Shown here: positions 1-64,000 of the stretch, piece by piece | How the letters are laid out: each line of letters begins with the position of its first letter | Position numbering within the stretch: the first letter of the stretch is position 1 | Assembly (NCBI GenBank): GCA_902635895.1 | Contig: CACPPV010000006.1 | Coordinates: 1-64,000, forward strand | Reading direction: 5' to 3' | Source: an uncultured Bacteroidota bacterium | GTDB taxonomy: Bacteria > Bacteroidota > Bacteroidia > Flavobacteriales > Flavobacteriaceae | Length of the DNA stretch: 64,000 nucleotides | The notes under the pieces: generated by a model | Seen by the model: only the letters and a program-made list of their open reading frames with translations | Told to the model about the DNA's origin: nothing | Databases searched by the model: none | Made by a program: the position numbers and the translations under genes

Positions 1-16
1 AATTATTTAAAAGTCG

Positions 17-24
17 CAAATATA
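17..24 (-). promoter_or_regulatory. Possible promoter -7 element reading off the left edge
   Basis: The minus strand reads TATATTTG, a perfect match to the Bacteroidota -7 consensus TAnnTTTG. A TTG lies about 21 bases upstream. It sits just downstream of the aroA stop and would drive a minus-strand gene that starts outside the window. With the gene unseen this remains a guess. Confidence 0.35.
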
Positions 25-72
25 CATTTATCGATGCCCCTCTGTCAAGTTAATTAGCAATTAATTAAACTC

Positions 73-1299
73 TTATCTGGAAATTTCAAAATTTATTGCT
101 CTCAAATCAGACCAAAAGTTCTTATAGGATTTTGTGACAACATCAGGATTTTCTATATAAATTGGAACTAACAATGAAAGAGGAGCAAAAGCCATTGCCA
201 TTCTATGGTCATTATATGTTTTGATAGAGATATTTTTTTTTATTTCAAAACTTGGATGGAGTTTAAGACTTTCGTTTGTAATTTCAATTTTACCTCCAAG
301 TTTCTCTATTTCATTTTTTAGAGCAACTAATCTATCTGTTTCTTTAATCTTAAGAGTGTGTAACCCCTTAATATTACAGCTAATCCCTAAACCAAAACAG
401 GTTACAGCTATTGTTTGAGCTATATCAGGATTTTCTGTTAAATTAAGGTCTAAATTTTTAGGTAATAAACATTCCGTATTCTTTTCTAAAATTATTTTAT
501 TATTTATAAATTCTGTTTTCACACCAAGTTTTGAGTAGATCTCCACAAGTTTTTTATCGCCTTGAATAGAATTTTTAAAATAGCTTCCAATTTCTAAATG
601 ACTTTTTTTGGAAATAGCAATAATGCTGTAAAAATAAGATACAGAACTCCAGTCGGATTCAACATTTACCGTTATATCTTTTATTTTATCACAAGGATGT
701 ACTGATATTTTATTTTTCTCAAACTTATTTTTAATACCAAGCTTATCTAAAATTGATAGAGTCATTAAAATATAAGGTTTGGATGCAATTGGTCCTTGTA
801 GATTAATAATTAAACCTTTTTCTAACATAGGTGCAATTAATATCAAGGCAGTAATGTACTGACTACTTATTTCGGCACTTAAAAAAATTTCTCCACCCAA
901 AATTTTTTTTCCAGATATAATTAACGGAGGAAAACCTATTTGATCTTTGTAGGTAATTTCAGCACCTAAGTTTTTTAAAGCTTCAACCAAAACTCCTATT
1001 GGTCTTTGTTTCATTCTATCAGATCCTGTGATTTCGAACTTTTTATTCTCTTTAACAGAAAGTAAAGCTGTTAAAAAACGCATTGCAGTACCTGCGTGAT
1101 GTATATCTATATGCTCAGATAAATTATCTAAATATTTTTTTAAAACAATCGAATCGTCTGAGTCTGAAAGGTTTTCGATATTTAAATTTTGATATATAGA
1201 TTTAAGAACTAACAATCTATTGGATTCACTTTTTGAGCCAGAAATTTTAAACGACCTTGAAAAAAATGAATTATCGTGTTTAAGTAACAAACTACTCAT
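73..1299 (-). CDS. aroA: 3-phosphoshikimate 1-carboxyvinyltransferase (EPSP synthase)
   Basis: Cytoplasmic shikimate-pathway enzyme joining shikimate-3-phosphate and phosphoenolpyruvate to give EPSP, the step before chorismate. The 408-residue length fits the family. Visible signatures are the substrate-binding KSESNR near residue 22, AGTAMRFLTALLS near 70-80, the KETDRL segment near 320 and DHRMAMAFAP near 365. The ATG lies 3 bases after the mazG stop, so the two are probably co-transcribed. It supplies chorismate to the Phe/Tyr operon about 10 kb away in this window, from which the iron locus separates it. Confidence 0.96.
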   Translation of the reverse strand: MSSLLLKHDNSFFSRSFKISGSKSESNRLLVLKSIYQNLNIENLSDSDDSIVLKKYLDNLSEHIDIHHAGTAMRFLTALLSVKENKKFEITGSDRMKQRPIGVLVEALKNLGAEITYKDQIGFPPLIISGKKILGGEIFLSAEISSQYITALILIAPMLEKGLIINLQGPIASKPYILMTLSILDKLGIKNKFEKNKISVHPCDKIKDITVNVESDWSSVSYFYSIIAISKKSHLEIGSYFKNSIQGDKKLVEIYSKLGVKTEFINNKIILEKNTECLLPKNLDLNLTENPDIAQTIAVTCFGLGISCNIKGLHTLKIKETDRLVALKNEIEKLGGKIEITNESLKLHPSFEIKKNISIKTYNDHRMAMAFAPLSLLVPIYIENPDVVTKSYKNFWSDLRAINFEISR

Positions 1300-1302
1300 G
1301 AA

Positions 1303-1629
1303 CTAGTTAAGCTTAGGATTATTTTTATGCCTGGAACTATCTCTTTTAGATTTATATTCGAGTTTTTTATTAAATGACTCATCTAGATCTAATCCGGTCT
1401 GATTAGCTAAACAAAAAACAACAAAAAGAACATCAGAAAGTTCTTCGCCTAAATCTGCTTTTTTATCTGATTCTTTTTCAGATTGTTCCCCATATCTTCT
1501 AGAAATAATTCTCGCTACTTCTCCAACTTCTTCAGTGAGTTGAGCCATATTGGTCAAAGGATCGAAATATCTGACTCCGTGTTTATTAATCCAATCATCT
1601 ACCTTACTTTGAATTTTTTTTAATTCCAT
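1303..1629 (-). CDS. MazG-like nucleotide pyrophosphohydrolase
   Basis: Small all-alpha NTP pyrophosphohydrolase of the MazG-like superfamily, likely a house-cleaning enzyme that hydrolyses (deoxy)nucleoside triphosphates to monophosphate and pyrophosphate in the cytoplasm. The 108 residues contain the Mg-binding acidic pattern: LTEEVGEVAR near residue 29 and GEELSDVLF near 62. The single-domain length is normal for this group. It lies directly upstream of aroA on the same strand. The real nucleotide substrate cannot be read from sequence. Confidence 0.88.
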   Translation of the reverse strand: MELKKIQSKVDDWINKHGVRYFDPLTNMAQLTEEVGEVARIISRRYGEQSEKESDKKADLGEELSDVLFVVFCLANQTGLDLDESFNKKLEYKSKRDSSRHKNNPKLN

Positions 1630-1790
1630 ATCTATAATATTAATTAGATAATTCGTTATAAATTACTAAAACGATTAGTAAAATTAAGTTATTAAGATTA
1701 GAATATAAACTTAAAGTTTAGTAAATAAGTCATTGAACATCCGATTGGATTAATCAAGATTATTTAAATACTAGAACTCAAATTGTTGAG
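1630..1790 (-). promoter_or_regulatory. 161-base intergenic region upstream of mazG-aroA
   Basis: AT-rich gap between the Cys-rich gene and mazG. It holds an inverted repeat, TTACTAA-AACGA-TTAGTAA, at 1663-1681, and a shorter palindromic AAACTTTAAGTTT stretch near 1710. On the minus strand the first repeat is followed by TTTA rather than a long T run, so it is at best a weak terminator. It could equally be an operator in the mazG leader. No convincing -7 element is seen. Confidence 0.3.
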
Positions 1791-2024
1791 TTAATAAGAA
1801 GACCAAGAGAAGCAAAGCATTCCAGGAGCTGAGTGACCAGGGTTTGGACAATCAGACTTTTTGTAGCTAGAACAGCTTGCACAATCTGAAAGCTTTGAAA
1901 AAGCCTTTTTAATAGAATGGTCTCCACATACATTGTTTATCTCAACAGAAAGATCATGCTTTGAACATTTCAAAGAATCAACTAAATTTTCACAAGTAAG
2001 ACAACTATTTACAGATTCAATCAT
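1791..2024 (-). CDS. Small eight-cysteine protein with two tandem Cys4 modules
   Basis: A 77-residue protein of no family I can name. It has eight cysteines in two similar halves: C8-x2-C11-x8-C20-x12-C33 and C48-x2-C51-x7-C59-x11-C71. This looks like two zinc-ribbon or metal-binding modules joined head to tail, with His23, His36 and His64 as possible extra ligands. There is no signal peptide or membrane segment, so it should be cytoplasmic. It follows the Fe(III) ABC importer genes on the same strand after 59 bases, which suggests, but does not prove, co-expression with iron uptake. The real coding status rests on the ordered Cys pattern and the gap-filling position. Confidence 0.7.
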   Translation of the reverse strand: MIESVNSCLTCENLVDSLKCSKHDLSVEINNVCGDHSIKKAFSKLSDCASCSSYKKSDCPNPGHSAPGMLCFSWSSY

Positions 2025-2083
2025 ATTATAAATTTTACATAAATCTAAAGTGATTTACGTTTAGAATGAATTTAAATTAGTAT

Positions 2084-3058
2084 TTATTGATTTAAAGTGA
2101 AAAAATTTGAACAGGTTGAGTCAAATTCTAGTAAATCTTTTTTGTTAAAATTTAGATATACTTTATTGTTTTTTTCGATTGCATAATCGTTGAAAAAGGT
2201 CCATGTCTCACCATTTACTTTGGCGCTAATTTTATATTCTTTTCCAGCAAATAAGCATTTTTCAACTTCACCTTCAAAATCAGAAGACTCTGTAACCATA
2301 ATTTTTTCAGGCCTTAAATAAAATATCTTATCGTTAATATTAACTTGATTCAAATCCCCTAAAATCTTTGCACAATAACAGTTAACAGGATTACAATACA
2401 TACTTACTGGATTATCGTATTGTTGAAGAATACCTGCCTTAAAGATTAAAATTTTATCAGAAATATTAAATGTGTCTCTGATATCATGCGTAACTAAAAT
2501 AGTGGTAGTTTGGGTTTCTTTTACAATTTTATGAATTTCTTCCTGAATACTTAGTTTTATATTGGAATCTAAGTTGCTAAATGGTTCATCAAGTAATAAA
2601 AGATCTGGCTCTCTAACTAAAGCTCTAGCTAAACAAGCACGTTGCTGTTCCCCTCCAGAAAGTTGATCCGGATATCTATTGCTCAAGTTCTGAAGATTAG
2701 TTAAACCTAAGATATATTCGATCTTAGATAAAAACCTTTTCTCTAGGTTAATTTTTATATTTTCTAGAACTGTTAAATGTGGGAAAAGTGGATAGTCCTG
2801 AAAAACAAACCCAATTTTTCTTTCATTTGGAGTTACAAAAGTATTTTGATTGTCTAAAACTTTTCCATTTAGCTCTATTGAACCAGAATTGATTTTTTCT
2901 AAACCAGCTAAACATTTCAAAAAAGTAGTTTTACCAGAACCACTTTCTCCAATAAAAGATACAATATCACCTTCTTTAACAGAAAAATTTAAATCTCTGA
3001 TTAAGTGCTCGTCTTGGCTGTAATATTTTTTTAAATTGTTAACTTTTAGAAACATCAA
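2084..3058 (-). CDS. fbpC: Fe(III) ABC transporter ATP-binding protein
   Basis: ATPase subunit that powers ferric-iron import across the inner membrane. Walker A is GESGSGKT at residues 37-44. The Q-loop VFQDYPLFPHLTVLENI, the signature LSGGEQQRACLARAL and Walker B LLLLDEP follow in order, and a short TOBE-like C-terminal part contains YLRPEKIMV. The length (324 residues) is typical of FbpC/PotA-type ATPases. It overlaps the permease gene by 20 bases, so translation is coupled. The iron assignment comes from the linked binding protein, since ATPases of this class also serve spermidine, thiamine and sulfate systems. Confidence 0.9.
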   Translation of the reverse strand: MMFLKVNNLKKYYSQDEHLIRDLNFSVKEGDIVSFIGESGSGKTTFLKCLAGLEKINSGSIELNGKVLDNQNTFVTPNERKIGFVFQDYPLFPHLTVLENIKINLEKRFLSKIEYILGLTNLQNLSNRYPDQLSGGEQQRACLARALVREPDLLLLDEPFSNLDSNIKLSIQEEIHKIVKETQTTTILVTHDIRDTFNISDKILIFKAGILQQYDNPVSMYCNPVNCYCAKILGDLNQVNINDKIFYLRPEKIMVTESSDFEGEVEKCLFAGKEYKISAKVNGETWTFFNDYAIEKNNKVYLNFNKKDLLEFDSTCSNFFTLNQ

Positions 3059-4652
3059 TCTGGTTATTTACAATTTTTTTCAAAAATATTAACAATATTA
3101 TTCCCATCATAACAATAATTAAAGAATAAATTGAAGATTTAGGAATCATTTCCTCAATAGCGTATTCATAGGTTTGTACAGCAAGAGTATCAAAATTAAA
3201 AGGTCTTAATATCAATGTTATTGGCAATTCTTTCAAAATATCAACAAATGTTATTAAAAAAGCTATAGCAATAGCAGATTTATTTATTGGAAAATGTATC
3301 GATTTAAATAATTTTAATGGACCCATGCCTAAATTCACAGCAGTATCGTCAAATGAGCTGGGATGTTTTTCAAAACTGGACTTTAATGGAGAAATTCCTA
3401 CAGCCATATATCTTATTACATAGGCATATATTAAGACAAAAAAAGATCCAATTAAAATTTCTGATTTAAAAGGAGTTGAAGAGAATAATATTATTAAAGA
3501 CAAACCAATAACTGCTCCTGGAAGAGCATAGGATAATGATATAGCCTCGTTAAAAATTGTTAACACTTTATTTTTAACTATTCTTCTTAAAAATTGAAAG
3601 TATACAGAAATTGCAATAATTATAAATGTTGCAATTAAAGAAACTAAAATTGTGTTTTTAGATAAATTAAAGACTTTAACAAATTCAATTCTTTCAAATT
3701 CATAAACAACGTTTCCTGAGATAAATAATATTGGAACAATAAAGCCAAAAATAATTGGAACCAAGCAAAAAAAATGAATTATAAATTTATTTTTAGTACT
3801 TGGAATTTCCTCTTTAAAATTTTTTGTATTTGACTGATAGCTGTAATTATATTTTGAATTAATAAACCTTTCTAAAACAAAAAATATCAAAACTGTAAAA
3901 AATAAAAAAACAGCGAGAAGAGATGCAGTTTCTACATCTTGCATTGAATACCATGATCTAAAAATGCCACTTGTAAATGTATTAACTCCAAAATATTTTA
4001 CTGCTCCATATTCATTTAAGACTTCCATGACAACCAAAAAAAGACCTGAAAAAATCGAGACTCTTGAAAGAGGTATAACAATTTTAAAAAATGTTTTTGA
4101 TTTTGACATTCCTAAACTTTTTGACAATTCAATGTAGTTTGATCCTATTAGTGAAAAAGAAAGTCTACAAGCTGTATAAATGTAGGGATATAAAGCTAAG
4201 GCCATTATAATACCCAAAACCTCAATTTGAAGATAATCTTGATTTAGTAATTCTGAAAAGTTTGAAAAATACTTTCTTGTAAAACTTTGAATCGGTCCAG
4301 TGAAACTTAAAATATCACTGTAAGTAAATGCCATTATGTATACCGGGATAGCTAGTGGAAGGTAAAGCAGAAAATCGTAGATATTTTTGCCTTTAAATTT
4401 AAATGTGCTTACAAACCATGCAGGAACTACTCCAAACAATAAGGCAAAAAAAGATGTTATTGCTACAAGATATACCGTATTGAACGAATAATCATACAGT
4501 AAATTATCCCATAAATATTTAAAATTTGAACTATCAATACTTGTTGTACTAACAATTAAAGTTAGTATTGGTAAAATGATAATTATAGAAAGTAAAACTG
4601 TTGATAATGTTAACTTTCTATTGTTTGAGTAATATTTTTTCTTTATTTCCAA
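3039..4652 (-). CDS. fbpB: Fe(III) ABC transporter permease, two fused halves
   Basis: A 537-residue inner-membrane permease with about 12 predicted hydrophobic segments, the usual length for the FbpB/ThiP type in which two permease domains are fused. Each half carries an EAA-like loop that docks onto the ATPase: GMSKSKTFFKIVIPLSR near residue 182 and GMGPLKLFKSIHFPINKS near 443. It overlaps fbpA by 10 bases and fbpC by 20, forming a tight three-gene unit. The transported species is inferred from the binding protein. Confidence 0.9.
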   Translation of the reverse strand: MEIKKKYYSNNRKLTLSTVLLSIIIILPILTLIVSTTSIDSSNFKYLWDNLLYDYSFNTVYLVAITSFFALLFGVVPAWFVSTFKFKGKNIYDFLLYLPLAIPVYIMAFTYSDILSFTGPIQSFTRKYFSNFSELLNQDYLQIEVLGIIMALALYPYIYTACRLSFSLIGSNYIELSKSLGMSKSKTFFKIVIPLSRVSIFSGLFLVVMEVLNEYGAVKYFGVNTFTSGIFRSWYSMQDVETASLLAVFLFFTVLIFFVLERFINSKYNYSYQSNTKNFKEEIPSTKNKFIIHFFCLVPIIFGFIVPILFISGNVVYEFERIEFVKVFNLSKNTILVSLIATFIIIAISVYFQFLRRIVKNKVLTIFNEAISLSYALPGAVIGLSLIILFSSTPFKSEILIGSFFVLIYAYVIRYMAVGISPLKSSFEKHPSSFDDTAVNLGMGPLKLFKSIHFPINKSAIAIAFLITFVDILKELPITLILRPFNFDTLAVQTYEYAIEEMIPKSSIYSLIIVMMGIILLIFLKKIVNNQIDVSKS

Positions 4653-5668
4653 CCTGTTTTGTCAAATATACGTATTGCATCATTTCTCTTGATTCCAAGC
4701 ATATTAAGATCTAAAGGATCTTTTTTAAAGTCTCCCCATTTTTGAACAATTTCATCAGGTTCAACAGAGGGATTTACAGAATATTCATAACTATTATTGA
4801 CATAAGTCTTCTGTGCATTTACACTAGTTAAATACTTAATTAGTTTAATAGCATTTTCTTTGTTAGGAGCATTTTTTGTAATGGCTATACCTGAAACATT
4901 TATGTGAGCCCCTCTTTCATCTTCGCCTTGATTTGGGAAAAAAACAGAAACCGACTTACCTGCATTAATTTCTTCTTCTTTTTCAGAAGATAAAAGTAAT
5001 CCTATGTAATATGAATTGACAATGGCAATATCACCTTGTCCAGCCGCTATTGCTTTTACTTGGTCTCTATCACTTCCTTTTGGATCTCTGGCAAAATTAG
5101 AAACTACTGCTTCTGACCATTTTGATGTTTCTTCATATCCTAAATTAGCTATAAGTGAAGACATCAACGCTTGATTATAAGCATTTGATGAAGATCTAAC
5201 CAATAGCCTATTTTTCCATTTTTCATTTGCTAAGTCTTCATAAGTAGACAATTCGTTTTTGTCAACTCTATCGTTGCTGTAAACAATAACTCTTGATCTA
5301 TATGTTAGTGGAACCCAAAAGTTATTTGGATCTAATAAATCAGGATCTATATTTTCGTAATCAAAATCATCACTTATTTTTTGAAATAAATTCATATCAC
5401 TTCCTTGCCATAGCTTACCAACATCAACTGTTATAAAAAGATCTGCAGGTGAATTTTCCCCTTCATTTTTCATTCTCTGAATTAGTTCATCAGCATTTGC
5501 TTTTGTTACATTAACTTTTATTCCAGTAAGTTCTTCAAAGTTTTTGTATTGAATTTCGTCTACTTTATAATGTCTTTGACTGTATATGTTTATTTCATTA
5601 GAGTCTTTTTTATTTGGCACACAACTTGCACAAATAAGAACTAATATTAGGTATAATTTATATTTCAT
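4643..5668 (-). CDS. fbpA: Fe(III)-binding lipoprotein of the ABC importer
   Basis: Extracytoplasmic binding protein for ferric iron. It has the start IYSQRHYKVD typical of FutA/FbpA proteins and the tandem tyrosines in VNSYYIG (about residue 220) that are iron ligands in that family. I start it at the ATG at 5668, which gives a clean lipoprotein signal peptide ending in CASC. An in-frame TTG at 5686 lies on the likely promoter and adds a polar extension. The product is 341 residues, normal for the family. It is the first gene of the importer operon and is divergent from the DUF4856-imelysin operon. Confidence 0.92.
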   Translation of the reverse strand: MKYKLYLILVLICASCVPNKKDSNEINIYSQRHYKVDEIQYKNFEELTGIKVNVTKANADELIQRMKNEGENSPADLFITVDVGKLWQGSDMNLFQKISDDFDYENIDPDLLDPNNFWVPLTYRSRVIVYSNDRVDKNELSTYEDLANEKWKNRLLVRSSSNAYNQALMSSLIANLGYEETSKWSEAVVSNFARDPKGSDRDQVKAIAAGQGDIAIVNSYYIGLLLSSEKEEEINAGKSVSVFFPNQGEDERGAHINVSGIAITKNAPNKENAIKLIKYLTSVNAQKTYVNNSYEYSVNPSVEPDEIVQKWGDFKKDPLDLNMLGIKRNDAIRIFDKTGWK

Positions 5669-5686
5669 TTTAAAAAATTTGGACAA

Positions 5687-5717
5687 CGAATGTAGTCGAA
5701 TTTTCGTTAAAAAAAAA
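5687..5717 (-). promoter_or_regulatory. Candidate promoter of fbpABC
   Basis: The minus strand reads TTTT, 19 bases, then TACATTCG (5694-5687), one mismatch from TAnnTTTG. Transcription would begin near 5681, about 13 bases before the ATG at 5668, which supports that start over the upstream TTG. Confidence 0.5.
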
Positions 5718-5725
5718 ACTTATCT

Positions 5726-5756
5726 TTATTTAGACTAATTATAAATAATTATTTAT
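5726..5756. promoter_or_regulatory. Palindromic operator candidate between divergent iron operons
   Basis: Two overlapping symmetric elements fill the middle of the divergent gap: TTATTTA-N9-TAAATAA at 5726-5748, and the perfect 16-base palindrome ATAAATAATTATTTAT at 5741-5756. The second overlaps the spacer and -7 region of the plus-strand promoter candidate (TTTA, 21 bases, TATATTAG at 5754-5761). The AT-rich symmetry and position suit a Fur- or DtxR-type iron repressor site, but no regulator can be named from sequence alone. Confidence 0.5.
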
Positions 5757-5788
5757 ATTAGCGGAAAATTCGCAAAAAAAACAAAAAA

Positions 5789-6973
5789 ATGAAAAAAAAT
5801 TTAACTATTAACAAGTACTTTTTATTACTATTCTCACTTTTAACAATTTCATGTAGCTCTGACGAAGAAGACATTCCTATACAAATTGTTGAACCTAGCA
5901 CTTACGATTTTCTAAGAGATGGTCAATCAACTGTTTCTTTTTCAGGTCAAACTACCAGACTAAACCAAGCAGATGCAATTTATAAAGCTTTAAATTCAGA
6001 AGCTGACGATGGTTCTGGAGATCAAAAGTTTTACACTGAAGCGCAAATTGACGAAATGTTTGCTGATGGTTCAGGGTTTATTTCCTCATTATTAAATGGA
6101 ACTGGTAAAAAAGTAAGAAGTAAAACGTCTGCTGCATGTGCAGGAGGAAACTCTTCTACTCAAGCTCAATTCGACGATCAAATCGCAGATTTTGCCAACA
6201 ATGTTGTTCCAGCTTGGACAGCGGATGCAAGTGCAGGAGTTGCAGGTAAATTGACTGATGCAACAGGAAGATCAATTCATGTAAACTCAAAAGGTCACGA
6301 AATTGATCAAACATTTATTAAAGGTTTAATTGGTGGAATGTGCGTAGATCAAATTGTAAATAATTATTTACAACCATGCCAACTTGATTCAGGAACCAGA
6401 AAAGAAGATAATACAAACGGAGTTTTATCAAGCGGAAAAAATTACACCGATATGGAGCACAAATGGGACGAAGCTTTTGGATACTTATATGGTCAAGAGG
6501 AAGACTACAAAAGAGCAGATCTTGCCTCAAGCCCAAATGGAAAAGGAACTACTTTAAATAAGTATTTCAAAAAAATTAATGAAAGTAATATGCCTGGTAT
6601 TTCTGAAATAGTTTATAATGCCTTCAAAAGAGGAAGAGCCGCAATCGTAGCAGGCGACTACAATGTAAGAGATGCTCAAGCTAATATTATTAAAATTAAT
6701 TTATCAAAAGTAGTTGGTTTCAAGGCTATTGATTATTTAAACGGATACATGTCTAAAATGGCAGCTGGTAATAAAGCAGATGCATTTCATGCTCTTTCCG
6801 AGGGATATGGGTTTATTATGAGTTTACAATTTACAAATAACGGAAATGATGTTCCTTATTTTACTAAATCTGAAGTTGACGCTATGTTAGCCAAAATGGA
6901 TGATTTTTGGACAGTACAAGATTCTGATTTAAGTTCAATGGTTGATGATATTAAATCAAGATTCAATATATAA
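5789..6973 (+). CDS. DUF4856-family lipoprotein of the iron locus
   Basis: A 394-residue exported lipoprotein. The signal peptide ends in TISC at about residue 22, followed by an acidic SSDEED linker. The body matches my memory of DUF4856 proteins, which are repeatedly found beside imelysins in Bacteroidota. Features include FIKGLIGGMCVDQIVNNYL near residue 177 and MEHKWDEAFGYLYG near 220. It probably sits on the outer membrane and takes part in iron acquisition, but its biochemical role is unknown. It is the first gene of a plus-strand operon divergent from fbpABC, and a terminator hairpin separates it from the imelysin gene. Confidence 0.85.
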   Translation: MKKNLTINKYFLLLFSLLTISCSSDEEDIPIQIVEPSTYDFLRDGQSTVSFSGQTTRLNQADAIYKALNSEADDGSGDQKFYTEAQIDEMFADGSGFISSLLNGTGKKVRSKTSAACAGGNSSTQAQFDDQIADFANNVVPAWTADASAGVAGKLTDATGRSIHVNSKGHEIDQTFIKGLIGGMCVDQIVNNYLQPCQLDSGTRKEDNTNGVLSSGKNYTDMEHKWDEAFGYLYGQEEDYKRADLASSPNGKGTTLNKYFKKINESNMPGISEIVYNAFKRGRAAIVAGDYNVRDAQANIIKINLSKVVGFKAIDYLNGYMSKMAAGNKADAFHALSEGYGFIMSLQFTNNGNDVPYFTKSEVDAMLAKMDDFWTVQDSDLSSMVDDIKSRFNI

Positions 6974-7006
6974 TATATAATGTTAAAAAAATAAACTAAA
7001 TACATT

Positions 7007-7037
7007 AAAAAACAGTGGGTCTAACTCCCACTGTTTT
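7007..7037 (+). terminator. Intrinsic terminator between DUF4856 and imelysin genes
   Basis: The stem AACAGTGGG / CCCACTGTT with loop TCTAACT is flanked by A and T runs, giving a strong rho-independent terminator. It should reduce expression of imelysin and downstream genes relative to DUF4856. An apparent GTG start at 7015 for the imelysin gene lies inside this hairpin and is therefore not used. Confidence 0.8.
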
Positions 7038-7038
7038 T

Positions 7039-7046
7039 TACTTTTG
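7039..7046 (+). promoter_or_regulatory. Candidate -7 element before imelysin
   Basis: TACTTTTG fits TAnnTTTG exactly and immediately follows the terminator T run, 4 bases before the ATG at 7051. No TTTG -33 element is present because the terminator stem occupies that place. The site could give leaderless transcripts or could be chance. Confidence 0.35.
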
Positions 7047-7050
7047 CGCT

Positions 7051-8181
7051 ATGAAAAATCTATTTAATTTTATTATCACATCATGTATAATTTTTTCATT
7101 TATTTCATGTTCTAGTGACAGTGATGAAGATATAGATCAGATTCCTCAGTTTGATAGATCCTCTATTTTAAAAAATTATGCTGATAATATTATTATCCCG
7201 AGATATAGTGACTTCCAATCTGAAGTATTGAAATTAAAATCAGATATAGAAAACTTTACGAAAGAACCTAACACCATTAACTACGACAAAGCACATAATA
7301 GTTGGTTCGAAACCTATAAAAAATGGCAACATGTGGAAATGTTCAACATCGGAAAAGCCGAACAGATCATGTATCTTAATACTATAAATACCTATCCAGT
7401 TGACGAATTAAGAATAAATAACAACATTAATTCTAAAAAATTAGACTTGTCAAATGAAAACGATTGGTCTTGTCAAGGCTTAAGTGGAATAGATTTCATG
7501 CTTCACGGAGTTGAAGGAACAAAGGAGGAAATTATTGAAAAGTACCTAACTGATCCTAATTATTCTGATTATTTAAATAATCTAATTGAAATAATTTCTA
7601 ACAATACAAATACAATCGTTGAAGATTGGACAACAAACTATAAAGATACTTTTATTCAATCCTCAGGAAATTCAAATTCAAGCTCACTTAATATGCTGAC
7701 AAATGATTTTGTTTATTATTTTGAGAAAGGATTGAGAACTAACAAAATTGGGATTCCAGTTGGCTATTTTTCAGGGGGAAATACACTTGCTGAAAAAGTT
7801 GAAACATACTACTCGTCTAAAAATTCGATACAAAATGTTTCGAGAGATTTAGCAGCTGAAGCATTAATTGCGTCTGAAAATCTATTTATTGGAAAATCAT
7901 CTTCAGGTTCCACAGGCCCTAGTCTTAAGTCTTACCTTGACTATTTATATTCCTCAAATGTCAATGAAAATAATTTAAGCCCAATTATTCTCAATAATTT
8001 TCAAAAAGCAAAAATTGCAATAAACGAATTAGATGAAAATTTCATTTATCAAATTAATAATGATAAATCTAAAATGTTAAATGCATTCGACAAACTTCAA
8101 TCTATAGTTGTAAATATGAAAACAGATATGTTATCTATATTAAGCATTCAAGTTGATTACATAGATGCTGATGGAGATTAA
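7051..8181 (+). CDS. Imelysin-family lipoprotein
   Basis: Imelysin (M75-like, IrpA/EfeO superfamily) protein of 376 residues, starting at the ATG at 7051. The lipoprotein signal peptide ends in FISC, followed by an acidic SSDSDED linker. The conserved family segment appears as SGIDFMLHGVEG near residue 145, containing the HxxE of the GxHxxE motif. Imelysins are iron-regulated surface or periplasmic proteins in which this motif is proposed to bind metal, and most are probably not active peptidases. Here it lies between DUF4856 and a vitamin K carboxylase-like gene, followed by a TonB receptor, so a role in iron capture at the outer membrane is likely. Confidence 0.92.
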   Translation: MKNLFNFIITSCIIFSFISCSSDSDEDIDQIPQFDRSSILKNYADNIIIPRYSDFQSEVLKLKSDIENFTKEPNTINYDKAHNSWFETYKKWQHVEMFNIGKAEQIMYLNTINTYPVDELRINNNINSKKLDLSNENDWSCQGLSGIDFMLHGVEGTKEEIIEKYLTDPNYSDYLNNLIEIISNNTNTIVEDWTTNYKDTFIQSSGNSNSSSLNMLTNDFVYYFEKGLRTNKIGIPVGYFSGGNTLAEKVETYYSSKNSIQNVSRDLAAEALIASENLFIGKSSSGSTGPSLKSYLDYLYSSNVNENNLSPIILNNFQKAKIAINELDENFIYQINNDKSKMLNAFDKLQSIVVNMKTDMLSILSIQVDYIDADGD

Positions 8182-8199
8182 TAATATTTTAAATTCATT

Positions 8200-9558
8200 T
8201 TGAAAATAATTTCATCTTACTTATCAAAGACTCAAGAGTCATCAAGTCTAGCTTTATTCAGGTTAGGCTTTGGTTTTTTAATGACCTTTAGCATTGTAAG
8301 ATTTTGGTTAAAAGGTTGGATTAAGACAATGTACATCGACCCATCTTTTCATTTTACATTCTATGGATTTGAATGGGTTAAGCCAGTTGGAGAATATACA
8401 TACATATTGTTTTTCATATGTGGTTTATCAGCATTTTTAGTTGCTATAGGTTATAAGTACTACATTGCTATAATTACATTTTTTTTGTCATTTACATATA
8501 TCGAATTGATGGACAAAACCACTTATTTAAATCATTATTATTTTGTGAGTATACTAAGTTTTTTGATGATCTTTTTGCCATGTAATTCATCATATTCAAT
8601 AGATTCCTTTATAAAAAAGAAATCGTTTAAATATTCACCAAAATGGTGTGTTGACTCTATTAAAACCCTTCTATTTATTGTTTATTTTTATTCAGGTTTA
8701 GCTAAAATTAACCGGGATTGGTTATTTGAAGCTCAACCACTAAAAATATGGTTAGCAACTGGAAGTTATGATCTTCCCATAATTGGGTCCACTTTAATGC
8801 AGCAAGAATGGTTTCATTATTTCATGAGTTGGGGTGGTATGTTTTACGATTTATTAATACCATTTATATTATTATACAAACCAACAAGAATAATAGGATT
8901 TTCTCTTGTTGTATTTTTTCATGTATTTACAGCAGTACTATTCCCAATTGGAATGTTCCCCTACATAATGATAATTTCAACAATCATATTTTTCAGTTCT
9001 AATACCCATGAAAAAATTTTAAAATTTATTTTAAAACCTTTTAAAAATACAATCAAAAAAACAATAGAAATTGATAACATTAAAATAAAAAAAAACAAGT
9101 TTGCTATTTCATTGATTTCTCTATTTTTTGTTGTGCAATTTTTATTTCCGTTTAGATATGCTATCTATCCTGGAGAATTATTTTGGAATGAGGAGGGGTA
9201 CAGATTTTCTTGGCGTGTAATGTTAATGGAAAAAAGAGGATATACTACATTTAAGGTTGTTGATAATTCAAATGGAAATTCTTTTTTTGTTAGAAACGAT
9301 GAATTTCTTACTGAATTTCAAGAAAGACAAATGAGTTTTCAGCCAGATTTCATTTTAGAATATGCACATTTTTTAGGAGATCATTATAACAATAAAGGGT
9401 TGAACGATATTGAAATTTACGCAGAAAGTTATGTTGCACTAAATGGAAGAATCAATAAAAGATTTGTGAATCCTAAAATTGATTTATTAAAAGAAAAAAG
9501 AGGATTTAATTCAAAACACTGGATTATAGATTTAAATGAAGAAATTAATTATTTGTAA
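8200..9558 (+). CDS. Vitamin K-dependent gamma-carboxylase-like (HTTM) membrane protein
   Basis: A 452-residue integral membrane protein with a TTG start that gives a good N-terminus. It aligns by eye with the whole core of human GGCX. The segment DKTTYLNH at residues 105-112 matches DKTSWNNH of GGCX, which holds the lysine I recall as the catalytic base. FYSGLAKINRDWL at 163-175 and FHVFTAVLFPIGMFPYIMI at 240-258 match later segments, and the soluble C-terminal part with GYRFSWRVMLMEKRGYTTFKV also corresponds. Known members oxidise vitamin K hydroquinone to carboxylate glutamates or act as epoxidases. The bacterial role here is unknown. The gene overlaps the TonB receptor gene by 23 bases, so the two are translationally coupled. 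Confidence 0.87.
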   Translation: MKIISSYLSKTQESSSLALFRLGFGFLMTFSIVRFWLKGWIKTMYIDPSFHFTFYGFEWVKPVGEYTYILFFICGLSAFLVAIGYKYYIAIITFFLSFTYIELMDKTTYLNHYYFVSILSFLMIFLPCNSSYSIDSFIKKKSFKYSPKWCVDSIKTLLFIVYFYSGLAKINRDWLFEAQPLKIWLATGSYDLPIIGSTLMQQEWFHYFMSWGGMFYDLLIPFILLYKPTRIIGFSLVVFFHVFTAVLFPIGMFPYIMIISTIIFFSSNTHEKILKFILKPFKNTIKKTIEIDNIKIKKNKFAISLISLFFVVQFLFPFRYAIYPGELFWNEEGYRFSWRVMLMEKRGYTTFKVVDNSNGNSFFVRNDEFLTEFQERQMSFQPDFILEYAHFLGDHYNNKGLNDIEIYAESYVALNGRINKRFVNPKIDLLKEKRGFNSKHWIIDLNEEINYL

Positions 9559-11956
9559 AATTTTATTGCTGTCTCTTTTCCAGAAATCATTCACACAAGA
9601 AAAGATTTCAGGCTATATTTTTGATGAAATAACTAATGATCCAGTCGAAAATGTTACCGTTTTTGATAATTACAGTGATGGCGTGGTTTTTTCAAATAAA
9701 AATGGATTTTTTGAGTTTGTAAAAAATAAAAGAACTATTGAAATAAGTTTTTATAAGGAAGGTTACAATCTTTTTAGTTTAACTGATAGTATAAAACCAA
9801 AAAATAATATTATAAAATTATCTTCGAGAATTGAAAAACTTAACGAGGTAGTTGTCAGAGCCAACAGAAAAAAGATTTTTCAAATTAAAAGAATGTTAGA
9901 TTTTGAAGGCACATCTGTATTTGCTGGAAAAAAAAATGAAGTAATTCTTTTGGACCTTTCAATGGCTAACATGGCATCTAATAATGCCCGTCAGATTTAT
10001 AATCAAATTCCTGGATTAAATATTTATCAAAACGATGATGGTGGATTACAATTAAATATTGGAGGAAGAGGACTTAATCCTAATAGGACATCAAATTTTA
10101 ATACTAGACAAAATGGCTATGACATTAGCGCAGACGCACTTGGATATCCGGAAAGCTATTATACCCCACCAGCAGAAGGTTTGAGAGAAATACAGATTTT
10201 ACGAGGAGCTGCCTCACTTCAATATGGAACTCAATTTGGAGGACTTGTTAATTTTGTAATGAAAAAACCCAATTACGACAAAAACATTGAACTCATTACT
10301 AGAAATACATTAGGGTCAAATAATTTGTACACTAATTTTACAAGCCTTAGTAAAAGTGGAAAAAAATTAAGTTATTATGGGTACATCAATTATAAGAAGG
10401 GTGATGGATTTAGGGATAATTCTAAATTTGAATCGACAAACACTTTTCAGTATTTAGAATATAAATTTAACAATTCAACTACCTTAAGTTCAGAGATCAC
10501 ATACCTAAGTTATCTGGCTCAACAAGCTGGAGGACTAACTGATGAAATGTTTAAAAATAACCCTTACCAAAGTAATCGTTCCAGAAACTGGTTTGAGATA
10601 GAATGGCTACTATATAGCCTAAGATTTGATAAGGAAATTTCAAAAAACATAAACTTTAGTTTTAATTTTTTTGGCCTAGAAGCTAAAAGAAATTCACTTG
10701 GTTTTAGAACCAATAGAGTAAGCCAAATTGATTCTGGCGAGGAAAGAGATTTGATTAAGGGTGAGTTTTCGAATTATGGACTAGAAACTCGCTTATTGAC
10801 CAATTACAAAATATTAAATAAAAAATCTTTTTTTCTATTTGGAATTAGATATTATAATTCAAATTCTTCAAGTGCCCAAGGCCCTGGATCTAAAGATTCT
10901 AATCCAAATTTTAATTTTCAAAACTTAACATTTCCTAACTATACAAATCAATCAGATTATTCATATCCAAATCAAAATATATCATTATTTGGTGAAAATA
11001 TTTTTTATCTGAGCGATAAAATATCACTTACACCAGGATTCAGATTTGAAAAAATAAAAACCAAAAGTGATGGTTTTTATAAAAAAATTAATTTGGATGC
11101 AGCAGGTAATGTCATCTTTAATGAAACATATAAAGAAAATGATGAAAAAAATAGAGACTTTTTACTACTTGGATTAGGCTTGAGTTATAAATTGAATAGA
11201 AATCTTGAATTGTATTCAAACATTAGCGAGAACTACAGATCAGTTACGTTTGCGGATATAAGTACTATCAATCCTGCTTATGCAATTAATCCAGAAATTG
11301 ATGATGAAAAAGGGTATACTTTTGATTTAGGTTTTAGAGGAAATTTTAAAAGAAAAATTTCTTACGATGCTAATATTTTTCTTTTAAAATATGAAGATAG
11401 AATAGGATTTATTCAAAAAGTTTTCCCTGACGGCAATGTTAAAAGTGAAAGAGGAAATGTAGGTAATGCTGTAATAAGTGGAATTGAAACCTTATTGGAA
11501 TTTGATTTAAACGAAATAGTACTTAAAAACAATGACTTTGACTTTACTTTCTTTACAAACTATTCTTACATAAATTCAAGGTATTTAGAATCAGACCAAG
11601 TTGGTATTGAAGGAAAAAATGTAGAGTTTGTTCCTGATCATAATTTGAAAACTGGATTTAAATTTGGTTACAAAAATCTCTTAATAAACTTTCAATATTC
11701 TTACTTATCTAAACAATTCACTGATTCATCAAATGCAGAAAGCGGAAATTTAAGTGGAGTCATAGGTCAAATTCCATCATATGGACTTGCTGATTTATCA
11801 ATGTCTTACAAATTAAATAAAATGAAATTTGAAACTGGGTTGAATAATATATTTAACAAGGAATATTTCACAAGAAGAGCTACTGGATATCCTGGCCCTG
11901 GAATTATTCCCTCACCACCAAGAAATTTTTATTTAACAATTCAGTATAAATTTTGA
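9536..11956 (+). CDS. TonB-dependent outer-membrane receptor of the iron locus
   Basis: An 806-residue receptor. A signal peptide (about residues 1-20) is followed by a carboxypeptidase-regulatory-like fold (about 22-100), a plug domain (about 125-240, with SNNARQIYNQIPGLNIY and LREIQILRGAASLQYG) and a barrel of about 560 residues ending in the aromatic FYLTIQYKF. The plug resembles FecA-type ferric-siderophore or citrate receptors. Its start lies inside the end of the carboxylase-like gene. It ends 6 bases before the convergent dtd stop. The operon context with imelysin and the divergent Fe(III) importer argues for an iron chelate as ligand, but the exact ligand is not readable. Confidence 0.92.
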   Translation: MKKLIICKILLLSLFQKSFTQEKISGYIFDEITNDPVENVTVFDNYSDGVVFSNKNGFFEFVKNKRTIEISFYKEGYNLFSLTDSIKPKNNIIKLSSRIEKLNEVVVRANRKKIFQIKRMLDFEGTSVFAGKKNEVILLDLSMANMASNNARQIYNQIPGLNIYQNDDGGLQLNIGGRGLNPNRTSNFNTRQNGYDISADALGYPESYYTPPAEGLREIQILRGAASLQYGTQFGGLVNFVMKKPNYDKNIELITRNTLGSNNLYTNFTSLSKSGKKLSYYGYINYKKGDGFRDNSKFESTNTFQYLEYKFNNSTTLSSEITYLSYLAQQAGGLTDEMFKNNPYQSNRSRNWFEIEWLLYSLRFDKEISKNINFSFNFFGLEAKRNSLGFRTNRVSQIDSGEERDLIKGEFSNYGLETRLLTNYKILNKKSFFLFGIRYYNSNSSSAQGPGSKDSNPNFNFQNLTFPNYTNQSDYSYPNQNISLFGENIFYLSDKISLTPGFRFEKIKTKSDGFYKKINLDAAGNVIFNETYKENDEKNRDFLLLGLGLSYKLNRNLELYSNISENYRSVTFADISTINPAYAINPEIDDEKGYTFDLGFRGNFKRKISYDANIFLLKYEDRIGFIQKVFPDGNVKSERGNVGNAVISGIETLLEFDLNEIVLKNNDFDFTFFTNYSYINSRYLESDQVGIEGKNVEFVPDHNLKTGFKFGYKNLLINFQYSYLSKQFTDSSNAESGNLSGVIGQIPSYGLADLSMSYKLNKMKFETGLNNIFNKEYFTRRATGYPGPGIIPSPPRNFYLTIQYKF

Positions 11957-11962
11957 TTTAAA

Positions 11963-12418
11963 CTAATAGGATCGATTTTTGGAATCTATCATAATGGTAA
12001 CCGGGCCATCATTTTCTATCTTAACCAGCATATCTGCTCCAAAAACTCCAGCATGTGGTTTTTTATTTAATTTATTTTCCATTAGAGTTAAAAACTGATC
12101 GTAAACTTTTTTTGCATAATCACTTTTAGCAGCTCTAATATAAGAGGGTCTATTTCCCTTTTTGGTCATTGCATGCAAAGTAAACTGACTAATTATTAAT
12201 ATTTCACCATCAATATCCACCAAGGATTTGTTCATAACCTTACCTTCATCATCAAAAATTCTTAACTGAGAAACTTTTTTACAAATCCAGTCAATATCAT
12301 CAAAATCATCACTGTCCTCAATTCCAATCAATAAAACAATTCCTTGATTTATTTTAGAAATTATTTGATTATCAACCTCCACACTTCCACTCTTAACTCT
12401 TTGAATCAGTGCCCTCAT
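11963..12418 (-). CDS. dtd: D-aminoacyl-tRNA deacylase
   Basis: Cytoplasmic proofreading enzyme that hydrolyses D-amino acids from tRNA, active as a dimer. The 151 residues carry both DTD signatures: ISQFTLHA near residue 77 and the C-terminal NDGPVTIMID near 136, whose cis-Gly-Pro forms the chiral filter. It ends 6 bases from the convergent TonB receptor gene and starts 9 bases after the rsgA stop, so it is the last gene of the Phe/Tyr operon run. Confidence 0.95.
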   Translation of the reverse strand: MRALIQRVKSGSVEVDNQIISKINQGIVLLIGIEDSDDFDDIDWICKKVSQLRIFDDEGKVMNKSLVDIDGEILIISQFTLHAMTKKGNRPSYIRAAKSDYAKKVYDQFLTLMENKLNKKPHAGVFGADMLVKIENDGPVTIMIDSKNRSY

Positions 12419-12427
12419 AAATAAGAA

Positions 12428-13354
12428 TTATCTAAAATTATTTTCATCATCATTTAATATACTTAAGTAATTAACGTATCTGGATTCTGATATATCATTA
12501 GCTTCCAGTGCAGATTTTACGGCACAATTTGGTTCATTTAAATGTAAACAGTTATTAAACTTACAATTAGTACTTAATTTAGCAATTTCAACAAAATAAC
12601 CGCCTATTTCATTCTTTTCAATATCGATTAGTCCAAATCCTTTAATACCTGGACTATCAATTACTTTAGCTCCGTTATTAAAATCAAACATTTCTGCAAA
12701 GGTAGTAGTATGTTGTCCCTGTTCGTTTTGTTTTGAAATTTCAGAAGTTTTCAAGTTTAAGTTTGAATCTAAAGCATTCATCATACTACTTTTCCCAACA
12801 CCACTATGACCTGTAAATACAGAAACATTATTTTCCATAAATTTTTTAACTTTTTCAATATTTGTTTTTTGTTTAACTGAAATTTTTAAACATTGATATC
12901 CGATAGATGTGTAAGTCTTATATAACTTTTCAATATAATCAGTATCATCTTTGTCATAGGAATCGATTTTATTGAAAAGAATTATTGTATTAATTCCAAA
13001 AGATTCAGTTGACAAAAGAACTCTATCAATAAAAAGAGATGAAGTAGAAGGGTTTGAAGGTGTTACAAATAGAAAACAGTAATCGATATTAGATGCTAAT
13101 ATATGGCTCTGTTTAGACAGATTAACAGATTTCCTAATAATATAATTCTTTCTTGGTTCAATTTTAGTGATTACTCCTCTCTGTTCTTTTTCATCATTTA
13201 TTTCAAAAAAAACATAGTCACCAACTGCAACAGGATTAGTGCTTTTGATTCCCAAAGAACGAAATTTTCCTTTAATACTGCATTTATAAACCTCATGAGA
13301 ATCGGTATGAACATCGTACCAATTCCCTGTTGATTTATAAACTAATCCTTTCAT
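12428..13354 (-). CDS. rsgA: Ribosome small-subunit-dependent GTPase A
   Basis: Circularly permuted GTPase that helps 30S subunit maturation. The N-terminal OB-fold (to about residue 70) is followed by the permuted G motifs: LFNKID (G4, near 125), GHSGVGKSS (G1, near 182), TTT (G2) and DSPGIKGFG (G3, near 229). The C-terminal zinc-binding CKFNNCLHLNEPNCAV (near 270) completes the family pattern. The 308-residue length is normal. It starts 8 bases downstream of the DAHP synthase gene, within the aromatic operon. Confidence 0.96.
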   Translation of the reverse strand: MKGLVYKSTGNWYDVHTDSHEVYKCSIKGKFRSLGIKSTNPVAVGDYVFFEINDEKEQRGVITKIEPRKNYIIRKSVNLSKQSHILASNIDYCFLFVTPSNPSTSSLFIDRVLLSTESFGINTIILFNKIDSYDKDDTDYIEKLYKTYTSIGYQCLKISVKQKTNIEKVKKFMENNVSVFTGHSGVGKSSMMNALDSNLNLKTSEISKQNEQGQHTTTFAEMFDFNNGAKVIDSPGIKGFGLIDIEKNEIGGYFVEIAKLSTNCKFNNCLHLNEPNCAVKSALEANDISESRYVNYLSILNDDENNFR

Positions 13355-13361
13355 TATGTTA

Positions 13362-14444
13362 TTAGCTATTGATAACTTTGTTTTGATTATTAATAGATTC
13401 TTGATGAATTGCTTTAAACATTCTTAAAACGAATTCTTCGCTTAATCCTTTTTTTTCACCCTCTAAAATCATATTACCTAAGATCTCATTCCATCTTTTA
13501 GTTTGCAGTACAGCAACATTTTTTTTCTTTTTCAATTCACCTATAGAAATAGCAACATTCATCCTTTTACCCAAAGTTTCAAGTAAACCGTGATCAATCA
13601 CATCTATTTGTGTTCTTAAAGTATTTAATTGATTCTTATAATCAGCCTCCTCGCTTGTTAAAGTTCTGATTTTTAAATCATTCATCATTTTAACAAGAAC
13701 AGATGGGGTTATTTGTTGGGCAGCATCACTCCAAGCATTATCAGGATCAATATGTGTTTCAATCATTAATCCATCAAAATTAAGATCAAGAGCTGTTTGT
13801 GAAATGTCTTGTAGAATATCTCTTCTTCCTGCAATGTGTGAAGGATCACAAATCAATGGTAAATCAGGAAACTTATTTTGAAGTTCAATTGGCAATTGCC
13901 ATTCTGGATTGTTTCTGTATTTAGATTTTTCGTAAGTTGAGAATCCTCTGTGAATAACACCAAGTTTTTTAATATTGGCAGAATATAATCTTTCAATTCC
14001 CCCAAGCCATAGTGAAAGATCAGGGTTTACTGGATTTTTTACTAAAACAATTTTATCAGTTCCATTTAATGCATCTGCAATTTCTTGAACTATAAACGGA
14101 CTAACAGTTGATCTAGCACCTATCCAAAGTACGTCAATATCATATTCAAGTGCTAATTTAACATGACTAGCATTCGCCACTTCAGTTGCAGTTAAAAGAC
14201 CTGTTTCTTTTTTTACTTTGTCCAACCATTTAAGACCAATTGCTCCAACTCCCTCAAACATCCCTGGTCGAGTTCTTGGTTTCCAAATTCCAGCTCTGTA
14301 GACTGATACGTCTGTATCTTTTAAATCGTGAGCAATTTTTAATACTTGATCTTCAGTTTCCGCACTACAAGGACCAGCTATTACCAACGGGTGTTTTAAA
14401 TTAAACTCATTAAGCCAAGTTCTCATTTCTTTTCTGTTTTCCAT
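13362..14444 (-). CDS. Bifunctional DAHP synthase / chorismate mutase
   Basis: Two-domain enzyme of 360 residues. Residues about 10-255 form a DAHP synthase of the KDO8PS-like (type I-beta) group, with LVIAGPCSAETEDQV near the start, YRAGIWKPRTRPGMFEGVG near 50 and CDPSHIAGRRD near 195. It condenses phosphoenolpyruvate with erythrose-4-phosphate. Residues about 265-355 form an AroQ-type helical chorismate mutase (LRTQIDVIDHGLLETLGKRM), which converts chorismate to prephenate. The fusion of first and branch-point steps is usual in Bacteroidota and lets prephenate or aromatic products control entry. It lies 3 bases after tyrA in the attenuated operon. Confidence 0.94.
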   Translation of the reverse strand: MENRKEMRTWLNEFNLKHPLVIAGPCSAETEDQVLKIAHDLKDTDVSVYRAGIWKPRTRPGMFEGVGAIGLKWLDKVKKETGLLTATEVANASHVKLALEYDIDVLWIGARSTVSPFIVQEIADALNGTDKIVLVKNPVNPDLSLWLGGIERLYSANIKKLGVIHRGFSTYEKSKYRNNPEWQLPIELQNKFPDLPLICDPSHIAGRRDILQDISQTALDLNFDGLMIETHIDPDNAWSDAAQQITPSVLVKMMNDLKIRTLTSEEADYKNQLNTLRTQIDVIDHGLLETLGKRMNVAISIGELKKKKNVAVLQTKRWNEILGNMILEGEKKGLSEEFVLRMFKAIHQESINNQNKVINS

Positions 14445-14446
14445 TT

Positions 14447-15292
14447 TTATTTTTTGTTTAATATTTCTTTAATTCGATTTGTATTGTTTAAAATTTTATT
14501 TAGTTCTTCATCATTTTCTTCAACAATAAGCTCTTTTAATAAATTTAAATTTGTTACATATTCATCAATTGCAGCCGCTAAATTAGTTTTATTTTGTAAG
14601 AAAATAGGAGTCCATGTATTAGGACTACTTTTTGCTAATCTAACTGTGGATTCGAAACCACTTCCAGCCAAATCAAAAATATTGTTCTCATTTTTTTCTT
14701 TTTCAATAACTGTTTTACCAAGCATAAATGAACTAACATGGGAAAGATGAGAGACATAGGCAACATGAACATCATGAGATTTTGGATCCATATAAATTGT
14801 TTTCATTTTTAAAGCATCAAAAATTTCAAGTGCTAATTTTCCAAGTTTTTTATCGGTTTTTTCAAATTCACATATTATGTTGGTTTTTCCTACATAAAGT
14901 CCTTTAATAGCTGCTGTAGGTCCTGAAAATTCAGTACCAGCCATTGGGTGTGCAGCTAAAAAATTAGATCTTTTCTCATGGTTTTTTAAGTACTTACATA
15001 TAGGTTCTTTGGTTGAACCAACATCAAAAACTAAAGTATTATCTCCAACAACATCAAGAACCTTATCAATTAAACCAAATATGTTATTTACTGGAACTGA
15101 TATCAAAATTAAATCCATTTTATTTAGATCCTTGTAATCGATTTTATGATCAATTAATCCTAGCTCAAGAGCTTCATCTAAATTTTTACTTGAAGAATCT
15201 ATTCCAAAAATTTCAGAATTAGGAAATGGTTTTTTTATATCAAGAGCAAATGAACCTCCCATTAATCCTAAACCAATTATACCTACTTTCAT
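14447..15292 (-). CDS. tyrA: Prephenate dehydrogenase
   Basis: NAD(P)-dependent conversion of prephenate to 4-hydroxyphenylpyruvate, the tyrosine branch. The N-terminal Rossmann motif is GIIGLGLMGGSFAL (residues 4-17). The catalytic histidine region appears as AAHPMAGTEFSGP near 114 and the helical dimer domain follows, with HDVHVAYVSHLSHV near 174. The 281-residue length is normal, with no ACT domain. It overlaps the upstream aminotransferase gene by 4 bases. Confidence 0.94.
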   Translation of the reverse strand: MKVGIIGLGLMGGSFALDIKKPFPNSEIFGIDSSSKNLDEALELGLIDHKIDYKDLNKMDLILISVPVNNIFGLIDKVLDVVGDNTLVFDVGSTKEPICKYLKNHEKRSNFLAAHPMAGTEFSGPTAAIKGLYVGKTNIICEFEKTDKKLGKLALEIFDALKMKTIYMDPKSHDVHVAYVSHLSHVSSFMLGKTVIEKEKNENNIFDLAGSGFESTVRLAKSSPNTWTPIFLQNKTNLAAAIDEYVTNLNLLKELIVEENDEELNKILNNTNRIKEILNKK

Positions 15293-16440
15293 AAGTCGAT
15301 TCTTTTTAGTGATTCAACAATTTTACTTTCATCGACACATAAGGAAAATCTAACATAGCCCTCCCCATTAGAGCCAAAAATGGTTCCAGGTGCAATAAAA
15401 ATATTTTTTTCTAACAATAAATTTTCAATAAAACTTTCAGCACAAGGATTTTTACCAGGTAGCTTTGCCCATACAAATAATCCTTTTGAATTTCTATCAT
15501 ATGAACAATTTAATTTATCTGCAATTTTCCAAATTAATTCTCTTCGTTTTGAATAAACTTCATTTAAATTTTCAAACCATGTGTCACTTAAATTTAAAGC
15601 TGAAATAGCCCCTTTTTGAATTCCATAGAAAATTCCTGAATCCATATTACTTTTTACCTTTAAAACTCTTGAAATATTTAAATCAGATCCCACTAACATT
15701 CCTACTCTCCATCCAGACATATTAAAAGATTTACTAAGAGAGTTTAACTCCATCGCTACATCTTTTGAACCATTTACTTTTAATATACTTAGATAATCAT
15801 TATTTAAAATAAAACTGTAAGGATTGTCATTTACAATTAAAATACTATTTCTTTTAGCAAACTCTATCAGTTCTTCATATTGGTTCACATCAACAGATGC
15901 ACCAGTAGGCATATGAGGATAATTCACCCACATTAACTTTACTTTTGAAAGGTCACTTTTTTCTAATTCAGTAAGATCTGGAAACCAATTGTTACTTTCA
16001 TTTAGGTCATAAAATCTTGGCTTAGCCTCAACCAAATTAGTGACCGAAAAATAAGTAGGGTATCCTGGGTTTGGAATTAATACTTCATCACCAGGGTTTA
16101 AAAAAGCAAGTGAAATATGCATAATTCCCTCTTTAGAACCCATTAATGGAAGCACCTCATTTTCTGAGTTTAAGTCAACTTGGAAATAATTTTGATAAAA
16201 CTTTGATATGGATTTCCTAAATTCTGGTAATCCCTGATAGCTTTGATATTTATGAGCATTTTGATCTGATAAGCTATTTTTTATTTCATCAATCACATTT
16301 TTTGAAGGATACAAGTCTGGACTTCCAATACCCATATTAATTACAGGCTTACCAGAGCTTATCATTTTAGAAACCTCTCTTAATTTTTTTGAGAAGTAAT
16401 ATTCTTCAACAGTATTTAATCTTTTCGAATGTGTAATCAT
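15289..16440 (-). CDS. Class I/II aminotransferase of the aromatic operon
   Basis: Fold-type I PLP aminotransferase of 383 residues. PLP lysine lies in SLSKSFNMSGWRVG near residue 238, with ASVDVNQYEELIEFA and NDNPYSF before it and RFSLCVDE at the end. Position between pheA and tyrA, with 4-base overlaps on both sides, suggests that it interconverts phenylpyruvate or 4-hydroxyphenylpyruvate with Phe or Tyr. It might instead act on prephenate or aspartate. The specificity is inferred from context only. Confidence 0.9.
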   Translation of the reverse strand: MITHSKRLNTVEEYYFSKKLREVSKMISSGKPVINMGIGSPDLYPSKNVIDEIKNSLSDQNAHKYQSYQGLPEFRKSISKFYQNYFQVDLNSENEVLPLMGSKEGIMHISLAFLNPGDEVLIPNPGYPTYFSVTNLVEAKPRFYDLNESNNWFPDLTELEKSDLSKVKLMWVNYPHMPTGASVDVNQYEELIEFAKRNSILIVNDNPYSFILNNDYLSILKVNGSKDVAMELNSLSKSFNMSGWRVGMLVGSDLNISRVLKVKSNMDSGIFYGIQKGAISALNLSDTWFENLNEVYSKRRELIWKIADKLNCSYDRNSKGLFVWAKLPGKNPCAESFIENLLLEKNIFIAPGTIFGSNGEGYVRFSLCVDESKIVESLKRIDL

Positions 16441-17258
16441 TTCATTTGATTTTTATAAACTCCCAAAACCTTGAGAGACTCGGCCTCATTTTTTATAATA
16501 TTAACTGCATTGTTAAAATCGTCTAAGGAAATAAACGTTGTATCAACAAAAAATGAATATTTCCACGGTATTTCAATAATTGGAAGCGATTGAATTTTAG
16601 TAAGATTTAAATTATATTTTTTTAAAATGTTTAAAACTAAAGCTAGGCTACCTGTCTCATGACTTAAAGAAAATTTTAATGAAGCTTTATTTAACAACCC
16701 ACCATTTTTGATTTTATTTTTAGAAACAATCACAAATCGAGTTTGGTTTTTCTTTATTGTTTGAATGTTCTTTGAGATGATATCCAAATCATAAATTTTA
16801 GCAGCTTGAACACTTGCAACAGCTGCAGTATCTTTAACATTATTTTCTGAAATTCTTTTAGCAACTTCTGCTGTATCTTTTTCCTCAACCAAAGTTATAT
16901 GCGGGTATTTTTTAAAAAATCTTTTACATTGAAGTAATGCCATTGGATGAGAAGAAACATACTTTATATCTTCTATTTTTGATCCAGGAAGAACCATAAG
17001 CTGATGGTTAATATTAATAAAATATTCACCAACAATATACAAGTCATGAGAATCAATCAAAGCGTAATTTGGAATAATAGATCCAGCTATTGAATTTTCA
17101 ATTGCCATAACTCCAAATTCAGACTCACCTTTATTAACGGACAAAGCCAAATCATCAAAAGATAAAAACTCATTTACAATTAATGACTTTCCAAAATAAT
17201 CTTTTGCCACTTGATCGTGATATGATCCCTTGATTCCTTGAATCCCAACTGTTTTCAT
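16437..17258 (-). CDS. pheA: Prephenate dehydratase
   Basis: Converts prephenate to phenylpyruvate, the phenylalanine branch. The catalytic domain (about residues 1-180) includes GIQGIKGSYHDQVA, EFGVMAIENSIAGSI and the TRFVIVSK motif near 172. An ACT domain follows, with SHETGSLALVLNILKKYNL, which in this family binds phenylalanine for feedback inhibition. The 273 residues form a stand-alone enzyme without a mutase domain, which is instead fused to DAHP synthase three genes downstream. It is the first structural gene of the operon, directly behind the attenuator terminator. Confidence 0.95.
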   Translation of the reverse strand: MKTVGIQGIKGSYHDQVAKDYFGKSLIVNEFLSFDDLALSVNKGESEFGVMAIENSIAGSIIPNYALIDSHDLYIVGEYFININHQLMVLPGSKIEDIKYVSSHPMALLQCKRFFKKYPHITLVEEKDTAEVAKRISENNVKDTAAVASVQAAKIYDLDIISKNIQTIKKNQTRFVIVSKNKIKNGGLLNKASLKFSLSHETGSLALVLNILKKYNLNLTKIQSLPIIEIPWKYSFFVDTTFISLDDFNNAVNIIKNEAESLKVLGVYKNQMK

Positions 17259-17266
17259 ATTTATTT

Positions 17267-17295
17267 AAAAAAAAAGTCCTGATTTTATCAGGACT
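17267..17295 (-). terminator. Attenuator terminator in the phe/tyr leader
   Basis: On the minus strand AGTCCTGA-TAAAA-TCAGGACT is followed by nine T residues, 9 bases before the pheA ATG. The 5' arm AGTCCTG is also exactly complementary to CAGGACT at 17339-17333 inside the leader peptide gene, giving mutually exclusive terminator and antiterminator forms. Confidence 0.9.
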
Positions 17296-17319
17296 CATTA
17301 AAATATATTTTATTAATTA

Positions 17320-17397
17320 TTATATATACAAAAGTCCTGTTTTGTCTTCATAATAGAAGAAAAAATAAAAGTTTTGAAAAAAATAATTGCGTTTCAT
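17320..17397 (-). CDS. Phe/Tyr-rich leader peptide of the aromatic operon
   Basis: A 25-codon ORF beginning ATG AAA CGC AAT at 17397. Residues 5-16 read YFFQNFYFFFYY, so 10 of 12 are Phe or Tyr. The peptide ends with TAA at 17320. The segment CAGGACT, which can pair with the terminator's 5' arm, lies just after the aromatic run (codons 20-22). A ribosome stalled at the last Tyr codons for lack of charged tRNA would leave it free and prevent termination. A ribosome that reads through would cover it and allow termination. The geometry is classical transcription attenuation. Confidence 0.9.
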   Translation of the reverse strand: MKRNYFFQNFYFFFYYEDKTGLLYI

Positions 17398-17412
17398 AAA
17401 AATTTTAAGCGG

Positions 17413-17443
17413 TAAATGTAATATTAGTTGAGATAAAAACAAA
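17413..17443 (-). promoter_or_regulatory. Promoter of the phe/tyr attenuated operon
   Basis: The minus strand reads TTTG (17443-17440), 19 bases, then TACATTTA (17420-17413), one mismatch from the Bacteroidota -33/-7 consensus. Transcription would begin about 10 bases before the leader-peptide ATG. Confidence 0.75.
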
Positions 17444-17463
17444 AAAAAGGAGATAGAAAAAAT

Positions 17464-18453
17464 TTAAAAATTAGAATCTAAAACTTTTTCTCTTTTGAAA
17501 ACTGAGCTCAAAAGTTTATTAATTTGATCAAACTCAATTAAAAATGCATCATGACCATGAACAGACTTAATTGTTTTAAAAAATATATTGTCCTTAATTC
17601 TACAGGCTTTATAAAATGTGTCTCTATTTTGATAATCTGTAAAAAACAAATCAGAATCAACTGAGACAATAAATATGTTTCCTTTTATCTTTGAAATAAT
17701 ATCTTCAAATTTAATCTTTCCTCCTTGAGTAATATCAATGGTTGAAAGCAAGTGGTTCATTAACTTATATGAACTTAATTGAAACCTTTCTTGTAATTTT
17801 TTTCCGTGATGGAGTAGCCAACTTTCAACATTAAAAATTTTAGCATCCTCATTTATAGATCTATCAAATTTCTTTTGAAAAGAAAGAGGAGATCTGTAAC
17901 ACAACATAGCATGAATTCTTGCATCATGAACTGGATTTGATGAATTATTTAAAATTTGTTTTTGTAATCTAGTATTAGCTAGTAACCAGTCGCTAGATTT
18001 CCAATCTGAAGCAATTGGAATATAATTTTCTGAAATGTTTGGAGATATTGATGCCATTTCCCACACTAATCCCCCTCCTATAGAGCCTCCAACAATAGCA
18101 AACAACTTTTCAATTTTTAGCTTCTCAAGTCCAATTATAAACATTTTTGCAATGTCTCTAAGAATCAAACTTTCATAATTGTCAATTAATTTACCGTCGT
18201 AACCGTTTCCTGGAAAATTAAAAGCTAAAACAGTAAAATAGTTAGTATCAATTAATTTTTTATCACCAACAATTGAATTCCACCAACCTTTACTTCCACT
18301 AACAGATGAGTTTCCTGTAAGAGCATGATTAATTAAAACAATTGGACTCTCTCCTATTGGTTGTCCAAACAATTCATAAGTAAGCTCAATATCAAAATTG
18401 GTTCCATCAAAGGAGCTAAAATTTTCGATATTGAGCTTATTTAAATTAATCAT
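17464..18453 (-). CDS. metX: Homoserine O-acetyltransferase
   Basis: Alpha/beta-hydrolase-fold enzyme that acetylates homoserine with acetyl-CoA, the first committed step of methionine synthesis. The oxyanion segment is NHALTGNSSV near residue 46, the nucleophile elbow is VGGSIGGGL near 122, and the catalytic Asp and His lie in SVDSDLFF and the C-terminal SVHGHDAFLIE. The 329-residue length is slightly short but complete. It follows metY after 5 bases on the same strand, so both are under the SAM riboswitch. Acetyl rather than succinyl specificity is inferred from the MetX fold and the adjacent O-acetylhomoserine sulfhydrylase. Confidence 0.93.
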   Translation of the reverse strand: MINLNKLNIENFSSFDGTNFDIELTYELFGQPIGESPIVLINHALTGNSSVSGSKGWWNSIVGDKKLIDTNYFTVLAFNFPGNGYDGKLIDNYESLILRDIAKMFIIGLEKLKIEKLFAIVGGSIGGGLVWEMASISPNISENYIPIASDWKSSDWLLANTRLQKQILNNSSNPVHDARIHAMLCYRSPLSFQKKFDRSINEDAKIFNVESWLLHHGKKLQERFQLSSYKLMNHLLSTIDITQGGKIKFEDIISKIKGNIFIVSVDSDLFFTDYQNRDTFYKACRIKDNIFFKTIKSVHGHDAFLIEFDQINKLLSSVFKREKVLDSNF

Positions 18454-18458
18454 GGAAA

Positions 18459-19751
18459 TTATGCTAAAACTTTTGAGTCTATTTTAGAAAAAGCCAACTC
18501 TAAATCTTGTTTTAAATCTTCAATATCCTCAAGTCCAACAGAAAGCCTTATTAAATCACTAGTAACTCCTGTCGATGCTTGTTCTTCAACACTTAATTGT
18601 TGATGTGTAGTACTTGCTGGATGAATAATTAAAGATTTTGTATCTCCAATGTTAGCCAACAGAGAAAAAACTTCTGTTTTATCTGCTATTGTTTTAGCAG
18701 ATTCAAATCCACCTTTAACCCCAAAAGTTAAAATACCACTTTGACCTTTTGGCAAATATTTTTCAGAAAGCGAATAGTATTTGCTAGACTCTAAACCAGG
18801 ATAGTTAACCCATTCAACCTCAGGTCTTTTTTCAAGCCATTGAGCAAGTTTTAAAGCATTTGAACTGTGCTTTTTTATTCTAATATCTAGAGTTTCAAGT
18901 CCTTGAATTATTTGAAAGGCATTAAATGGACTCAATGCACCACCTAAATCTCTAAGTCCCTCAATTCTAACTTTTGCAATAAAAGCTGCTGCACCAAGAG
19001 CATCGTGGTAAACTAATCCGTGATATCCAGGAGATGGCTCTGTAAATTCTGGAAATTTCCCATTTGACCAATCAAATGTACCTGCATCAATAATAACTCC
19101 TCCTAAAGCAGTACCATTTCCATTAATATATTTTGTTAAAGAATGTATTACAATGTTAGCTCCGTGCTCAATAGGATTTAATAATGCAGGGCTTGCTACA
19201 GTGTTATCAACAATAAATGGAACTTTTGATTCTTTTGCATAGCTTGAAATTCCTTTTAAGTCTAAAACATCAAGCTTTGGATTTCCTAAAGATTCAGCAA
19301 AAAACACTCTAGTATTTTCTTGAACAGCATCTTTAAAGTTTTGTGGATCAGATGGATCTACGAAAGTTGTTGTAATTCCCAGTCTTGGAAGTGTTACATT
19401 TAAAAGATTAAATGTCCCCCCGTAGAGACTACTAGAAGCTACAATATGATCACCTGCTTTTAAAAGCACAAGTAGTGCAGTTGAAATAGCAGATGTTCCA
19501 GATGCTGTAACAACTGATGCTATACCGCCTTCAAGGGCTGCTAGTCTTTGTTCTAAAACATCGTTAGTTGGATTATTTAATCTTGTATAAATGTACCCAG
19601 GTTCAGCAAGTGCAAATAAATTTGCAGCATGATCTGCATTATTGAAAACATAAGATGTAGATTGATAAATTGGAACTGCTCTAGTTCCTTGGCTTAAACT
19701 CGTATCATGCCCAGCATGAAGAGCTTTAGTTGGTAATTTTTGTTCACTCAT
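18459..19751 (-). CDS. metY: O-acetylhomoserine sulfhydrylase (aminocarboxypropyltransferase)
   Basis: PLP enzyme of the Cys/Met metabolism family that makes homocysteine from O-acetylhomoserine and sulfide. The PLP lysine is in IHSLTKYINGNGTALGG near residue 205. The N-terminal TKALHAGHDTSLSQGTRAVPIYQ and the substrate loop YIYTRLNNPTNDVLEQRLAALEGG are characteristic. The 430-residue length fits MetY rather than the shorter MetB or MetC. First gene of the metYX operon, with a riboswitch in its leader. Confidence 0.95.
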   Translation of the reverse strand: MSEQKLPTKALHAGHDTSLSQGTRAVPIYQSTSYVFNNADHAANLFALAEPGYIYTRLNNPTNDVLEQRLAALEGGIASVVTASGTSAISTALLVLLKAGDHIVASSSLYGGTFNLLNVTLPRLGITTTFVDPSDPQNFKDAVQENTRVFFAESLGNPKLDVLDLKGISSYAKESKVPFIVDNTVASPALLNPIEHGANIVIHSLTKYINGNGTALGGVIIDAGTFDWSNGKFPEFTEPSPGYHGLVYHDALGAAAFIAKVRIEGLRDLGGALSPFNAFQIIQGLETLDIRIKKHSSNALKLAQWLEKRPEVEWVNYPGLESSKYYSLSEKYLPKGQSGILTFGVKGGFESAKTIADKTEVFSLLANIGDTKSLIIHPASTTHQQLSVEEQASTGVTSDLIRLSVGLEDIEDLKQDLELAFSKIDSKVLA

Positions 19752-19759
19752 TTTTATAT

Positions 19760-19782
19760 ATTTAATTATTAATAAATTAAAT
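19760..19782 (-). promoter_or_regulatory. Hairpin next to the metY start codon
   Basis: ATTTAATT-TATTAAT-AATTAAAT forms an 8-base AT-only stem ending 9 bases before the metY ATG. It could modulate ribosome access as part of the riboswitch expression platform. AT-only stems are weak, so this is uncertain. Confidence 0.35.
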
Positions 19783-19796
19783 TTATAATTAGATGT

Positions 19797-19876
19797 GATT
19801 TGACGTTAAATAGATGCGAAGCTACTGCTTTAGCACTTTTTTAAAGAGGTTGCAATCAGTCAAATCGTTCCTCTAA
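19797..19876 (-). ncRNA. SAM-II-type riboswitch and switching segment upstream of metY
   Basis: The transcript carries the stem AGAGG (19874-19870) / CCUCU (19849-19845) enclosing a loop with GAUUUGACUGAUUGCAA. The conserved 3' tail AAAAAAGUGCUAAAGC follows. This matches the SAM-II (SAM-alpha) pattern as I recall it from the metX riboswitch, where the loop reads GAUUUAACCGUAUUGCAA and the tail GUAGCUAAAAA. Downstream, GUCAAAUC (19804-19797) is perfectly complementary to GAUUUGAC (19866-19859) in the aptamer loop. That gives a plausible ligand-free alternative fold. High SAM would be expected to repress metYX. Confidence 0.78.
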
Positions 19877-19891
19877 CAATAAATTATGGAT

Positions 19892-19922
19892 CAAAATTAT
19901 AATTAAAAATAATTATAACAAA
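19892..19922 (-). promoter_or_regulatory. Promoter of metYX
   Basis: A perfect Bacteroidota promoter on the minus strand: TTTG (19922-19919), 19 bases, TAATTTTG (19899-19892). The expected start near 19886 places the riboswitch aptamer at the very 5' end of the RNA. Confidence 0.8.
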
Positions 19923-19927
19923 AAAAA

Positions 19928-20941
19928 TTATCTAAAATTTACAGAAATACCTGCTGAAAGAGTGTTGTATCTCTGGAAAGTAAAATCAGCAAAGGCACTA
20001 AATACCAAAAATTTAAATCTAGCGCCAATTGTTGTCCTGTACCCAGAAGCATTAAAATTCATATCAATTGGATCAATCAATGATTTATTTATTGGAATTC
20101 CAGAAGCTGAGTTGTATTCCAAATCGTAATTTCCAAGTAATTTAAATGAAGAACTTCCGCCTGAATATCCAAAAGAGGTATAAAAATCAACCACCAATAA
20201 ATCAACCGATGCTAGTAATAAAAAATTATAATTATTTAAACTAAACTGTGCAACTTGACCAGAACCATTTAAAGAACTAAACGATTGAACATCGTAGTCT
20301 ATGTCCATATTTGAATAAGAGGCAAATGCAGATACATTTAAAGGAACTTTATCAATTGGTCCAAAATATTGAAGTAAATTGTGTTTTACACCAAGTCCCT
20401 TTAAAGACATGTCAACTCCGTTTCTATGATATTCTGGACTGTAACGAATTATAAGCTCGGTATCAAATGGAACTCCAACACCCAATTGTAAAACTGGAGC
20501 AGGAATGGCTCCTAGAGGTAATTTACTTTTTATCCCTTTTGGAGATTTAATAGTTGATGTTATTTCAGGATAAATTCCATCAGCAGGTATAGTAATAAAT
20601 AAGTTTTCTTGTCTACTTTCACCTGCAATTGTTGGTAGATTTTCAGCATCTGTTGAAATATATTCTAAATCAGAGATTGAAAATACTCTGTCAGCAGAAG
20701 GAACAAAAGAAGTATTTAATCTTAAGGATAAATCTATACCTAATTTTTTATGAACCTTTGCAGTACTATACCAACCAGCATTTAAACTGTATATTGCACC
20801 CTTCATCATTGGATCTAAATAGCGTTCAAAAATTTTTTTTGAATCGCTTTCAACTGCTAGAAGAATAGACTCAAAACCGGATTGAGACCAAGAAAACAGT
20901 GGTGAAAAAAGGAAAAACAATATAATGTGTCTAAAATTCAA
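19928..20941 (-). CDS. DUF6588-family outer-membrane protein
   Basis: A 337-residue exported protein with an N-terminal signal peptide ending near SWSQ. The segment FESILLAVESDSKKIFERYLDPMMKGAIYSLNAGWY is characteristic of DUF6588 proteins as I remember them (quoted here by position: residues 23-58). The rest has alternating hydrophobic strands, and the chain ends in an aromatic-basic residue pair (NFR), consistent with a beta-barrel. Function unknown. A -7-like TATATTTG (20965-20958) lies 16 bases before the ATG, so it may be transcribed separately from the barrel gene 38 bases upstream. Confidence 0.78.
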   Translation of the reverse strand: MNFRHIILFFLFSPLFSWSQSGFESILLAVESDSKKIFERYLDPMMKGAIYSLNAGWYSTAKVHKKLGIDLSLRLNTSFVPSADRVFSISDLEYISTDAENLPTIAGESRQENLFITIPADGIYPEITSTIKSPKGIKSKLPLGAIPAPVLQLGVGVPFDTELIIRYSPEYHRNGVDMSLKGLGVKHNLLQYFGPIDKVPLNVSAFASYSNMDIDYDVQSFSSLNGSGQVAQFSLNNYNFLLLASVDLLVVDFYTSFGYSGGSSSFKLLGNYDLEYNSASGIPINKSLIDPIDMNFNASGYRTTIGARFKFLVFSAFADFTFQRYNTLSAGISVNFR

Positions 20942-20979
20942 ATAATTAAATTTTAAACAAATATACGCTGAAAATAATC

Positions 20980-23739
20980 TTATTTCTTACCGCCTTTAGA
21001 CTTACCTCCTTTTGAATTTCCAGATCCTCCAGCAAACGATGTCAAATCGTATTTTAATCTAAAAACGGTATATCTAGGTTGAATAACATAGGATCTAGTT
21101 TGACTGTATAATTGATTAAAACTATCTCTATTTATGGATGTGTCGTTAAATATATTAGTGACACTAATACCAAACTCCCATTTAGATCCATCTTTATTGT
21201 AGGATAAATCTGCTTCAGCAGACCTGTATTCATTTAAGGTAACATTTTCATCTCTATAATAGTTGTAAGAGTAATCGGCTCTAAAAACAAATCCTTTGCC
21301 AAAATATGCATCAATTTCAACAAATGGAGAATCAGTGTAAAAATAATTTTTAAAATTACCAGTGTCATACATACGCTTGTTATAGCTATAACCAACCTCA
21401 ATATTTGGCTTATCTCTAAAATTTGTTGCTATACTAGCTTTATAACTTTGAGTGAAGTTTACTTGTTCAGTAAGGGTTCCATTTACTATATTATTAAAAT
21501 CACTGAAATTAAAATTCATGTTAAACCCAGCTTTAAAATTTTTAAATCTTTTATCTATTCTTCCAGATGCGCTGTAAGTTTCTCTTGGAAGATTAGAATT
21601 TATTGGTGATCTAACACTACTCACTCCACTTAGTAAAGTTGTACTTTGAATTGAATTACTTCTTTTAGAATAATTTAATCTTGCAAAAACATTTGTAAAA
21701 TTAAAAATATTGATGCTTTGATAATTAAGATTATAATTATAAAATTTAGCTGATTCAAGATTTGGATTCCCTTGAAAAAAAGAATTATAATTACTAAAAA
21801 TATAGCCCTCTGCTAAATTATTTACATCAGTAAACTGATTTGTTGCATTGTAAGTAAATCTTAATGATTCAGAATCTTTAAATTTTACAAATACTCTCAT
21901 GTCAGGTCTTATATCAGTAAATGAATTAGTCTCTGTTCTAGAAAGCTGAGTGTTTTCCGATTTGTAGGAATTGATTGTAAAACCTGGCTCCATTGTAAAA
22001 ATCCCAGTAATAAATCTGTAATTTAAAGAAAAGTATGCGTCATTAAATTTAAAGTCTACATTATTATTTAAAATATCATCGTTGAAAGATACCTGAGAAT
22101 TATTATCTAAAATTTGAAAAATACTTGAATTAAAATTTTGTTTAACATCTGTTACACCAAAAGTGAAATTCAAATTTGATTTTGGAGTCAAAATGTAGTA
22201 ATAATCTAATTTTGCTTCCATTTTATCAGTTTCAACTATTCTGTTTTGATTAATGTTAAATTTAGACTGATTAGTATTTAAAGGTATAATATTTCTAAAG
22301 GGTTGAACATCTCGAACAGCCCTATAAAACGGGTCTTCAGTCTGTGATAAATGTTGAGCCTCAAAAGAAAAAATATGATCTTCGTTAAGTGTATAATACG
22401 CTTTTAATTCTTGGTTAATAGAACTTGGTTCATCAGATTTATATAAATTAATTTCATCTAGTTCTATTGGTTGAATAGACGGTTGATTTGAAGAACCACG
22501 AAAAGATTCCGACATCAAATCGGTAGTTTCTATATTTTCCGCAGATTTTAAAAGTAAGTTGTATTCGGTTTGCAATCTATCATTAGGATTGAAAGCAGTA
22601 GTAAATTTATATAGTTGTTGCTGGTTATCCTGCACAACATTGTCCTCAGAGTTTTGAATATTTCCGTTGGTGTAATTTCGAGATATTTTTTCCTCAACAA
22701 TGTTTTTTGTTTCAGCTAAAATTGCGAAACCACTAATCTCCCAGCTTTCATTGGGTGAATGGCTAAAATTATAAGCTCCTAACTGTGCATCAATGGATTT
22801 TGCTTGATTATTTTGTAAACCTCCTAAACCAGCTCCATCGGTTGATATACTTATAGAAGTACCGTTTCTTGCATTTAAATTACCAAAACCTCCGCCAAAT
22901 TTATAAAAATCTCTTCTTGAAAGTACAGGCTCACCAATGTTGTTTGTATTACCCAAAACACTCATACTAAAGTCTTTGGCATAGTAAAACACCTTTGGAG
23001 CAGCTAAAACTCTGTCTTCATTACCAACTCCTCCTAAAATTTCACCAAACCAAAATTTATCTTTTCCACTTTTAAGGCTAATATTAATGGCTATATTATC
23101 TTCATTATTTGTCACATTTCTAAGCTGACCAACTTCTGTAAAATTTCTTAAAACCTCTACTTTACCAACTGCTTTTGCAGGTAAATTTTGAGTAGCTAAT
23201 TTAGAATCTCCATCAAAAAAATCTTTTCCTTCGACGGTTATTTTAGTTATTTCTTTCCCTTCCACTTCTACTCTACCGTCTTCATTTATTTCAACGCCAG
23301 GCAAATTTTCTAATACATCAGCTAATTTTTTTTCAGTCCCAGTGTTAAAAGAATCTGCATTATAAACTATAGTATCTCCTTTGATGGTTACAGGCATTTC
23401 ATAAACAAGTTCAACTTCATCTAGAGCTTCAGCCTGTTCTTCGAGTTTAATATTTTTTTCAAAACTTTCAGAAATGTTTAAATCAAATACAAATTCTGTA
23501 AAACCAATAAAAGAAACTTTTATTTCGTAGTCTGTATTTTTCTTTAATGAAAGTCTAAAATATCCGGATTCATTAGATATTCCAAAACCATCCAAAATTT
23601 TTGATTGCTTTTCTATCGCAATGACATTTGCTCCAGTTAAACTATTTCCCTCTAAATCTGTAATTGTTCCATCAAACCTAACTTGAGAATAACCTAATGT
23701 TGAAAAAACTAATGCAACGATTAGTAATATATTTTTCAT
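20980..23739 (-). CDS. TonB-receptor-like outer-membrane barrel with Gly/Lys tail
   Basis: A 919-residue outer-membrane protein. A signal peptide ends near GYSQ. A carboxypeptidase-regulatory-like domain follows (about residues 22-105), then a plug-like region (about 115-225, with GTEKKLADVLENLPGVEI and EGKEITKITVEGKDFF). A long barrel of the OMP_b-brl_3 type completes the fold. The C-terminal 20 residues are Gly/Ser/Lys-rich instead of ending in the barrel's aromatic residue. Flavobacteria often pair such proteins with a GLPGLI gene, as here (23 bases apart). The substrate and even transport activity are unknown. Confidence 0.88.
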   Translation of the reverse strand: MKNILLIVALVFSTLGYSQVRFDGTITDLEGNSLTGANVIAIEKQSKILDGFGISNESGYFRLSLKKNTDYEIKVSFIGFTEFVFDLNISESFEKNIKLEEQAEALDEVELVYEMPVTIKGDTIVYNADSFNTGTEKKLADVLENLPGVEINEDGRVEVEGKEITKITVEGKDFFDGDSKLATQNLPAKAVGKVEVLRNFTEVGQLRNVTNNEDNIAINISLKSGKDKFWFGEILGGVGNEDRVLAAPKVFYYAKDFSMSVLGNTNNIGEPVLSRRDFYKFGGGFGNLNARNGTSISISTDGAGLGGLQNNQAKSIDAQLGAYNFSHSPNESWEISGFAILAETKNIVEEKISRNYTNGNIQNSEDNVVQDNQQQLYKFTTAFNPNDRLQTEYNLLLKSAENIETTDLMSESFRGSSNQPSIQPIELDEINLYKSDEPSSINQELKAYYTLNEDHIFSFEAQHLSQTEDPFYRAVRDVQPFRNIIPLNTNQSKFNINQNRIVETDKMEAKLDYYYILTPKSNLNFTFGVTDVKQNFNSSIFQILDNNSQVSFNDDILNNNVDFKFNDAYFSLNYRFITGIFTMEPGFTINSYKSENTQLSRTETNSFTDIRPDMRVFVKFKDSESLRFTYNATNQFTDVNNLAEGYIFSNYNSFFQGNPNLESAKFYNYNLNYQSINIFNFTNVFARLNYSKRSNSIQSTTLLSGVSSVRSPINSNLPRETYSASGRIDKRFKNFKAGFNMNFNFSDFNNIVNGTLTEQVNFTQSYKASIATNFRDKPNIEVGYSYNKRMYDTGNFKNYFYTDSPFVEIDAYFGKGFVFRADYSYNYYRDENVTLNEYRSAEADLSYNKDGSKWEFGISVTNIFNDTSINRDSFNQLYSQTRSYVIQPRYTVFRLKYDLTSFAGGSGNSKGGKSKGGKK

Positions 23740-23762
23740 AAGTTGTTATTTAAATTTTAAAA

Positions 23763-24614
23763 TTAGTTTAAACGTGCCCTAGAATTTCCCCAACCACCAC
23801 GACCACCGCCACGATTATATCTCTCTCTCATTTCTTTCATTTTATCTTCTTGAATAGTGTTAAACTCAGAATTTGAAACAACTTTGCCCTTTGAAGGTTC
23901 TTTAATTTTTATTTTCTCTTCAGGGTTTAAAACAACTTTTGTACATAACATTGTTCTATTTCCATCACTAATTTCTAAAATAAGTCCAGGCAATCCACCA
24001 TACATTGCTGGTCCAGTTGAAACAGGGATCTCAGGTGTGAACCAAGCTGTCATAACTACTGTTTTGGTTTTGGGAAGTACAGGATTATTTTCCTCATTAT
24101 TGTTCTGATTATCTCTTTGTCTTCTACTGAAACTAAAAACATCTTCTTCAACTTCTTTAGTGTAAGTAGCTTTGTAAGCATTATAAATTCCTATTTTTTT
24201 ACTCTCACCAGTCATAACCCATTTTGTGGGAGCTATACTATCAGTTATTAAAAAGATTTTTCCAAATAATTCTCTTTTATTTACATAGGTTTTTTCCTGA
24301 ATATCTTTATAAATGTCGCCCTGATTAGGTCCTGCTACAAACTGCATCCAATTAAATCCTCCACCGCCTGAACCTCCAGCTTCAAGTGTAACCTCTTCTT
24401 TAAAATAGGAAGACTTGCTATCAAAATCTAGAATGTAATTTTTCTCAAGAGCTGTTTTCATTCTTGCTTTAAGGTATTTTTGTCTTTCTGGAGGCATATT
24501 TTTCATCCAGTCCATGTTAACACTACTTTTAGACATATAATAAGCTTTTCCTAAGAAGTCTTGAGAGTAAGATTCAAAACTCAAGAACATTAAAAGAATA
24601 ATTAATTTTTTCAT
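23763..24614 (-). CDS. GLPGLI-family exported protein
   Basis: A 283-residue secreted protein with an N-terminal signal peptide (MKKLIILLMFLSFESYSQ). It carries the family-naming sequence GGLPGLILEIS near residue 206 and TAWFTPEIPVSTGP just before it. The C-terminus is Gly/Arg-rich (RYNRGGGRGGWGNSRARLN). Function is unknown. It is the first gene of a unit with the large barrel protein, and both end in basic glycine-rich tails. Divergent from the deoxynucleoside kinase gene. Confidence 0.9.
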   Translation of the reverse strand: MKKLIILLMFLSFESYSQDFLGKAYYMSKSSVNMDWMKNMPPERQKYLKARMKTALEKNYILDFDSKSSYFKEEVTLEAGGSGGGGFNWMQFVAGPNQGDIYKDIQEKTYVNKRELFGKIFLITDSIAPTKWVMTGESKKIGIYNAYKATYTKEVEEDVFSFSRRQRDNQNNNEENNPVLPKTKTVVMTAWFTPEIPVSTGPAMYGGLPGLILEISDGNRTMLCTKVVLNPEEKIKIKEPSKGKVVSNSEFNTIQEDKMKEMRERYNRGGGRGGWGNSRARLN

Positions 24615-24672
24615 AGATTTTATTTAAATTGAAAGTCTTTAATACTATATAGACAATAATTAAGCCATAAAG

Positions 24673-24688
24673 TTTAACATATGTCAAA
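24673..24688. promoter_or_regulatory. Near-palindrome between GLPGLI and kinase genes
   Basis: TTTAACATATGTCAAA is symmetric about CATATG except for one base pair, and lies between two divergent genes. It could be a regulator site for the GLPGLI-barrel unit. No regulator is identified. Confidence 0.3.
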
Positions 24689-24736
24689 TTATATTAAATA
24701 TAAATTATAAATTAGAACCTTTTAATACATTGAAAT

Positions 24737-25348
24737 ATGCACATTGCAATCGCTGGAAACATAGGTGCTGGAAAAACAACACTGACAAAATTACTTTCTA
24801 AAAAATACAAATTTGAGGGACATTATGAAGATGTTTTAAAAAATCCATATTTAGACGATTTTTACGAACAAATGGAGCGTTGGTCGTTTAACTTGCAAAT
24901 ATATTTTTTAAACAGTAGGTTTCGACAAATTTTAGACTTTAATAAAGAAGGAAAAAATATTATTCAAGATAGAACCATTTACGAAGATGCCTTCATATTT
25001 GCTCCAAATCTAAAAGCAATGGGTCTTATGACCAACAGAGATTTTGAAAATTATAAATCCATTTTTAATTTGATGGAATCGTTTGTAAAAGCTCCTGATT
25101 TACTAATTTATTTAAGAAGCCAAATCCCTAATTTAGTCGATCAAATTCACAAAAGAGGAAGAGACTATGAAAGTTCTATTAGCATTGATTATTTAAGTCG
25201 ATTAAATGAAAGATACGAAGCTTGGATTCAAACTTACGATAAAGGAAAACTACTTATCATTGACGTAGACGATTTAGATTTTGTGGAAAACAAAAAAGAC
25301 CTTCAAACTATTACCGACAAAATCGATAAGAGCATAAAAGGTCTTTAA
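24737..25348 (+). CDS. Deoxynucleoside kinase
   Basis: Cytoplasmic deoxynucleoside salvage kinase of the deoxyadenosine/deoxyguanosine kinase group, 203 residues. The P-loop is GNIGAGKTTL (residues 7-16). The substrate-binding QMERWSFNLQIYFL follows near 51 and the base-recognising QDRTIYEDAFIFAPNL near 76. A lid with KRGRDYESSISIDYL lies near 135. The start ATG gives the standard MHIAIAGNIGAGK beginning. Specificity among dA, dG and dC cannot be settled by eye. Confidence 0.92.
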   Translation: MHIAIAGNIGAGKTTLTKLLSKKYKFEGHYEDVLKNPYLDDFYEQMERWSFNLQIYFLNSRFRQILDFNKEGKNIIQDRTIYEDAFIFAPNLKAMGLMTNRDFENYKSIFNLMESFVKAPDLLIYLRSQIPNLVDQIHKRGRDYESSISIDYLSRLNERYEAWIQTYDKGKLLIIDVDDLDFVENKKDLQTITDKIDKSIKGL

Positions 25349-25367
25349 ATTCTATTTATTAATTAAG

Positions 25368-27779
25368 TTATTTTTTATTTATCTGCATCATTGCAGCCTT
25401 TGCAATTTCCTTGGCTTCACTATTACTATGTTCTAACATTGCTTCCATAATTTCTTCTTTAGAACCACTTTTAAATTCAGATGTTTTTGACACACCATCA
25501 GAATCTGTCTCTTCAGTTGTTACAGTCATAGTCCAAACATCGCTTTCAGCCTTTACAATTACTTCTTTTTTTACTTCAAGATCAATTGATGTATGATCAG
25601 ATTCTAAAGCATGTCCGCCAAGTATTGGCGCAACAACCAAACCGATCAAACAAGTAAGTTTAATTAATATATTCATTGAAGGACCAGAGGTATCTTTAAA
25701 AGGATCACCAACAGTATCTCCTGTCACAGCAGCTTTGTGCGCATCAGAACCTTTGTAAGTCATCTCACCATTAATCTCAACTCCAGCTTCAAATGATTTT
25801 TTAGCATTATCCCAAGCTCCACCAGCATTGTTTTGGAAAATTGCCCATAAAACTCCACTTACAGTAACTCCAGCCATATAACCTCCAAGCATTTCAGCGA
25901 TTGCTAAATTGTCCATTCCAAATAACATAGGAACAAAAGCAATAGCAAGTGGAAAACCAATAGTTAGTAATCCAGGTGCCATCATTTCTTTAAGAGAGGC
26001 TTGAGTAGAAATAGCCACACATTTGTCATACTCAGGCTTACCTGTTCCTTTCATAATTCCAGGGATGTCTTTAAACTGTCTTCTCACTTCATGAACCATT
26101 TCCATAGCAGCTTTTCCAACAGCATTCATAGCTAAAGCGGAGAAAACTACAGGAACCATTCCTCCAACGAACAACATCGCAAGAACTGGTGCTTTGAAAA
26201 TATTAATACCATCGATTCCAGTGAATGTTACGTAAGCAGCAAATAGAGCAAGAGATGTTAAAGCAGCAGATGCAATAGCAAAACCTTTACCTGTAGCTGC
26301 AGTAGTGTTTCCAACAGAATCCAAAATATCAGTTCTTTCTCTTACAATTGGATCTTGCTCACTCATTTCAGCAATACCTCCAGCATTATCTGAAATCGGA
26401 CCAAAAGCATCAATTGCAAGTTGCATAGCAGTTGTTGCCATCATAGCAGAAGCTGACAAAGCTACTCCATAAAAACCTGCAAAGAAATAAGATGCCCATA
26501 TTGCTAGGGCGAATAAAATTACAGAGGGGAATGTAGAAATCATACCAGTTGCAAGTCCTGCAATGATATTAGTTCCTGCTCCAGTGCTTGATTGTTGTAC
26601 AATTTTTAAAGTAGGTGTTTTACCAAGTCCTGTATAGTATTCCGTGACTGAAGAAATTACAGCTCCAACTATTAAACCAACAATAGTTGCATAAAATACA
26701 TCCATCGAAGAAACGTCTTTTAACCCTTCACCAAAAAACTCCATTTGCATAGTCTCAGGAAGCATCCAAATACATAGCACATAACATGAAATAGCAACTA
26801 GTGCTATGGATGTCCAGTTACCCTTATTTAGTGCATTCATTACTTGATCTTCTTTAGCATCATTGGATTTTACACTTACTAATAATGTTCCAATTATAGA
26901 AATAATAATACCTGCACCAGCTATTGCTACTGGAAGGATAATAGGTCCAATACCACCAAATGCATCATTTATACTACCTCCCATATCCTCTATAACATAA
27001 TTTCCAAGAACCATCGCTGCAAGAACAGTTGCAACATAGGAACCAAATAAATCAGCACCCATTCCAGCAACATCTCCTACGTTGTCACCAACATTATCAG
27101 CAATTGTAGCTGGATTTCTAGGATCGTCCTCAGGTATTCCAGCCTCTACTTTTCCAACTAAATCAGCTCCAACATCCGCTGCCTTGGTATATATACCTCC
27201 ACCAACTCTAGCAAACAATGCAATAGATTCAGCTCCTAATGAAAATCCTGCTAAAGTTTCTAACACAATTGTCATATCAGCTGTACTTGTCCAAGCACCA
27301 TCCATAAAGAAATTAAAGAATAAAATGAAAAATGCTGTTAATCCAAGAACTGCTAAACCTGCTACTCCAAGACCCATAACGGTTCCCCCACCAAATGAAA
27401 TCTTAAGTGCGTTTGGAAGGCTAGTTCTAGCTGCTTGAGTTGTTCTAACATTAGTTTTTGTAGCAATTTTCATCCCCATATTTCCAGCCCATGCAGAAAA
27501 AACTGCTCCGAAAATAAATGCTATGGTAATAAGCCAATGAGTAGTTGGAACTATAAATGAAACTCCTGCTAATGCTAAACTTACTATCAGAACAAAAACT
27601 GACAAAAGTTTGTATTCAGCATTTAAAAAAGCTAAAGCTCCTTCATAGATGTGGTCAGAAATTTCTTTCATTTTACCGTCTCCAGCATCTTGTTTCATTA
27701 CCCAAGATTTCTTGTAAAGCATATAAGCTAATCCAATTAAAGCCAGGATTATAGGCATATAAATTGCAAATGATTCCAT
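25368..27779 (-). CDS. hppA: Membrane-bound ion-pumping pyrophosphatase
   Basis: An 803-residue membrane enzyme that hydrolyses pyrophosphate and pumps H+ or Na+. The substrate-site motifs are present: [21 protein letters not shown] near residue 200, [23 protein letters not shown] near 228 and the late [23 protein letters not shown] near 700. The segment [18 protein letters not shown] carries Ala where K+-independent enzymes have Lys, so it should belong to the K+-dependent class. A hydrophilic extension of about 70 residues follows the last membrane segment. I cannot decide the pumped ion from the sequence. Confidence 0.95.
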
Positions 27780-27817
27780 GTTTATATTTTATTTATGTTT
27801 GTTTTAAATTTTGATGG

Positions 27818-27847
27818 CAAAAGTAGTCAAATACAGTGAATTACAAA
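27818..27847 (-). promoter_or_regulatory. Promoter of the pyrophosphatase gene
   Basis: The minus strand reads TTTG (27847-27844), 18 bases, TACTTTTG (27825-27818). This is a near-perfect Bacteroidota promoter, 38 bases before the ATG at 27779. Confidence 0.7.
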
Positions 27848-27855
27848 ATTGATTT

Positions 27856-28833
27856 CTATTTATACATCACCTTCTTAATAGACTTGATAACATCGTCACT
27901 ATTTGGAAGCCATTCCGCCAATAAAACAGGTGAGTATGGAGCAGGTGTATCTGCAGTATTTATCTTTTCAATTGGCGCATCTAAATAATCAAAAACTTGA
28001 TTTTGAACTTGATACGTAATTTCTGTAGAAATATTTCCAAATGGCCACGATTCTTCTAATATGACAAGTCTATTAGTTTTCTTGACTGATTCTATAATTG
28101 TATTAATATCTAAGGGTCTAATTGTTCTTAAGTCAATTAATTCAACCTCAATATTTTCTTTTTTTAATTCTTCAACTGCTTTTTGAGCCTGTTTAAATAT
28201 TTTTCCAAAAGAAACTAAAGTCACATCTTTACCTGGGACTTTTACTTCTGCTTTTCCAATTGGAATTAAATACTCCTCTTCGGGCACTTCACCTTTATCA
28301 CCATACATCTGTTCAGACTCCATAAAAATTACAGGATCATTATCTCTAATTGCAGACTTTAAAAGTCCTTTAGCATCGTAAGGATTTGAGGGCACAATAA
28401 CTTTTAATCCTGGACAATTTGCATACCAACTTTCAAATGCCTGAGAATGAGTTGCAGCAAGCTGTCCAGCAGATCCAGTTGGGCCTCTAAAAACAATTGG
28501 ACAAGGAAATTGACCTCCGGACATTTGTCTTATTTTAGCAGCATTATTAATTATTTGGTCTATACCAACTAATGCAAAATTGAAAGTCATAAATTCAATA
28601 ATAGGACGATTTCCAGTCATTGTTGATCCAACTCCGATTCCAGCAAAACCAAGTTCAGAAATTGGAGTATCTATAACTCTTTTATCACCAAATTCATCTA
28701 ACATACCTTTTGATGCCTTGTAAGCTCCATTGTATTCCGCAACCTCTTCTCCCATCAAATAGATGGATTCATCAAGTCTCATTTCTTCTGACATTGCCTC
28801 ACAAATAGCTTCTCTAAATTGAATGACCCTCAT
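27856..28833 (-). CDS. pdhB: Pyruvate dehydrogenase E1 component, beta subunit
   Basis: Thiamine-diphosphate-dependent E1 beta subunit (325 residues) of the pyruvate (2-oxo acid) dehydrogenase complex. The N-terminal half has REAICEAMSEEM and LMGEEVAEYNGAYKASKGM with RVIDTPISELGFAGIGVG. The C-terminal transketolase-like half has VELIDLRTIRPLDINTI and EESWPFGNISTEI. In flavobacteria pdhB commonly stands alone with pdhA elsewhere, as here. Branched-chain or acetoin E1 beta subunits look similar, so the exact substrate is a likely but not certain assignment. Confidence 0.9.
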   Translation of the reverse strand: MRVIQFREAICEAMSEEMRLDESIYLMGEEVAEYNGAYKASKGMLDEFGDKRVIDTPISELGFAGIGVGSTMTGNRPIIEFMTFNFALVGIDQIINNAAKIRQMSGGQFPCPIVFRGPTGSAGQLAATHSQAFESWYANCPGLKVIVPSNPYDAKGLLKSAIRDNDPVIFMESEQMYGDKGEVPEEEYLIPIGKAEVKVPGKDVTLVSFGKIFKQAQKAVEELKKENIEVELIDLRTIRPLDINTIIESVKKTNRLVILEESWPFGNISTEITYQVQNQVFDYLDAPIEKINTADTPAPYSPVLLAEWLPNSDDVIKSIKKVMYK

Positions 28834-28853
28834 TTATTGTTTTAAATTTTGTG

Positions 28854-28861
28854 CAAAAATA
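28854..28861 (-). promoter_or_regulatory. Candidate -7 element of pdhB
   Basis: TATTTTTG on the minus strand, 20 bases before the pdhB ATG, fits TAnnTTTG. The -33 region only offers a weak GTTTA-like sequence. Confidence 0.45.
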
Positions 28862-28899
28862 AAATAATATTTAATGTTTAAACGATTTTATTATTAAAA

Positions 28900-28927
28900 A
28901 AAAATACTATGCATGCATAGTATTTTT
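28900..28927. promoter_or_regulatory. Perfect 28-base palindrome between pdhB and etfBA
   Basis: AAAAATACTATGCA followed by its exact reverse complement, centred on GCATGC. It lies between divergent genes, with its right half over the place where the -33 element of etfBA should be. Terminator function is not needed between divergent promoters, so a dimeric-regulator operator is the better reading. Confidence 0.55.
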
Positions 28928-28938
28928 ATAAATTTTGT

Positions 28939-28946
28939 TATATTTG
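28939..28946 (+). promoter_or_regulatory. Candidate -7 element of etfBA
   Basis: TATATTTG, an exact TAnnTTTG match, 25 bases before the etfB ATG. No TTTG -33 box is seen. The 28-base palindrome ends 11 bases upstream. Confidence 0.55.
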
Positions 28947-28971
28947 AATAGAAAAAAATGTTTAAAAATTT

Positions 28972-29718
28972 ATGAAAATTTTAGTTTGTATAAGCCATGT
29001 TCCTGATACGACATCGAAAATAAATTTTGTTGATGATGATACAAAATTTGATGTTCAAGGAGTTCAGTTTGTAATTAATCCAAATGATGAATTCGGTCTT
29101 ACAAGAGCTATGTGGCTTAAAGAAAAGCAAGATGCTTCAATTGACGTGATCAATGTTGGTAACCAGACCTCCGAACCTACACTAAGAAAGGCTCTGGCTA
29201 TTGGAGCAGATAGAGCAATTAGAATTAATGCCGAACCAATTGACGGGTTTTTTGTTGCTAAACAAATTGCTGAATTTATAAAAGAAAATCCTTACGATTT
29301 AATAATTGCAGGCCGTGAATCAATTGACTACAATGGTGCTATGGTACCTGGTTTAATTGCCGGTTTTTTAAATATTGACTATGTTACTAATTGTACAAAA
29401 TTAGATATTGAAAATGGAAAAGCCACCTTAGATAGAGAAATTGATGGAGGAAAAGAAACTTTATCTGGATCTCTTCCAATTATTATTGGAGGACAGAAAG
29501 GTCTCGTTGAGGAGAGTGATTTGAGAATACCAAACATGAGAGGAATAATGCAAGCCAGACAAAAACCTCTGGATACCATTGAACCATTTGATTTTTCTCC
29601 AAACACATCTACAATTAAATTTCATAAACCAGAACCAAAACAAGCGGTCAAACTGGTTGATAGTGATAACCTAGACGAATTAATTAATCTTCTTCATAAC
29701 GAAGCTAAAGTTTTATAA
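28972..29718 (+). CDS. etfB: Electron transfer flavoprotein, beta subunit
   Basis: Small subunit (248 residues) of the heterodimeric ETF that carries electrons from acyl-CoA dehydrogenases to the quinone pool. Characteristic segments are MKILVCISHVPDTTSKI at the N-terminus, FVINPNDEFGLTRAMWLKE near 33, YDLIIAGRESIDYNGAMVPG near 107 and NMRGIMQARQKPL near 188. It is followed after 1 base by etfA. Confidence 0.95.
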   Translation: MKILVCISHVPDTTSKINFVDDDTKFDVQGVQFVINPNDEFGLTRAMWLKEKQDASIDVINVGNQTSEPTLRKALAIGADRAIRINAEPIDGFFVAKQIAEFIKENPYDLIIAGRESIDYNGAMVPGLIAGFLNIDYVTNCTKLDIENGKATLDREIDGGKETLSGSLPIIIGGQKGLVEESDLRIPNMRGIMQARQKPLDTIEPFDFSPNTSTIKFHKPEPKQAVKLVDSDNLDELINLLHNEAKVL

Positions 29719-29719
29719 A

Positions 29720-30682
29720 ATGGCTGTACTAACATATATAGAATCCTCAAACGGAAAAATAAAAAAAAGTGGTTTTGAATTGGCATCATATGCCTGTGAA
29801 TTAGCAAAACAAACAAATTCATCAGCCATTGCTATTACAATTAATTGTCCTGATACTAGCGAAATCGCTAATTACGGAATTGATAAAGTTTTAAAAGTAA
29901 ATAGCGATTCATTAAATGAATTCAATGCTAAGTTGTATTCAGACGTGATTTCTCAAGCATCCACTAATTTTGATTGTGATAGAATTGTTCTTAGCAGTAG
30001 TTCTGACTCAAAATATTTAGCACCTCTTCTTGCAGCAAAAATTGATGCTTCGTATTTAAATAATGTAATTAGCTTACCTTCAAATCTTAATCCTTTTACT
30101 GTCAGAAGAACTGCGTTTACTAACAAAGCTTTTAGTGACACTAGCTCATCATCAAAAAATATAATTATAGGTCTATCTAATAACTCTTTTGGACTGGTAG
30201 AAAACTCCGTTTCACTTAGTGAAGAAGACTTTCAAGTTAATCTTGAAAACTCAAACCTTGCTGTTGAATCAACAGAAAAAGCTTCAGGAACTATATCTAT
30301 TGCTGATGCAGATATAGTTGTTTCAGCTGGAAGAGGAATGAAAGGACCTGAAAATTGGAATTTAATTGAAGATTTAGCAAATACTTTAGGAGCTGCAACT
30401 GCCTGCTCAAAACCAGTTTCTGATATGGGTTGGAGACCGCACAGTGAACATGTTGGCCAAACTGGAAAACCAGTCGCAACAAATTTATATATAGCAATTG
30501 GAATCTCTGGTGCTATTCAGCATCTAGCTGGAATAAATTCTTCAAAAATTAAAGTTGTAATTAATAACGATCCAGAAGCTCCATTCTTCAAAGCTGCAGA
30601 TTATGGTGTAGTTGGAGATGCTTTCGAAGTTGTACCAAAACTTAACGAAAAACTCAAAGAATTTAACTTACAAAACTCATAA
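29720..30682 (+). CDS. etfA: Electron transfer flavoprotein, alpha subunit
   Basis: FAD-binding large subunit (320 residues). The C-terminal FAD domain shows VSAGRGMKGPENWNLIEDLA near residue 197, PVSDMGWRPHSEHVGQTGK near 230 and the signature YIAIGISGAIQHLAG followed by INNDPEAPFFKAADYGVVGD. It pairs with EtfB in the same operon. Beta-oxidation of fatty acids or branched-chain amino acids is the expected electron source, since the acyl-CoA dehydrogenases themselves are not in this window. Confidence 0.95.
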   Translation: MAVLTYIESSNGKIKKSGFELASYACELAKQTNSSAIAITINCPDTSEIANYGIDKVLKVNSDSLNEFNAKLYSDVISQASTNFDCDRIVLSSSSDSKYLAPLLAAKIDASYLNNVISLPSNLNPFTVRRTAFTNKAFSDTSSSSKNIIIGLSNNSFGLVENSVSLSEEDFQVNLENSNLAVESTEKASGTISIADADIVVSAGRGMKGPENWNLIEDLANTLGAATACSKPVSDMGWRPHSEHVGQTGKPVATNLYIAIGISGAIQHLAGINSSKIKVVINNDPEAPFFKAADYGVVGDAFEVVPKLNEKLKEFNLQNS

Positions 30683-30722
30683 ATTTTTAATACTTTAGAA
30701 GCTACTACAAACTTCTATATTA

Positions 30723-31292
30723 ATGAGTTTAATTCGTTTGACAATCGACAGAATTTCTTACAGTCAAAACACTAATGGGGCTTATGCATTGCTGTTAAAT
30801 GAAAAGAATGGTGAAAGAAAACTACCAATTGTAATTGGGGGGTTTGAAGCCCAGTCAATTGCAGTGGCTTTAGAAAAAGAAATAAAACCTCCTAGACCAC
30901 TAACCCACGACTTGTTTAAAAATTTTTCAGATTGTTTCGAAATTAATTTAAAACAAGTAATAATCCATAAAATAGTAGATGGAGTATTTTTTTCAAGTTT
31001 AATATGTGCTAGAGATAAAATTGAAGAAATAATTGATTCTAGAACATCAGACGCAATTGCTTTAGCTATCAGATTTAACGCTCCAATTTTTACATATGAA
31101 AGTGTATTAGAAAAAGCAGGAATAGTATTAAAACCCGATTTGAAAAAAAACAAATCAGGTTCAATAAAAGCTAAAAAAACAGATCTTAAAAAAATGTCTG
31201 CTAGTCAAATAAAAAAAGCTATTGAAGTTGCAGTTAAAAATGAGGATTACGAATTAGCTGCTCAATTAAGAGATGAGCTAAATAATAAATAA
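30723..31292 (+). CDS. Bifunctional nuclease family (DUF151) protein with UVR motif
   Basis: A 189-residue protein with an N-terminal DUF151 domain (about 1-130), recognisable from LLLNEKNGERKLPIVIGGFEAQSIA near residue 23 and RPLTHDLFKNF near 58. A C-terminal UvrB/UvrC-type motif follows, with IKKAIEVAVKNEDYELAAQLRDEL near 163. The fused form is common in Bacteroidota. Some relatives are reported to have DNase/RNase activity, but function is unproven. It lies 4 bases upstream of the nucleoside transporter gene, which hints at a nucleic-acid salvage link. Confidence 0.88.
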   Translation: MSLIRLTIDRISYSQNTNGAYALLLNEKNGERKLPIVIGGFEAQSIAVALEKEIKPPRPLTHDLFKNFSDCFEINLKQVIIHKIVDGVFFSSLICARDKIEEIIDSRTSDAIALAIRFNAPIFTYESVLEKAGIVLKPDLKKNKSGSIKAKKTDLKKMSASQIKKAIEVAVKNEDYELAAQLRDELNNK

Positions 31293-31296
31293 ATAA

Positions 31297-32640
31297 ATGA
31301 TTGCAATAGAAACTATTCAAAGAGAAATAATACTCAGTCAAGGCTTTTCCATTGAAAGTATTATTAGAGGAATAATTGGAATGACATGTCTTGTTTTAAT
31401 AGCTTATTTGTTTAGTAATAACAGAAAAAAAATAAATTGGAAAACTGCTTTTCTAGGTTTATTCACTCAGCTAATTTTGGCAATTTTAATAATTAGAGTT
31501 GAATTTGTTCAAAATATATTTGAGTTTTTTGGAAAAATATTTGTAAAAACATTGGATTTTACAATGGAAGGCAGTAGGTTTTTACTGGGAGACATGGTTA
31601 ATGTAGAAAGTTTCGGTTATGTGTTTTTATTTCAAGTTTTACCAACAATAATATTCTTCTCTGCCCTAACTTCTGTGTTATTTTATCTTGGAGTCATACA
31701 AAAAATTGTAAAGTTATTAGCTTGGAGTTTAAGTAAATTATTGAATATTTCAGGAGCTGAAAGTTTGAGTGTTGCGGGTAATATATTTCTTGGTCAAACA
31801 GAAGCACCCCTAATGATTAAAGCCTATCTTGAAAAAATGACTAAATCAGAAATTCTTTTAGTCATGATTGGTGGAATGGCTACAGTTGCTGGTGGAGTAC
31901 TAGCAGCATACATTGGTTTTTTGGGTGGTGAAGATGAAGTAATGAAACTGTATTATGCCAAACATTTATTAACTGCATCTGTAATGGCAGCTCCGGGTGC
32001 GATTGTAATTTCAAAAATATTATTTCCACAAGTTGAGGCTATTAATAAAAATGTAACCGTTTCCCAAGATAAAATTGGTTCCAACTTACTTGATGCTATT
32101 GCTAATGGAACTACTGAGGGCCTTAAATTAGCTGCAAATGTTGGTGCTATGCTTCTTGTTTTTATTGCATTTATCGCTATGATAAATTTTGGTTTTGAGA
32201 AAATTGGTGATTTATCCAATTTAAATAATTGGATCAGTTCTAATACAAGCTATCAATTTCTATCTATTGAATTTATTTTAGGGTATACACTATCTCCATT
32301 GATGTGGATTATTGGTGTTGCTAAAGAAGATATGGCGCTTATGGGTCAGCTTTTAGGAATAAAACTAGCCGCAAGTGAATTTATTGGTTACATGCAACTT
32401 TCTGAACTTAAAGATGTTTCAAATATTGTTCACCTTCAATATGAAAAATCAATTTTAATGGCTACTTACATGCTGTGTGGTTTTGCAAATTTTGCCTCAA
32501 TTGGAATACAAATTGGAGGAATCGGTTCTTTAGCACCTAACCAGAGAATTAATTTATCAAAATTTGGAATGATTGCAGTTTTAGGCGGAACTTTAGCTTC
32601 TCTTTTGTCAGCAACTATTGCGGGAATGATAATCGGTTAA
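31297..32640 (+). CDS. NupC-family concentrative nucleoside transporter
   Basis: A 447-residue inner-membrane symporter with about 10 hydrophobic segments. Family markers are GQTEAPLMIKAYLEKMTKSE near residue 168 and GGMATVAGGVLAAYIGFLGG following it. Later come ANGTTEGLKLAANVGAMLLVFIA and the C-terminal CGFANFASIGIQIGGIGSLAP. Together these form the CNT nucleoside-binding elements. Coupling ion (H+ or Na+) is not decided. Gene order with the nuclease-like gene upstream and thyA downstream fits nucleoside salvage and dTMP synthesis. Confidence 0.93.
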   Translation: MIAIETIQREIILSQGFSIESIIRGIIGMTCLVLIAYLFSNNRKKINWKTAFLGLFTQLILAILIIRVEFVQNIFEFFGKIFVKTLDFTMEGSRFLLGDMVNVESFGYVFLFQVLPTIIFFSALTSVLFYLGVIQKIVKLLAWSLSKLLNISGAESLSVAGNIFLGQTEAPLMIKAYLEKMTKSEILLVMIGGMATVAGGVLAAYIGFLGGEDEVMKLYYAKHLLTASVMAAPGAIVISKILFPQVEAINKNVTVSQDKIGSNLLDAIANGTTEGLKLAANVGAMLLVFIAFIAMINFGFEKIGDLSNLNNWISSNTSYQFLSIEFILGYTLSPLMWIIGVAKEDMALMGQLLGIKLAASEFIGYMQLSELKDVSNIVHLQYEKSILMATYMLCGFANFASIGIQIGGIGSLAPNQRINLSKFGMIAVLGGTLASLLSATIAGMIIG

Positions 32641-32692
32641 TATCTATTTAAAAATTTATAAAATTTTATACACTCCAAAATCACACAATTTA

Positions 32693-32700
32693 TATTTTTG
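32693..32700 (+). promoter_or_regulatory. Candidate -7 element of thyA
   Basis: TATTTTTG, an exact TAnnTTTG match ending 8 bases before the thyA ATG. This predicts a very short or leaderless mRNA. A -33 box is not evident. Confidence 0.45.
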
Positions 32701-32708
32701 AAATCATT

Positions 32709-33533
32709 ATGAAACAATATTTAGATTTAGTTAAACACGTACTAGAAAATGGAAATGAAAAATCTGACAGAACTGGTACTGGAACTAAAAGTGTTTTCGG
32801 CTACCAAATGAGATTTGACCTTTCTGAAGGTTTTCCAATGGTAACTACTAAAAAACTTCACCTTAAATCTATCATTTTTGAATTATTATGGTTTTTAAAA
32901 GGAGACACAAATATTCAATATTTACAAGAAAACGGAGTCAAAATCTGGGACGAATGGGCTGATGAAAACGGAAATCTAGGGCCAGTTTATGGACATCAGT
33001 GGAGAAACTGGAACAGTACTGACTTAGATCAAATTTCTGATGTAATTACAACATTAAAAAATAATCCTGATAGCAGAAGAATGTTAGTTACCGCATGGAA
33101 TCCTGGTGTTTTACCTGATACTTCTTTATCATTTAGCGAAAATGTAAAAAATGGAAAAGCTGCTCTTCCACCTTGCCATGCTTTTTTTCAATTCTATGTA
33201 CATAATAATAGACTATCATGTCAACTATATCAAAGAAGTGCTGATATTTTTTTAGGGGTTCCATTTAATATTGCTTCATATGCATTACTCACAGAAATGA
33301 TCGCTCATGTTTGTGGTTTTAAAGCAGGGGACTTTGTTCACACATTTGGTGATGCTCATATTTATAATAATCATATTGAACAACTAAATCTACAATTGTC
33401 AAGGGAACCTAAAAATTTACCCAAGCTAAAAATTAAAAGAGAAGTAAAAGATATTACTGATTTTAAATTTGATGATTTTGAAGTTGAAAATTATGATCCG
33501 CATCCTCACATCAAGGGTAAAGTAGCTGTTTAA
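32709..33533 (+). CDS. thyA: Thymidylate synthase
   Basis: Makes dTMP from dUMP with methylene-tetrahydrofolate as methyl donor. The catalytic cysteine lies in [13 protein letters not shown] near residue 153. The phosphate-binding [20 protein letters not shown] is near 19, and [24 protein letters not shown] and [10 protein letters not shown] follow. At 274 residues it is about 10 longer than the E. coli enzyme because of a short insertion before the active site ([11 protein letters not shown]). A terminator follows. The folate partner DHFR is encoded about 6 kb downstream on the same strand. Confidence 0.97.
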
Positions 33534-33553
33534 TTTAATTGTGATATCGTCAT

Positions 33554-33579
33554 AAAACATACCGATTTGTATGTTTTTT
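33554..33579 (+). terminator. Intrinsic terminator after thyA
   Basis: AAAACATAC-CGATTT-GTATGTTTT followed by TT: a 9-base stem with a T tract, 21 bases after the thyA stop. It separates thyA from the exported-protein operon. Confidence 0.75.
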
Positions 33580-33717
33580 CGTTATAATAGATTAATAATT
33601 TTACGAATTATTCATTAAACTAAATGATATTCTGAGCATATTTTAATATATTCGAAAATCAAAAAAAAACTAATTGTTGGCATGTAATTTGCTCTAAAAC
33701 AATTCAAAAACAAAACT

Positions 33718-36700
33718 TTGAAAAAACTTCATAAAATATCAATCTTTCTTACATTTTTATTATTAATTGGAATATATAATTCCAAAGACTTAATTATTGA
33801 TTTCAAAAGATCTGTTCATTTAGAAAATTTAAAGAACAGTCCGGTTAAACAAACTTATAAACTTTCAAAAACTGAAAGAAAAAAAATCAATCTTCCCCCG
33901 AACCAGTATCAAGAAAAAATGTGGGAGCTTTCAATGAACCCTATGACCGGGAAACCTGATATTGATGATTTATTTGAAATACAATACAAACTGAAAGAAT
34001 CAAATGAATTTGATGTGAGAGCTTTTACTGTTCCGGGAGAGTCAGAAGAAATGAAATGGATTAGTAGAGGTCCTTATAATGTTGGTGGTAGGACAAAAGG
34101 ATTAATGTTCGACCCAAATGATGAATCTGACGAAACTGTATTTGCCGGTGGTGTTAGTGGAGGATTATTTAAAAACTCTAACATTTCTAACGTAAATTCA
34201 GAATGGGTACATGTAACATCTGGTATTCCTGACAACATTCCTGTTTCTTCAATAGTATTTGATCCTAACGATAAAAAAACATTTTACGTAGGTACTGGAG
34301 AATCTTACACTGGAGCTGAAGCACTAGGAAATGGACTTTGGAAATCTTCTGACGGAGGGATTACCTGGAATAATGTTTTTGGTGGGAAATCTAAAACTCA
34401 AAAGGTATACAGAAGTAAAGGAAATTTTATAAAAGTGACTAATCGCGATCTTGGTCCGTATTCATACATAGGTGCTGCTTTTGGACCCTCATTAACTTCA
34501 GATGCTATCACTGGAGATTTAATTTTAGCAAACGATAACGATGACACTGGTGATGTTTCTGACGGTATAGGAGGATCAATTTATGATGCTTGTCAATCCT
34601 TAATTAACGGATCTGAGATAAAAGATAACATTGCATTCATTGAAAGAGGAGACTGCTCTTTTATTTCTAAAGTTCAAAAAGCACAGGACGCTGGAGCTAT
34701 TGCTGTAATTGTTGTTAATAGAAATGATGGCTCACAAACAAATTGGACATCAGGACCAATAACAATGGGTGGTACAGACGGAGCTCAAAATATTAAAATT
34801 CCGTCAGTAATGATTTCCGCAACTTATGCAAACCAATTGAAGAATGCTATTAACCAAGGATCTGTTAAGGTTTCTATGGCTCTCGAATATTTAGCTAGTG
34901 AAGGTAGAACTGTAAGCCCTGGCATTTTTTACATAAACGATGTAATCGTCAGAGATAACGATGGGAAATCTGAAGTCATTATTGCAGCAGGTGTATCCTC
35001 TCATAGAGATAATTCAAATCATTTATTTGGAGTAGATGATTATGGAATTTGGAAATCAACTGATAAAGGGGGATCATGGGATAAAATTCCTTTTCAAATT
35101 GATGGAAGTGTTTATTCATATCAACCAATGGACTTAGAACTTGCTCCTGATAACAAGTTATGGGTTTCAACAACAAGAAATCACAGAGGCTCTGGAGGAG
35201 GTTCAATCCTAGTTGCTAACACAGACATAAGTGCTTTTGAACTTAAGCACACCATTACATATAACGATGGAGCAGATCTAGCAAGAAGAACTGAACTAGA
35301 AATTGCATCAAATGGCGATATATATGCACTAGCTGCTGAAAACCCAGTTACTATTATAAAATCTACTAATGAATTTGCATCGGCTCCAGTTCCGCTAGTA
35401 TTGCCAAATGACGATGATGGTAATATTGACGCAGATGATTTCACCAGAGGTCAATCTTTTTATGATCTTTTGATTGATTCCGATCCAAATAACCCTCAAT
35501 CGATATATGCTGGTGGAATTGATTTATTTAAATCAACTTCAGCTGGTGAAAATGCAACTGCAAATCCATGGAATCAATTCACTCACTGGTATAATGGTTT
35601 TGGATATGTTTATGCACATGCAGATCAACATAACATGGCTTTTGGAAATTACGATTCATCTAAAAAAGTATTTGGGAACGACGGAGGAGTTTATTACAGC
35701 AAAACAACTGGTACTGCTGAAGAAATATCTTCAAGAAATTCAAATTTTGTAACAACACAATTTTACACTTTAGGTGTTGCCCCGTCAGAGATGTTTAAAG
35801 ATTTAGATAAGCAAATTAGTGGTAATGATCTTTCAGATTGGAGAGAAAAAACAAAAAGAGTCAGAGGAATGACTGATGTTTTTATATCTGGAGCTCAAGA
35901 CAACGGAACTCAATTTCAGTCTGACAACCTAGATAGAATTACTACAAGTATTGATGTTTCTGGTGGTGATGGTGCCGCCTCAATGTTTTCACAAAACATC
36001 AGTAAGCCATATTTCATAACAAACTACGTTTATAATAATTATGTCGAGGCCTATGATTTTCTCACTAATGATTTTTACAGAATAAATAGTGAAAGTGGAT
36101 CGAACGGGGATTTCATTAATGTTCAAGCACTGGACTCAAACTATGGAATTATTTACTCAAACTACACTGGATCTAACTATGAAATTATCTCATACTACGG
36201 GTGGGATAATTTTGCAGCAGAGGATAAAAGGACTAACGCTCCAAGTAGAATACTTTCCAATCCACAACTTACTTCGAATATTTCTGCATTGACTGTTTCT
36301 CCACATACTACTGAATCTTCAACCTTAATGGTTGGTCTGGAAGATGGCTCTGTTATTAAAGTTGAAAATGCTAACACTTCCAACCCAACATACACCAACC
36401 TAACAGGAAGAAACTTTTTAGGAAGTGTATCTGACATCGAATTTGGATTAACTGAAAATGAAATCTTCGTCACATTCCACAATTATTCAGTTGTTAATAT
36501 ATTTTATTCAAAAGATGGAGGTAAAACATGGGAAAACAAAGAAGGAGATGAAGATAATGGAGGACTACCAAACTTACCTGTAAGATCAATTTTACAAAAT
36601 CCGATCGTTTTAAGCGAAGTCATAGTAGGAACTGATCTTGGAGTTTGGTATACAAAAAACTTTTTTGACAGTTCTCCTACTTGGAATTCTGCTTTTAATG

Positions 36701-37971
36701 GGATGAGCGATGTAAGAGTTACTGATCTTGATATGAGAGACGATTACAAAGTTTTTGCGTCAACCTATGGAAGAGGAGTTTTTTCTTCATATTTTTCATC
36801 AGATGGCCCATTACTTCAGTTAAGCGTTCCTGAACCTAGCTTAAAAATAAATCAAGGCGAAACTGGTTCATTTAATGTGAAATTTAGAGTTTTTTCTAAC
36901 TATGATTTTGAAACTACATTCTCAGTTGATGGGCTTCCACTTGATACTGAATTAAATTATGACCCATCTAACCCGATTATTATTAATACTGATGGTGAGT
37001 TAACCTTTAATTTAACCATAAACGACACAGTTGAAGCTAAAATTTATCCTCTTACAATTAACGCTACAGCAGCTGGACAAACAATAGAATCGGTTGGTAT
37101 TGAGCTGGAAATCCTTTCAAACGATTACGACAATGATGGTATAAAAAATTCAGAAGACAATTGTGAAAATACAGCAAACCCAGGTCAAGAAGACTTTGAT
37201 GGAGATGGAATTGGAGATGTTTGTGATCCTAGTCCAGTTGCCAATGATACTTTTACTTTGTTTTATACAGACGAAGTATGTAGGTCTTCAAACAATGGAG
37301 TTATAGATTTAACTATAAAGGGAGAATGGGGAGAATTTCCTTTTACAGTTGATGTGACTAGCAATGTAAGTGGGTTTTCATTTGATCCATTAATTATTCA
37401 AGATTCAAATTGGAATTTATCAGATCTAAAAGCTGGACTTTATGAAGTATGTTTAACAAACGGCTTGTTTCCAAACTTTAAACAATGCTATAACTTAAAT
37501 ATAAAAGAACCAATTGATCTTTCTGTTCTGGCTGGAGTTAATAGAGACAACAGACAAATTAATTTGAACTTAAGCGGAAGTTCTAGTTATAATATTTTGT
37601 TTAATGGTTTAAATTTTAAAACATCTAGTAGTGAACTAAATCTTGATCTTAAGCCTGGTGTTAACACAATCAAAGTTTCTACAAATTTAGAATGTCAAGG
37701 AGTATTTGAAGAAACAATTTTTATTTCTGAAGAGATTTTATTATCACCAAATCCGACAAGTAACGAAAGTAAACTATGGGTTGGAGGAAATGACAACGAC
37801 ATTAATATGACATTATTTGATGTGACTGGTAGAATCATTTGGACAAAAGAAGACAAAGTTCCATACACAAGATCTTTAAATGTTCCATTTATTGATATAA
37901 AATCAGGAATTTACATCTTACAAGTAGAATCTGAAACAGTTAACAAATCAATTAAAGTAATTAAAGAATAA
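33718..37971 (+). CDS. Large T9SS-secreted protein with sortilin-like repeats and PA domain
   Basis: A 1417-residue exported protein starting at TTG. A hydrophobic signal segment (about residues 5-20) is followed by beta-propeller (sortilin/BNR-like) repeats, interrupted at about 245-390 by a protease-associated (PA) domain (KDNIAFIERGDCSFISKVQKA). The propeller resumes to about 1040, then an Ig-like region and a calcium-binding thrombospondin type 3 stretch at about 1136-1171 (DYDNDGIKNSEDNCEN, DFDGDGIGDVCD). The last 75 residues (ILLSPNPTSNESKLWVGG to the end) form a type A T9SS sorting domain. No protease catalytic site is visible. It overlaps the next gene by one base and is probably surface-attached or released. 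Confidence 0.87.
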   Translation: MKKLHKISIFLTFLLLIGIYNSKDLIIDFKRSVHLENLKNSPVKQTYKLSKTERKKINLPPNQYQEKMWELSMNPMTGKPDIDDLFEIQYKLKESNEFDVRAFTVPGESEEMKWISRGPYNVGGRTKGLMFDPNDESDETVFAGGVSGGLFKNSNISNVNSEWVHVTSGIPDNIPVSSIVFDPNDKKTFYVGTGESYTGAEALGNGLWKSSDGGITWNNVFGGKSKTQKVYRSKGNFIKVTNRDLGPYSYIGAAFGPSLTSDAITGDLILANDNDDTGDVSDGIGGSIYDACQSLINGSEIKDNIAFIERGDCSFISKVQKAQDAGAIAVIVVNRNDGSQTNWTSGPITMGGTDGAQNIKIPSVMISATYANQLKNAINQGSVKVSMALEYLASEGRTVSPGIFYINDVIVRDNDGKSEVIIAAGVSSHRDNSNHLFGVDDYGIWKSTDKGGSWDKIPFQIDGSVYSYQPMDLELAPDNKLWVSTTRNHRGSGGGSILVANTDISAFELKHTITYNDGADLARRTELEIASNGDIYALAAENPVTIIKSTNEFASAPVPLVLPNDDDGNIDADDFTRGQSFYDLLIDSDPNNPQSIYAGGIDLFKSTSAGENATANPWNQFTHWYNGFGYVYAHADQHNMAFGNYDSSKKVFGNDGGVYYSKTTGTAEEISSRNSNFVTTQFYTLGVAPSEMFKDLDKQISGNDLSDWREKTKRVRGMTDVFISGAQDNGTQFQSDNLDRITTSIDVSGGDGAASMFSQNISKPYFITNYVYNNYVEAYDFLTNDFYRINSESGSNGDFINVQALDSNYGIIYSNYTGSNYEIISYYGWDNFAAEDKRTNAPSRILSNPQLTSNISALTVSPHTTESSTLMVGLEDGSVIKVENANTSNPTYTNLTGRNFLGSVSDIEFGLTENEIFVTFHNYSVVNIFYSKDGGKTWENKEGDEDNGGLPNLPVRSILQNPIVLSEVIVGTDLGVWYTKNFFDSSPTWNSAFNGMSDVRVTDLDMRDDYKVFASTYGRGVFSSYFSSDGPLLQLSVPEPSLKINQGETGSFNVKFRVFSNYDFETTFSVDGLPLDTELNYDPSNPIIINTDGELTFNLTINDTVEAKIYPLTINATAAGQTIESVGIELEILSNDYDNDGIKNSEDNCENTANPGQEDFDGDGIGDVCDPSPVANDTFTLFYTDEVCRSSNNGVIDLTIKGEWGEFPFTVDVTSNVSGFSFDPLIIQDSNWNLSDLKAGLYEVCLTNGLFPNFKQCYNLNIKEPIDLSVLAGVNRDNRQINLNLSGSSSYNILFNGLNFKTSSSELNLDLKPGVNTIKVSTNLECQGVFEETIFISEEILLSPNPTSNESKLWVGGNDNDINMTLFDVTGRIIWTKEDKVPYTRSLNVPFIDIKSGIYILQVESETVNKSIKVIKE

Positions 37972-38678
37972 TGAAAAAAATACTTTTTACATCGATATAT
38001 CTTTTAAGTCTAATTATGATTTCGTGCGGGGGGGGCGGAGATGATAATGGTGGAGGCGGAAATGGAGGACCAGTTGACCCACCTCCAACACCTCAAAAAC
38101 CTCAAAAAGCTGTTTTAAGTAAACCCGAGAATAATACTGAATGCTTAGAAGTTGATGCTGTCAAATTTGAGTGGAATACAGCACAAAATACGACCTCATA
38201 CACTCTTAACGTAAAAAACTTAACTACAAATGAAATTAGCACTACTACTACTGGTAATACAAGTGCAGATATAACATTAGAAAAAGGATTTCCTTATTCA
38301 TGGCAAATTATTTCAACTAATAGTACGAGTTTTGTAGCTGAGAGTGATAAATGGAAATTTTACTTATCTGGAGAACCTTTAAAAAATCATGCTCCTTTCC
38401 CTGCTGAAATTGTGGCTCCTTCACCTGGTGCATCAGTAAATACTGGGTCAATTCAATTATCCTGGACATTTTCTGATATAGACAGTAGTGATACCCATAG
38501 TTTTGATTTATATATTGATAAGGAAGATGCATCAACTTTATTAGCTAGGAACTGGGGAGCTACAAAAAGAACCATTTCATTAACTGATCCCGGCACTTAT
38601 TATTGGAGAATAGTTACTAAAGATAATCACGGAGCTTCGTCTGATTCTGGTATTTCAAGTTTTATAGTTTTAGAATAA
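37971..38678 (+). CDS. Fibronectin III-like surface lipoprotein
   Basis: A 235-residue lipoprotein: the signal peptide ends in MISC, then a flexible Gly/Asp/Pro linker (GGGGDDNGGGGNGGPVDPPP). Two beta-sandwich modules follow. The first (about 48-130) has EWNTAQNTTSYTLNVKN and YSWQIIS, and the second (about 140-235) has LSWTFSDIDSSDTHSFDLYID and YYWRIVTKDNHGASSDS. Both resemble fibronectin III-like domains. Its ATG overlaps the stop of the T9SS protein gene, so it is probably a cell-surface partner of that protein. Specific function unknown. Confidence 0.82.
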   Translation: MKKILFTSIYLLSLIMISCGGGGDDNGGGGNGGPVDPPPTPQKPQKAVLSKPENNTECLEVDAVKFEWNTAQNTTSYTLNVKNLTTNEISTTTTGNTSADITLEKGFPYSWQIISTNSTSFVAESDKWKFYLSGEPLKNHAPFPAEIVAPSPGASVNTGSIQLSWTFSDIDSSDTHSFDLYIDKEDASTLLARNWGATKRTISLTDPGTYYWRIVTKDNHGASSDSGISSFIVLE

Positions 38679-38680
38679 AC

Positions 38681-39703
38681 CTATAGCTTAGAAATTAAAA
38701 AATCAATTTCATCTGTCGTATTATAGAAATTAAAACTAAGTCTCAAACCTACGCCTCTTTTTGAGCAAATAATTTTGTGTTTTAAAAGTTTGTTATGGAT
38801 TTTATCGTTTCCTTTAATATTGAAAATATTAGAATGTTTTTTTCTTTTCCCCACTTTATCACTTAAAAGATTTTTTTCTTCAAATCTCTTTCTAGCATAG
38901 GTTGACAAAACATTAATTTTATTTTCAATTTTTTTAATTCCATATTTAGATAAATTGTTTAAAGAAAAAGATAAACTACCAAAACTTAGTGTATCCAAAT
39001 GTCCAGGCTCAAATAAATCGAATAAATCATCAACATTTAAATTTGCATTGAAATGTTTTAAAGAAATAGATTTATTGAAAGAAACAAATCCATTCCCATA
39101 TCCTCCAAGCATCCACTTATAGCCACTTGAAGCTATAACATCAATTTCAGATTTACTGAAGTCAAAAAATTTCGTACCAAAATATTGAGTTCCATCTGCT
39201 ACAAAAAGAATATTTGGGAATTTTTCTTTTATTTTTTTAATAAAGTCAAGATCAATCAATAAGCCATCGATATATTGGACTATTGAAAAAACAAAAACCG
39301 TTGGATTATTTTCATTAATTCCATTAATAATTTGATTTTCTAAATCCCAAGAATTATCGATAAAAAAATGATCGAAACCAGAAGATATAATTTGTTTTGT
39401 AATACTTGGATAATCGCCGCTTATCATCATCACTTTGGAACTCTTTTTTATAATTTTTAGCAAACAATTAAATCCTGCTGAAAAGTTTTGTGTCAAATAT
39501 GTTCTGGAATTTGGAGAATTAAAAAAACTATTAATTTCAAATCTGGTTTTATCAAAAAGTTCGTCGTGATTAATTCTGAATTGACTACCTTGAAATAAAA
39601 AAAGATCTTCATGATCTTTTCTCCATTTCAACAATTCATCATACATTAATCCTGAGCGTGCTGTGTCAAAGTATATTTTATTTTCTAAAGCTGGAAAATT
39701 CAT
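38681..39703 (-). CDS. Class V aminotransferase-fold PLP enzyme
   Basis: A 340-residue fold-type I PLP protein of the cysteine desulfurase/serine-pyruvate aminotransferase group. The PLP lysine is in ASSGYKWMLGGYGNGFV near residue 197, with DGTQYFGTKFFDFS before it and YFDTARSGLMYDELLKW at the N-terminus. No active-site cysteine of the IscS/SufS type is obvious near residue 320, so a desulfurase role is doubtful. It may act as an isopenicillin epimerase-like or other PLP enzyme. It converges on the lipoprotein gene with a 2-base gap and stands alone. Confidence 0.8.
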   Translation of the reverse strand: MNFPALENKIYFDTARSGLMYDELLKWRKDHEDLFLFQGSQFRINHDELFDKTRFEINSFFNSPNSRTYLTQNFSAGFNCLLKIIKKSSKVMMISGDYPSITKQIISSGFDHFFIDNSWDLENQIINGINENNPTVFVFSIVQYIDGLLIDLDFIKKIKEKFPNILFVADGTQYFGTKFFDFSKSEIDVIASSGYKWMLGGYGNGFVSFNKSISLKHFNANLNVDDLFDLFEPGHLDTLSFGSLSFSLNNLSKYGIKKIENKINVLSTYARKRFEEKNLLSDKVGKRKKHSNIFNIKGNDKIHNKLLKHKIICSKRGVGLRLSFNFYNTTDEIDFLISKL

Positions 39704-39733
39704 TTAATAAATAAAAATTATGATTTAAAAGAG

Positions 39734-39741
39734 TATTTTTG
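39734..39741 (+). promoter_or_regulatory. Candidate -7 element of the 2TM-DHFR gene
   Basis: TATTTTTG, an exact TAnnTTTG match, 17 bases before the ATG at 39759. Confidence 0.45.
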
Positions 39742-39758
39742 AATCTGATTTAAAAATT

Positions 39759-40661
39759 ATGCTATTTAAAAATAAGAATAGTTCAAATATAAATGAGGAT
39801 CAATTAGCTTTAATTGAATATGCTCAAGCTCGAATAAAATCAAAAAAGAAATTATTTTACCATTTTTCCTTTTTTATCATTGGGTCTATAACGTCTCTAC
39901 TGGCTAACCTAGTTTTTGACTATAAATCAGAACTAACCTTTCTTGAATATTCATGGTCTTATTGGTTATGTTCTTTATGGTTACTATTACTCCTTTTCCA
40001 TCTTTTTAATGTTTATGTTAAAAATAAATTTATTGGTAAAAAATGGGAAAAAGAACAATTAAAAAAATTAGTTGAAAAACAACAAATAAAAATTTCAGAA
40101 ATAAAAGCTGAATTAGAAAAAGAGGCTAGAATTATAGCCGAATCTGAACTATATTCTCAAAAAAATCCAAAAAGCTTAGTGACTTTAATTGCTGCTGCTA
40201 GTGAAAACAATGTTATTGGAAAAGACAATAAACTTATTTGGCACTTAAGTGATGACTTAAAACATTTTAAAGACTTAACCAAAGGACATTTCGTTATTAT
40301 GGGAAGAAAAACTTTCGAATCAATGCCTAAAGCTTTGCCTAATAGAACAAATGTTGTAATTACTAGAAAACTAGACTATAAAGCAGAAAATGCAATTGTA
40401 GTTAATTCATTAGAACAGGCTTTATTAGAAGCAAAAAGTGATAAACAGCCTTTTATTATTGGAGGAGGAGAAATATATAAACTAGCAATTGAAAATACTG
40501 ACAGAATAGAACTAACTAGGGTTCATACAACTATTGAAGGTGATGCATTTTTCCCAGAAATCAACACCAATCTATGGCAAGAAGTTAGTTCAGAAAAAAG
40601 ATTCAAAGATGACAAAAACGAATACGATTTTACATTTTACAGATACAATAAAATAAAATAA
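39759..40661 (+). CDS. 2TM-domain / dihydrofolate reductase fusion
   Basis: A 300-residue fusion. Residues about 17-100 are a 2TM domain with two membrane helices (about 33-52 and 66-84) and the cytoplasmic motif KNKFIGKKWEKEQLKKL. A charged helix of about 30 residues follows. Residues 141-300 form a complete dihydrofolate reductase (VTLIAAASENNVIGKDNKLIW, LSDDLKHFK with the active-site Asp, FVIMGRKTFESMP, IIGGGEIYKLA). DHFR makes tetrahydrofolate for ThyA and one-carbon metabolism. The fusion should anchor it at the inner membrane. A GTG codon at 40179-40181 sits exactly where a free-standing DHFR would start. Confidence 0.9.
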   Translation: MLFKNKNSSNINEDQLALIEYAQARIKSKKKLFYHFSFFIIGSITSLLANLVFDYKSELTFLEYSWSYWLCSLWLLLLLFHLFNVYVKNKFIGKKWEKEQLKKLVEKQQIKISEIKAELEKEARIIAESELYSQKNPKSLVTLIAAASENNVIGKDNKLIWHLSDDLKHFKDLTKGHFVIMGRKTFESMPKALPNRTNVVITRKLDYKAENAIVVNSLEQALLEAKSDKQPFIIGGGEIYKLAIENTDRIELTRVHTTIEGDAFFPEINTNLWQEVSSEKRFKDDKNEYDFTFYRYNKIK

Positions 40662-40666
40662 AATAG

Positions 40667-41548
40667 ATGAAAGGATATATTTTTCCAGGACAAGGGTCAC
40701 AATTCACTGGGATGTGTCAAGATTTATACTTGAAATATGATGAATTAAAACCTATTTTTAAAACATCCGAAAAAATTCTTGGATTTGACATTTCAAAAAT
40801 TATGTTTGAGGGTTCCAAAGAAGAATTAACTCAAACTAAAGTTACTCAGCCAGCCATATTTATACATTCTATGGCTATAATAAAAATACTAGGAGAGTCT
40901 TTTAAACCAAATTTAGTAGCTGGACATTCCTTGGGAGAATTTTCAGCTTTAGTTGCCTCTGGTGCTTTAAACTTTGAGGACGGTTTAAAGTTAGTTTCTA
41001 TTCGAGCAAAAGCGATGCAAAAATCATGTGAAAAAACCAATGGAACTATGGCCGCTATTTTAGGTCTAGAAAATAAAATTATTGAAGATATTTGCCAAGA
41101 AACTAATGGGATAGTCGTTGCAGCGAATTATAACTGTCCAGGTCAAGTAGTTATTTCTGGTGAAGTTGATGCGGTTAAAAATGCTTGTGAAAAATTGAGT
41201 AGTGCTGGAGCTAGAAGAGCTTTAGTATTAACTGTTGGAGGAGCTTTTCACTCTGAATTAATGACTGATGCAAAAAAAGAACTTTCTTCTGCAATAAATC
41301 AAACTGTATTTAATCAGCCATCATGCCCTATTTATCAAAATGTAAATGGACGTCCTGAATTATCGGTTGAAAAAATTAAAGAAAACCTTATAGCTCAACT
41401 AACCTCTCCAGTTAAGTGGACTCAAAGTGTAAACAAAATGATTCAAGATGGTTGTAATAACTTTATTGAAATTGGTCCAGGAAAAGTTTTGCAGGGCCTT
41501 GTAAGGAAAATAAATAGAGAATCAGAAGTTAGCTCGCCTAATCTTTGA
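40667..41548 (+). CDS. fabD: Malonyl-CoA-acyl carrier protein transacylase
   Basis: Loads malonate onto acyl carrier protein for fatty-acid synthesis. The 293 residues show FPGQGSQFTGMCQDLY at the start, the catalytic serine in AGHSLGEFSALVASGAL near residue 85, the substrate-binding Arg in SIRAKAMQKSCE near 110 and the catalytic His in GGAFHSELM near 195. It starts 5 bases after the DHFR fusion gene and its end overlaps the convergent DegT gene by 11 bases. Confidence 0.95.
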   Translation: MKGYIFPGQGSQFTGMCQDLYLKYDELKPIFKTSEKILGFDISKIMFEGSKEELTQTKVTQPAIFIHSMAIIKILGESFKPNLVAGHSLGEFSALVASGALNFEDGLKLVSIRAKAMQKSCEKTNGTMAAILGLENKIIEDICQETNGIVVAANYNCPGQVVISGEVDAVKNACEKLSSAGARRALVLTVGGAFHSELMTDAKKELSSAINQTVFNQPSCPIYQNVNGRPELSVEKIKENLIAQLTSPVKWTQSVNKMIQDGCNNFIEIGPGKVLQGLVRKINRESEVSSPNL

Positions 41549-42659
41549 AAAAACAATTAATTTTTTCAGAAATAAAGTCAATTTGATCGTCCTGAAGTTC
41601 AGAGTGCATTGGAAGAGAAATTACTTGCTTAGACATCATAATTGATATTTTAAAATTTTCCTCATTATATCTGTCGTCACTATAAGCTTTCTGTTTATGA
41701 AGAGGAATTGGATAATATATTCCATGTGGTATACCGTTATCATTTAGATAGTTCGATAGTTCATCTCTTTTATTATTTAACACTCTTAAAGTATACTGAT
41801 GAAAAACATGGGATTGACAATTATCATAAACAATGGGAGTTTTTAAATTTTTATTATCCTTAAATCTGATCGAATATTTTATTGCGGCTTCTTTTCTTCT
41901 CTCATTGTAAAAATCAAGTAAAGGAAGTTTAGCTCTAAGAACAGCTGCCTGAACACTATCTAATCTTGAATTAACTCCCACTACATCATGATGGTATCTC
42001 TTATACATTCCATGATTAACAATTCCTCTTATAATGTGAGCTATGCTGTCATCATTTGTGAATATCGCACCACCGTCACCATAACAACCTAGATTTTTTG
42101 ATGGAAAAAAAGATGTAGTTCCAATATCGCCAATAGTACCAGATTTTTGATTTGTTTTATATGTAGCTCCAATTGCTTGAGCATTATCTTCAATAACTTT
42201 TAAATTATGATTTTTTGCAATCTTAATTACCTCTTCCATGTTCGCTATTTGTCCAAATAAATGAACTGGAATTATTGCTTTAGTTTTTGGAGTAATTGAT
42301 TTTAAAATTTCTTCACAATTAATATTAAAAGTATTTTCTTCAATATCTACAAGTACAGGCTTTAACTGTAATAAAGCAATAACCTCAACTGTAGCTGCAA
42401 AAGTAAAATCAGAAGTTATAATTTCATCACCTGGTTTTAAGCCTAAACTCATTAATGCAATTTGAAGAGCATCAGTTCCATTGGCACAAGGAATTACATG
42501 TTTTACATTTAAATATTTTTCTAAATCAGATTGAAACTCTTTAACTGTTGGACCATTAATAAATGTCCCTCTTTTAAAAATATCTAATACTGTAGAATCA
42601 ACTTGATCTTTAATAAACTCATATTGAGTTTGTAAATCGACCATTTGAAGTTTTTTCAT
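41538..42659 (-). CDS. DegT/DnrJ/EryC1/StrS-family sugar aminotransferase
   Basis: A 373-residue PLP aminotransferase acting on keto-sugar nucleotides. The PLP lysine lies in TTSFFPSKNLGCYGDGGAIFT near residue 186. The N-terminal MVDLQTQYEFIKDQVD and the region HVIPCANGTDALQIALMSLGLKPGDEI near 55 are characteristic. A role in making an amino sugar for lipopolysaccharide or capsule fits its neighbours waaA and lpxB. The sugar substrate cannot be told. Confidence 0.9.
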   Translation of the reverse strand: MKKLQMVDLQTQYEFIKDQVDSTVLDIFKRGTFINGPTVKEFQSDLEKYLNVKHVIPCANGTDALQIALMSLGLKPGDEIITSDFTFAATVEVIALLQLKPVLVDIEENTFNINCEEILKSITPKTKAIIPVHLFGQIANMEEVIKIAKNHNLKVIEDNAQAIGATYKTNQKSGTIGDIGTTSFFPSKNLGCYGDGGAIFTNDDSIAHIIRGIVNHGMYKRYHHDVVGVNSRLDSVQAAVLRAKLPLLDFYNERRKEAAIKYSIRFKDNKNLKTPIVYDNCQSHVFHQYTLRVLNNKRDELSNYLNDNGIPHGIYYPIPLHKQKAYSDDRYNEENFKISIMMSKQVISLPMHSELQDDQIDFISEKINCFFKD

Positions 42660-42675
42660 CTAATAAAAATTTACG

Positions 42676-42704
42676 CAAAAGTAATGAAATAGAAATTGTT
42701 TCAA
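42676..42704 (-). promoter_or_regulatory. Promoter of the DegT aminotransferase gene
   Basis: The minus strand reads (A)TTG at 42704-42702, 18 bases, then TACTTTTG (42683-42676), followed 16 bases later by the ATG at 42659. Confidence 0.6.
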
Positions 42705-42771
42705 TAATCAATTTATGTCTTCTAAATAATTAGAAATATTATTAATAAGTAACTTTAGCACACATAATTAG

Positions 42772-42779
42772 TATTTTTG
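42772..42779 (+). promoter_or_regulatory. Promoter -7 element of waaA, nearly leaderless
   Basis: TATTTTTG ends 6 bases before the waaA ATG at 42786. Its last three bases are the TTG of a longer but spurious reading frame start, which argues for the ATG. Confidence 0.5.
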
Positions 42780-42785
42780 CATCTA

Positions 42786-44030
42786 ATGATTACTTTATAT
42801 AATATTTTAATTTTTAAAACCACTGTTTTATTATTCTTTTTAAAATTTTTTAATAAAAAAATTAGAGTCTTTGTTGATCAAAGAAAAAATGTTTTAAACA
42901 CATTAGAAAAAAACATTTCAAAATCAGAAAAATACATCTGGATACATGTTGCTTCACTAGGAGAATATGAACAAGGTCTTCCTGTTTTCAAAGAATTAAA
43001 AAAAATATATAAAGACCATAAAATTTTACTGTCTTTTTTTTCATCCTCAGGATATGAAGTAAAAAAAAATAATAAAATAGCAGATTTGACTGTTTATCTT
43101 CCACTTGACAACTATTTTAATTCAAAAAAATTTATAAAAATAGTAAGTCCAAAAATGGCTTTTTTTGTAAAGTATGAGTTTTGGCCAAACTATCTAAGAA
43201 ATCTAAGTAAAAACAATATTCCAACTTATCTAATTGCTGGTCGATTTAGACAAAGTCATTGGTTTTTCAAATGGTATGGTAAAAGTTTTTTAAAGATGAT
43301 ATCGTCCTCATTCTCTCATTTTTTTGTTCAAAATAAAACCTCACTCGAACTATTAAAAAAATTTAAAATTTCAAATTCAAGTTTAATGGGTGATTCAAGA
43401 TTTGACAGAGTATATTCTTTGTTGAATCAAAACAACTTTATAAAAAATATAAGCGATTTTATTGATCAAAAGACTTGCTTTGTTGCTGGTAGTACTTGGT
43501 TTGAAGACGAGTCACTTATAATTGATTATTTGAAGTCTAATTCAACAGAAAATATACGTTGGATCATCGCTCCTCATCAAATAAATTCAAAAAAAATAAA
43601 AGAATTTCAAAATAGGCTTAACGTTAAAAGCGTTACCCTGTCCAATCTTGAAAACAACAATCCTAAAGACTACAAAATCTTAATTGTAGATTGTATTGGA
43701 TTATTAACTAAACTTTACAGTTATGCTAATATTTCATATGTTGGTGGAGCGATGGGGAAAACTGGTCTACATAATATTTTGGAACCCGCAATTTTTAAAT
43801 GCCCTATAGTCATTGGAAAAAATCACGATAAATTTCCTGAAGCCCAAGAAATGATCACTCGAAAGGGGTTAATTAGTGTTAAAAATAATCTTGATTTTAA
43901 CAATGCGGTAAATAAACTAATTAATGATAAAGAATTATGTTTAAAGATGGGAGAAAACAACTACAATTATATATTTGACAACCTAGGAGCTACAAAAAAT
44001 GTTGTTTCTTTTTTAAAACAAAATAAATGA
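42786..44030 (+). CDS. waaA: 3-deoxy-D-manno-octulosonic acid (Kdo) transferase
   Basis: Adds Kdo to the lipid A precursor at the inner membrane face. From the ATG at 42786 the product is 414 residues. An N-terminal membrane anchor (about residues 1-20) is followed by the Kdo-transferase domain with IWIHVASLGEYEQGLPV near 52, FFVKYEFWPNYLRNL near 124 and a second Rossmann half with YVGGAMGKTGLHNILEPAIFKCPIVIG near 320. The stop overlaps the next ATG by 3 bases (ATGA). It fits with lpxB two genes on, both in lipid A synthesis. Confidence 0.92.
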   Translation: MITLYNILIFKTTVLLFFLKFFNKKIRVFVDQRKNVLNTLEKNISKSEKYIWIHVASLGEYEQGLPVFKELKKIYKDHKILLSFFSSSGYEVKKNNKIADLTVYLPLDNYFNSKKFIKIVSPKMAFFVKYEFWPNYLRNLSKNNIPTYLIAGRFRQSHWFFKWYGKSFLKMISSSFSHFFVQNKTSLELLKKFKISNSSLMGDSRFDRVYSLLNQNNFIKNISDFIDQKTCFVAGSTWFEDESLIIDYLKSNSTENIRWIIAPHQINSKKIKEFQNRLNVKSVTLSNLENNNPKDYKILIVDCIGLLTKLYSYANISYVGGAMGKTGLHNILEPAIFKCPIVIGKNHDKFPEAQEMITRKGLISVKNNLDFNNAVNKLINDKELCLKMGENNYNYIFDNLGATKNVVSFLKQNK

Positions 44031-44731
44031 AAAACACTCTAATATTACTATTAACAATTTTTTCAATCTTTCTAAATGCTCAGAGTCCTGTAGGCGCTTG
44101 GGAAAGAATCCACAGCTCAGAAGATGGAACAGAGCTTAAAAGCATAGTAATTTTCTCAGAATCACATCAAAGTCTTAGTATTATTGAAAAGAATACAGGA
44201 AAACTTATTCATTCAAATGGAGGAAGCTGGAAATTAGAAGGTAATACAATGACTGAAGTTGTAGAGTTTGATACTGATAATCCTGAAAGAGTTGGAGAAT
44301 CTGTTGTTTTTGATATTAATATTAATGAAGAATTTTTAGAAATAGCAGGAACCGACATGAAGTTTTCTAGAATTGATAACGGTTCTCCTGGTGAATTGAA
44401 CGGAGCTTGGTTGATGTCTGCTAGATTTAGAAATGGTAAATTCCAAATAAGAGATACTAATAAATCTAGAAAAACAATGAAAATACTCTCTGGTTCAAAA
44501 TTTCAATGGATAGCATACGACCTTGATTCTAAAAAATTTATTGCAACTGGGGGTGGTTCATACACAACTATTAACGGAAAGTATTCTGAAAACATTGAAT
44601 ATTTTTCAAGAGATATTTCCAGAGTTGGAATTAAGCTTGAATTTGACTTTAATTTAAAAGACGGAAAATGGAATCATAAAGGATTTAGTAGTAAAGGAAA
44701 CCCAATTAATGAAATATGGATACAAAGATAA
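44027..44731 (+). CDS. Exported protein with an internal lipocalin-like duplication
   Basis: A 234-residue exported protein with a signal peptide ending near LNAQ. Two similar halves begin with GAW: GAWERIHSSEDGTELKSIV (residue 23 on) and GAWLMSARFRNGKFQIRD (about 126 on). Each continues through a GGSW/GGSYT turn and a segment with ERVG or SRVG before a final strand. This suggests a duplicated small beta-barrel, possibly lipocalin-like. I cannot name a function. Its ATG overlaps the waaA stop, so it may be an envelope protein expressed with lipopolysaccharide synthesis. Confidence 0.75.
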   Translation: MKNTLILLLTIFSIFLNAQSPVGAWERIHSSEDGTELKSIVIFSESHQSLSIIEKNTGKLIHSNGGSWKLEGNTMTEVVEFDTDNPERVGESVVFDININEEFLEIAGTDMKFSRIDNGSPGELNGAWLMSARFRNGKFQIRDTNKSRKTMKILSGSKFQWIAYDLDSKKFIATGGGSYTTINGKYSENIEYFSRDISRVGIKLEFDFNLKDGKWNHKGFSSKGNPINEIWIQR

Positions 44732-44777
44732 ATTAGAGAACCTCCAATAATTAAATTAATTTTACTTAAAACAAACT

Positions 44778-45548
44778 ATGTCTAAAAGACCTTTAATATT
44801 AGTAACCAATGATGACGGAATTTCAGCTCCTGGCATAAGAACTTTAATTTCTGCAATGAATGAGATTGGGGATGTTGTTGTTGTTGCACCTGATAGTCCT
44901 CAATCTGCTATGGGCCATGCAATAACTATTAATTCGACATTACATTGTAATTCAATTAAAATTGATGATGGTCCTCAAATAGAATACTCATGTTCAGGAA
45001 CACCTGCAGATTGTGTTAAATTGGGGATTAATGAAATTTTAGATAGAAAGCCTGACATATGTGTTTCTGGAATAAATCATGGCTCCAATTCGTCAATAAA
45101 TGTAATCTATTCTGGAACTATGAGTGCAGCAGTTGAAGCTAGTGTTGAGGGTGTGCCTGCTATTGGCTTTTCTCTTTTAGATTACAATTGGAATGCTGAC
45201 TTTAGTCAAATTAGAGAATATGTAATAAAAATCACTAAAAAAGCTATAAAAGAAGGTATCCCTAAAGGAAATGCTCTAAATGTAAATTTTCCTAAGTTGA
45301 AAAAAGAGGAAATTAAAGGAATTAAGGTGTGTAGACAAGCAAATGCTTATTGGATTGAAAAATTTGATAAAAGAACTAATCCTCAGGGAAGAGAATATTA
45401 TTGGCTTACAGGTGAATTTATAAATAAAGATAAGGGGAGTGATTCAGACGAGTGGGCTTTAGAAAACGGATACATATCAATTGTGCCAATAAAATTCGAT
45501 ATGACAGATCATGATAATATAAGTAAGTTGAGAAACTGGATTTTCTAA
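44778..45548 (+). CDS. surE: 5'/3'-nucleotidase SurE
   Basis: Metal-dependent nucleoside monophosphate phosphatase of 256 residues. The metal ligands are in VTNDDGISAPGI near residue 9 and the conserved PDSPQSAMGHAITI near 38. CSGTPADCVKLG and GINHGSNSSINVIYSGTMSAAVEA follow. SurE is often linked to stationary-phase survival and nucleotide overflow. It is followed after 1 base by lpxB, an order I remember as common in flavobacteria. Confidence 0.95.
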   Translation: MSKRPLILVTNDDGISAPGIRTLISAMNEIGDVVVVAPDSPQSAMGHAITINSTLHCNSIKIDDGPQIEYSCSGTPADCVKLGINEILDRKPDICVSGINHGSNSSINVIYSGTMSAAVEASVEGVPAIGFSLLDYNWNADFSQIREYVIKITKKAIKEGIPKGNALNVNFPKLKKEEIKGIKVCRQANAYWIEKFDKRTNPQGREYYWLTGEFINKDKGSDSDEWALENGYISIVPIKFDMTDHDNISKLRNWIF

Positions 45549-45549
45549 A

Positions 45550-46653
45550 ATGAAATACTATATAATTTCAGGTGAAGCCTCTGGCGATTTGCACGGATCT
45601 AACTTAATTAAAGAAATAATTAAAAAAGATCCTAAAGCTGAAATTAGAGCCTGGGGCGGTGATAAAATGAAAGATGCAGGAGCTACATTAGTAAAACATT
45701 TTAAAGATTTAGCTTTTATGGGGTTTTATGAAGTTTTAATTAATCTTAAAACTATTTTAAAAAATATCAGTTACTGTAAAGAAGATATTTTAAAATTTTC
45801 CCCAGATAAAATAATTTTTATTGATTATCCTGGTTTTAACCTAAGAATTGCAAAATGGGCTACTAAAAATAAATTTAAAACGATTTATTATATAGCTCCA
45901 CAGCTTTGGGCATGGAATGAAAAAAGAATAAAAAAAATAAAAAAATACATCAATTCATTATATGTAATCCTCCCTTTTGAAAAAGATTTTTTCGAAAAAA
46001 AACACGGTTTTCCCGTTAAATTTCTAGGTCATCCTCTTATTGACAGTATTGAAAATTTTAAGATTATTTATGATAAAAAGAATAAACCTTTAGATTTTGG
46101 TAATAAACCAGTTATTGCTATTCTTCCTGGAAGCAGAAAACAAGAGATTAATAAAATTCTCCGCACCATAAAAGAAATAATAGATTATTATCCTGACTAT
46201 GAATTTGTCATAGCCGGTGCTCCAAACATTGATAATAATTTTTATAAATCAATTCTGAAAGGTGTTGAAATTAATATTGTTCAAAATAAGACATACGAAC
46301 TTTTATCAATGTGTAAAGTAGCAATTGTCACTAGCGGAACAGCAACACTTGAAACAGCGTTATTTAAAGTCCCTCAAATAGTATGTTATAAAAGTAGTTT
46401 TCTAAGTTATTTTATTGCAAGACTTTTAGTGAAAATTAAATACATATCACTTGTTAACCTTATTATGGATAAAGAAATTGTAAAAGAATTGATTCAAAAC
46501 AAGTGTAACAAGAACTCTATTAGAATAGAATTAAATAAAATTCTTGACAACAATTACAGTAAAGAAATTAAATCAAATTATATCAAATTAATTTCTATTT
46601 TAGGAAAGTCAGGAACAAGTAAGCGAATAGCTGAAGATATTTTAAAAACTTAG
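45550..46653 (+). CDS. lpxB: Lipid-A-disaccharide synthase
   Basis: Inner-membrane-associated GT19 glycosyltransferase joining UDP-2,3-diacylglucosamine and lipid X. The 367 residues show YIISGEASGDLHGSNLI at the N-terminus, WGGDKMKDAGA near 35, DYPGFNLRIAKWA near 96, PQLWAWNEKRIKKIKKY near 117, LGHPLIDSI near 158 and LPGSRKQEINKI near 190. TSGTATLETALFKVPQIVCYK near 258 carries the nucleotide-sugar site. Neighbouring waaA belongs to the same pathway. Confidence 0.95.
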   Translation: MKYYIISGEASGDLHGSNLIKEIIKKDPKAEIRAWGGDKMKDAGATLVKHFKDLAFMGFYEVLINLKTILKNISYCKEDILKFSPDKIIFIDYPGFNLRIAKWATKNKFKTIYYIAPQLWAWNEKRIKKIKKYINSLYVILPFEKDFFEKKHGFPVKFLGHPLIDSIENFKIIYDKKNKPLDFGNKPVIAILPGSRKQEINKILRTIKEIIDYYPDYEFVIAGAPNIDNNFYKSILKGVEINIVQNKTYELLSMCKVAIVTSGTATLETALFKVPQIVCYKSSFLSYFIARLLVKIKYISLVNLIMDKEIVKELIQNKCNKNSIRIELNKILDNNYSKEIKSNYIKLISILGKSGTSKRIAEDILKT

Positions 46654-46657
46654 TGAT

Positions 46658-47110
46658 TTGAAAATTGATGGAATAGATAAAAAAATAATTCAAGAATTAG
46701 CTAATAATTCAAGAACTCCAATTTTGGAAATTTCTAGAAAAATTGGAATTTCAGGAGCAGCAATTCATCAAAGAATTAGAAAGCTTGAAGATTCTGGACT
46801 TATTAGCGGTCATCATTTGAAATTGAATCCCAAAGTTTTAGGATACTCAACCCTTGCCTTTGTTGGAGTTTATTTTGATAAGGCTGAAAGAAACGCAGAA
46901 GCTATAAAATTAATGAAAACAATTCCAGAAATTCTTGAATGTCACTATACAACAGGTAATTGGAGTGTGCTAATAAAAATTTTGTGCAAAGACAACGAGC
47001 ATTTAATGCTAATTTTAAATAAAAAAATTCAATCAATCAATGGAGTTTCTAGAACAGAAACTTTTATTTCTCTAGAACAACAAATAGATAGACAAATTGC
47101 TATTAATTAA
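46658..47110 (+). CDS. Lrp/AsnC-family transcriptional regulator
   Basis: A 150-residue regulator with a TTG start. The N-terminal winged helix-turn-helix (DKKIIQELANNSRTPILEISRKIGISGAAIHQRIRKLE, positions about 6-43) binds DNA. The C-terminal RAM/ACT-like domain (YSTLAFVGVYFDKAE, ILECHYTTGNWSVLIKI) senses amino acids and mediates oligomers. It starts 4 bases after lpxB and its end overlaps the convergent SemiSWEET gene by 8 bases. The target genes are unknown. Confidence 0.92.
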   Translation: MKIDGIDKKIIQELANNSRTPILEISRKIGISGAAIHQRIRKLEDSGLISGHHLKLNPKVLGYSTLAFVGVYFDKAERNAEAIKLMKTIPEILECHYTTGNWSVLIKILCKDNEHLMLILNKKIQSINGVSRTETFISLEQQIDRQIAIN

Positions 47111-47378
47111 TCTTAGATTTAATTATAAAGTATATTATTACTGATGCTAAAAGAACAGTTATAAAATTTGCAATTATCATAGATAAGCTTCCTATACTCA
47201 ACCCATATAAAAACCAAAGAAAAACTCCAATTATAAATATTATATAAGTTGTAAGGGATAACCCTTCAACAGATTTGGATTTCCAAACTTGTATAACTTG
47301 AGGAATAAAAGCAATTGTTGTTAGAAAAGCTGCTGCAAATCCTATTAGCTCAACTCCAATTGTGACAGAATCTAACAT
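47103..47378 (-). CDS. SemiSWEET-type small sugar transporter
   Basis: A 91-residue membrane protein with three helices, a single PQ-loop/MtN3 unit that works as a dimer. The motif FIPQVIQVWKSKSVEGLSLTTY at about residues 24-45 contains the PQ dipeptide at the hinge, and LWFLYGLSIGSLSMIIANF follows. Characterised SemiSWEETs move sugars, but the substrate here is not determined. Its ATG overlaps the end of leuS by 7 bases, so it is expressed from the leuS transcript. Confidence 0.88.
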   Translation of the reverse strand: MLDSVTIGVELIGFAAAFLTTIAFIPQVIQVWKSKSVEGLSLTTYIIFIIGVFLWFLYGLSIGSLSMIIANFITVLLASVIIYFIIKSKIN

Positions 47379-50185
47379 ACAATATTGATTATTTTTCCTG
47401 GAACTGCAATAATTTTTTTAATTTCTCTTCCATTCAAATATTTTTCTAATCTTTCGTCATTTGAAATATTTGTTTTTATTTCATCAGCTGTATTAGATGA
47501 ATCTAACATTATCTTAAATTTCATTTTACCATTGAAAGAAACTGGATATTCAATTGAAGATTCTTTTATAAATTCCGGGTTGAAAAGGGGAAATGATTGA
47601 AAGGTTATGGATTCCTTATTTCCTAATTTGCTCCATACTTCTTCACATATGTGTGGAGCGAATGGTGATAACAAAACTGTAAGAGTTTTAATAATTTCAG
47701 CGTTATTACATTTTAAAGAGGTTAGTTCATTAACACATATCATGAACGCACTTACCGATGTATTAAAAGAAAAGTTATTAATATCTTCTTCTACCTTTTT
47801 TATTGTTTTGTGTAATATTTTTAAACTTTCTTTACTTGGTTTCTCATAGTTTACTGAGAGTTCACCAGATTTGTGAGAAAGATTCCAAAACTTTTTTAAG
47901 AAAGAAAATGTGCCGGAAATACCAGCTGTATTCCAAGGTTTAGCTTGTTCTATTGGACCCAAAAACATTTCATATAACCTTAAAGTATCTGCCCCGTAGT
48001 CATTACAAATTTGATCAGGATTAATAACATTATACTTTGATTTTGACATTTTTTCAACCTCTCTTTTGACTAAAAACTTACCATCTTTTTTTTCGAATGT
48101 GGCTTTTTTAAATTGAGGTTGCCAATTTCTTAACCCTTCAATGTCCAGTTCATCATTTGTATTCACATACTTAACATCAACATGAACGAGTTGAAATTTA
48201 ACATCTTTTTCAATGGTTTTTGAATAATAATTATCTGTTCCAACTTCTCTATAAATGAAGGCACTGTTTCCAAGAATCATTCCCTGATTAATCAATTTTT
48301 TTGCATAATCTTTAACAGGAACTAATTCAAGATCGTAAAGAAAATATTGCCAAAATCTTGAATATAGTAAATGTCCTGTTGCATGCTCACTTCCTCCTAC
48401 ATAAACATCCACTTCTTTCCAATAATTAAGAGCATCTTTTGATGCGAAATTAGTATTGTTTTTTGGATCCATGTATCTATTAAAATACCATGAACTTCCA
48501 GCCCAACCAGGCATAGTATTAAGTTCCATTCTAAAAACAGTCTTATTATCAATTAAAGAGTTTTTAACTATTTTATTTTTTACAGTATCCCAGGCCCACT
48601 CATCTGAATTTCCTAATGGGGGTTTACCGTCTTCGGTTGGTAAATATTTATTTACATCTGGAAGAGTAACAGGAAGGTAGTCTTTTTCAATCATCACAGG
48701 CATGTCATTCTTGTAGTATACAGGAAAAGGTTCACCCCAATATCTTTGTCTACTAAACACAGCATCCCTTAACTTATAATTGATTTTATGTACTCCTTTT
48801 TTTAGATCATTAAGTTTTTTGATAGCTAAAGCTAATCCATCTTTAAAATTTAATCCATCAAGAAAATCAGAATTTGATAAAACAAATCCATCTTTATTTC
48901 CAAAAGCTTCTTTGGAGATATCTTTATCTAAAAAAATATTTTTTATTGGAATATTGAAAAATTTAGCAAAATTGTAGTCGCGTTGATCGCCACAAGGGAC
49001 TGCCATTACTGCTCCAGTACCATATCCAGCTAAAACATAATCTGAAATCCAAATTGGTAACTTTTCATCATTAAAAGGGTGAATAGCATATGCTCCTGTA
49101 AAAACACCACTAATCGATTTAACATCTGACATTCTTTCTCTTTCAGTTCTTTTTGCAGATTTCTTTATGTAATCATCAACTGACTTCATATTTTCTTGAG
49201 TTGTGATTTTTCTTACAAGTGGGTTTTCAGGTGCTAAAGTCATAAAAGTTACACCAAAAATAGTATCAACTCTAGTCGTAAAAACTTCAATTTTATCTTC
49301 AAATTTTTCTACATCGAAACTCACCATTGCTCCATCAGATCTTCCAATCCAATTTTTCTGCATTTCTTTCAAAGGTTCTGGCCAATCAATATCCTCTAGT
49401 CCATCAAGAAGTCTTTGTGAATATGCAGATATTCTTATGCTCCACTGAGTCATTTTTTTTCTAACTACTTCATGCCCTCCTCTTTCAGACAATCCATCAA
49501 TTATTTCATCATTAGCCAGTACAGTACCCAACTTTGGACACCAATTAACATCAATTTCTGATAAAAATGCTAATCTATAACCAAGTAAAATTTTAGTTTT
49601 TTCAAATTCACTAAAGGAGTGCCATTGTTTGGATGAAAAAAGTTCTAATCCATCATCACAGCAAGCATTAATTTTTTTATTCCCTTCATTTTCAAAAATT
49701 AAAATTAGTTCTTTAATTGGTCTTGCTTGATTTTTTTCATAATCATACCAGCTCTCATAAAGTTTAATAAACATCCATTGAGTCCACTTGTAATAGTCCT
49801 TGTTAGAAGTTCTTATTTCTCTTGACCAGTCAAATGAAAACCCAAGTCTATCGAGCTGTTCTCTATATCTTGAAATATTCTCCTCTGTTGTTTCTTTTGG
49901 ATGTCTTCCCGTTTGAATAGCATATTGTTCAGCGGGTAATCCAAAGGAATCATAACCTTGAGGATGAAGTACATTAAATCCTTTTAAACGTTTATATCTT
50001 GAAAAAATATCACTTGCTATATATCCAAGCGGGTGGCCAACATGTAATCCAGCGCCAGACGGATATGGGAACATATCCATAACATAAAATTTTGGTAAAT
50101 CAGAGTTGTTATTGACTTTAAAGGTATTGTTGTCCGACCAATATCTTTGCCATTTATTTTCAATTTGTTTAAAATTATATGACAT
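47372..50185 (-). CDS. leuS: Leucyl-tRNA synthetase
   Basis: Class I aminoacyl-tRNA synthetase charging tRNA-Leu, 937 residues. The HIGH motif appears as PYPSGAGLHVGHPLGY near residue 41 and KMSKS as EKMSKSKYNVINPDQ near 700. The CP1 editing domain is between (TRVDTIFGVTFMTLAPENPL near 310 and AYGTGAVMAVPCGDQRDY-like sequence near 390). It is longer than the E. coli enzyme (860) because of an insertion near 150-180 (YEKNQARPIKELILIFENEG), which I recall from other Bacteroidota. Confidence 0.96.
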   Translation of the reverse strand: MSYNFKQIENKWQRYWSDNNTFKVNNNSDLPKFYVMDMFPYPSGAGLHVGHPLGYIASDIFSRYKRLKGFNVLHPQGYDSFGLPAEQYAIQTGRHPKETTEENISRYREQLDRLGFSFDWSREIRTSNKDYYKWTQWMFIKLYESWYDYEKNQARPIKELILIFENEGNKKINACCDDGLELFSSKQWHSFSEFEKTKILLGYRLAFLSEIDVNWCPKLGTVLANDEIIDGLSERGGHEVVRKKMTQWSIRISAYSQRLLDGLEDIDWPEPLKEMQKNWIGRSDGAMVSFDVEKFEDKIEVFTTRVDTIFGVTFMTLAPENPLVRKITTQENMKSVDDYIKKSAKRTERERMSDVKSISGVFTGAYAIHPFNDEKLPIWISDYVLAGYGTGAVMAVPCGDQRDYNFAKFFNIPIKNIFLDKDISKEAFGNKDGFVLSNSDFLDGLNFKDGLALAIKKLNDLKKGVHKINYKLRDAVFSRQRYWGEPFPVYYKNDMPVMIEKDYLPVTLPDVNKYLPTEDGKPPLGNSDEWAWDTVKNKIVKNSLIDNKTVFRMELNTMPGWAGSSWYFNRYMDPKNNTNFASKDALNYWKEVDVYVGGSEHATGHLLYSRFWQYFLYDLELVPVKDYAKKLINQGMILGNSAFIYREVGTDNYYSKTIEKDVKFQLVHVDVKYVNTNDELDIEGLRNWQPQFKKATFEKKDGKFLVKREVEKMSKSKYNVINPDQICNDYGADTLRLYEMFLGPIEQAKPWNTAGISGTFSFLKKFWNLSHKSGELSVNYEKPSKESLKILHKTIKKVEEDINNFSFNTSVSAFMICVNELTSLKCNNAEIIKTLTVLLSPFAPHICEEVWSKLGNKESITFQSFPLFNPEFIKESSIEYPVSFNGKMKFKIMLDSSNTADEIKTNISNDERLEKYLNGREIKKIIAVPGKIINIVC

Positions 50186-50202
50186 TGTATGTTTTAAAGA
50201 GA

Positions 50203-50233
50203 CAAAAATACATTTAATGTATGAATAGGGAAA
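50203..50233 (-). promoter_or_regulatory. Promoter of leuS
   Basis: The minus strand reads TTTC (50233-50230), 19 bases, TATTTTTG (50210-50203), one mismatch to the consensus, 17 bases before the leuS ATG. The short leader leaves no room for a T-box or attenuator. Confidence 0.65.
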
Positions 50234-50303
50234 GTTTAATTAATATATCCTATCTTATTAAAAAGGTTTATTATTTTTACACCAAATCTTACATTTTATT
50301 GTT

Positions 50304-51167
50304 TTGAGCAGTTCAAAAAACAAACGTTTAATTTCTTCATACTTCTCAGTAACTGTAAGTATTTCAATCGTACTTTTTTTAATTGGAGCTTTTTTATTAA
50401 TAGCTTTTAATGCAAGAAAAATTACCAATGATTTTAAAGAAAAAATTCCAATTACTATTTATCTAAAAAACGAAGCTAAAAAAATTGAAATAGAACAATT
50501 GATAAAAAAACTTAATATTAAAGACTACACCAACTCAGTAGTTTATGTATCTAAGGAAAAAGGAGCTGAAATATTAATAGATGAGATTGGTGAAAATTTT
50601 ATTGAATTCTATGGAAGCAATCCCCTTTTAAATTCGATAGATATTTTTTTAAAATCAGAATTCGTAAACACAGTTATATTTGATGAAATAACATCTGAAT
50701 TGAATAAAACTTATTTTATCGATGAGATAATATACGATGCTCCCCTTGTTTCATTAATTAATGAAAACATTAATAAAGTTAAATATTGGATTTTAGGAAT
50801 TTCTATATTCTTTCTAATTGTATCCATATTAATTATTAATGGGTCAATAAGGTTATCTATTTATTCCAACCGAATTAATATTAAGACTATGCAAATGGTA
50901 GGAGCTACGCGAGGATTTATTAGAAAGCCATTTATAATCACACATATTAAATTAGGGGTATTAGGTTCGTTAATTTCTATTTCTATGCTAAGCGGTGCTT
51001 TATTTTATATTCAAAATCTATTTGATTACATAGATTTTCAATCTGATATTCAAATCATTTTAATTATGTTTGGAGCAATAGGATTATTTAGTATTATTAT
51101 AACATATTTATGCACTTTTTTTGCAACTCAAAAGTTTTTAAAATCTAAAATTGATCAATTATACTAA
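50304..51167 (+). CDS. ftsX: Cell-division ABC-like permease FtsX
   Basis: Inner-membrane protein (287 residues, TTG start) that with the ATPase FtsE relays division signals to periplasmic peptidoglycan hydrolases. The first helix (about 14-35) precedes a periplasmic domain (about 40-165, IPITIYLKNEAKKIEIEQLI). Three C-terminal helices follow, with the segment RINIKTMQMVGATRGFIRKPF between the second and third. ftsE is not adjacent. The gene overlaps DUF3098 by one base. Confidence 0.93.
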   Translation: MSSSKNKRLISSYFSVTVSISIVLFLIGAFLLIAFNARKITNDFKEKIPITIYLKNEAKKIEIEQLIKKLNIKDYTNSVVYVSKEKGAEILIDEIGENFIEFYGSNPLLNSIDIFLKSEFVNTVIFDEITSELNKTYFIDEIIYDAPLVSLINENINKVKYWILGISIFFLIVSILIINGSIRLSIYSNRINIKTMQMVGATRGFIRKPFIITHIKLGVLGSLISISMLSGALFYIQNLFDYIDFQSDIQIILIMFGAIGLFSIIITYLCTFFATQKFLKSKIDQLY

Positions 51168-51409
51168 TGAAAAATAAAAAACCAAAGAAAACATTTGTTT
51201 TTCAAAAAAGGAATTACGTGTTCATGACATTGGGATTGATAGTTATTGCTATTGGTTTTATTCTTATGTCAGGCGGAGCTAGTGATGACCCTAATGTTTT
51301 TAATCCTGAGATCTATAATTTTAGAAGAATCCGCTTAGCACCTACACTTGTATTAATTGGTTTTGGAATACAAGTTTATGCTATTTTAACTTCCTCCTCA
51401 AAAAAATAA
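51167..51409 (+). CDS. DUF3098 two-helix membrane protein
   Basis: An 80-residue protein with two membrane helices (about 22-40 and 59-75) joined by the conserved GGASDDPNVFNPEIYNFRRI loop. The position between ftsX and uppP is constant for DUF3098 in flavobacteria as I remember it. Function unknown; the neighbours point to cell-envelope growth. Confidence 0.88.
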   Translation: MKNKKPKKTFVFQKRNYVFMTLGLIVIAIGFILMSGGASDDPNVFNPEIYNFRRIRLAPTLVLIGFGIQVYAILTSSSKK

Positions 51410-52210
51410 ATGGATTACATTGAATCAATAATTTTAGGGATTGTTCAAGGCCTAACCGAATTTTTACCTATTTCTTCTAGTGGACATTTAGAAATTTTTA
51501 AAGTCGTTTTCGATAGTGACTTTTCAACAAAAGAAAGTCTATTGTTTACTATTGTATTACATTTTGCAACAGCACTAAGCACAATGGTTTTCTTTAGAAA
51601 AGAAATATCACTAATATTTGAAGGTCTTTTTAATTCAAAAGATAAAAGTTCAAAAGAATTCAGTATTTCCATTTTAATTTCAATGATTCCAGCAACTCTA
51701 ATCGGTTTTTTCTTTGAGGATACAATAAATTCTTTTTTTGATGGAAATTTAATTTTTGTTGGTATTATGCTTTACATAACAGCTATTTTACTATACTTAT
51801 CCGATGTTATAACATCTAAAAGAAATTCAGTAAACTATAAAAACAGTTTTATTATTGGATTGGCTCAAGCAATAGCTATTATGCCCGGAATATCTCGTAG
51901 TGGCGCTACTATTGCTACAGCAGTTGTTTTAGGAATTGAAAGAGAAAAAGCAGCAAGATTTTCATTTTTAATGGTTGTCCCATTGATTTTTGGAAGCATG
52001 CTTAAATCAATAATCGACAATGGTGGATTGAAATTTGAAAACTTTGATTTAATTACAATTTCTCTTGGATTTATTTCCGCATTTATTACTGGACTTTTAG
52101 CATGTAAGTGGATGATTGCACTTGTTAAAAAAAGTAAACTCTATTATTTTTCTATTTATTGCTTGCTTGTTGGATCAATAATTATTTTTTACACGATTAA
52201 TGGTATTTAG
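51410..52210 (+). CDS. uppP: Undecaprenyl-diphosphatase
   Basis: Integral membrane phosphatase that recycles the C55 carrier lipid for peptidoglycan and O-antigen synthesis. The active-site motifs are QGLTEFLPISSSGHLEI near residue 14 and MPGISRSGATIATAVVLGIEREKA near 160. The 266-residue length is normal. It follows DUF3098 without a gap and overlaps truB by 11 bases. Confidence 0.95.
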   Translation: MDYIESIILGIVQGLTEFLPISSSGHLEIFKVVFDSDFSTKESLLFTIVLHFATALSTMVFFRKEISLIFEGLFNSKDKSSKEFSISILISMIPATLIGFFFEDTINSFFDGNLIFVGIMLYITAILLYLSDVITSKRNSVNYKNSFIIGLAQAIAIMPGISRSGATIATAVVLGIEREKAARFSFLMVVPLIFGSMLKSIIDNGGLKFENFDLITISLGFISAFITGLLACKWMIALVKKSKLYYFSIYCLLVGSIIIFYTINGI

Positions 52211-52901
52211 TAAAGAAGTTTTTATTGATGGCACTATTCTTTTAATTAATAAACCACTAAACTGGACATCTTTTCAAGTTGTAAATAAAATTAGATGGCT
52301 TATAAAGTCAAAATTTAATATTAAAAAAATTAAAGTAGGTCATGCTGGAACTTTAGATCCTTTGGCAGAAGGATTACTTATTATCTGTACTGGGAAAATG
52401 ACTAAAAAAATTTCTGAATTTCAAAATTTAGAAAAAGAATATTCAGGTACGTTTTATTTAGGAGCTACTACTCCATCCTTTGATCTTGAAACTGAGATTA
52501 ACCAAACTAAATCAATTGATCACCTAACAGACGATATGATTTTTGAAAAATCTAAAGATTTTACAGGAAAAATATTTCAAGCACCTCCAATTTATTCAGC
52601 AATTAAACATAGAGGAAAAAAACTATATGAATTTGCCAGAAAAGGAGAAGAAATTGAAATAAAAAAAAGAGAAGTTACTATTTATGATTTTTTAATATCA
52701 GACATTCAACTTCCAAAGGTTAATTTTCATATAAAATGCAGTAAAGGGACCTATATAAGGTCGATTGCAAACGATTTTGGAGAGGATTTAAATTGTGGAG
52801 CTCATCTAACAAAATTGGTAAGAAATTCTATTGGAAAATACAAAATAGAAGAGGCTATTTCAATTGATGATTTTGAAGAGAAATTAAACCAAAAAACTTA
52901 A
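52200..52901 (+). CDS. truB: tRNA pseudouridine(55) synthase
   Basis: Makes pseudouridine 55 in the T loop of tRNAs. The catalytic Asp lies in GHAGTLDPLAEGLLIICTGKMTK near residue 48. SFQVVNKIRW precedes it, and the family segments IFQAPPIYSAIKHRGKKLYEFARKG and CSKGTYIRSIANDFG follow. At 233 residues it is a short form lacking a long C-terminal PUA domain, as usual in Bacteroidota. It overlaps uppP by 11 bases and the convergent aat gene by 18. Confidence 0.95.
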   Translation: MVFSKEVFIDGTILLINKPLNWTSFQVVNKIRWLIKSKFNIKKIKVGHAGTLDPLAEGLLIICTGKMTKKISEFQNLEKEYSGTFYLGATTPSFDLETEINQTKSIDHLTDDMIFEKSKDFTGKIFQAPPIYSAIKHRGKKLYEFARKGEEIEIKKREVTIYDFLISDIQLPKVNFHIKCSKGTYIRSIANDFGEDLNCGAHLTKLVRNSIGKYKIEEAISIDDFEEKLNQKT

Positions 52902-53516
52902 AAATTCTCTTCTTGAAATTTCTTCAGCGCCTAAAGATTTTAAATGTGCACTTGGGACTTGACAATCTATTAATTTATAATTGTTTTTTGTTAATTCTTT
53001 TACTAGGTGAATAAATCCTACTTTACTAGCATTATTGGCTTTAGTAAACATACTTTCTCCACAAAATATATCCCCTAGGTCAATTCCATATAAACCTCCA
53101 ACTAATTCATAATCTTTCCAAACTTCAACTGAGTAAGCATACCCCATTTCGTGAAGTTGATTATAAGCTTTTTTCAACCCTTCAGTTATCCAAGTACCAT
53201 TTTGGCCAAATCGTTTGACCTTTGAGCAACATTCAACCACTTCATTAAACGATTGATTGTAAGTAACTTTAAAATAATCTTGATTGATTATTTTTTTTGT
53301 TGACTTTGATATTTTAATTTTTTTAGGGAACAACACCATTCTTGGGTCAGGACTCCACCACACTAAATTGTTATCATTCTCAAACCAAGGGAAAATTCCC
53401 TTTTTGTATGCATTTAGAATTCTATTTGGATCAAGATCACCTCCAATAGCTACAATACCCTCTCTAGATGCTGTTTCAGCTGAGGGAAATGTATGTTCGC
53501 TACCTAATAGATGCAT
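52884..53516 (-). CDS. aat: Leucyl/phenylalanyl-tRNA-protein transferase
   Basis: N-end rule enzyme that adds Leu or Phe to proteins with N-terminal Arg or Lys, marking them for ClpAP/S degradation. The 210 residues have GGDLDPNRILNAYKKGIFPWFE near residue 25, WWSPDPRMVLFP near 53, YSVEVWKDYELVGGLYGIDLG near 133 and FCGESMFTKANNASKVGFIHL near 156. First in a probable unit with DUF3127, 5 bases apart. Confidence 0.95.
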   Translation of the reverse strand: MHLLGSEHTFPSAETASREGIVAIGGDLDPNRILNAYKKGIFPWFENDNNLVWWSPDPRMVLFPKKIKISKSTKKIINQDYFKVTYNQSFNEVVECCSKVKRFGQNGTWITEGLKKAYNQLHEMGYAYSVEVWKDYELVGGLYGIDLGDIFCGESMFTKANNASKVGFIHLVKELTKNNYKLIDCQVPSAHLKSLGAEEISRREFLSFLV

Positions 53517-53521
53517 CTATA

Positions 53522-53899
53522 TTAAAAAGGCAAGTCGTCTGGCTCGTTATCATTGACCTCATCTGCTGGTTCAAATGCATCAGCAGGTGGTATAGGTGGA
53601 ATATTTGCATCTGAATCTCCTGAAAAGGTTTTTTCGATTCTCCATCCTTGTATAGAATTAAAATACTTTGTTTCTCCTTGAGGACTTTGCCATTCTCTAC
53701 CCCTTAAATTAATATCGATTTTAACGGATTCACCAACGTTGTATGAATTTAAAATATCACACTTATCCTGAATAAACTCAATTAATAAATCTTGAGGGTA
53801 TTGTTCTTCTGTAGTTACGACTAGTTCTCTTTTTCTAAAACCGTTACTACCGTACTCTTTTGTCTCATTAATTAGTTTAATTTTTCCTGTAATATCCAT
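53522..53899 (-). CDS. DUF3127 protein (OB-fold-like)
   Basis: A 125-residue protein. The N-terminal part has MDITGKIKLINETKEYGSNGFRKRELVVTTEEQYPQDLLIEF (positions 1-42). It reads like an OB-fold, with single-stranded nucleic acid-binding proteins as remote relatives, followed by YFNSIQGWRIEKTF. The C-terminal tail is acidic and proline-rich and ends in DDLPF, which resembles the protein-docking tail of SSB. I recall the family as DUF3127. An SSB-like role in DNA metabolism is inference. Confidence 0.85.
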   Translation of the reverse strand: MDITGKIKLINETKEYGSNGFRKRELVVTTEEQYPQDLLIEFIQDKCDILNSYNVGESVKIDINLRGREWQSPQGETKYFNSIQGWRIEKTFSGDSDANIPPIPPADAFEPADEVNDNEPDDLPF

Positions 53900-53964
53900 A
53901 TCTATTTTAATTTACAACGAAAGTAAATAATTTTATTTTTTTAATGAGGATAGAATACTAAAAT

Positions 53965-54354
53965 CTACAAAAAAGAGTTGATTTTTTTTGCAAGGGTTTT
54001 AAAATCTTCTGTTTCTAATTTTACTTTCTTTTTAAAAGAAACGTCATCCATTGAATTTATTGGAATTAAGTGAACGTGAGCATGGGGAACTTCTAATCCA
54101 ATGACTGACATAGCAATTCTTTCACAATCAACAGCTTTTTTTAACGCAACTGCTATTTTTTTTGAAAAATTCATCAACTCAATATAATCTTCACTGTCAA
54201 GATCAAAAATAAGATCAACCTCGTTTTTAGGAATACACAAAGTGTGACCAACAGAATTTGGATTAATATCTAAAAAAGCTAAACATTTTGAGGTTTCAGC
54301 AATTTTATAACAAGGAATTTCACCTTTAACTATCTGTGTAAAAATAGAACTCAA
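53965..54354 (-). CDS. HIT-family nucleotide hydrolase
   Basis: Small histidine-triad protein (129 residues). The catalytic HxHxH is in VPHAHVHLIPINSMDD near residue 90, and the N-terminal IVKGEIPCYKIAETSKCLAFLDINP is characteristic of the HINT/PKCI branch. These enzymes hydrolyse adenosine phosphoramidates and related nucleotides, but the in vivo substrate is unclear. It lies 3 bases after greA and is almost certainly co-transcribed. Confidence 0.93.
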   Translation of the reverse strand: MSSIFTQIVKGEIPCYKIAETSKCLAFLDINPNSVGHTLCIPKNEVDLIFDLDSEDYIELMNFSKKIAVALKKAVDCERIAMSVIGLEVPHAHVHLIPINSMDDVSFKKKVKLETEDFKTLAKKINSFL

Positions 54355-54357
54355 TAT

Positions 54358-54831
54358 TTATCTTTCAATTGAAATAATTTCGAATTTTATTGTTCCATTA
54401 GGAACAACTACTTCAGCAATTTCTCCAACTTTTTTTCCTAAAAGTCCTTTCCCTATAGGAGAATTTACAGAAATTTTTCCAGATTTTAAATCTGCTTCAC
54501 TTTCAGCAACCAAAGTATACTTTAATTGCATTTGATTGCCTAAGTTTTTTATAGTAACCTTAGACAAAACTAAAACTTTACTTAAATCCAACTGAGACTC
54601 ATCGATAAGTCTAGCATTTGATAAAATAGCTTCTAGTTTAGAAATTTTCATTTCTAACATTCCTTGAGCTTCCTTTGCAGCATCGTATTCAGCATTTTCA
54701 CTCAAATCACCTTTATCTCTAGCTTCAGCAATAGCATTAGAAGCCTTAGGTCTTTCAATATCTTTAAGTTGATTTAATTCGTCTTTCAACTTATTAAGTC
54801 CCTCTTCAGTATAGTAAGAAACATCACTCAT
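54358..54831 (-). CDS. greA: Transcription elongation factor GreA
   Basis: Rescues backtracked RNA polymerase by stimulating cleavage of the nascent RNA. The 157 residues form the N-terminal coiled coil (YYTEEGLNKLKDELNQL, IAEARDKGDLSENAEYDAAKEAQ near 30-52 with the acidic tip DLSENAEY) and the C-terminal FKBP-like domain (SPIGKGLLGKKVGEIAEV). Its mRNA begins with a terminator-like hairpin just before the ATG. Confidence 0.95.
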   Translation of the reverse strand: MSDVSYYTEEGLNKLKDELNQLKDIERPKASNAIAEARDKGDLSENAEYDAAKEAQGMLEMKISKLEAILSNARLIDESQLDLSKVLVLSKVTIKNLGNQMQLKYTLVAESEADLKSGKISVNSPIGKGLLGKKVGEIAEVVVPNGTIKFEIISIER

Positions 54832-54848
54832 AACACTTATTTTAAAAT

Positions 54849-54875
54849 AAAAAATCCCTGAAAAAACGGGATCTT
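54849..54875 (-). terminator. Terminator-like hairpin in the greA leader
   Basis: On the minus strand ATCCC-GTTTTTTCA-GGGAT is followed by a T tract (GGGATTTTTTATTTT), 17 bases before the greA ATG. It lies downstream of the greA promoter candidate, so it is in the leader and not at the end of another gene. Confidence 0.6.
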
Positions 54876-54878
54876 ATA

Positions 54879-54886
54879 CAAATATA
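54879..54886 (-). promoter_or_regulatory. Candidate promoter -7 element of greA
   Basis: TATATTTG on the minus strand matches TAnnTTTG. A second match, TAATTTTG (54894-54887), abuts it. RNA would begin within the following hairpin's 5' flank. Confidence 0.5.
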
Positions 54887-54928
54887 CAAAATTATTAAAT
54901 CTATAATTTTTTAACTATTTTCACCCAG

Positions 54929-55357
54929 ATGAGATTATTTAAATACGTTTCACTAATTCTTATTTTAAACTTTATTTCTTGTTCAAAAAATGAAATAATC
55001 AAAAACCCTTATCTTCATGAGGTTTCTTTCGAAAAAGTAATAAATCTTAATCTCCCACAGTACGATAACTTAAATTTTAATGGAGGTGCTTTGTATTTAA
55101 ATTCTGGTGGGATAAAAGGTTTAATATTATTTAATTTTAATAATCAAATTTTCGCCTGGGAAGCAAGTTGTCCTAACCAATATCCTTCCTCATGTTCTAC
55201 CATGGAAATTGAAGGGGTACAATCAATTTGTAATTGCGATAATTATAAATATAGCCTAGCTACTGGACAGTTACTTTCTGGAACAAACGAAAACGCATAT
55301 CCGATGAAAATGTACTTTTCAGAAAAAAATGGTAATTCAGTTCGAATATCAAACTGA
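54929..55357 (+). CDS. Rieske-like lipoprotein lacking the histidine ligands
   Basis: A 142-residue lipoprotein; the signal peptide ends in FISC. The middle resembles a Rieske iron-sulfur fold, but where a CxH and a CxxH pair would bind [2Fe-2S], the sequence shows EASCPNQYPSSC near residue 87 and SICNCDNYKYSLATGQLLSG near 107. Cysteines are retained (C90, C97, C109, C111), but both histidine places are Asn or Asp. I recall similar flavobacterial proteins beside greA, so this is a conserved variant. It may hold a disulfide or a different metal. Its 3' end contains the terminator of the convergent receptor gene. Confidence 0.78.
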   Translation: MRLFKYVSLILILNFISCSKNEIIKNPYLHEVSFEKVINLNLPQYDNLNFNGGALYLNSGGIKGLILFNFNNQIFAWEASCPNQYPSSCSTMEIEGVQSICNCDNYKYSLATGQLLSGTNENAYPMKMYFSEKNGNSVRISN

Positions 55358-55363
55358 ATTACC
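55323..55363 (-). terminator. Intrinsic terminator of the His/Asp-repeat receptor gene
   Basis: On the minus strand GGTAATTCAGTT-N9-AACTGAATTACC (12-base stem) is followed by ATTTTTTT, 13 bases past the receptor stop at 55377. It overlaps the last 27 bases of the convergent Rieske-like gene, whose stop codon lies in the stem. It lacks a T run in the plus direction. Confidence 0.82.
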
Positions 55364-55376
55364 AAATATTGTTTAT

Positions 55377-57551
55377 TTAAAATTTATAATTTAAACCAAA
55401 AGAAATATTTCTTCCCATTTCGTGGATTCCTATAGTTTTGAATCTTGATAAATGATCAAAATATTCTTCATCTAATAAGTTATTGACTGACCAAACAAAA
55501 CCTAATTTATTGTTCGTTAAATTAAACTCATGACTTCCGGAAAAATTTAACAAGAAGTAAGAATCCGTTGCAGTTTCAAACTGAGCTACATTATTTTGCT
55601 TGGATTTAGAAACCAAACTTAATTTATAACTGTTTGAGTCAAAATCTAAGTTAAACGATTGTTTAAATGTAAAAGGAGATATAAAAGGCAAATACCCACC
55701 ATTTGCTAATTCTCCCGAAACATACTCTAAAGATGTTTTAAAAGAAAGCCAATCGATTGAAGTTGATCGAGAATAATATAATTCTCCTCCAAATAAAGAA
55801 GCATCAGCTTGAGTATAGTTGTATACAGGCACAGATCCTCTTGAAGTCCCTGTTGGATTTAAATAAATATAATCGTTAATTGAGTTGTAGAAGATATCTA
55901 TTCCAAAGCTATAATTTGAACCAAATGAACTAATAGAAATATCAGATTGTAAATTCTTCTCTTCACTTAAGTTTTTATCTCCAATTTCATACTTGTTTGT
56001 TCCGTGGTGAATGCCATCAGAAAACAATTCGGATAGATTTGGAGCTCTATATCCACTAGAAAAATTAAGTCTAAAGGTTTTATTTTCTCCAAAATTTCTT
56101 TTAAACCCAACAGAACTTGTAAAGCTGTTAAAATTTTCATTAAAGCTTTCTGTTTCAATCTTTCTATCATCAATTCTTAATCCTAATAAGACATCCCACT
56201 TGGAAGTATGTATGTGCGATAATGCATATAACCCCAAATCTTTCTTTTCAGCATCTGGAATTAATTTTTCATCACCAAAGTTAGTATTGCTTTGCCATAA
56301 CATGTTTGTTCCAAGTACTAATTCAAATTTGTCAGATTTTGGAAAAATGTATTTGAAATCAAAAGTTGTTGTTTCTAAATCCATATTTAAAGCGGCTTCA
56401 TCTCCGTGATCGTCATGATCGTCATGATCGTCATGATCATCATGGTCGTCATCATCGTGATCGTCATGATCGTCATCGTCGTCGTCGTGATCATCATCAC
56501 CATGATCATCATCGTGATCATCGTGATCTCCATGCTCATCGTGATGTCCAAATTCCTTTCTTTTGTTCATGCTGTATCCTATTGTGAATTCAATTTCAGA
56601 TTTGTTATCAAATAATATTCTGTTCTTCCATGAAACCATAGTGTTTAAAAGATCCTGATATGATTTTTCTTCTTCATGATCGTCATGGTCATCATGATCG
56701 TCGTGGTCATCATCATGATCGTCATGATCGTCGTCATCGTGATCATCGTGATCGTCATGATCATCATGATCGTCATGCCCCTCATCTCCATGTGGAATTC
56801 CAATTTCAGAGTCAGAAATGTTTACTCTTAAATCCGAAATAAAGTTGTCAGAACTATACCCTAAACCAAAGTTGAGGTCATTTTGTTTAAAATAAGTGTT
56901 TTCAACTTCGTGATCTGGAGTATTAAAATTATCATTGTCAACCATACTTGCTTGAACAATGTAATTTAATTTATTAAGGTTTCCTTTAACTCCTAAATTA
57001 GTTGTAAACCCACTGTAGTTGGAATTGTAAACTGTCCCTAGTTCAATTTCAGGTCCATCTCCATCATAATAACTATCAGGATTAATGTAAAGAACTCCTC
57101 CCAAGGCATCACTTCCATAAAGAACAGACATTGGACCTTTTATAACTTCAACAGATCCCACTCCAAAGCCTGAAAGATTCATTCCATGTTCGTCTCCCCA
57201 TTGCTGATTTTCAACTCTTATGTTATGACTAAAAACTGTAACACGGTTTGAAGATAATCCTCTTATTACTGGTTTTGATATTCCTGGTCCAGTTGAAATT
57301 ATAGAAATACCTGGAATTTCTTGAATTGCAGCAGATAAATTTTGTCTTTTAATGTAATTTAAATTGTTGAGATTTAATTTACTTACATTGATAACGTTGT
57401 TTTTTAATGACTCTTTAAAAGGAGTAGATACAACTACTTCTGATAATTCAACAGGAACTAATGTATCGTTCTCCTGAGTATTTTGAGCATTAATTGTATT
57501 TATGCTAATAAATAGCATAGCCAAAAAGGCAATTTTTGTAATATTTTTCAT
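55377..57551 (-). CDS. TonB-dependent receptor with two His/Asp-repeat loops, likely zinc
   Basis: A 724-residue outer-membrane receptor. A signal peptide (about 1-22) is followed by a plug (about 35-165, with GISKPVIRGLSSNRVTVFSHN and GPMSVLYGSDALGGV), and a barrel ends in NISFGLNYKF. Two extracellular-type insertions are almost pure Asp/His: residues about 254-293 with 12 His, and 336-383 with 14 His, mostly DDH repeats. They look like metal-trapping loops. The plug and His-rich loops resemble ZnuD-type zinc receptors. A Cys/His-containing exported protein is encoded 42 bases upstream, which supports a transition-metal substrate (zinc favoured, copper or nickel possible). Confidence 0.88.
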   Translation of the reverse strand: MKNITKIAFLAMLFISINTINAQNTQENDTLVPVELSEVVVSTPFKESLKNNVINVSKLNLNNLNYIKRQNLSAAIQEIPGISIISTGPGISKPVIRGLSSNRVTVFSHNIRVENQQWGDEHGMNLSGFGVGSVEVIKGPMSVLYGSDALGGVLYINPDSYYDGDGPEIELGTVYNSNYSGFTTNLGVKGNLNKLNYIVQASMVDNDNFNTPDHEVENTYFKQNDLNFGLGYSSDNFISDLRVNISDSEIGIPHGDEGHDDHDDHDDHDDHDDDDHDDHDDDHDDHDDHDDHEEEKSYQDLLNTMVSWKNRILFDNKSEIEFTIGYSMNKRKEFGHHDEHGDHDDHDDDHGDDDHDDDDDDHDDHDDDDHDDHDDHDDHDDHGDEAALNMDLETTTFDFKYIFPKSDKFELVLGTNMLWQSNTNFGDEKLIPDAEKKDLGLYALSHIHTSKWDVLLGLRIDDRKIETESFNENFNSFTSSVGFKRNFGENKTFRLNFSSGYRAPNLSELFSDGIHHGTNKYEIGDKNLSEEKNLQSDISISSFGSNYSFGIDIFYNSINDYIYLNPTGTSRGSVPVYNYTQADASLFGGELYYSRSTSIDWLSFKTSLEYVSGELANGGYLPFISPFTFKQSFNLDFDSNSYKLSLVSKSKQNNVAQFETATDSYFLLNFSGSHEFNLTNNKLGFVWSVNNLLDEEYFDHLSRFKTIGIHEMGRNISFGLNYKF
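56403..56546 (-). repeat. Asp/His codon repeat region 2
   Basis: Imperfect triplet-based tandem repeats (GAC/GAT and CAT/CAC codons) encoding residues 336-383 of the receptor. The plus strand reads as repeated ATCGTC/ATCATG units. Simple-repeat slippage could alter loop length between strains without shifting frame, since units are multiples of three. Confidence 0.85.
56673..56792 (-). repeat. Asp/His codon repeat region 1
   Basis: A second, separate Asp/His codon repeat encoding residues about 254-293 of the same receptor. The unit mixture (DDH, DDDH) resembles region 2, suggesting they grew by the same slippage or by duplication between loops. Confidence 0.85.
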
Positions 57552-57593
57552 TTTTTTATTTATAATTTATATTGATTTGTTAGATTGAATAAT

Positions 57594-57899
57594 TTAACAA
57601 TCTACTGGGGGACCTCTTGAATCAAAATAATTATAAAAATTTGAAAAATGTGTTCTATTATAAACAGCATATTGTTTATAATTGATAAAAAAATCTTTAA
57701 TTAAAAAAGTAGAATCTTCAGAACTAAAATCAGAATTTGCTCTTAAAAAATCACATGTAGAACAACTGATTTCAGCTTCGTGAAAATGAGCGTTTTCTTC
57801 AGAGCAAACAACATGCTCTTCAAATAAATAGTGATTTAAGCCAAAAATGGTTGGAAGGCTTAAAATCCCAATAAGAATTAAGCTAATAACTCTTTTCAC
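57594..57899 (-). CDS. Small exported Cys/His protein paired with the metal receptor
   Basis: A 101-residue protein with an N-terminal hydrophobic signal (about 4-20). A metal-binding-like stretch follows: NHYLFEEHVVCSEENAHFHE and then SCSTCDFL, with Cys32, Cys46, Cys49 and several His. The C-terminus is RGPPVDC. I recall similar RGPP-ending proteins directly upstream of His-rich TonB receptors in flavobacteria, but no name or function. It may be a periplasmic metal chaperone or sensor for the downstream receptor. It starts 18 bases after the thiamine-type receptor stop. Confidence 0.78.
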   Translation of the reverse strand: MKRVISLILIGILSLPTIFGLNHYLFEEHVVCSEENAHFHEAEISCSTCDFLRANSDFSSEDSTFLIKDFFINYKQYAVYNRTHFSNFYNYFDSRGPPVDC

Positions 57900-57917
57900 G
57901 CTGTGAATTTACAAAAT

Positions 57918-60074
57918 TTAAAACTTAAGGGTTAATCCCAACAAAAAATTTCTAGTAGCTTGTGGATAATACCCAGCTCCATCCAAAGTTGTTACTTGAC
58001 CGGGTGAAGACCATGTGTCATCATAAGTATAATAATATCCATTAGAAACATACTCGTTGTTAAAAACATTATTGACTAATCCTGAAAATATGATTTCGTC
58101 AAAGACTAGATTTGAAATAATCTTGTAACTAAAATTAATATCATTAACAAAGTAGCTATCCAAAATAGAGTTAACAGCGTCAGTATTTCCCATATATTGT
58201 TTTCCAACGTATTTGGATAAAAAACTAATCATAAGATTATTGTTTGGTGAAAAGATTAGTGAATTGGATGAGATTAAATTAGGTGAAAACGAGATGTTAG
58301 TTTTTCCAAAATCAAAAACAGATCCATTAAATTTTGAAAGAATTTTCTTGTTTTTATTACTACTCAATGTAAAATTATTTCTTAATGACAAATTGCTTGA
58401 AAGCTTTAGCTCAAGTTCTGATTCTATTCCAATACGATAACTTGAACCACTATTGGTTCTAATTGGAGAACCCACATCGTCCAATTCTCCTGTTAAAACT
58501 AATTGTTCGTTGTAAAGCATGTAATATGTATTAAGATTGAATCTTAAACCATTTTTTTTATATCTCCATCCAATCTCAAAATCGTTTAGTTGCTCTGGCC
58601 TTATATTTTCATTTGCTTCATAATCACTTCGACTTGGTTCTCGGTTAGCTCTTGAATACGAACCGTATAGTATGGAATTAGGTCTAATCTTGTATGACAA
58701 TCCAAATTTTGGATTAAAAAAACTAAACGATTCATCAATCAACATATTAACAAGATCTGATGTAATTCCACTAGTCTTGTATGTAACATTTCTGAATTGA
58801 ACATCTCCATATAGTTCTAACTCATCGCTTAGATCATAAGATGCTTTAGCAAAAACACTAAAATCTGTTTTTTTTCCATTTCCATCGTAATATCTATCTC
58901 TGATAGAACTGTCTTTACTAAAATTCCTTGCCCATACAATTTCACCAAAATGATCTCCACTGTAAGTACTGTAGGATGAATTAAATATCATAGCTAACCT
59001 ACTCCCAGTATATTTAGCTGATGCATTAATTACATAAAAGTCATTATCTAACCAACGTCTTCTAATTAAATCTGTAGTTCCTGTTTCGTTTCCATCTGAA
59101 TCAATATCTGATATTAAAATACCCCCATAAGTTCCAACAGAATCGTCCTCCCTATATTGTTCAAAATAACCTCTTCCATAGGTATAATTTAAACCTAGAT
59201 TTGTAGACCAATTTTGATTTAGTTTTTGATTCCAATGAAACTGATAATGATCTTGTTTGTAATTATCAATTTCATTTTCATAAGTATATGGATTTTGTCT
59301 TCGGTTTTCAAGCAATTGTTCTTTACTTAATCCATACCAGGATTGGTAAGTTTTTTCATGACCTCCAAATGAAAGAGCTTTAATAAGGGTGTTGCCTTTA
59401 CTATAAGTCCCCTGAAGAAAATAAGATTTTAAGTCTGAAAAAGCCCTATCAATGTATCCATCAGAATCAATTTTAGAAAGTCTTCCCGAAAGTTCAAACG
59501 ACTGGTTTAATTTTCCTGTACTAAACTTTACAGTATGTTTAAGCGTGTTATAACTTCCCACAGAGTTAGATATCTCTGCGTAGGGGGTTTCTGAAATTGC
59601 ATCAGTTAATATGTTTATACTTGCTCCAAAGGCCCCAGATCCATTTGTTGATGTACCAACTCCTCTTTGAACCTGAAGACTTTCTACAGACGATGTAAAA
59701 TCTGGGAGATTGACCCAAAAAGTACCATGAGACTCCGGATCATTGAATGGTATACCGTTGATTGTAATGTTAGTTGATTGAGCACTAACTCCTCGTATTC
59801 TAATTCCAGTGTAACCAATACCTGCTCCTGCGTCAGATGTTGTCACAACTGAGGGTAAGTAATTTAACAAAACTGGCAAGTCTTGACCTAAGTTTCTAGT
59901 TGATAGTTCTTTTTTGTAAACATTTGAATGAGTAATAGGAGAGGTATTGTTTACTCTTATTGATTGAACGACAACCTCATCTAATATTTGTTTAGTTCCT
60001 TGAATTGTATCTTTTACTTGTTGAGAATAAATATTAATTGATAACAATATCAAAAAGTATAGAGCTTTTTTCAT
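57918..60074 (-). CDS. TPP-riboswitch-controlled TonB-dependent receptor (thiamine uptake)
   Basis: A 718-residue outer-membrane receptor. The signal peptide (about 1-18) is followed by the TonB box/plug region (about 25-160, LDEVVVQSIRVNNTSPITHSN; PSVVTTSDAGAGIGYTGIRIRG; VESLQVQRGVGTSTNGSGAFG), then a barrel ending in NFLLGLTLKF. The plug alone would suggest an iron receptor. The TPP riboswitch in its leader indicates that it instead imports thiamine or a thiamine precursor. Such TPP-regulated outer-membrane proteins are known from comparative work on Bacteroidota. Two further genes on the same strand follow closely. Confidence 0.9.
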   Translation of the reverse strand: MKKALYFLILLSINIYSQQVKDTIQGTKQILDEVVVQSIRVNNTSPITHSNVYKKELSTRNLGQDLPVLLNYLPSVVTTSDAGAGIGYTGIRIRGVSAQSTNITINGIPFNDPESHGTFWVNLPDFTSSVESLQVQRGVGTSTNGSGAFGASINILTDAISETPYAEISNSVGSYNTLKHTVKFSTGKLNQSFELSGRLSKIDSDGYIDRAFSDLKSYFLQGTYSKGNTLIKALSFGGHEKTYQSWYGLSKEQLLENRRQNPYTYENEIDNYKQDHYQFHWNQKLNQNWSTNLGLNYTYGRGYFEQYREDDSVGTYGGILISDIDSDGNETGTTDLIRRRWLDNDFYVINASAKYTGSRLAMIFNSSYSTYSGDHFGEIVWARNFSKDSSIRDRYYDGNGKKTDFSVFAKASYDLSDELELYGDVQFRNVTYKTSGITSDLVNMLIDESFSFFNPKFGLSYKIRPNSILYGSYSRANREPSRSDYEANENIRPEQLNDFEIGWRYKKNGLRFNLNTYYMLYNEQLVLTGELDDVGSPIRTNSGSSYRIGIESELELKLSSNLSLRNNFTLSSNKNKKILSKFNGSVFDFGKTNISFSPNLISSNSLIFSPNNNLMISFLSKYVGKQYMGNTDAVNSILDSYFVNDINFSYKIISNLVFDEIIFSGLVNNVFNNEYVSNGYYYTYDDTWSSPGQVTTLDGAGYYPQATRNFLLGLTLKF

Positions 60075-60109
60075 ATTTAAAAAAATTTATAGTGGGGATA
60101 AAACAGATG

Positions 60110-60182
60110 ATAACAATTTTCCTCTCCAAAATTACTTGGCAGGTTCATTGGGTATAATCTCAGCCGTAGCACCCCATTTATT
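60110..60182 (-). ncRNA. TPP (thiamine pyrophosphate) riboswitch
   Basis: The minus-strand RNA reads GGGGUGCUACGGCUGAGA followed by UUAUACCCAAUGAACCUG, the unmistakable THI-box core. The 3' half has CCAAGUAAUUUUGGAGAGG. CUGAGA is at 60163-60158 and ACCUG at 60144-60140. A downstream AUCCCCA (60099-60093) can pair with the aptamer's UGGGG (60176-60172), a possible switch helix. Located in the leader of the TonB receptor gene, it should turn expression off when cellular TPP is high. Confidence 0.93.
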
Positions 60183-60188
60183 ATATTT

Positions 60189-60196
60189 CAAAGATA
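60189..60196 (-). promoter_or_regulatory. Promoter -7 element for the TPP-controlled receptor
   Basis: TATCTTTG on the minus strand matches TAnnTTTG exactly and lies between the kinase stop and the riboswitch. RNA would start near 60183, right at the aptamer. A possible TTG -33 is 24 bases upstream, longer than usual. Confidence 0.6.
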
Positions 60197-60208
60197 ATGA
60201 TATTGTTA

Positions 60209-60772
60209 CTATATATCTAGCAACTTATTTATTTCTTTTATTGCTGTTTCTAATCTGTAACTTTTAGGTCCGCTTACTAAAATATATGGTTTATTGTATT
60301 TATTTAAAGTTTCTTTAAAAGCATCAAACATTTTTTGCCTTTCTAAAGGTTTATCTCTTAAATCATCTTTTTCCCAGGGAACATCGATGTCGGTTAGAAT
60401 ATACAAATCGTAATTGTTCTTAAGAGCATATTTTTCTAAAATTGGGTCACAATAACCATCATAATAGGTCTCAGAATAAACTTTAGTTTCTAAAAGATCT
60501 GTGTCGCATATAAGTATTCTATTAGCCAGTTTTGAAAGTTGATTTTCCAATTTTATTTGTCCTTTTGCTATTGGAAGTAAATCTTTAAGTTCACAAATCT
60601 TTTTTTCATTATCCCATTTTCTTTGCAGGTAATCTCTAGCATATTCTTTTACCCAATTAGTATTATAATAGTCTGCAAGATCTTTTGAAAGAGTAGTTTT
60701 ACCTGAGGATTCAGGTCCAAAAAGAACTACTTTTAAGCAGCTTGATTTGATTTGTTTAAGATTTTTTTCCAT
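60209..60772 (-). CDS. NadR-like P-loop kinase
   Basis: A 187-residue AAA/P-loop protein resembling the C-terminal ribosylnicotinamide kinase domain of NadR. The Walker A is FGPESSGKTTLSKDLADYY near residue 18, and CDTDLLETKVYSETYYDGYCDP near 89 is the substrate region. KDDLRDKPLERQKMFDAF near 135 fits the lid. It overlaps the PnuC gene by 40 bases, so the two are made together. The likely job is phosphorylating the vitamin carried in by PnuC, either nicotinamide riboside (NadR-like) or thiamine. The riboswitch downstream points to thiamine without proving it. Confidence 0.82.
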   Translation of the reverse strand: MEKNLKQIKSSCLKVVLFGPESSGKTTLSKDLADYYNTNWVKEYARDYLQRKWDNEKKICELKDLLPIAKGQIKLENQLSKLANRILICDTDLLETKVYSETYYDGYCDPILEKYALKNNYDLYILTDIDVPWEKDDLRDKPLERQKMFDAFKETLNKYNKPYILVSGPKSYRLETAIKEINKLLDI

Positions 60773-61353
60773 GAATAATAACCAGAGATAGCAATTATAG
60801 TAAAAATAAAATATTGTAAACTAGTAAATGTTAATCCTTTGTAAAAATATAAGGGAACCGATATTACATCTCCAATAATCCAAAAAATCCAATTTTCAAT
60901 CTTTCTTTTAGCCATTAACCACATTCCAACAAAGAAAATCGCAGTAGTAATATTATCAATGTATGACGTTAAAGACCCCCACTTATCAAAATAATTATAG
61001 ATTCCGTACACAAAAATCAGAGAAGAAATAAATATAGATAAGGATATTTTTTTTTCATAGTTACTAATCTTCGATATGGGAGTTACTATGTTATTTTTTT
61101 TACGAGTCCAAATATACCATCCATAAATACTCATTATAAAATAATATACATTTATCATCATATCACCCAATAATCCCCACTTAAAGAGTAAATAAGTAAA
61201 TATTGACGTTGAAATCATTCCCGTTGGATAAACTAGTATATTATTGTTTTTTGAAAACCAAACACTTAATAAGCCAAAGATTACAGCTACGATTTCAAAA
61301 AATATGTCCAGTTCATTATATTGTGAATATTGTTGAAATAAAAAATCAAACAT
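60733..61353 (-). CDS. PnuC-family vitamin transporter
   Basis: A seven-helix inner-membrane facilitator of 206 residues, starting at the ATG at 61353, 2 bases after the preceding stop. An upstream TTG-like start at 61383 would lie inside the PPTase gene. Family segments are WFSKNNNILVYPTGMISTSIF near 33, WGLLGDMMINVYYFIMSIYGWYIW near 58 and KIENWIFWIIGDVISVPLYFYKGL near 150. PnuC moves nicotinamide riboside; the PnuT branch moves thiamine. Proximity to a TPP-controlled TonB receptor suggests PnuT, but no residue decides it. Confidence 0.88.
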   Translation of the reverse strand: MFDFLFQQYSQYNELDIFFEIVAVIFGLLSVWFSKNNNILVYPTGMISTSIFTYLLFKWGLLGDMMINVYYFIMSIYGWYIWTRKKNNIVTPISKISNYEKKISLSIFISSLIFVYGIYNYFDKWGSLTSYIDNITTAIFFVGMWLMAKRKIENWIFWIIGDVISVPLYFYKGLTFTSLQYFIFTIIAISGYYSWKKILNKSNQAA

Positions 61354-61355
61354 AA

Positions 61356-61973
61356 TTAATCCATAATTTGTGCTGTAGAACAAATGTAATTAGAAAACTT
61401 CATGAGATCTACAAGATAGTTTTCAGAAAATTCATTTTTATAAATTCTAACTATTGCTTTGTTATTTTTTAGAGATTCAATAATTATATTTTTTTTAAAA
61501 TCAATACTGTCATATCCAAAAGCTTTAAAAACTGATTCTTTTATAGTCCAGGCTTTAGTAATACTTTCTACACTCTTGAAATCAAACAACTCCAATTCAT
61601 GTTTAGAAATAAATTTAGGCCAAATGTTTAAAATTTTATCTCTAAACTTTTCAATATCAATTCCAATTTTTTTTTTTGAATAGTAGATTCCAGAATATTG
61701 AAAAGAATGGGTTATTGAAATGAATCCTTTATGAAGAGTTGGCTTGCCAAACTCATCATAATTTAAATCGTCAAAAGTTAAATTTAATTCTTCTAATAAT
61801 TTTAGTATACTCAAAAATTCAATTTGTTTAGTTTCACTTTTAATGGAACTTAACTTTAGATTATAAGAAGAGTCTTGTTTTAAAGCCGAAATTAGTTCTT
61901 GCTTACCTTCTTTAATGTTCCAAATCACAAGATGGTTGTTCTTATGATCGCTGAATTTCTTGTATAATGGCAT
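61356..61973 (-). CDS. 4'-phosphopantetheinyl transferase (Sfp/AcpT type)
   Basis: Transfers phosphopantetheine from CoA to carrier proteins. The 205 residues carry both Sfp-family motifs: IGIDIEKFRDKI near residue 114 (Mg-binding) and AWTIKESVFKAFGYDSIDF near 155. It may activate the fatty-acid acyl carrier protein or a secondary-metabolism carrier. In this window it is the first gene of a unit with pnuC and the kinase. Confidence 0.9.
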   Translation of the reverse strand: MPLYKKFSDHKNNHLVIWNIKEGKQELISALKQDSSYNLKLSSIKSETKQIEFLSILKLLEELNLTFDDLNYDEFGKPTLHKGFISITHSFQYSGIYYSKKKIGIDIEKFRDKILNIWPKFISKHELELFDFKSVESITKAWTIKESVFKAFGYDSIDFKKNIIIESLKNNKAIVRIYKNEFSENYLVDLMKFSNYICSTAQIMD

Positions 61974-62032
61974 TATAATATATAATACAAATATACTTAA
62001 AGGAAAAATTGTTTAATTACAAAGCTTAATAA

Positions 62033-62293
62033 TTAAGCTTCAAATGGGACGACAGAAACAAAAGATTTGTTGTCTTTCTTTTTAGTGAACTGTACAATAC
62101 CATCAACTTTAGCGTGAAGAGTGTGGTCTTTACTTACGTAAACATTTTCACCAGCTTTATGAGCTGTACCTCTTTGACGAACAATAATATTACCAGCTAT
62201 AGCAGCTTGGCCACCATAAATTTTAACACCAAGTCGTTTTGATTCTGATTCTCTTCCGTTTTTAGAACTACCTACACCTTTTTTATGAGCCAT
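62033..62293 (-). CDS. rpmA: 50S ribosomal protein L27
   Basis: Ribosomal protein near the peptidyl-transferase centre, 86 residues. [24 protein letters not shown] at the N-terminus and [18 protein letters not shown] match L27 exactly. The N-terminus starts with AHKKG after Met and has no cleavable extension. It follows rplU after 17 bases. Confidence 0.98.
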
Positions 62294-62310
62294 GATTTAT
62301 AGTTTATAAA

Positions 62311-62766
62311 TTATTTCTTAGTTTTCTTTGCAGCTGGTTTTTTTGCAGCAGTCTTTTTAGTAGCTGGTTTTTTAGCTACAATTTTTTTAGTAGAAGCTTC
62401 ATTTTTTGCAGGAACTTCTTTTTTAGCTTTAGGTTCAGCCTTAGTTTTTTTTGAGTTTTCTGAAATATTCTGAACTAATATCTCTGTCAAGGCTTGTCTA
62501 TGACCATTCTTTACTTTATAGCCTTTTCTTCTTTTCTTTTTAAATACAATTACCTTATCATCTTTCAAGTGTTTTACAATTTTAGCCTCAACACTTGCAC
62601 CACTAACAGTTGGATTACCAATTGAAATTTTTCCTGAATTGTCTAGCATTAAAATATTGTCAAAACTTACTTTTGATCCTTCTTTACCTTCAAGTCTATT
62701 GACATAAACTTTCTGATCTTTTTCAACTTTGAATTGTTGGCCTGCTATTTCTACAACTGCGTACAT
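62311..62766 (-). CDS. rplU: 50S ribosomal protein L21 with a Lys/Ala tail
   Basis: Ribosomal protein L21 (151 residues). The core (about 1-103) shows MYAVVEIAGQQFKVEKDQKVYVNRL and KVIVFKKKRRKGYKVKNGHRQALTEILV. A C-terminal tail of about 48 residues (KKTKAEPKAKKEVPAKNEAS, then KKPATKKTAAKKPAAKKTKK) is rich in Lys and Ala, like histone H1 or HU tails. E. coli L21 is about 103 residues, so the tail is an addition I recall from other Bacteroidota. It may bind rRNA or DNA. Confidence 0.96.
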   Translation of the reverse strand: MYAVVEIAGQQFKVEKDQKVYVNRLEGKEGSKVSFDNILMLDNSGKISIGNPTVSGASVEAKIVKHLKDDKVIVFKKKRRKGYKVKNGHRQALTEILVQNISENSKKTKAEPKAKKEVPAKNEASTKKIVAKKPATKKTAAKKPAAKKTKK

Positions 62767-62793
62767 AATAGTATTTTATTAAAAAAACGTGTG

Positions 62794-62824
62794 CAAATAT
62801 ACAAGGATTGAGTATATATAACAA
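62794..62824 (-). promoter_or_regulatory. Promoter of rplU-rpmA
   Basis: The minus strand reads TTG (62824-62822), 20 bases, TATATTTG (62801-62794), a good Bacteroidota promoter 28 bases before the rplU ATG. Confidence 0.65.
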
Positions 62825-62829
62825 CAATT

Positions 62830-62851
62830 AGCACTAAAATATAAAGGTGCT
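62830..62851 (-). terminator. Weak hairpin between the EamA gene and rplU
   Basis: AGCAC / GTGCT with a 12-base loop lies between the EamA stop and the rplU promoter. On the minus strand it is followed by AATTGTTG, so the T tract is poor and termination would be weak. Confidence 0.35.
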
Positions 62852-62873
62852 ATAATTTAATCTGGAACTTGAA

Positions 62874-63749
62874 TTATTTATTGGATTTCTTGTTTGCTAA
62901 ATAAACTCCTATAAAAATAACAATAGTGGCAAATAGCTGACTTACTGTAAATATTTCACCATCCAAAAGACCCCAAAATAAAGCAATTACAGGGATTAAA
63001 TAGGTTACTGAAGAAGCAAAGACTGGAGAAGCAATTTGAACAAATTTATTAAATAAAATTTTAGCAAATACGGTTCCAACGATTGACAAAACTAGTATGT
63101 AAAGGAAAGCATCAAAAACATTTTGATTTTGTAAATCAATTTGATTGTAATCGGTAGATAAAAAAATGATAACTGCAAATGGTAAAATAAAGACAAAATT
63201 TCCAACTGCAATTGCAACAGCTGAGACATTTTGGAGATAAACTTTCAATAGGTTTACTTGTAAAGCATACAGAAATGAAGCGCAAATTATAAAAAAAACA
63301 TACATCAAGTTTTGATCAGGGTTAATAATTGAGCCCTGATACATTAACAATACAGATCCAATAAGACCTAAAATGACCCCCAAAATTTGTTTAGAATCAA
63401 TTTTAAAACTATAAAAACCAACCCCTATAAGTAGAGTTGCCAGTGGAGTTAACGAATTTAATATCGCCGCTAAAGCGCTATCAATCTCGGTTTGAGCATA
63501 TGCAAATAAAAAAGGAGGGATAAATGATACATATCCTGTTATAGCAATCCATTTCCATTTATTTTTTGGTATGGTTTTTAAAGATGAATATCCAATTAAC
63601 AATAATAAAAATGCTGAAATTATTGTTCTTAAACTACCAACTTGAAGGGGACTTAAACCAATTAAAGCTTTTTTAATCAGAATATATGAACTTCCCCAAA
63701 CAATAGAAAGCACAACTAAATAGATCCATTTTAATTTATTTTTTGTCAT
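62874..63749 (-). CDS. EamA-family drug/metabolite exporter
   Basis: A ten-helix DMT-superfamily transporter of 291 residues from the ATG at 63749. A TTG at 63767 overlaps the gldD end and adds six unlikely residues. Two EamA repeats are visible: VWGSSYILIKKALIGLSPLQVGSLRTII near residue 15, and its paralogous second half with LFALQVNLL-like and TYLIPVIALFWGLLDGE near 260. Substrate unknown. Its start is 8 bases after the gldD stop. Confidence 0.9.
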   Translation of the reverse strand: MTKNKLKWIYLVVLSIVWGSSYILIKKALIGLSPLQVGSLRTIISAFLLLLIGYSSLKTIPKNKWKWIAITGYVSFIPPFLFAYAQTEIDSALAAILNSLTPLATLLIGVGFYSFKIDSKQILGVILGLIGSVLLMYQGSIINPDQNLMYVFFIICASFLYALQVNLLKVYLQNVSAVAIAVGNFVFILPFAVIIFLSTDYNQIDLQNQNVFDAFLYILVLSIVGTVFAKILFNKFVQIASPVFASSVTYLIPVIALFWGLLDGEIFTVSQLFATIVIFIGVYLANKKSNK

Positions 63750-63757
63750 AAAAAATA

Positions 63758-64000
63758 TTAATTCCAATTAAAAGATTGAATTAACTTCCTAATTTCATTA
63801 TTTGTAAATTCTATTGAAGGAAGTAATGAATCATAGTTTGGTTTTGATTCAAAAAATAAAGAACCTGAAATGTACTTTGAAATTGAATCTGTTATAAAGA
63901 ATTGTGTATTGGATGGAGTATCACCAGAAAACGTAAAATATTTAGCATAAATTTTTTTATTTGAATTAACATATTCACTTGATTTTACGTAAAATGCATT
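63758..64000 (-). CDS. gldD: Gliding motility lipoprotein GldD, C-terminal part
   Basis: The last 80 codons of an ORF that runs off the right edge. The sequence includes TQFFITDSISKYISGSLFF and KPNYDSLLPSIEFTNNEI and ends NWN. This agrees with my memory of the GldD C-terminus (QFFiTDS, GsLYF, PNyDSi). GldD is an outer-membrane lipoprotein tied to type IX secretion and gliding. It fits the T9SS-sorted protein at 33718. The N-terminus lies outside the window. Confidence 0.82.
   Translation of the reverse strand, partial: NAFYVKSSEYVNSNKKIYAKYFTFSGDTPSNTQFFITDSISKYISGSLFFESKPNYDSLLPSIEFTNNEIRKLIQSFNWN

What the first reader, a model, noticed from the sequence alone, without database searches (positions are those of the whole stretch)
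8200..9558. Vitamin K gamma-carboxylase homologue embedded in an iron-uptake operon
Seen: the HTTM-type protein matches the human GGCX core end to end as I recall it. DKTTYLNH (105-112) retains the lysine reported as the catalytic base in GGCX. FYSGLAKINRDWL, FHVFTAVLFPIGMFPYIMI and the C-terminal soluble domain also correspond. It sits between an imelysin lipoprotein and a TonB receptor and overlaps the latter by 23 bases. Flavobacteria use menaquinone (vitamin K2), so the cofactor would be at hand. Inference: it may carboxylate glutamates (making Gla-like metal ligands) on the acidic linkers of the adjacent lipoproteins (SSDEED, SSDSDED) or on the receptor, or act as a menaquinone epoxidase linked to iron reduction. 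I know of no described system of this kind.
Basis: partly seen in the sequence, partly recalled or inferred. Interest (0 to 1): 0.82.

Follow-up and report, generated by a model that had tools for sequence, protein, structure and literature searches.

The report
Vitamin-K-carboxylase-like enzyme in iron-uptake operon
A bacterial relative of the human blood-clotting enzyme that uses vitamin K is a fixed part of an iron-scavenging gene set across the Bacteroidota, and in many lineages an unrelated oxygen-using membrane enzyme has taken its place, which suggests that both do the same unknown finishing step for iron capture.

Summary
Window 8200-9558 encodes a 452-aa protein with both GGCX domains (HTTM and lumenal). 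Its model superposes on GGCX cryo-EM structures (TM 0.86). One correction: the catalytic base (GGCX K218) is K169 in FYSGLAKINRDWL, invariant in 63/63 operon relatives. The other catalytic-pocket residues are kept; the propeptide site and Arch domain are not.

The linkage is strong. DUF4856 > imelysin > HTTM > TonB recurs in fixed order across Bacteroidota, and a published Fur study of Riemerella found the corresponding operon induced by iron starvation.

New here: operons that lack HTTM carry an unrelated di-iron FA_hydroxylase-family membrane protein instead (16 of 18 HTTM-less operon genomes against 2 of ~72 with HTTM; at least 7 independent exchanges). Tenacibaculum has both. The two enzymes are therefore probably interchangeable. 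The constant partner of HTTM is an imelysin ending in DxDGD-COOH.

Most likely it is a menaquinol/O2-driven maturation enzyme for this imelysin system. The substrate is unproven; the imelysin tail is the best candidate, but it also occurs in Psychrobacter.

The parts
2084..5686 (-). Divergent ferric-iron/phosphonate-type ABC transporter: ATPase 2084-3058, fused double permease 3039-4652, substrate-binding lipoprotein 4643-5686. Context only; not part of the conserved cluster elsewhere.
   Evidence: Pfam ABC_tran, BPD_transp_1, SBP_bac_8; not found next to the operon in most relatives
5728..5746 (.). Fur-box-like palindrome ATTTAGACTAATTATAAAT in the divergent promoter region
   Evidence: 2 mismatches to the R. 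anatipestifer consensus of PMC5609570 (0.61 matches with up to 3 mismatches expected by chance in the window); suggestive only
5789..6973 (+). DUF4856 lipoprotein, weakly FEA1-related
   Evidence: PF16148 308.6 bits; NCBIfam FEA1_rel_lipo 26 bits, far below cut-off 250
7015..8181 (+). Imelysin (Peptidase_M75) lipoprotein; the likely true start is the ATG at 7051
   Evidence: PF09375 82 bits; listed with a GTG start, with lipoprotein signal MKNLFNFIITSCIIFSFISC beginning at 7051
8158..8178 (+). Invariant C-terminal tail YIDADGD-stop of the imelysin; candidate substrate or docking tail
   Evidence: DGD at the extreme C-terminus in nearly all operon imelysins with HTTM and 14/14 with FAH, nearly all named loci and 19 of 20 loci of a wider phylum sample; also in PDB 3pf0
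8200..9558 (+). VKGC/GGCX-like HTTM enzyme, predicted to face the periplasm
   Evidence: Pfam, PDB phmmer, AF2 plus Foldseek, charge distribution of loops
8530..8535 (+). N111-H112, equal to GGCX N159-H160 (Glu pocket)
   Evidence: 63/63 invariant
8704..8706 (+). K169, equal to GGCX K218, the catalytic base
   Evidence: 63/63 in operon relatives and 29/29 in the other VKGC-like clade
9536..11956 (+). TonB-dependent siderophore/Fe-dicitrate-type receptor
   Evidence: PF00593, PF07715; TIGR01783 144.7 bits, below cut-off

Best explanation
The gene encodes a true VKGC-fold membrane enzyme whose active site faces the periplasm. It is a dedicated maturation enzyme of an iron-uptake system made of a DUF4856 lipoprotein, an IPPA-type imelysin lipoprotein and a TonB receptor. 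By homology it oxidises menaquinol with O2 to create a strong base that deprotonates a carbon next to a carboxylate; carboxylation may follow. Its function can be taken over by an unrelated O2-using, di-iron FA_hydroxylase-family membrane protein, so the required outcome is probably an oxygen-dependent change of a carbon-acid site that both chemistries can deliver, for example turning a carboxylate into a bidentate iron ligand (malonate-like or alpha-hydroxy-acid-like). The most likely target is the imelysin, with its exposed invariant C-terminal D-x-D-G-D tail as first candidate. Shown: fold, kept residues, linkage, exchange. Inferred: activity, target and product.
For: Active-site residues N159, H160, K218, W223, G259, F286 and F299 of GGCX are invariant in 63 operon homologues. 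TM-score 0.86 to GGCX. Loop charges put the active site in the periplasm. The order DUF4856>M75>HTTM>TonB is kept in about 60 sampled loci, 71 of 80 named loci and in a wider phylum sample. The corresponding Riemerella operon is iron- and Fur-regulated (PMC5609570). HTTM-less operons carry FAH instead: 16 of 18 genomes, against 2 of ~72 with HTTM, Fisher p about 1e-13. At least 7-8 switches on the operon tree. FAH sits exactly in the HTTM slot in L059 and in Tenacibaculum, where HTTM remains downstream. HTTM also follows a DGD-tailed imelysin where DUF4856 is absent or unrecognised: L115, L116, Persicobacter L317. The tail is missing in ordinary imelysins of genomes without either enzyme and is cleanly lost in L156.
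Against: The DGD tail also ends the gammaproteobacterial imelysin of PDB 3pf0, so it is a subfamily trait; whether that genome has HTTM or FAH was not testable here. The FAH His boxes are predicted to be cytoplasmic while the HTTM site is periplasmic, which is awkward for one shared protein substrate. No residue in the partner proteins is specific to HTTM operons. No activity data exist. VKOR does not co-occur.
Confidence: 0.5

Rival explanations
1. HTTM and FAH act on a membrane lipid, quinone or small chelator, not on a protein. Both make or modify a lipid-soluble molecule, reachable from either membrane face, that the lipoproteins and receptor bind.
For: Opposite predicted sides of the two active sites. 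No co-evolving residue in the partner proteins. FA_hydroxylase-family members of known function act on lipids (own knowledge). FAH can sit elsewhere in the genome.
Against: No other biosynthetic genes in the operon. HTTM stays directly behind the DGD-tailed imelysin even without DUF4856 or receptor. GGCX-type chemistry known so far acts on peptides.
Confidence: 0.27
2. Classical Glu to Gla carboxylation on the operon lipoproteins or receptor.
For: Intact GGCX Glu and quinol pocket; periplasmic site; the substrates would be exported partners.
Against: Acidic linkers match the lipoprotein export signal (PMC5080379). Conserved Glu residues of DUF4856 (E171, E338) and imelysin (E263) are equally conserved in FAH operons. 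Propeptide contact Y425 not conserved, R436 and N158 replaced. The replacement enzyme would not be expected to make Gla.
Confidence: 0.12
3. HTTM works only as a menaquinol epoxidase/oxidase that tunes local redox or O2, without covalent change of a partner.
For: Quinol pocket kept. From memory, the Leptospira VKGC homologue was reported to epoxidise with altered or no carboxylation.
Against: Does not explain the tight imelysin linkage or replacement by a di-iron hydroxylase; the invariant N111/H112 Glu-pocket residues would be superfluous; no VKOR linkage.
Confidence: 0.08

Closest known systems
Human gamma-glutamyl carboxylase GGCX (VKGC)
   Same: HTTM plus lumenal domain, fold (TM 0.86), catalytic base, Glu and vitamin K pocket residues, extracytoplasmic active site
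   Different: About 250 residues shorter, no Arch domain, propeptide contact not conserved, K217 is Ala, C99-C450 disulfide lost, M401 is Val; sits in an iron operon; substrate unknown
Leptospira VKGC homologue (own recollection, not checked here)
   Same: Bacterial VKGC-family protein
   Different: Linkage and replacement pattern not known for it
Linaridin HTTM proteins (PMC9927463; peptide epimerase role from memory)
   Same: Bacterial HTTM protein assumed to take part in peptide maturation
   Different: Different cluster; no iron context
Imelysin iron operons (PA4370-PA4373, EfeUOB; PMC3143127)
   Same: Fur-linked imelysin; IPPA-type imelysin also ends in DGD (3pf0)
   Different: That paper's text mentions no carboxylase or HTTM partner
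Riemerella anatipestifer RAYM_09779-09794 (PMC5609570)
   Same: TonB receptor, VKGC, imelysin and hypothetical gene in a row, iron- and Fur-regulated
   Different: Reported as a table entry only; no function proposed

Membership tests
Vitamin K-dependent gamma-carboxylase (VKGC) | HTTM domain and VKGC lumenal domain | tested here: met
   242 and 197 bits
Vitamin K-dependent gamma-carboxylase (VKGC) | Catalytic base K218 | tested here: met
   K169, 63/63; role from PMC12589487
Vitamin K-dependent gamma-carboxylase (VKGC) | Glu pocket N159, H160, Y395 | tested here: met
   N111, H112 63/63; Y334 Tyr 53 / Phe 10
Vitamin K-dependent gamma-carboxylase (VKGC) | Naphthoquinone pocket F286, F294, F299, W223, G259 | tested here: met
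   Invariant except F294 (59/63); M401 is Val
Vitamin K-dependent gamma-carboxylase (VKGC) | Overall GGCX fold | tested here: met
   TM 0.86 to 9wfc
Animal GGCX subgroup | Propeptide exosite, K217 and Arch domain | tested here: not met
   Y425 not conserved, K217 replaced by Ala, no sequence beyond GGCX 502
Vitamin K-dependent gamma-carboxylase (VKGC) | Glu carboxylation coupled to quinol epoxidation | not testable with these tools
   Needs enzyme assay or mass spectrometry
VKGC/VKOR vitamin K cycle | VKOR partner | tested here: not met
   Few HTTM genomes have PF07884 and the window's genome has no hit; no enrichment against genomes without HTTM (own genome 68% complete)
Imelysin iron-uptake operons | Peptidase_M75 lipoprotein with TonB receptor | tested here: met
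Imelysin iron-uptake operons | EfeB-like di-heme peroxidase partner | tested here: not met
   Absent from the window operon; a ~470-aa gene between the two imelysins of the second imelysin cluster was not assigned to a family here
FA_hydroxylase (replacement enzyme) | PF04116 with His boxes | tested here: met
   81-85 bits; invariant His at 140, 144, 153, 156, 157, 225, 246, 249, 250

The most novel reading that the evidence does not exclude
Two unrelated O2-dependent membrane enzymes, one VKGC-type using menaquinol and one di-iron hydroxylase, interchangeably install an iron-chelating group next to a carboxylate on a surface imelysin (for example beta-carboxy- or beta-hydroxy-aspartate in its DxDGD tail). 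This would be a protein-borne siderophore and the first defined role for a VKGC in bacteria.
Probability: 0.17. Interest if true: 0.95.

Novelty: new variant of a known kind. Interest (0 to 1): 0.74.

Why it matters
Why bacteria carry vitamin K-dependent carboxylase homologues is, as far as I know, an open question. This places one such clade in one pathway, iron uptake, across the Bacteroidota. It also offers a natural control group (operons with the replacement hydroxylase) and a short list of possible targets, so the function can be tested directly. If a protein target is confirmed, it would be a new route to metal-binding protein modification and would bear on the origin of the blood-clotting modification.

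Tried and rejected
K106 as catalytic base: rejected by alignment. Acidic linkers as Gla sites: match the lipoprotein export signal (PMC5080379). Search for Glu residues or any residues specific to HTTM operons: no HTTM-specific position; one weak FAH-side position each in DUF4856 and imelysin. VKOR co-occurrence: none. DGD tail as a trait exclusive to HTTM/FAH operons: weakened by PDB 3pf0. FAH fold comparison: no PDB match and a weak model, inconclusive. PDB sequence search with FAH: nothing. Plasmid searches for gammaproteobacterial IPPA-type imelysins: only a distant one from Pseudoalteromonas, so the Psychrobacter question stays open. Literature: no paper in the held library joins imelysin with HTTM or sterol desaturase, and one joins it with VKGC. 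Strict mutual exclusion was rejected: three Tenacibaculum loci carry both enzymes.

Full report
1. What is there. It carries Pfam HTTM (242 bits) and VKGC_lumenal_dom (197 bits). Sequence search of the PDB finds human GGCX only, E about 1e-37, covering GGCX 54-502. An AF2 model (mean pLDDT 89, pTM 0.89) superposes on GGCX cryo-EM structures with TM-score up to 0.86 over the whole query; no other fold is significant. The only HTTM match in the held part of this genome (68% complete) is this one.

2. Which residues are kept. I aligned 63 operon homologues with GGCX. From PMC12589487, K218 is the base, N159/H160/Y395 hold the Glu, F286/F294/F299/W223/M401 and others line the naphthoquinone pocket, and K154 is a structural contact to D442/Q446. 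In the operon family N111 (N159), H112 (H160), K169 (K218), W174 (W223), G213 (G259), F240 (F286), F253 (F299), M341 (M402) and D383 (D442) are invariant; Y334 (Y395) is Tyr in 53 and Phe in 10. K217 is Ala, N158 is Leu, R436 is Gln or Met, M401 is Val, and the propeptide contact Y425 is not conserved. So the chemistry should be kept while substrate recognition has changed. Loop charges (inside loops positive) agree with a periplasmic active site.

3. Linkage. In 396 genomes of the same class (at least 90% complete apart from the window's own), PF22777 occurs in 110, DUF4856 in 92 and M75 in 142; DUF4856 and PF22777 co-occur in 72 genomes (Fisher p about 2e-32, counts read from the tables). 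Reading about 120 neighbourhoods, the order DUF4856>M75>HTTM>TonB on one strand recurs in 60 loci, with a few more that lack one recognisable member. Among 80 named GTDB loci, 71 show it exactly, in genera such as Kordia, Lacinutrix, Polaribacter, Maribacter, Winogradskyella, Salegentibacter and Aquimarina. A wider sample of the phylum shows it too: 19 of 20 loci read have the imelysin directly upstream. In the window's own genus PF22777 was found in 5 of 22 draft genomes.

4. Regulation. A published RNA-seq study of Riemerella anatipestifer lists four consecutive genes, TonB receptor RAYM_09779, 'vitamin K-dependent gamma-carboxylase' 09784, 'putative lipoprotein imelysin' 09789 and hypothetical 09794, with log2 ratios of 2.1 to 3.1 on iron restriction, in the table of Fur-regulated genes (PMC5609570). 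I did not verify by sequence that 09794 is DUF4856. A Fur-box-like site lies at 5728-5746.

5. The replacement enzyme. Operons without HTTM carry a roughly 310-aa membrane protein of Pfam FA_hydroxylase (PF04116) with invariant His boxes. Within the neighbourhoods read, complete operons had HTTM (60) or FAH (14), never both, and two had neither. Those two genomes (G109, G224) have a close FAH orthologue elsewhere, while HTTM-bearing genomes of the same genus have only distant paralogues. Over the class sample the FAH orthologue (E up to 1e-35) occurs in 18 genomes: 16 operon genomes without operon HTTM, and 2 with HTTM where the match is weaker (35-42% identity) and unlinked. Of 18 HTTM-less operon genomes, 16 have FAH; G248 is 91% complete, and in G400 the operon runs off its contig. 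A third genome with a cut-off operon, G404, cannot be judged. Fisher p is about 1e-13. A tree of the concatenated partner proteins needs 8 changes of enzyme type, 7 forced by well-supported branches. In L059 FAH sits exactly between imelysin and receptor. In Tenacibaculum finnmarkense and T. dicentrarchi the order is imelysin>FAH>TonB>HTTM, with both present. I read this as repeated non-orthologous replacement, so the two enzymes probably fulfil one role.

6. Looking for the substrate. No position in DUF4856, imelysin or receptor is characteristic of HTTM operons; conserved Glu residues are equally conserved in FAH operons. The acidic stretches after the lipobox match the published surface-export signal (PMC5080379). 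What stands out is the imelysin C-terminus...[YF]x-D-x-D-G-D (or S-G-D-G-D) at the very end of nearly every operon imelysin with HTTM and all 14 with FAH. Ordinary imelysins in genomes lacking both enzymes do not have it, and one operon-like imelysin in a genome without either enzyme ends cleanly before it (L156). HTTM also follows a DGD-tailed imelysin in loci where DUF4856 was not recognised (L115, L116, and a Persicobacter plasmid, L317). So the constant partner of HTTM is this imelysin. Caution: the gammaproteobacterial imelysin of PDB 3pf0 also ends NSTDGD, disordered in the crystal (PMC3143127). The tail is therefore a subfamily trait, and its tie to the enzyme is partly confounded.

7. 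Mechanism. Inferred: HTTM oxidises menaquinol with O2 and uses the resulting base to deprotonate a carbon next to a carboxylate, perhaps adding CO2. FAH would hydroxylate an equivalent site. Both outcomes can create a bidentate hard-metal ligand. A difficulty is that FAH His boxes are predicted on the cytoplasmic side. That favours either a C-terminal tail, which could meet an enzyme on each side around export, or a lipid-soluble small molecule (rival 1). VKOR does not accompany HTTM, so any epoxide is recycled otherwise or simply replaced.

8. Verdict. Its specific Gla proposal is unlikely. The exchange with an unrelated oxygenase-family protein is, to my knowledge and in the held literature, undescribed.

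Noticed in passing
L051, L054, L109-L111: A second VKGC-like clade in Flavobacteriaceae lies between a riboflavin kinase/FAD synthetase gene (ribF, Pfam-confirmed in L109) and a gene whose sequence looks like seryl-tRNA synthetase. Members of the non-operon clade keep the K218-equivalent lysine in 29/29 and mostly N159/H160.
   Followed up: partly
L300, L305, L308 (Tenacibaculum): Both enzymes in one operon: imelysin>FAH>TonB>HTTM, with FAH in the usual HTTM slot; looks like replacement caught in progress.
   Followed up: partly
L200-L204, L211, L213: A second imelysin cluster: IrpA-like imelysin, a ~470-aa gene (family not assigned here), then another DGD-tailed imelysin, usually without HTTM or FAH beside it.
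   Followed up: partly
window 7015-8181: The GTG start of the imelysin ORF is probably too early; the ATG at 7051 gives a proper lipoprotein signal peptide.
   Followed up: no
window 2084-5686: Divergent ABC transporter with a fused double permease and a lipoprotein substrate-binding subunit, resembling ferric or phosphonate uptake systems.
   Followed up: no
L050 (G015): In a same-genus genome the imelysin is split into two ORFs and the carboxylase-like frame has an in-frame TGA; decay or sequencing error.
   Followed up: no
L316:4482-6350 (Paracoccus albus plasmid): A more distant HTTM protein sits divergently beside a DUF393 protein; unrelated context.
   Followed up: no
L138 (G089): DUF4856 present without imelysin, HTTM, FAH or TonB receptor recognised nearby.
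   Followed up: no

Follow-up and report, generated by a model that had tools for sequence, protein, structure and literature searches.

The 64,000-nucleotide stretch of DNA from a marine-type flavobacterium (Flavobacteriaceae) analyzed here (hereafter, the window) encodes a ZnuD-like TonB-dependent receptor in which two neighboring, predicted extracellular loops, L3 and L4, consist almost entirely of His and Asp. We consider it likely that this protein takes up a divalent transition metal, free or loosely bound and most probably zinc, and that the two loops serve as an antenna. The relevant features are listed in Table 1.

Table 1. Features of the receptor locus, in window coordinates
Feature	Coordinates	Strand	Description and basis
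ZnuD-like TonB-dependent receptor, 724 aa	55377..57551	-	Plug and 22-strand-type barrel; Pfam, PDB sequence and fold matches
Loop 1, aa 254-293, predicted extracellular loop L3	56673..56792	-	24 Asp, 12 His, 2 Gly, 2 Glu; placed on His/Asp cluster 1 of ZnuD L3 by alignment
Loop 2, aa 336-383, predicted extracellular loop L4	56403..56546	-	30 Asp, 14 His, 3 Gly, 1 Glu; many other Flavobacteriaceae also have a His/acid-rich L4
Glu121-His122, plug-apical pair	57186..57191	-	Matches ZnuD Asp99-His100 in the alignment with 4RDR
Glu333, end of strand 7, immediately before loop 2	56553..56555	-	Kept in at least 90% of relatives
His515, loop L6	56007..56009	-	Matches ZnuD His499 in the alignment with 4RDR
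Small Cys/His protein, 101 aa, C-terminal RGPP	57594..57899	-	Conserved upstream gene, 42 bp from the receptor

Family identity of the receptor

Two Pfam domains scored over the cut-off in the receptor, Plug (PF07715, 58.5 bits) and TonB_dep_Rec_b-barrel (PF00593, 98.4 bits). ZnuD was the top phmmer match in the PDB (6.6e-20) and also came first, at nearly full length, in a profile search (6.3e-36), with the heme receptor PhuR second and the copper receptor OprC behind. When the AlphaFold2 model was compared to the PDB using Foldseek, ranks 1-4 were all ZnuD entries, and OprC formed the second group. The ZnuD model of NCBIfam (NF038289) was the best among the models of that collection but, at 156.8 bits, the score fell under the curated cut-off of 950 bits; hence, we refer to this receptor as ZnuD-like rather than ZnuD. 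When the structures are aligned, the identity between the two proteins is about 16%. Two relatives in the family (L018 and L036) carry an N-terminal CarboxypepD_reg-like domain that the receptor in the window lacks, which may point to streamlining.

A heme or hemoglobin receptor, with acidic His loops serving another purpose, appears highly improbable. The second rank of PhuR in the profile search, the match to the TonB heme family TIGR01785 (132.2 bits), and a YRAPNLSEL...H...GDKNL region resembling the heme-receptor motif all speak for such a receptor, but the TIGR01785 score is under both the cut-off of that model (316.85) and the score of the ZnuD model, ZnuD is the nearest fold, and pure His/Asp loops suit metal ions better than heme. 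ZnuD itself was formerly misnamed a heme receptor because of such motifs (PMC4557270).

The choice among metals rests on similar comparisons. OprC from Pseudomonas aeruginosa, likewise a metal-ion TonB-dependent receptor, is the next relative by both fold and sequence, Cu, Ni, and Co are also bound by His-rich tracts, and the Met residues next to His in both loops of one relative (L034) would suit copper. However, ZnuD ranked above OprC in every comparison (127 vs 74 bits in the profile search), and the receptor contains not a single cysteine in its 724 residues, in contrast to the copper site of OprC, which is made of Cys and Met. To our knowledge, no His/Asp tracts have been noted for OprC. 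An antenna of the same kind for which the physiological metal is copper (or nickel or cobalt) is accordingly considered unlikely. We infer that the metal is zinc rather than copper, that the loops bind it and hand it over to a buried site, that transport is driven by TonB, and that the receptor is regulated by metal.

Two His/Asp tracts in neighboring extracellular loops

A recount confirmed the residue ranges, the 12 and 14 His residues, and the nearly pure Asp/His composition reported for the two tracts in the first-pass annotation. Within positions 56403-56792, the tracts are separated by ordinary sequence (residues 294-335) that comprises two barrel strands and a turn. Tandem Repeats Finder delineated one array from 56405 to 56528 and another from 56674 to 56777 (periods of 6-33, 61-88% matches); the longest perfect array is 32 bp, with a 9-bp unit, and the longest exact repeat of the region is 23 bp, so that the description of these repeats as imperfect stands. 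The pattern CAY-GAY-GAY-CAY-GAY-GAY, which codes for HDDHDD, occurs 12 times in the 1.32-Mb assembly (68% complete), exclusively within the two loops, compared to 0 occurrences in the backwards control; together with the independently detected arrays, this excludes chance. The third codon positions of the loops are mixed, with 28 of the 80 Asp/His codons ending in C and 52 in T, whereas the first and second positions remain those of His, Asp, Glu, and Gly, except for one Lys at the edge. This combination indicates that the tracts are old and are kept by selection on the protein.

The AlphaFold2 model, built with 53 related sequences (mean pLDDT of 83.6), places the tracts between strands 237-251 and 298-313 (loop 1) and between strands 319-334 and 388-402 (loop 2). 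The pLDDT falls below 50 only in the two tracts and at the N-terminus, and accordingly, the tracts are predicted to be disordered. Counting the strands from the plug identifies them as the adjacent extracellular loops L3 and L4. The profile alignment, which is independent of the model, puts loop 1 on the ZnuD segment GLPAHSHEYDD, that is, His/Asp cluster 1 of its L3. Structure prediction and alignment thus show the tracts to be located in L3 and L4, on the extracellular side of the modeled barrel as the first-pass annotation had proposed, and not facing the periplasm.

In ZnuD, L3 contains two His/Asp clusters, and both cadmium sites and simulations show this loop collecting metal (PMC4557270); these His/Asp stretches were already noted when the protein was discovered (PMC2895646). 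Both ZnuD clusters, of about 11 residues, lie inside L3, whereas here two loops, L3 and L4, of 40-48 residues are nearly all His/Asp; the cysteine pair of ZnuD L3 (PMC2895646) has no counterpart in the window receptor. A survey of His-rich low-complexity regions in bacterial metal proteins already records such regions for certain TonB-dependent receptors from Flavobacteria and gamma-proteobacteria and, in the passages considered, gives no loop placement, link to ZnuD, or comparison of lengths between species (PMC6821194). What is new here is the degree and the arrangement: two separate, long, nearly pure His/Asp loops that are adjacent to one another and vary between close species.

A putative buried metal site and a proposed mechanism

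The buried site of ZnuD consists of Asp99, His100, Glu340, and His499, and is reached by metal arriving from L3 (PMC4557270). Two of these four ligands are matched exactly in the receptor, by His122, which is invariant across 53 relatives, and by His515, which is kept in at least 90% of them; Asp99 is replaced by Glu121. Glu333 is a possible counterpart of Glu340, a guess on our part given that the profile alignment is gapped at this position. If this assignment is right, loop 2 starts near the pocket, which would fit the entry path shared by the two loops that was suggested in the first-pass annotation.

The receptor resembles ZnuD from Neisseria meningitidis (4RDR, 4RDT, and 4RVW) in being its best sequence and fold match, in having a His/Asp-rich L3 in the equivalent place, and in two site histidines, and the mechanism of capture followed by transfer is presumably common to both. 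Given that the L3 clusters of ZnuD catch zinc and that two site ligands align exactly, the interpretation of the loops as metal-capturing is sound by analogy and mostly known in kind from ZnuD. Under the proposed mechanism, the disordered L3 and L4, side by side above the mouth of the barrel, would form a high-capacity antenna in which the 26 His and 54 Asp residues hold metal with low affinity and rapid exchange, thereby increasing its local concentration. The metal would then be handed over to the buried site formed by Glu121 and His122 of the plug, His515 of L6, and perhaps Glu333, and opening of the plug by TonB would release it into the periplasm. Over evolutionary time, the loops would now and then lose or gain repeat segments in frame, with selection retaining the His and acidic residues. 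A point against an antenna is that, in seawater, Asp-rich loops would be largely occupied by Mg and Ca.

If this mechanism is right, evolution can turn the "fishing net" loop of a zinc receptor into long, nearly pure metal-binding tracts in two adjacent loops, and the related species comprise a natural series of loop sizes for gauging how much a disordered antenna helps in the capture of trace metals. It would be relevant to bacteria in which outer-membrane zinc uptake is little studied.

Variation in loop length

In the genus to which the window belongs and two near relatives, L3 ranges from 16 to 51 residues and L4 from 21 to 50 residues; with one genome per species compared, this variation is between species. 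In meningococci, by contrast, ZnuD is 97-99% conserved. The lengths of L3 and L4 are correlated (r = 0.86) across 13 species that are related and hence do not represent independent points. In most close pairs, both loops change in the same direction: L3/L4 lengths are 42/50 in the window compared to 21/33 in L004, and 51/49 in L008 compared to 16/21 in L016, and the same holds for L009/L010 and L034/L035; in the L011/L012 pair, a single loop differs. This joint change in length across species suggests a shared role of the two loops, although common inheritance can explain part of the trend.

Compared to the window, the closest relative (L004) lacks 63 bp in L3, in one gap, and 51 bp in L4, in gaps of 42 and 9 bp. 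Such in-frame gaps between otherwise closely similar genes indicate that loop length changes in frame, as anticipated in the first-pass annotation, and fairly recently, at least between species. The proposal that triplet slippage tunes metal capture is not supported: the third positions are scrambled, tandem memory at synonymous sites is weak in most loops, and the closest relative differs by whole segments rather than by single triplets. Of 26 loops, just a few stood out for such synonymous tandem memory (L3 of L034, L009, L035, and L012, and L4 of L013), and L4 of the window was marginal (p = 0.04), all without correction for multiple tests. The length data are accounted for if segments between short direct repeats are lost or gained from time to time. 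The DNA identity between the window and L004 is 98% ahead of loop 1, drops to 92-93% beyond it, and is 93% past loop 2; the drop may reflect recombination at the repeats.

Gene conversion between L3 and L4 was considered and rejected. At matched residues of L3 and L4, agreement of the third positions does not exceed expectation, and DNA sharing between the two loops is barely greater within a species than between species (17.1 vs 14.9 bp, p = 0.02), so that recent exchange is unsupported. The longest peptide common to L3 and L4 is longer within species (13.2) than between species (7.7), but the distributions of His spacing do not differ clearly (p = 0.10), and these comparisons are uncorrected for phylogeny; we therefore make no claim of matched His spacing in the two loops of a species.

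Both loops are shortened in L004 and L016, where His was additionally lost by substitution. This loss, and a longest exact repeat of 23 bp in the region, make assembly collapse an unlikely cause of short loops, although it may apply to some of the draft genomes. The shrinkage of both loops in these two species, the wide length range, and the low complexity of disordered loops could alternatively suggest that repeat instability produced the tracts incidentally, in loops that tolerate them, and that they do little for the cell. We find this very unlikely because neutral decay would convert the codons, by single transitions, to those for Asn and Tyr, whereas the first and second positions are held against a background of mixed third positions (28 of 80 ending in C), and the same composition recurs throughout the genus, in both L034 and L035, and, in the case of L4, in isolate genomes from further genera.

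Distribution among Flavobacteriaceae

Among 110 receptors compared, a His/acid-rich L4 was found in many Flavobacteriaceae, isolate genomes among them (Maribacter, Polaribacter, Hyunsoonleella, Christiangramia, Lacinutrix, and others), and was absent from the Flavobacterium species in this set. The named carrier genera are mostly marine, and those lacking the loop are mostly freshwater or soil Flavobacterium; because Flavobacterium is essentially one clade, this contrast is a hint rather than a test. His-rich L3 tracts are restricted to the genus represented in the window, L034, and L035, which form one clade with full support in the tree (the ordinary loops with few His residues in L084 and L088, labeled L3H in the tree, are not counted as tracts). 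Thus, the enrichment of L4 is probably older, whereas the L3 tract was likely gained later and contracted in L016. Many relatives without such loops, for example, Flavobacterium species, retain the pocket, which implies that the core is conserved, whereas the loops are an accessory feature that is not essential to the family. In L034 (8001-10112), the two loops share an identical 17-residue peptide, and the Met residues occur in the context HDDHMDHDD, which may reflect another metal, such as copper.

A broader scenario, which we deem unlikely, is that the two loops make up one coupled antenna, the size of which is adjusted jointly in evolution, with L3 gained in a streamlined lineage, both loops tracking, perhaps, the scarcity of zinc in surface seawater, and the RGPP Cys/His protein (see below) as the partner.

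The RGPP gene and genomic context

The small protein encoded upstream of the receptor has a hydrophobic segment at its N-terminus, a conserved pattern of His and Cys, and an RGPP or RAPP end, and is found in the same place across Flavobacteriaceae. Of the loci retrieved, 31 have a gene of this type ahead of the receptor, as do nine loci from the same genus; searches of Pfam and NCBIfam yielded no family match. Within 40 bases before the start of the RGPP gene, a TAnnTTTG box, which we take to be the usual Bacteroidota -7 promoter element, is present in 18 of the 31 loci, compared to 0.9 expected, suggesting that the RGPP gene and the receptor often form a pair with its own promoter. If the antenna mechanism is right, it points to an unnamed family of small proteins tied to such receptors.

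Elsewhere in the genome, a ZIP-family inner-membrane metal transporter is encoded next to a DtxR-type regulator, and there is one Fur-family regulator; the transporter favors the metal-uptake interpretation. That ZnuA was not found counts against it, although the assembly is only 68% complete. On the other side of the receptor, a convergent gene (54929-55357, + strand) encodes a small lipoprotein without a Pfam match, in which the pattern CPNQYP...CNCDNYKYS recalls a Rieske-like fold. At 57918-61383 (- strand), a second TonB-dependent receptor is encoded downstream of genes for a PnuC-type NMN transporter and a NadR-like AAA protein (Pfam NMN_transporter and AAA_28, respectively), possibly a vitamin B3-type uptake cluster.
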